A DNA stretch of 13,964 nucleotides from an uncultured cyanobacterium (GTDB lineage: Bacteria; Cyanobacteriota; Vampirovibrionia; Gastranaerophilales; Gastranaerophilaceae): NCBI GenBank assembly GCA_947073895.1, contig CAMTNN010000021.1:1-13964 (forward strand), in the 5' to 3' direction. Shown here piece by piece: positions 1-13,964 of this stretch. Each line of letters begins with the position of its first letter. Positions within the stretch are counted from its first letter, which is position 1. A program made the position numbers and the translations under genes. The notes under the pieces are model-generated. The model was given only the letters and a program-made list of their open reading frames with translations. It searched no databases and was not told the DNA's origin.

Positions 1-1706
1 CAACGAAAGCTGATACAAGGGTCGATAAAAATGAAAAAAATGCACAGCTTCTTAATAATTACCTTGAAGGTGCAGCAGTTGCAAATGCTCCTATGGTTAA
101 AAAAGTTGATAAAGCAGCTTCTGTACAGACTCCCGTTTACAAAAATAATTTACGTACAATGATTCAAAATAACGAATCAGTTATGTTAGCAATTGTTCCG
201 AGAACATTCACAGCTGTGGATTTAAACGGAGACGAAAAAATAATGCTTTCAGAAGGTGAAAAACAAGGTACCTTCTTAAGCGCAATCGAAAGATTGGATG
301 AATTAAAAGAAGACGGCTTCAATACAATCCACATTCTTCCAATTCACCCGCCAGGAAAGAAAAAGGCAATGGGAACCGCAGGTTCAAACTATGCGCCTCA
401 AAAAATGGTAACCGATGACGGACACCTAGCAATAGATCCAGTTTTAATCGACCCAAAAGATCCAAGAACTCCTGACGAGCAGTTCAAAGCATTTATCGAT
501 GAATGTCATAAACGTGATATTAAAGTAATGTTAGACCTTCCAAGCTGTGCTTCTGTTGATATGTTTGAAGCAGAACCGGAATTAATGGCATTCGGAAGAA
601 ACGGTGAAGATAAGACTCCTCAAGGCTGGGCTGATATCAGAATGTTTGAGCCATGGGATGATGAAACAAAAAGGACTCTTAATCCTAAATTATTAGAAAT
701 GCATAAACAATACGTTGATGCTTGTATTGATTTAGGTTTAGACGGTATTAGAGCTGACGTAGCCAGAGCGAAACCGACCGAATTTTGGGATATTCTTATT
801 CCTTATTCACATCAAAAAGACCCTGAATTTGCATGGTTAGGTGAAACATATACTTATGAATGCGCTTCTCCACAGGTAAATATGCCTTATGATAGACCGG
901 AAGACTCTCTAAGAGCAGGTTTTGATGAATACTACGGACAATATCACATTTTCCATGAATGGAAAAATGCTACAGAGTTTAATGATTATGTAAAACTAAA
1001 TCTTGATATGTCGCATAGATTACCGGCAGGAAAGACTTGTATCGGTTCGTTTATGACCCACGATGATAAATCAGCAATGACTCATGGCGGTCCAAACTAT
1101 TGTAATATGACTACAATTATTCAATCTACAATTCCAATGTGTAATCCATATTTTGTAGATGGCTTCCAAACCGGTGATTATTATGATTACCAATATTCAG
1201 GCAAATACAGCGAAGAAACCGTAACTGATAATCACAAGATGGATCATCACTCATTCCAGCTTGACATCTTCAACCTTTCAAGAAAACCGGGTGGAGATTA
1301 TCCTGACATGGAAAGAGTTTTAAGAGAAACTCTTAAAATGAGAAATGAAAACAAAGACTTGTTTGCTGACAGAAATAGCAGTTACATTGAGCTTGATAAA
1401 ATTGCCGATAAAAAAGACCAGATTATTTCTTATGCAAGACACAATAATGGAAGAACTGCAGTAGTAATTGCAAACAAGAATCCAAATAGAAGAATGACTG
1501 GTACAATTGTTATTCCAGGATTAAGTGCAAATCAGAAGCTTAAAAACTTAGCTCCGTCTTATGGAGAAACCAGCGAATTTCAGACTGCTAAGAATGAAAT
1601 AAGAGTTGATTTAGCTCCATCAGGCGCTTATGTATTTGAAATTGACACACCAAATATAGAATCAGATAGAAAAGGTCACGTTTTCAAACAAAAAGTAAGT
1701 GATTAG
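1..1706 (+). CDS. GH13-type alpha-amylase-family glycosidase, 5' partial
   Basis: The reading frame is open from base 3 with no stop before the first in-frame ATG at 93, so the gene continues beyond the left edge and ATG 93 (inside ...ANAPMVKK) is not a convincing start. Numbering from that ATG (537 residues), a TIM-barrel glycosidase of the GH13 clan is visible: the beta-3 strand ends in D148 (VMLDLPS, where the family usually has DxxxNH); LDGIRADVAR carries the family's invariant Arg (R220) and the nucleophile D222; E251 in WLGETY is the general acid; H323-D324 in FMTHDD is motif IV. Residues from about 430 look like the beta-sandwich domain C. Likely action is hydrolysis or transfer on alpha-glucans; the substrate cannot be told. 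Motif I is atypical, lacking the N-H pair. No other gene is seen with it, and a terminator follows 26 bp after the TAG stop. Family call firm, exact activity open. Confidence 0.85.
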   Translation, partial: TKADTRVDKNEKNAQLLNNYLEGAAVANAPMVKKVDKAASVQTPVYKNNLRTMIQNNESVMLAIVPRTFTAVDLNGDEKIMLSEGEKQGTFLSAIERLDELKEDGFNTIHILPIHPPGKKKAMGTAGSNYAPQKMVTDDGHLAIDPVLIDPKDPRTPDEQFKAFIDECHKRDIKVMLDLPSCASVDMFEAEPELMAFGRNGEDKTPQGWADIRMFEPWDDETKRTLNPKLLEMHKQYVDACIDLGLDGIRADVARAKPTEFWDILIPYSHQKDPEFAWLGETYTYECASPQVNMPYDRPEDSLRAGFDEYYGQYHIFHEWKNATEFNDYVKLNLDMSHRLPAGKTCIGSFMTHDDKSAMTHGGPNYCNMTTIIQSTIPMCNPYFVDGFQTGDYYDYQYSGKYSEETVTDNHKMDHHSFQLDIFNLSRKPGGDYPDMERVLRETLKMRNENKDLFADRNSSYIELDKIADKKDQIISYARHNNGRTAVVIANKNPNRRMTGTIVIPGLSANQKLKNLAPSYGETSEFQTAKNEIRVDLAPSGAYVFEIDTPNIESDRKGHVFKQKVSD

Positions 1707-1731
1707 TAAATGCAAACACTAAATAAAGACG

Positions 1732-1770
1732 AAAAAAAGGCGGTGAAGTTAAAACTTCACCGCCTTTTTT
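1732..1770. terminator. bidirectional intrinsic terminator
   Basis: A perfect 12-bp stem (1739-1750 with 1753-1764) has six T on the + strand side and seven A before it, which are seven T on the - strand. It can therefore end both the glycosidase transcript and the small - strand gene that stops at 1785. Confidence 0.9.
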
Positions 1771-1784
1771 AATTAATATCTAAA

Positions 1785-1958
1785 CTAACAAAATACGCTT
1801 ACATTTTGCTGCATAGGAGTCAAATGAACTCCTTGAGTACCATGTATATTTTTCTTCTTAATATTTTCATCATCATAAGCAATGTGTGCATTGTATGACT
1901 GACCTGATGGTTTATTTACAGGTGCATGATGTGTTGAATTTGTAGCTCCGATTGACAT
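1785..1958 (-). CDS. small protein of 57 residues, unknown function
   Basis: The gene encodes 57 residues from ATG (1956-1958) to TAG (1785-1787). An AGGA/AAAGGA ribosome site (about 1968-1974) lies 9 bases upstream of the ATG, and a strong terminator starts 15 bp after the stop; both support a real gene. The product is hydrophilic, begins MSIGATNSTHHAP, has a basic patch (KKKN) in the middle and ends in NVSVFC with a C-terminal cysteine. It has four histidines, no signal peptide and no membrane segment. I recognise no family. An AT-rich hairpin (1982-2000) lies in the leader. The gene follows the thioredoxin-like gene on the same strand by 129 bp. It could be a lineage-specific small protein; a spurious ORF is less likely given the signals on both sides. 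Confidence 0.6.
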   Translation of the reverse strand: MSIGATNSTHHAPVNKPSGQSYNAHIAYDDENIKKKNIHGTQGVHLTPMQQNVSVFC

Positions 1959-1981
1959 AGTATTACGTCCTTTCTTTCTCT

Positions 1982-2000
1982 TATATATCTTTGATATATA
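1982..2000 (-). promoter_or_regulatory. AT-only hairpin in leader of the small gene
   Basis: A perfect 8-bp stem (1982-1989 with 1993-2000) with a 3-base loop lies 8 bases upstream of the AGGA ribosome site. A TTTACA-like -35 (2014-2019) with a poor -10 (1991-1996, TATCAA) 17 bases away overlaps it. It could be promoter DNA or a weak, melting RNA hairpin; the sequence does not decide. Confidence 0.3.
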
Positions 2001-2087
2001 TATAAAGTAATATTGTAAACAGAAATTTCACTTTTTAAGAATTATTTTACAAAACTTTACAATTGGAACGCAATATCAGCTTTCACA

Positions 2088-2480
2088 CTAGTTTACGAAT
2101 GCTGCAACCTTCTTTGAAACACAAGCATAATCCAAAGCACACGTACGCGGAACGAATTTGGATATTTTAGCTTTATCTTTGAACATAGTACAATTTGGTA
2201 AATATGGCTGTATTGGGAGCAAGTCATTATAGCTTTTTGCTTCAGGGTCTGCAATATTCAGAGCTAAAATATTAGCTTTTGCTCCATAAGTTCGTTTTAA
2301 TGCAGCAACATTCTTATTAACAGTATCAGTGTTTGAAGACCAAGGAGCATATACAAAAACAATCATTGGTTTTTTACTTTTCAAACCTGATGAAAAATCA
2401 AACTGTTGAGTTGCAGGCTCTGCATGCGACACATTTGCAAATGCAAATAACAATGTAAGAATAAATAAAGCTTTTTTCAT
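2088..2480 (-). CDS. secreted thioredoxin-fold protein lacking the CxxC pair
   Basis: 130 residues. A clear Sec signal peptide (MKK, hydrophobic core, likely cut after SHA at residue 20) puts it outside the inner membrane. Residues 38-77 resemble the thioredoxin beta-alpha-beta core: PMIVFVYAPW, then SSNT where oxidoreductases have CxxC, a helix, and NILALNIAD for the next strand. The redox cysteines are thus replaced by Ser and Thr, so disulfide exchange at that site is not expected. Three other cysteines (97, 114, 120) lie in the C-terminal part and could form a structural disulfide. An AGAGG ribosome site lies 5 bases upstream of the ATG. It lies 53 bp after fabI, separated by a terminator hairpin, with no obvious promoter of its own. 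Fold call is moderate; function unknown, perhaps a binding or chaperone-like role. Confidence 0.7.
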   Translation of the reverse strand: MKKALFILTLLFAFANVSHAEPATQQFDFSSGLKSKKPMIVFVYAPWSSNTDTVNKNVAALKRTYGAKANILALNIADPEAKSYNDLLPIQPYLPNCTMFKDKAKISKFVPRTCALDYACVSKKVAAFVN

Positions 2481-2495
2481 TATAACCTCTCTATT

Positions 2496-2519
2496 AAAAA
2501 GGGGCGGTGTAACCGCCCC
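2496..2519 (-). terminator. intrinsic terminator after fabI
   Basis: GC-only-rich 8-bp stem (2501-2508 with 2512-2519), 3-base loop, then five T on the - strand (2496-2500). It ends fabI transcription, only 8 bases before the ribosome site of the next gene, so that gene depends on read-through or on a promoter inside fabI. Confidence 0.85.
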
Positions 2520-2533
2520 GCCTAAACTAAAAA

Positions 2534-3340
2534 TTATTCCATACTCTTAGTAATCAAATCCATTTCTTCAATAGAAGCATAAACAGCATGACATCCGCAA
2601 TCTACGTAAAGGATTTGACCAGTTGTACCTGATGATAGGTCAGAAGCTAAGTATAGACCAGCTCTACCAACATCTTCAAGAGCAACGTTTCTGCCAAGAG
2701 GAGCTTTTGCTGTAGCAGCTTTAAGCATTTTACCAAAACCTGCAATACCGCTTGAAGCAAGAGTTTTAACAGCACCTGCAGAAATACAGTTAACTCTAAC
2801 ACCTTTTTTACCTAAATCAGCTGCTAAGTATCTCATAGAAGCTTCAAGAGCTGCTTTAGCAACACCCATTACGTTGTAGTTAGCAACAACGTATTCTGAA
2901 CCTAAGTAAGTTAGAGCGAATACAGAAGCACCTTCGTTCAAGATAGGTTCAGCGTGTTTACAGATAGAAACTAAAGAGTATGAGCTTACACCAAGAGCTG
3001 TATCCCAACCTGCTTTAGAAGTATCAATGAATCTACCCATCAAATCTTCACGAGTAGCAAAAGCAACAGCGTGAACAACGAAATCAAGCTTACCGTAGAT
3101 TTTTTCGCATTCAGCAAAAACGGCTGCAACTTCTTCTTCTTTAGTTACATCACAGTTCATAATTAATTTAGCGTTCATACCTTCAGCAAGAGGACGAACT
3201 CTTTTTTCCATAACATCGCCGGCATAAGTAAATGCTATATCAGCACCTTCATTAAAAAGTTGTTGAGCGATTGCATAAGCAATACCGTGAGTGTTAGAAA
3301 CACCAAAAATTATACCTTTTTTACCAGACATTAATCCCAT
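2534..3340 (-). CDS. fabI: enoyl-[acyl-carrier-protein] reductase (NADH)
   Basis: 268 residues, the usual FabI length. It reduces trans-2-enoyl-ACP to acyl-ACP, the last step of each fatty acid elongation round, in the cytosol as a tetramer. The N-terminus has the FabI-type Rossmann nucleotide site (KKGIIFGVSNTHGIAYAIA, residues 7-25). The catalytic set matches the FabI form of the short-chain dehydrogenase family: Y145 in TYLGSEY, Y155 and K162 in NYNVMGVAKAALE (Y-x6-K). The C-terminus has the substrate and cofactor elements SAGAVKTLA and GQILYVDCG. AAGAAGGAG (3350-3358) lies about 10 bases before the ATG, favouring this start over a second in-frame ATG three codons later. A good promoter lies just upstream and a terminator follows. 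FabI is the target of triclosan-type inhibitors. Call is firm. Confidence 0.97.
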   Translation of the reverse strand: MGLMSGKKGIIFGVSNTHGIAYAIAQQLFNEGADIAFTYAGDVMEKRVRPLAEGMNAKLIMNCDVTKEEEVAAVFAECEKIYGKLDFVVHAVAFATREDLMGRFIDTSKAGWDTALGVSSYSLVSICKHAEPILNEGASVFALTYLGSEYVVANYNVMGVAKAALEASMRYLAADLGKKGVRVNCISAGAVKTLASSGIAGFGKMLKAATAKAPLGRNVALEDVGRAGLYLASDLSSGTTGQILYVDCGCHAVYASIEEMDLITKSME

Positions 3341-3374
3341 AGTTTTAAACTCCTTCTTCTGTGTCTACAAGGAA

Positions 3375-3403
3375 ATAATAGCAAGAACAAACTAAAATTG
3401 CAA
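3375..3403 (-). promoter_or_regulatory. fabI promoter, sigma70-type with extended -10
   Basis: On the - strand: -35 TTGCAA (3398-3403), 17-base spacer, -10 TATTAT (3375-3380) preceded by TGC, an extended -10. A start near 3368 gives a leader of about 28 bases. The -35 touches the end of the intergenic repeat. Confidence 0.7.
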
Positions 3404-3521
3404 ACCCTACACCCACCAATGCGAACCCACCTGTAACAAAGTCAGCAGAGGACGACGTGTAGTTACACATTCAAAGTTCTAGTATTGCTATTGTCGTCCG
3501 ACCCTCGTCTACGTGCGTAGC
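3402..3521 (-). repeat. dispersed intergenic repeat, copy 1
   Basis: Read on the - strand, two blocks match a second copy at 13742-13866: block A (3521 down to 3492, 28 of 30 bases equal) and block B (3456 down to 3422, 30 of 35 equal). All seven differences are transitions. Between them lie 35 unrelated bases. GGACGAC at the end of A pairs with GTCGTCC at the start of B (3450-3456 with 3493-3499). A small hairpin (GTGT/ACAC, 3457-3468) sits just inside. The tail is G-rich. The element lies exactly between a terminator and the fabI promoter. Not recognised as a known family. Confidence 0.75.
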
Positions 3522-3523
3522 AC

Positions 3524-3554
3524 AAAAAAAAACCACTCGGTGTGTGTCGAGTGG
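3524..3554 (-). terminator. intrinsic terminator of the ORF-free unit
   Basis: On the - strand, a 7-bp stem (3548-3554 with 3533-3539) with an 8-base CA-rich loop is followed by nine T (3524-3532). It is a textbook rho-independent terminator and lies upstream of the fabI promoter, so it does not end any recognised gene. Confidence 0.85.
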
Positions 3555-3649
3555 GTTTGTTTTCTGCATCCTAATGGTCTTTTTTAGTGTTTATTATCTA
3601 GGAGTTTATATGATTTTTGGGGTTATTATTACTATTTAGTGTTTCGGCT

Positions 3650-3662
3650 ACACTTAAAGTGT
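3650..3662. promoter_or_regulatory. perfect 6+1+6 palindrome at the predicted transcript start
   Basis: ACACTTAAAGTGT is a perfect inverted repeat around one base. It begins about where transcription from the TTGACA promoter should start, so it may be an operator at +1 or a 5' hairpin. No known regulator site is recognised. Confidence 0.35.
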
Positions 3663-3668
3663 GTATTT

Positions 3669-3698
3669 ATATTATTGCGCATAAAAATTTGATGTCAA
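3669..3698 (-). promoter_or_regulatory. sigma70-type promoter of the ORF-free unit
   Basis: On the - strand: consensus -35 TTGACA (3693-3698), 18-base spacer, -10 TAATAT (3669-3674). It lies downstream of the lpxA terminator, so it starts a separate transcript reading toward fabI. Confidence 0.6.
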
Positions 3699-3803
3699 TA
3701 CTTTGTTTTAAATTCATGTTTACAAATTTTAACATTTTGCAAAAAGCTTCATAGAGAGCGTTTGAGTTCATTTTATCACGAAACAAGGTCAAGAAGAGCA
3801 TGA

Positions 3804-3837
3804 ATAAAGGGTATTAATTGTAATTAATACCCTTTAT
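3804..3837 (-). terminator. hairpin after lpxA, probable terminator
   Basis: A perfect 16-bp inverted repeat (3804-3819 with 3822-3837) with a 2-base centre starts 22 bases after the lpxA stop. On the - strand the stem ends CCCTTTAT then TTCATG, so the U-tract is poor. A terminator is the likeliest role; a binding site is possible. Confidence 0.6.
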
Positions 3838-3859
3838 CGACAAATTTATGTTTTTTAAA

Positions 3860-4693
3860 CTAATCTTCTAATGACTGATAGCCTGATTTGTGAGACTTAA
3901 GCAACACGCCTCTTTTTGATGATTGTACAAAATCAATCATTTTTTCGATATATTCATTCATTGGAATTTCAGCTTTGATTTTTTCAATGGCTTGAGTTGT
4001 ATTATATTCTTCTGAAATTAATAATTTGAACGCTTCATTTGTTGCAGTTCTAACTTCCTGAGAAACACCTCTGCGTTTCATTGCAATAACATTTAATCCT
4101 CTTGGAACAGGAGGTCTGCCTTCACCTTTTGAATAAGGAAGAATATCTTGACGAGAAGCAGAGAAACCACTGATTATTGCCATATCACCAATTCTGATAT
4201 TTTGATGGAATACGCTCATTCCGCCAACAAAAGCGCCAAAGCCGACATGAACATGTCCGCCTAAAGTAACAAGGTTAGCCAAAATTACTTGGTCTTCCAA
4301 TACACAGTTATGAGCGATATGAGAACCAACCATTAACAAACACTTATTACCTATTCTTGTTGTAAAATCGCCACATGCAGCGCCACGGTGAATAGTAACG
4401 TTTTCTTTAATAATAGTTTCGTTTCCAATAATAACTTTTGTTGCCTCACCTTTGTAACCTAAATCTTGAGGTTCTGAACCAATAGTCGCAAATGGAGAAA
4501 TTGTACAATTTTCACCAATTTCTGCAAATTCAATATAAGCATTTGCAATAACTCTTGTACCTTTTCCAATTTTTACGCCTTCACCGATAACAACATTAGG
4601 CCCAATAGTTACACCTTCAGCAATTTCAGCAGATGGATGAATAACTGCGGAAGGATGAATTAAGTTTTTTTCTAAAACTGATGAATTTGTCAT
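3860..4693 (-). CDS. lpxA: acyl-[ACP]-UDP-N-acetylglucosamine O-acyltransferase
   Basis: 277 residues, slightly longer than the usual 255-270. LpxA transfers a hydroxyacyl chain from ACP to the 3-OH of UDP-GlcNAc, the first step of lipid A synthesis, as a cytosolic trimer. Residues 10-185 are hexapeptide repeats (HPSAVIHPSAEIAEGVTIG and on), forming the left-handed beta-helix. The active-site segment GSHIAHNC (123-130) aligns with E. coli HIAHDC, making H128 the catalytic base and H125 its partner. GGMSVFHQ and the helical start NVIAMKRRG (201-209) are diagnostic of LpxA against LpxD. The tail to 277 is helical. GGAG lies 7 bases before the ATG. It follows uppS by 90 bp. Its presence implies an outer membrane with lipid A or a related lipid; no other lpx gene is in the window. 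Confidence 0.95.
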   Translation of the reverse strand: MTNSSVLEKNLIHPSAVIHPSAEIAEGVTIGPNVVIGEGVKIGKGTRVIANAYIEFAEIGENCTISPFATIGSEPQDLGYKGEATKVIIGNETIIKENVTIHRGAACGDFTTRIGNKCLLMVGSHIAHNCVLEDQVILANLVTLGGHVHVGFGAFVGGMSVFHQNIRIGDMAIISGFSASRQDILPYSKGEGRPPVPRGLNVIAMKRRGVSQEVRTATNEAFKLLISEEYNTTQAIEKIKAEIPMNEYIEKMIDFVQSSKRGVLLKSHKSGYQSLED

Positions 4694-4731
4694 TCTATTT
4701 CTCCGTTTAAAATTATCTACCCTAAAAGTAT

Positions 4732-4737
4732 ATTATA
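4732..4737 (-). promoter_or_regulatory. possible lpxA promoter (-10 box)
   Basis: A perfect TATAAT on the - strand lies 38 bases before the lpxA start in the uppS-lpxA gap, after a T-rich tract. I find no good -35 at 16-18 bases, so this is a possible internal promoter only. Confidence 0.35.
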
Positions 4738-4783
4738 AAAAAACAGAAAAACAGGAAATCCTTACATTATCTTTACATGAGGA

Positions 4784-5479
4784 TTATTCACCAAATCTGC
4801 GGTTTCTGCGATTAAATTCTTGTATACATTCAGCAAGTGTTTCTTTATCAAACTCAGGCCAGAACTTTTCAAGCACAATAAATTCGGAATAAGCAATCTG
4901 CCATAGTAAATAGTTTGACACTCTCATTTCACCACCGGTTCTGATTAACAAATCCGGATCAGGAATATTTGATGTATATAAGTGTTTTGATATTGTTTCT
5001 TCGGTAATCTCTTTTTCTCCGGATTCAACAATTTCTTTAACGGCCTTAACAATTTCCGCGCGCGAACCATAGTTGAAAGCAATTTGAAGATTTACGCCGG
5101 TATTATTTTTTGTTGTTTCCACAGCATTTGCCAAAATTTCCTGCAATTTTTTACTTAACTGAGTTGTATCGCCGATAAACGATATAACAACATTATTCTC
5201 ATGCATTTCTTTTAATTCGTTTTTAAGGGTTTGACCAAATAAGTCCATCAAGAAACTAACTTCCTCAGGTTTACGATTCCAGTTTTCTGTAGAAAACGCA
5301 TACACGGTAAGATATTTTATTCCAAAATCATCACAAGCACGCATAGCTGTTTTCAGAGCATCAACACCTTTTTTATGACCAAGCGCAGATGGTAAATTTC
5401 TTTCTTTTGCCCAACGACGATTGCCGTCCATAATTATTGCTATATGTTTTAAATTATTTTTTTCAACTAAATCTTTCAT
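4784..5479 (-). CDS. uppS: isoprenyl transferase (undecaprenyl diphosphate synthase)
   Basis: Cis-prenyltransferase that adds isopentenyl units to farnesyl diphosphate to give the C55 lipid carrier used for peptidoglycan and surface polysaccharides. The frame could open at TTG 5491, but I place the start at ATG 5479 because GAGG lies 6 bases before it; this gives 231 residues. HIAIIMDGNRRWA (residues 12-24) holds the catalytic Asp (D18 here) and diphosphate-binding residues. YAFSTENW, the FNYGSRAEI segment, and DPDLLIRTGGEMRVSN with LLWQIAYSEF (near 180-205) are the remaining family motifs. The end, FNRRNRRFG, is typical. It lies 38 bp after the M14 gene and 90 bp before lpxA, in the same orientation. 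The C55 chain length is inferred from bacterial family norm. Confidence 0.95.
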   Translation of the reverse strand: MKDLVEKNNLKHIAIIMDGNRRWAKERNLPSALGHKKGVDALKTAMRACDDFGIKYLTVYAFSTENWNRKPEEVSFLMDLFGQTLKNELKEMHENNVVISFIGDTTQLSKKLQEILANAVETTKNNTGVNLQIAFNYGSRAEIVKAVKEIVESGEKEITEETISKHLYTSNIPDPDLLIRTGGEMRVSNYLLWQIAYSEFIVLEKFWPEFDKETLAECIQEFNRRNRRFGE

Positions 5480-5517
5480 GTCATACCTCAAAAAATATTG
5501 GCACTCCGACTTCTATA

Positions 5518-6102
5518 CTAAGCCAAGGGTGAAAAAAATTCCAACATTTTAAATATACTAAATACAGGTTTTTCCAGCTCTTCTACATTAATTTCTTCAT
5601 CAAGTTCAAGTGTAATAGTAGGAATACCTTTTTCTATACCTGCCCAGGTTCCAAAGCTTCCCGGAGTCGGATAACCTATGCTTTCTTCCACAGGATAACC
5701 TATTATTGAAGAAATTTCTTCTGCAATATGCCTTGCATCACCATCATAATTAACAACTTTAAACGGTGCATGCAGCGTCAAAATAAGTGAAGGCTGTAAT
5801 TTTTCAACAGTATTTATAATAAACTGAGTCTCAATTTCACTTGCAGGCTTTTCACCCCCAAAAAACTCGTTTTTTTCTGTTAATTCCCAATTTTTAGTTG
5901 GGAAATTTCTATTTAAATCAACTCCGTTTTTATTAACTCTTGTATTTGATTCATTGAGTCTCGGAATAAAAGCTATATTGGTATTTTCATTTTGTTCTAA
6001 ATATTTTCTTATCAAAAAGTCCCCTTGAGGTTCATCTCCATGGAATACCCCAATAACAAGAACCTGTGGATTATTAAGATTACCGAAAATATCTATCGCC
6101 AT
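5518..6102 (-). CDS. M14-family zinc carboxypeptidase, MpaA-like
   Basis: I place the start at ATG 6102 (194 residues): AGGTG, which overlaps the previous gene's stop, lies 6 bases before it. A GTG at 6111 right after that stop is the alternative. M14 metallopeptidase features: zinc ligands H21 and E24 in GVFHGDEPQG, the substrate-binding GVDLNRNFP (N64, R65), the third zinc ligand H111 in LTLHAP, and the catalytic Glu E166 in TITLELDE, preceded by PGSFGTWAG. The family includes murein peptide amidase MpaA, which trims muropeptides during wall recycling; the small size without extra domains and a position before uppS fit a cytosolic peptide or wall-peptide enzyme. No signal peptide. It is shorter than E. 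coli MpaA (about 240). Substrate uncertain. Confidence 0.85.
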   Translation of the reverse strand: MAIDIFGNLNNPQVLVIGVFHGDEPQGDFLIRKYLEQNENTNIAFIPRLNESNTRVNKNGVDLNRNFPTKNWELTEKNEFFGGEKPASEIETQFIINTVEKLQPSLILTLHAPFKVVNYDGDARHIAEEISSIIGYPVEESIGYPTPGSFGTWAGIEKGIPTITLELDEEINVEELEKPVFSIFKMLEFFSPLA

Positions 6103-6111
6103 TCGAAACAC

Positions 6112-7320
6112 CTAAGGTTTTAATACCGCTAATACAAAATCATCCGTAAAGTATTTATTAGCACACTCTTTCAACTCTTCAGGCGTAACTTTTTTAAGAG
6201 CTTCAACAACCTCATTTTGATAATCAAAACGTCTGCCTGAAATTGAATAATATGCCATTAAATTTGCTTGCTGGGAATTGGTTTCGGTAATAAACTGCTG
6301 TTTGCCGATAATATTATTCTTAGCATTATGCAATTCTTCTTCTGAAATCAATTCATTTTTAATTTTTTCGATTTCAATTTTAAACCCTTCGATTGAAGTT
6401 TGAATATTAGAAGGCTCAGTTCCTATATATATACTGAACACCGCACATTTTGAATGATTTTCATAAGAAGTTCTTACGGTATAGGCCAAACCTTTCTTTT
6501 CTCTTAACTCCAAGAACAATCTTGAAGAAAGTCCGCTTGCACCCAAAATCACGTTCAAAAGCATAAGCTTAGGATAGTCTTCGCTTCCAATAGCAGAAAC
6601 TTGCCAACCTTGAATAATCTGCGCTTGCTGAGCATCTGATTTAACAAGCTCTACGTATTCATTTTGAAGACTTTGCGGAACTGTAATTGCAGATTCTTTA
6701 TCAACAGGAGCAGGTAAAAATCCTAATTTTTCATTTAAAGCTTTTTCCGCATTTTCAAAATCTAAATCACCTACAAGAGCCAGTGTTTTTTTAGAGTTTT
6801 CTAAAATATTTCTGTAAGCATTTTTAACATCATCTATAGTTACTTTATCAATTTCATCCAAAATTACTGTACAGCTATGACCGTAAAAATGATTCTTATA
6901 AATAGTTTTTGTAAACAAATCAGAAACTTTAACTTTAGCCGAATCTAATTCTGCTAAAATTTCGCCTTTTAATTTTGCTTTTTCTTTTTCAAATTCTTCA
7001 AAAGTAGAATTTTCGATAATATCTGCAAAAATCGAAAGTGCGAACTCAAAATCTTCATTTAGAGCTACAAAACGGAATCTCAAATAATCGTATTTCATTT
7101 CCGTATAAAGCTCAATTGCATTTTCGTCCAACAGAGTAGACAATTCTTCGGACGAATATTTTTTAGTACCCTTCATCAAAAGACGGTTCATCAATAAATA
7201 CTCACCTGCATATTTTTCAGGCTCAATTATTGAAAAATTCATTGATAAAGCGATTCTCGGTGTATCTTCATTTTTTTTGATACAGGCATTTATGCCGTTA
7301 ATAAGTTTAATTTCTCTCAT
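6112..7320 (-). CDS. M16-family peptidase homologue lacking the HxxEH zinc motif
   Basis: 402 residues, two M16 halves as in processing-peptidase and PqqL-like proteins. In the N-terminal half the family's HFLEHMLFKGT-type sequence reads LLMNRLLMKGT, so residues 42-46 are LLMNR instead of HxxEH: both zinc histidines and the catalytic Glu are absent. The C-terminal half keeps the hallmark GLSSRLFLELREKKGLAYTV (263-282). Such motif-less subunits normally pair with an active M16 partner; none adjoins it here. No signal peptide. The stop is followed at once by the M14 gene, so they are probably cotranscribed with uppS and lpxA. The ribosome site is weak (AACGG), and a possible promoter with -10 at 7328-7333 would place the transcript start at the ATG itself. 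Family is clear; it may be a structural or regulatory subunit. Confidence 0.85.
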   Translation of the reverse strand: MREIKLINGINACIKKNEDTPRIALSMNFSIIEPEKYAGEYLLMNRLLMKGTKKYSSEELSTLLDENAIELYTEMKYDYLRFRFVALNEDFEFALSIFADIIENSTFEEFEKEKAKLKGEILAELDSAKVKVSDLFTKTIYKNHFYGHSCTVILDEIDKVTIDDVKNAYRNILENSKKTLALVGDLDFENAEKALNEKLGFLPAPVDKESAITVPQSLQNEYVELVKSDAQQAQIIQGWQVSAIGSEDYPKLMLLNVILGASGLSSRLFLELREKKGLAYTVRTSYENHSKCAVFSIYIGTEPSNIQTSIEGFKIEIEKIKNELISEEELHNAKNNIIGKQQFITETNSQQANLMAYYSISGRRFDYQNEVVEALKKVTPEELKECANKYFTDDFVLAVLKP

Positions 7321-7428
7321 AACCGTTATTTAATCACAAATCAGCAAAGACTTCAATCATAAATTTATGTAAAAATATTTTAATATATAAGGCATGTTCA
7401 TGATAATATTTATATCAGAGGTTTTAGA
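7321..7428. promoter_or_regulatory. divergent promoter region
   Basis: The 108 bp separate divergent genes. For the - strand, TTGAAG (7351-7356) and TTAAAT (7328-7333) are 17 bases apart. For the + strand, an extended -10-like TGATAATAT (7401-7409) has no good -35; AGAGG precedes ATG 7429 by 7 bases. Individual boxes are weak. Confidence 0.4.
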
Positions 7429-9924
7429 ATGAGAATTTTAGAAGTAAGAGACGGTTTTATAAAATTTGAAACAGAAGAAAAAGTATCATTGTCATCGTTT
7501 TTGCAAATTAATGATACAACAAAACGCTATATTGCACAGGTTATTCAATCCAAAAGAATGGATGGAAAAACATTAGCGTTTGCTAAAATTTTATTTTTAT
7601 ACGACGGAACTTTGAAAAACTATGACAAAAGCCTGCCAAGCAGAAATTCTGAAATATCAGAATTCACATTTGACATTCTAAGCAAATCTCTTAGTTATAA
7701 CATTCCTATTATTGCAGGGAAATTTATTGATAACAGCATTGATATTCCAATGGATAAAAACTGTTTCAATAAAAAAATGTTTATCAGCGTAGATACTCCA
7801 AAATCTAATAACAGAATTATTTCAAACCTCAAAAAACAATTCTCATACCTCGGGAAAGTTCTTGTTATTGATATGCTTGGAGTTATCGAAGGACAAAAAT
7901 ATACTGCAGGAGTAGACTTTAAACTTCCATTGAACACTGAATCATTAAAATTCATGTTCGAAGATTGCTTGAACGATGCGACTGCAGATAGTAAAAGCCT
8001 TATTAAAGAAATATTTGATGACTTAGCTGAATATTCTAAAAGTGTACCGTTTCTACCGTTTGATGTTCTAAAATCAATCGTTGACGATATGGTAGACAAA
8101 CAGCACATATTCAAACTTCTTGTCTTAAAAAACAAACTTGCAAAATTTGCACAACAGGGTTATTTTGCAGCAACAGTGCCTGATGCTCAAAACCTCAACA
8201 AAATTTTAAACGAAAATGATGTTGTAATTGATTTATCAAAGCTTGATACAACATTCCAGAACAGATATCTTGAAACAATTTATTCGTTCCTCAATAACGA
8301 AACTCAAGTGTTTTTAGAAGTTTCTAACTCTATTAACAAAAAAAATATTAAAAACATTCTTGAGAAAGAATCTGTTTCATCTGTTTTTGTAACACATTCC
8401 AAGTTCAAATACATTAATGAAATCAAGTCAATGTTTGATAATTTTATAATAGAACCTTCTTATACAAACAACGAAGTGTTTAAAATTTATTCAACATTCT
8501 TGAACTCAATGCCTAAGGAAACTTATCTGCTTGTTGGAGAAGGAACTAACTATATTCCGTTTGTTTCATCCCTTGAAGCAATTATGAATATTCCTGAGCT
8601 GCCGGCAGAAGAACCTATTGTTGTTGAAGAGCCGGAAGAAATCACTTTAAATGAAGAAGAACTGAGTACTGATGAAACTACAGAGGAAATTATTGAAGAA
8701 GATATAACTGAAGAGCCAGAGGAAGCAGAAGAGCCTGTTATTGAAGAAGCAGAAATTATCTCAGAAGAAGTTATTCAACAAAAAGCGAATGAATTAATTA
8801 GTAAACTAACAGAAGATGAACCTGCAGAAACCTCAGGAAATCTCTTTGCAGAAGAGGAAGAAAACACAGAGGGTCTTTCCTATGAAACAGAATTAGAGCT
8901 TTCTTTAGGCGAAGAAGACGAAGAAGAGCCGGAAGAAGTTGAGGAAATCACCGAAGAGACTCCGGAAGAGCCTATCGGCAGTTTCAGTGGAGAAAACGAA
9001 TTCCATACAGAAGTTAATGAAATACAAACAGTAGAAGTTCCGGAAGAAATTACAGAGGAAGTTGAAATCGACCCAATAGAAGAAGAACTTCCTGAAGAAG
9101 AAGAAATTATCGAAACTGATAATGAATTAGTTGAGGAAGAAGAAGATCTTCAGACAATAGAAATACCTGACGAAATTTCTGATTTAACAGACGAAATTGA
9201 ACTTGAGGCTACAGAAGAGTTATCCGAACTCGATGCTGATGATTCTTTTGCTGATAGAATGAATATTGATACAGACTCCATAGGATTTAAAGAATATTCT
9301 GAAGAAGAGCCTGAAGTTATTCCTCTTGAAGAAAACGATTCGTTAGACGAAATCATAGAACTTGATGAATCAGAAATCGGTGAAGATACAATCCTTGTTG
9401 ATTTTGAAGATGAAGAACCTTTATCAGAAGAAGATTTAGACGAGCAAATCGTTAAAGATGTTGATAAAGTTTTCACAACAATGAAAGAAGACACCATTTC
9501 GGATTCTGACCTAGATTTTATTGATGAACTAAACAACGAAGAAAACGAGGAATTAGAAGAGTTTTCCGGTTCAATAGAAGAACTTCCTGAATCATTTGAG
9601 GATAATGATGAAGATGAAGGATTTTTAGAAACACTGGAAGAACAAAATGATATTTCTTTGGATGAAGAACCTGAAGACGAAATTTTAGAAACAAAAAACA
9701 CTAAAACACCTATTGTTCCGGTTTATGAAGCAGAAATTCCTCAAGAGGACATTGTAATGTCTGACCCGATTGAACAAGGAGATTTAGTTGTTCATGCAAA
9801 ATATGGTACAGGTACTGTTGAAAAAATGATTAAGTATGGTACCAAAACTTTATTTTCAATAAATTTTGATAATGTCGGAAGACGATTGCTTGACCCTACG
9901 TTAACAGAGATAAAAAAGGCTTAA
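7429..9924 (+). CDS. large fusion: degenerate HerA-like ATPase region, acidic linker, PcrA-type Tudor domain
   Basis: 831 residues, not a recognised named protein. Residues 1-70 look like a small beta-barrel (HAS-barrel type: GFIKFETEE... RYIAQVIQ). Residues about 115-390 follow a HerA/FtsK-like order: KVLVIDMLGVIEG where HerA has a strand ending IDPHGEY, DVVIDLSKLD with a helix, a VFLEV strand where the DEAH box would be, VFVTHS like the sensor strand, and YLLVGEG. No GxxGxGK[ST] Walker A is present, so ATP hydrolysis is doubtful. Residues about 393-760 are extremely Glu/Asp rich and surely disordered. The last 49 residues (QGDLVVHAKYGTGTVEKM..., 783-831) resemble the Tudor-like tail of PcrA/UvrD helicases that binds RNA polymerase. 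Start: ATG with AGAGG 7 bases upstream. era begins 4 bp later. Domain assignments are by eye: Tudor likely, HerA-like moderate. Confidence 0.7.
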   Translation: MRILEVRDGFIKFETEEKVSLSSFLQINDTTKRYIAQVIQSKRMDGKTLAFAKILFLYDGTLKNYDKSLPSRNSEISEFTFDILSKSLSYNIPIIAGKFIDNSIDIPMDKNCFNKKMFISVDTPKSNNRIISNLKKQFSYLGKVLVIDMLGVIEGQKYTAGVDFKLPLNTESLKFMFEDCLNDATADSKSLIKEIFDDLAEYSKSVPFLPFDVLKSIVDDMVDKQHIFKLLVLKNKLAKFAQQGYFAATVPDAQNLNKILNENDVVIDLSKLDTTFQNRYLETIYSFLNNETQVFLEVSNSINKKNIKNILEKESVSSVFVTHSKFKYINEIKSMFDNFIIEPSYTNNEVFKIYSTFLNSMPKETYLLVGEGTNYIPFVSSLEAIMNIPELPAEEPIVVEEPEEITLNEEELSTDETTEEIIEEDITEEPEEAEEPVIEEAEIISEEVIQQKANELISKLTEDEPAETSGNLFAEEEENTEGLSYETELELSLGEEDEEEPEEVEEITEETPEEPIGSFSGENEFHTEVNEIQTVEVPEEITEEVEIDPIEEELPEEEEIIETDNELVEEEEDLQTIEIPDEISDLTDEIELEATEELSELDADDSFADRMNIDTDSIGFKEYSEEEPEVIPLEENDSLDEIIELDESEIGEDTILVDFEDEEPLSEEDLDEQIVKDVDKVFTTMKEDTISDSDLDFIDELNNEENEELEEFSGSIEELPESFEDNDEDEGFLETLEEQNDISLDEEPEDEILETKNTKTPIVPVYEAEIPQEDIVMSDPIEQGDLVVHAKYGTGTVEKMIKYGTKTLFSINFDNVGRRLLDPTLTEIKKA

Positions 9925-9928
9925 GATT

Positions 9929-10825
9929 ATGAAATGTGGATTTGTATCAATTATAGGAAGACCAAACGTAGGTAAATCAACTCTTTTGAATCAAATATTA
10001 GGACAAAAGATTGTTATAACAACAGATAAAGCTCAAACAACAAGAAAACGAATCAAAGGTATTTTAACCGAAGATGAAGGACAGATTATTTTTGTTGATA
10101 CACCGGGAGTTCACAGACCTTTGAATAAGTTGGGTGAGTTTTTGATGGATGAAGCAAAATTTGCGCTTCCTGATGCCGACTTGATTTTGTTTTTAGTCGA
10201 CGGTTCAGAGCCTGCCGGCAAAGGGGATAAGTGGATTGTTGAAAATCTGCTGAAAGAAACAAAAACTCCGATAATCCTTGTAATGAACAAGGTTGATAAA
10301 GTTAAAAATCAACAAAAAGTTGAAGAAAATCTTATGTCATATAAGCTTATGTTTGAAGAAAATATTCCTGTAGTAAGAATTTCAGCTAAAACAGGGCGAA
10401 ATAAGGATACGTTACTAACAAACATTTATAAGAAACTTCCGGAAGGTGAAAAATTATATCCCGATGATGTAGTGACAGAAGAGAGTATGCGTTCTGTTGC
10501 GGAAGAAATTGTTAGAGAAAAAATTCTTCTGAATACTCAAGATGAAATTCCGCATTCTGTTGCAATTACTATTGATAAATACGAAGAAACAGAAGAAATT
10601 GACCGTATTTATGCAACAATCTACTGTGAACAGAAAAGTCAAAAAGGAATTCTTATAGGAAAAGGCGGTTCATTGCTAAAAAAAATAGGAACAGAAGCCC
10701 GTCTTGAACTGGAAGAAATTGTTGATAAAAAAGTATTTTTATCTCTTGAAGTTAAAATCGAAAAAGATTGGAGAAAAAAAGATAAAGTTTTGAAAAATTT
10801 TGGTTACATAAGTGACAAAAAATAA
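9929..10825 (+). CDS. era: GTPase Era, 30S ribosome assembly factor
   Basis: 298 residues, the standard Era length. Era binds GTP and the 3' end of 16S rRNA and helps mature the small subunit; it acts in the cytosol and at the membrane face. G domain: G1 GRPNVGKS (10-17), G2 QTTR (36-39), G3 DTPG (57-60), G4 NKVD (120-123), G5 SAK (152-154). The KH domain follows, with LIGKGGSLLKKIG (242-254) as its RNA-binding turn; KDWRKKDKVLKNFGY is the usual Era end. It starts 4 bp after the preceding stop, with AAGG inside the end of that gene, so the two are surely cotranscribed. The downstream gene follows after 46 bp with no terminator between. Call is firm. Confidence 0.97.
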   Translation: MKCGFVSIIGRPNVGKSTLLNQILGQKIVITTDKAQTTRKRIKGILTEDEGQIIFVDTPGVHRPLNKLGEFLMDEAKFALPDADLILFLVDGSEPAGKGDKWIVENLLKETKTPIILVMNKVDKVKNQQKVEENLMSYKLMFEENIPVVRISAKTGRNKDTLLTNIYKKLPEGEKLYPDDVVTEESMRSVAEEIVREKILLNTQDEIPHSVAITIDKYEETEEIDRIYATIYCEQKSQKGILIGKGGSLLKKIGTEARLELEEIVDKKVFLSLEVKIEKDWRKKDKVLKNFGYISDKK

Positions 10826-10871
10826 AATTTACGTGTTTTAGTATTAGTGTGTGTAAAGAAAAGGTGTCGTT

Positions 10872-12341
10872 TTGATTAAATTAACAACAAGCAGCCCATT
10901 AAACGGGATTAATAATTATCAGAATTATTTTACAAAAAAGAAAGTAGAGAGCAAATCTGTAGAAGTACCTCAAGAAAACAAATTCGGAGTATACGATTCG
11001 CAGCTGGCTAAAATTAACAAGGCAAAACTTTCATTCAAAGGATATTACGGAGATCAGCAACCTCTAAAAAAACTTTTTTACCACGTATCCGGAAAGAACG
11101 CTGTTTATGAAGACGGTTGGACACACGGACATCTTTATCAAGCAGGCATAAAAAAATGGGTAAACGCACACCCCGCAGAACTTTTAAAACGAACCGCTGA
11201 ACAGGCAGTTCAATCAATTTGCACACTTATTAAACCTGCAAACCAGTATCCGGGAATTCCTCCATATATTCCATCTCCAAACTTCGGTGACAAATGGGGA
11301 AGACGTGCTAACTATATAGAAATTAATCCGAGAATTGTTGCAAAATACGAAAACGGGAAAGTTTCAGAAGGTTTATTACAAACAATGAAATTATTACCTG
11401 CAATACCGACTTCACCAAATTCTTTTGCAAACTGCATCGTTTTATCTCAACTGTATCCGTCTTTTTACGGCGACGGATACGGAGACGCTGATTCTTTATA
11501 CTGCACTGATTTGCATAAAGGAATTAGCAAAACTCTTACCAGCGAAGGTTTATATGGAAAAATGGGTGATGACGAGCAGGTAAAAGCATTCAATGATGCA
11601 GCTCATTTACTTGGATTCAAAACAGGATTCAGAATGCCTCTTTCTGCAGGACAGCTAAGAGTTCAAGGGCAGGGTTTTGACTGGTATCACCACGAAAAAG
11701 CATTTATTGATGCCTGTGTATGGGCAATTGAACTCGGATTTGATGCAATATATTTTGATAGTGCAAAACATATTACAGACGGAAACGGCTATTGCGGAAT
11801 AGGAGCGCTTCCAAACAAAGGTCAAATGTCTTATATTCTATACGACATTCGACAGAGAACAGGCAGACACGATATCGCGTTCATAGGTGAAAAATGCGAT
11901 AATCGTCAGGAATATAAAGAAATGGGATTCACAGCAGGCACTGACTGGGGAAAAGCCGACAACTTTGAAAGCGTAAGATGGGAATCTCAAAATCAAGCAT
12001 GGTCAGGCGAATACGCAGCCGGTCCGGAAGTATCAAACGACAATGATAACGGCGGTCCTGATTTTAACACAAGATTAAACAGAATCAATTCCTGTTTATT
12101 TGGATACAATAATGTCGGGGAAAAACTGCCGAGTTATATGCAATTACACGACATTATGCCTTTATCACCATTTTCCAATACACACGATTTAATGATGCGT
12201 ACTCAACAAATGAGTGGTTCCGGAGCTTGGACAGAATGCGAAAGACATTGGGACGGTGCATTCAATACATCATGGGAAGCAAATGAATACAGACAAAATG
12301 TTTACCACATATTTGAAAACTTTATCAAAACCAGAGGTTGA
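10872..12341 (+). CDS. degenerate GH13-like TIM-barrel protein
   Basis: 489 residues from a TTG start supported by AAGGTG 5 bases upstream. Residues 1-60 are a low-complexity tail ending in LSFKGYYGD; the rest resembles an alpha-amylase barrel. Three catalytic-type acids align with GH13: D296 in FDAIYFDSAKH, E340 in AFIGEKC, and H438-D439 in FSNTHD. However, the family's invariant Arg two residues before the nucleophile is Y294, and the motif I Asp is R254 (GFRMPLS). The protein stops about 50 residues after motif IV, lacking the last barrel strand and domain C that the glycosidase at the left edge has. No signal peptide is visible. It may be inactive, a binding protein, or an enzyme with altered chemistry. 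The promoter of the next transcript overlaps its TGA stop. Confidence 0.7.
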   Translation: MIKLTTSSPLNGINNYQNYFTKKKVESKSVEVPQENKFGVYDSQLAKINKAKLSFKGYYGDQQPLKKLFYHVSGKNAVYEDGWTHGHLYQAGIKKWVNAHPAELLKRTAEQAVQSICTLIKPANQYPGIPPYIPSPNFGDKWGRRANYIEINPRIVAKYENGKVSEGLLQTMKLLPAIPTSPNSFANCIVLSQLYPSFYGDGYGDADSLYCTDLHKGISKTLTSEGLYGKMGDDEQVKAFNDAAHLLGFKTGFRMPLSAGQLRVQGQGFDWYHHEKAFIDACVWAIELGFDAIYFDSAKHITDGNGYCGIGALPNKGQMSYILYDIRQRTGRHDIAFIGEKCDNRQEYKEMGFTAGTDWGKADNFESVRWESQNQAWSGEYAAGPEVSNDNDNGGPDFNTRLNRINSCLFGYNNVGEKLPSYMQLHDIMPLSPFSNTHDLMMRTQQMSGSGAWTECERHWDGAFNTSWEANEYRQNVYHIFENFIKTRG

Positions 12342-12366
12342 CGATTTAAAACAACCGTGTTATTAT
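12338..12366 (+). promoter_or_regulatory. sigma70-type promoter with extended -10
   Basis: -35 TTGACG (12338-12343, containing the TGA stop of the preceding gene), 17-base spacer, -10 TATTAT (12361-12366) preceded by TGT. The predicted start near 12373 is just ahead of an AAAGGG ribosome site. It matches the fabI promoter in -10, TG extension and spacing. Confidence 0.7.
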
Positions 12367-12386
12367 CAGCTAACAAAGGGATTATT

Positions 12387-12470
12387 ATGACATATATCTT
12401 TATAAAAAAACATCATAACTCACATACAAACCCGAAAGGGCGCGGAGTTTTGATGTCCCCAATTATATAA
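12387..12470 (+). CDS. 27-residue ORF, possible leader peptide
   Basis: ATG to TAA, 27 codons, with AAAGGG (12375-12380) 6 bases before the ATG and a strong promoter just upstream. The peptide reads MTYIFIKKHHNSHTN then NPKGRGVLMSPII-like residues. Its second half is the left arm and loop of a long hairpin (12431-12492), and the stop lies at the top of that hairpin, so translation would control its folding. This is the layout of a leader peptide. The ORF is also in frame with the preceding GH13-like gene, so the alternative is a remnant of that gene's lost 3' end. No homologue is recognised. Confidence 0.4.
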   Translation: MTYIFIKKHHNSHTNPKGRGVLMSPII

Positions 12471-12492
12471 CTCCGTTATGTGCTCTTTCGGG
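12431..12492 (+). promoter_or_regulatory. three-part leader hairpin
   Basis: Helices: CCCGAAAG with CTTTCGGG (12431-12438/12485-12492), GCGC with GTGC (12440-12443/12480-12483, one G-U), GGAGTT with AACTCC (12444-12449/12469-12474), a GTTAT bulge and a 19-base loop. No T-run follows on either strand, so it is not a classical terminator; it lies 47 bases before the next gene and matches no riboswitch I know. Confidence 0.6.
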
Positions 12493-12539
12493 ATATTTAG
12501 AGGGATGTAAAGAGTACACAAAATGGAGAAAAATTAAAA

Positions 12540-13733
12540 ATGTCATTAGTAAATGTAATATCAGCAATCGGTAATAATTCAAGCATTTATCCGCTACTTG
12601 TAAGGGACTGCGGAATTGAAATTCCGTCTAAAGTAGGCATGACTTATACTCAGAATCTTAAAGATTCTAAACAAATGGCAAACAATGCTGTTCGAGAACG
12701 TTTAATCGATGAATACGGAACATCTGCAATATGGCTAGGCGGAATTCCTTTAATGGATTGGTTATGCGATAAAGGAATCAAAAAACTAGGTTATAATCCT
12801 AAAATTAACTCTGCTTTATTCAAAGAAAACAATAAACAGGGAATGCAATTGAATATTGATAAATTTAAAGAATACGCGCCAAAAGAAGTTAAGGAAATGG
12901 AAAAAGTTCTAAAAAACAAAAAGACCTTTGAAAGACTTCTTGCTGGTAAATTTATACTTTCAACCGCAATTCCTGTGGCATTAATGGGATATTTTTTACC
13001 AAAAGCGAATTTTGCTTTAACAGATAAAATCAGAGAGAAACAAAAAGCGAAAGAAGAAATTAAAGCCGGTAATAATCCAACTTTCAAAGGAGGAGCAATA
13101 ACCGCGTTAGCTAATATGTCTACAGTTAACAAAATGGCTGTAACAGATGGAGGTTTAACTGTTGGTCGTGTAGCTACTGCAAGAAACAAGTTTGAAAAAA
13201 TGGAAATGGCATTCAAGATGGGCGGTATGATGTTTCTAAACTTCGTTGCACCGCTTTTACTAGCAGAAGGATTGGACAAATTATCAGGAAAACTTTTCAA
13301 TACAAATGTTAATCTTGATCCGAAAATCCTAAACGACAAAGAATTCATAAAATCAATCAAAGAAGGAACATTAAAACTTCCACAAGAAGACATAATCGAA
13401 TTCTTAGACAAAAACCCGGATGAAAAATTTTCAAAAATGGTTCAGAAGTACTGTGGCGTAAACTATCTTGAAAACGGCAAAAGAGACCCGCGTTCTTATG
13501 TTGACGAAAAGAAAATCAAAGCTTTCCAAAAAGAAATTGAAAAATTCGCAACTCAAGCTAAATCAAGCGGTGACATAGAAAAATTCGCAAAAAAAGCTCT
13601 AAAAGTAAAATCAGGTAACATTATAGCAAACGTAGCAATAAGCAGCTTCCTACTCGCAGTAGCTCTACCAAAAGTTACATTCATGCTCCGCAAAAAAGTC
13701 ACCGGCTCCGACGCCGAACCCGGTCTTTTATAA
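12540..13733 (+). CDS. membrane protein of unknown function with an FKG motif
   Basis: 397 residues; family not recognised. GGAG lies 11 bases before the ATG, a little far. Hydrophobic stretches that could be membrane segments or buried helices: about 62-76 (TSAIWLGGIPLMDWL), 133-154, 224-244 and 359-382. Between them are charged, Lys-rich helices (116-130, 161-176, 323-356). Residues 180-184 read PTFKG, the motif also found as LSFKG in the GH13-like protein upstream. No signal peptide at the N-terminus. The last 13 or so codons (GTC ACC GGC TCC GAC GCC...) are much richer in C-ending codons than the rest, and a weak hairpin (ACCGG/CCGGT, 13701-13724) followed by CTTTTA overlaps them. The intergenic repeat starts 8 bases after the stop. 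The gene is led by its own promoter, short ORF and hairpin. Confidence 0.75.
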   Translation: MSLVNVISAIGNNSSIYPLLVRDCGIEIPSKVGMTYTQNLKDSKQMANNAVRERLIDEYGTSAIWLGGIPLMDWLCDKGIKKLGYNPKINSALFKENNKQGMQLNIDKFKEYAPKEVKEMEKVLKNKKTFERLLAGKFILSTAIPVALMGYFLPKANFALTDKIREKQKAKEEIKAGNNPTFKGGAITALANMSTVNKMAVTDGGLTVGRVATARNKFEKMEMAFKMGGMMFLNFVAPLLLAEGLDKLSGKLFNTNVNLDPKILNDKEFIKSIKEGTLKLPQEDIIEFLDKNPDEKFSKMVQKYCGVNYLENGKRDPRSYVDEKKIKAFQKEIEKFATQAKSSGDIEKFAKKALKVKSGNIIANVAISSFLLAVALPKVTFMLRKKVTGSDAEPGLL

Positions 13734-13741
13734 CAAGGGGG

Positions 13742-13866
13742 GCTACGCACGTAGATAAGGGTCGGACGACATTTCATAAGACAACAAGTTAGGAAGTATA
13801 GCTTCTGGTCGTCCTCTGCTGACTCTGCTACGAGCGGGTTCGTGTGGGTTGGGGTTAATAGGGTTT
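13742..13866 (+). repeat. dispersed intergenic repeat, copy 2
   Basis: Second copy, on the + strand: block A 13742-13771, variable centre of 36 bases, block B 13808-13842, then a G-rich tail to GGGTTT. The outer stem GGACGAC/GTCGTCC (13764-13770 with 13808-13814) is kept exactly. The inner hairpin has a different sequence from copy 1 (GAAG/CTTC, 13793-13805) at a similar place. It lies between convergent genes and its tail overlaps the end of the right-hand gene. Confidence 0.75.
13836..13863 (+). other. four-tract G-quadruplex motif
   Basis: GGG-N7-GGG-N2-GGGG-N6-GGG meets the usual G-quadruplex pattern, rare in such AT-rich DNA. Copy 1 of the repeat has a weaker version with three GGG tracts plus GG pairs. 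It overlaps the stop codon of the opposing gene. Confidence 0.5.
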
Positions 13867-13964
13867 ATTAACTAATGAATTATGGGTTAATATTTCAACA
13901 GAATCATCAAGGGATTCGAGTTTAACACCAAGTGCAAGCTCTATCATATAGTCAGCAAAATGGA
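13855..13964 (-). CDS. C-terminal end of a protein, 5' partial at right edge
   Basis: A - strand frame is open from the right edge to TAA at 13855-13857, giving 35 residues: HFADYMIELALGVKLESLDD and then a short tail ending LVNKPY. The amphipathic, evenly mixed composition looks like true coding sequence, unlike the repeat beside it. I do not recognise the family from so short an end. It converges on the membrane protein gene, and its last four codons lie inside the tail of repeat copy 2. Confidence 0.6.
   Translation of the reverse strand, partial: HFADYMIELALGVKLESLDDSVEILTHNSLVNKPY

Follow-up and report, generated by a model that had tools for sequence, protein, structure and literature searches.

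An apparently undescribed family of small interspersed repeats from one genus of gut bacteria, with many units starting exactly at gene 3' ends

Results

The window, by which we mean the whole stretch of 13,964 nucleotides that was analyzed, carries two copies of a repeat. Copy 1 lies on the minus strand in the region upstream of fabI, and copy 2 lies on the plus strand, where it starts 6 bases past the TAA stop codon of the open reading frame at 12540-13733. The features are as follows.

3410..3523, minus strand: copy 1 (head, stem, center, stem, tail), from blastn and covariance-model matches; 3' boundary approximate
3509..3523, minus strand: head of copy 1, GTGCTACGCACGTAG, from the sequence; it adjoins the T-run of the terminator-like site
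3493..3499, minus strand: 5' stem arm of copy 1, GGACGAC, from sequence and stem covariation
3450..3456, minus strand: 3' stem arm of copy 1, GTCGTCC, from sequence and stem covariation
3533..3554, minus strand: terminator-like site with a T9 tail abutting copy 1, from a terminator scan; consensus matches only
3698-3671, minus strand: promoter-like site upstream of the terminator-like site; consensus matches only
13740..13853, plus strand: copy 2, from blastn and the covariance model; 3' boundary approximate
13740..13754, plus strand: head of copy 2, GGGCTACGCACGTAG, slightly altered and beginning GGGC, from the sequence
13764..13770, plus strand: 5' stem arm of copy 2, GGACGAC, from the sequence
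13808..13814, plus strand: 3' stem arm of copy 2, GTCGTCC, from the sequence

A preliminary description of this DNA had set out two blocks shared by the copies (placed at 3402-3521 on the minus strand and 13742-13866 on the plus strand, which we confirm) around a variable center. On recounting, the identities proved exact (28 in the 30-base block and 30 in the 35-base block), all seven differences are indeed transitions, and the block ends pair as GGACGAC/GTCGTCC on each copy's own strand. The centers measure 35 and 36 bases; they are variable but not free, in that CTAC-type motifs recur in them across the genus. Copy 1 had also been placed between a terminator and the fabI promoter, and we can uphold that the T9 tail of a terminator-like site stands directly before it in the region upstream of fabI. 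The promoter-like and terminator-like sites at 3698-3533 (minus strand) may bracket a short putative transcript, and 3533-3698 gave no Rfam match. In the relatives compared, the sequence upstream of fabI lacks conservation, so this region offers no empty-site comparison. In a blastn search of the copy 1 region against its own genome, 22 matches were obtained at an E value of ≤0.1, some only 17 to 44 bases long, and copy 2 was found at an E value of 1.7e-14; these results exclude a chance likeness of the two copies.

The units of this repeat are about 85 to 115 bp long and consist, in order, of a head, a GG.C block, an arm, a center, an arm, and a tail. The head has 15 bases and is able to form a small hairpin, the arms form a long-range 7-bp stem of the form GGnnnnn/nnnnnCC (from which one subfamily, in genome G058, deviates), and the tail carries CTAC motifs. 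The center is 35 or 36 bases long in 74 of 84 units, all of which had been picked for having the stem. About 35 copies are present in the window's own genome (G000; 1.5 Mb, 84% complete; relatives Gastranaerophilales), where a covariance model of 93 positions gave 36 matches at an E value of ≤0.01 in 30 loci, with one place counted twice and a weakest E value of 0.007. These further copies, which the preliminary description had named as a check, lie in varied surroundings; we saw neither an absence of additional copies nor a confinement to one known insertion sequence.

The covariance model was run on 155 genomes of the order, with the best 27 candidates scored per genome, and it matched 13 of them: eight in the genus and five elsewhere in its family. 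Within the genus, G000 and G052 had at least 27 copies each, five more genomes had 14 to 24, and G020 had 4; G033, another genus member, gave no match to the model. Four of the five genomes outside the genus had one weak match each and the fifth had four. A pattern of the head and the following GG..GG was present in 31 of 65 genus genomes and the reversed control pattern in none. Some units stand alone and others form head-to-tail arrays; 61 of 67 neighboring heads less than 160 bp apart were spaced by 102 to 113 bp. With many dispersed, mostly intergenic, noncoding copies shorter than about 200 bp, the family belongs among small interspersed (MITE-like) repeats in the broad sense; mechanical open reading frame calls covered 14 of 103 heads. 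Twenty-six of the 116 stem-bearing units in a pattern census lacked a head, a few of them probably being chance matches. At one locus (L059, G068:C1), tandem duplication has copied a unit along with the start of the next gene, which captures an array in the act of growing. Another genus of the same family also has a unit with the GGACGAC stem but no head (L446, G186:C48:2197-2275), through transfer or shared ancestry.

The claim that no named family has this core agrees with an Rfam scan of the window, which returned zero matches, and scans of six further loci gave 6 matches, all under the gathering score. Copy 1 had no blastn match in phage and plasmid collections. Viral contigs scanned with a 14-mer yielded 86 stretches, and in the six inspected (L142 to L147) the rest of the unit was absent. 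A search of open-licence PMC text on Gastranaerophilales repeats, REP/RAYT, intergenic repeats located 3' of stop codons, ERIC/BOX/MITE, and group IIC introns returned no title on the repeat family. The two stretches in the window are members of an apparently undescribed repeat family within one genus of gut bacteria.

To examine the stem without bias, we picked the 3' arm only for standing ahead of CCT; of 95 qualifying units, 10 had no such position. The arms were fully complementary over seven pairs in 73 of the remaining 85 units and in 16 of 23 distinct arm pairs. At the three most variable stem positions, 84% were paired, compared with a mean of 43% and a maximum of 61% in 2,000 shuffles. 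A broader set of 26 distinct arm pairs, selected for pairing, held 178 Watson-Crick pair cells and 4 G-U cells, and the pair counts of another alignment (A2) are circular because its units were chosen for complementarity. Two head variants are also compensated (GTACTACGTACGTAG and GTGCTAAGCACTTAG). The stem is thus kept complementary, as the preliminary description had proposed to check with a covariance model: its sequence varies by compensatory change, with 16 fully complementary stem types within one genus. We infer that it acts in its DNA or RNA form. Folding of whole copies 1 and 2 was no better than that of shuffled sequence (z = +0.25 and +0.27), and support for an RNA function is accordingly weak.

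The position of the units relative to genes was determined for 103 full heads with enough flank, as the offset to the stop codon on the same strand. This offset was -1 in 25 heads, at which the element's first G completes a TAG, 0 in 15, +2 in two, and +6 in one; no head lay at offset 1, 3 to 5, or 7 to 37. Hence, 40 of the 103 heads, and 40 of the 43 between -1 and +37, sat at exactly -1 or 0, against 53 of 11,400 positions drawn at random from these loci. The remaining heads stood directly behind a T-run (23 heads), behind one palindromic repeat (15), behind two other repeat families (8 and 3), or in other places (11). The left gene was on the same strand for 69 of the 87 heads with a called left gene, and two heads had no left gene. 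A looser census, which took in additional loci and less strict heads and measured from the nearest stop, found 52 of 128 at -1 or 0, 4 at 1 to 5, and 2 at 6 to 37, and its figures differ for that reason. The stop-adjacent genes encode 29 proteins in about 19 groups, among which, judged from sequence, are presumably RpsH, RplF, RpsN, YbaB, and a class II aldolase. On contig 83 of G000, a tRNA-Arg gene and a unit share one base, which ends the gene and is the unit's first G. The idea that the target is a hairpin immediately before the stop codon found no support at 29 sites: the mean folding energy there was -4.9 kcal/mol, against -4.6 kcal/mol in windows taken upstream, with a mean z of -0.08.

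These results show that head-bearing units have their 5' end precisely at gene 3' termini much more often than expected by chance. Selection that merely favored harmless sites is insufficient as an explanation, because heads are nearly absent at +3 to +37. The rule is limited to units with a head, because most headless units are preceded by a T-run and four of the six inspected (L455, L457, L460, and L469) are antisense, 12 to 15 bases before an ATG. These ATGs open frames of more than 130 codons, and the AAAGGT of the antisense units, judged by its place, could serve as a ribosome-binding site.

Next, we compared orthologous sites. The ybaB-recR spacer is filled in 6 genomes, with three stem types, and has no unit in 21, where it can be as short as three bases (3 of 30 loci were unreadable). 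Sites ending in TAG made up 6 of 6 filled and 5 of 21 empty recR sites (P = 0.0016, kinship ignored; the stop position in G047 was taken from the head-placement census). In rpsH-rplF, the place right behind the stop codon is held, depending on the species, by single units, arrays, or unrelated repeats, and other species have neither (eight of 30 loci were unreadable). Terminators with a common 24-base motif before the hairpin had a unit in 15 genomes and none in 10, and these units abut the T-run with nought to two extra G's; because the motif occurs twice in G052, the sites were not counted as orthologous. No clear target-site duplication was found, the rpsH and recR readings being ambiguous and no close filled/empty pair fixing the 3' boundary, and no inverted ends were seen by eye. 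Since the rpsH, rplF, aldolase, and ybaB sites are filled in several species, part of the family may be vertically inherited. The preliminary description had offered a spreading element or a structured RNA family. Filled and empty sites bear out the spreading, and the RNA half comes out weaker, given the folding result and the many copies behind terminator T-runs.

We also searched 64 genus genomes for a mobilizing partner. Y1_Tnp, the RAYT domain, was matched in 36 of them, with no correlation (18 of 31 head-bearing genomes versus 18 of 33 others; P = 0.81), and RVT_1 was matched in 15 (7 of 31 versus 8 of 33; P = 1.0), with no match in G000 at its 84% completeness. IS630-type DDE_3 genes are movers of TA-targeting repeats; DDE_3 was found in 0 of 64 genomes, and the TnpB zinc ribbon was found in 2, neither of them head-bearing. 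We therefore rejected RAYT/REP, IS630, TnpB, and reverse transcriptase as mobilizers, as none tracks the repeat in these genomes, and no parent insertion sequence was seen among the Y1_Tnp, RVT_1, DDE_3, and TnpB matches. Head and stem pattern searches at eight Y1_Tnp loci gave no unit, one partial match in L210 being judged chance. Upstream of the RAYT-like Y1_Tnp gene of L211 lies an inverted repeat of other sequence, GTAGGTTGGGCA...TGCCCAAC, and L212 has the same stem with GTCG. This REP-like repeat (GGTTGGGCA...TGCCCAAC) has a related one within the coding sequence.

Discussion

The placement described here is very precise, at a stop codon, a terminator tail, or, once, a tRNA end, so that the rule reads gene ends. 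To our knowledge, small bacterial repeats occupy spacers without keeping a strict distance to the genes, and we know of no transposase that would explain gene-end placement without a visible sequence motif. We consider it likely that the units form a genus-level family of nonautonomous small interspersed repeats, placed at gene 3' ends. Such units would depend for their movement on an enzyme or host process acting in trans, which would recognize hairpins in single-stranded DNA or RNA and join the element's 5' G to the 3' boundary of a gene, and arrays would grow and shrink via recombination between heads. A unit within an operon becomes the spacer and is probably transcribed.

Alternatively, the unit could be a structured RNA element of 3' untranslated regions and operon spacers (an mRNA stabilizer or a processing or translation-coupling signal), under selection and spread by recombination rather than transposition. 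The compensatory stem changes and the frequent same-strand left neighbor are consistent with this, as is the recurrence of units after rpsH, rplF, and rpsN and the fact that, in several operons, the unit fills almost the whole spacer to the next start codon. However, copies 1 and 2 fold like shuffles, many copies stand behind terminator T-runs, the same site is filled in some species and empty in others, and four headless copies are antisense just 5' of start codons, which makes this explanation possible but unlikely. That the unit is a repeat of the REP/BIME type, mobilized by a RAYT transposase, we regard as very unlikely. The unit does contain GTAG, which marks one superfamily of REPs, and Y1_Tnp is frequent in the genus; yet no unit turned up at the eight Y1_Tnp loci searched, the inverted repeat at L211 and L212 is a different one, and two near-complete genomes, G046 and G068, carry units without any Y1_Tnp match. 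In the accessible text on GTAG REPs and RAYTs (PMC3733652, PMC2817692), REPs are likewise palindromic and extragenic, and their termini are reported to give TAG stops to flanking open reading frames (PMC3733652), but they are 20 to 40 bp long and flank their own transposase gene, whereas our unit has about 110 bp, a 35-base loop, and no Y1_Tnp link that we could find.

Group II introns start with GUGYG. The 5' end of our unit begins GTGC, and the target behind terminator T-runs is the same as that of group IIC introns, which insert right after intrinsic terminators, so that the units might be remnants of such introns. That origin is highly improbable, given that scans of the window and six loci gave no group II match in Rfam, that G000 had no RVT_1 match, and that the units are only about 110 bp long. 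The terminator preference and precise placement of bacterial-C introns are described in PMC8919778, and sites at stop codons and tRNA ends, which our family uses in addition, are absent from the part of that description available to us. Finally, the head pattern also matches tmRNA genes of Planctomycetota, among the matches listed (ARAGORN confirmed three of five records), and the head could thus derive from the 3' part of tmRNA. We give this next to no credence and rejected it on the genus's own tmRNA genes, which mostly read CTACACTCGTAGA (CTAAACTCGTAGA in G002) and not CTACGCACGTAGA; moreover, the similarity stops short of the T arm.

In the boldest reading, the unit would be a SINE-like element of bacteria, guided in its insertion by RNA 3' ends; its 5' end would be joined to the 3' terminus of a cellular transcript, and the joint product would enter the genome. 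The termini would be a terminator U-tract, a tRNA end, or the end left when an mRNA is cleaved at its stop codon (A-site cleavage being one example), and this reading fits because terminators, a tRNA end, and stop codons are all used. Against it stand the lack of an RVT_1 match in the 84%-complete own genome and a tRNA junction without the CCA of mature tRNA, and we hold it to be quite doubtful.

As a nonautonomous interspersed repeat, the family can be likened to BOX or ERIC repeats. ERIC repeats are intergenic and, at about 100 to 130 bp, similar in length to our units, but they are imperfect palindromes over their whole length. They are named in the accessible part of a review (PMC10969869). 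BOX repeats of Streptococcus pneumoniae, going by the available text of PMC3049150, are also short, modular, and intergenic, with repeated inner modules and predicted stem-loops, and they likewise cluster with other repeats and are nearly confined to one species group. BOX differs in having both terminal inverted repeats and target-site duplications (PMC3049150), neither of which was established for our family, and in our family the 5' end is fixed to gene 3' termini. The same text describes SPRITE repeats as enriched near the 3' ends of coding sequences, as our units are; however, SPRITE is itself terminator-like, whereas our unit comes after a separate terminator or stop codon.

Other repeats stand close to the units. 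Repeat X (CCGGTGTGAAGTCCG...GCAATCTTTGATTGCACAGGCGG, about 130 bp) lies in the rpsH-rplF spacers of L158, L178, L238, and L248, often directly 5' of a head. Repeat Y (CGGATTTTG...; L235, L239, L242, L246, and L250) starts exactly behind the rpsH stop codon in several species, and repeat Q (GTTACTTTTTCTTT.CTAAAAAGAAAAAGTAACCAAAAAGAAAAG) lies directly 5' of units in G000 and G059 (L453 and L461). Offsets of -1 or 0 were found for 4 of 9 Y, 2 of 3 Q, and 2 of 16 RAYT REP copies (both strands) and for 0 of 10, 0 of 17, and 0 of 6 copies of other repeats. Two further families, Y and Q, may thus share the stop-codon habit, and because they do sit at stop codons, a host-level cause of this placement is possible. 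In G058, fourteen variant units (L148 to L157 and L159 to L162) lie directly 3' of the palindrome ATGTAACACAATACATATTGTGTTACAT; a second palindrome follows about 300 bp farther on in several of these loci, and prepilin-like open reading frames adjoin three of the five inspected.
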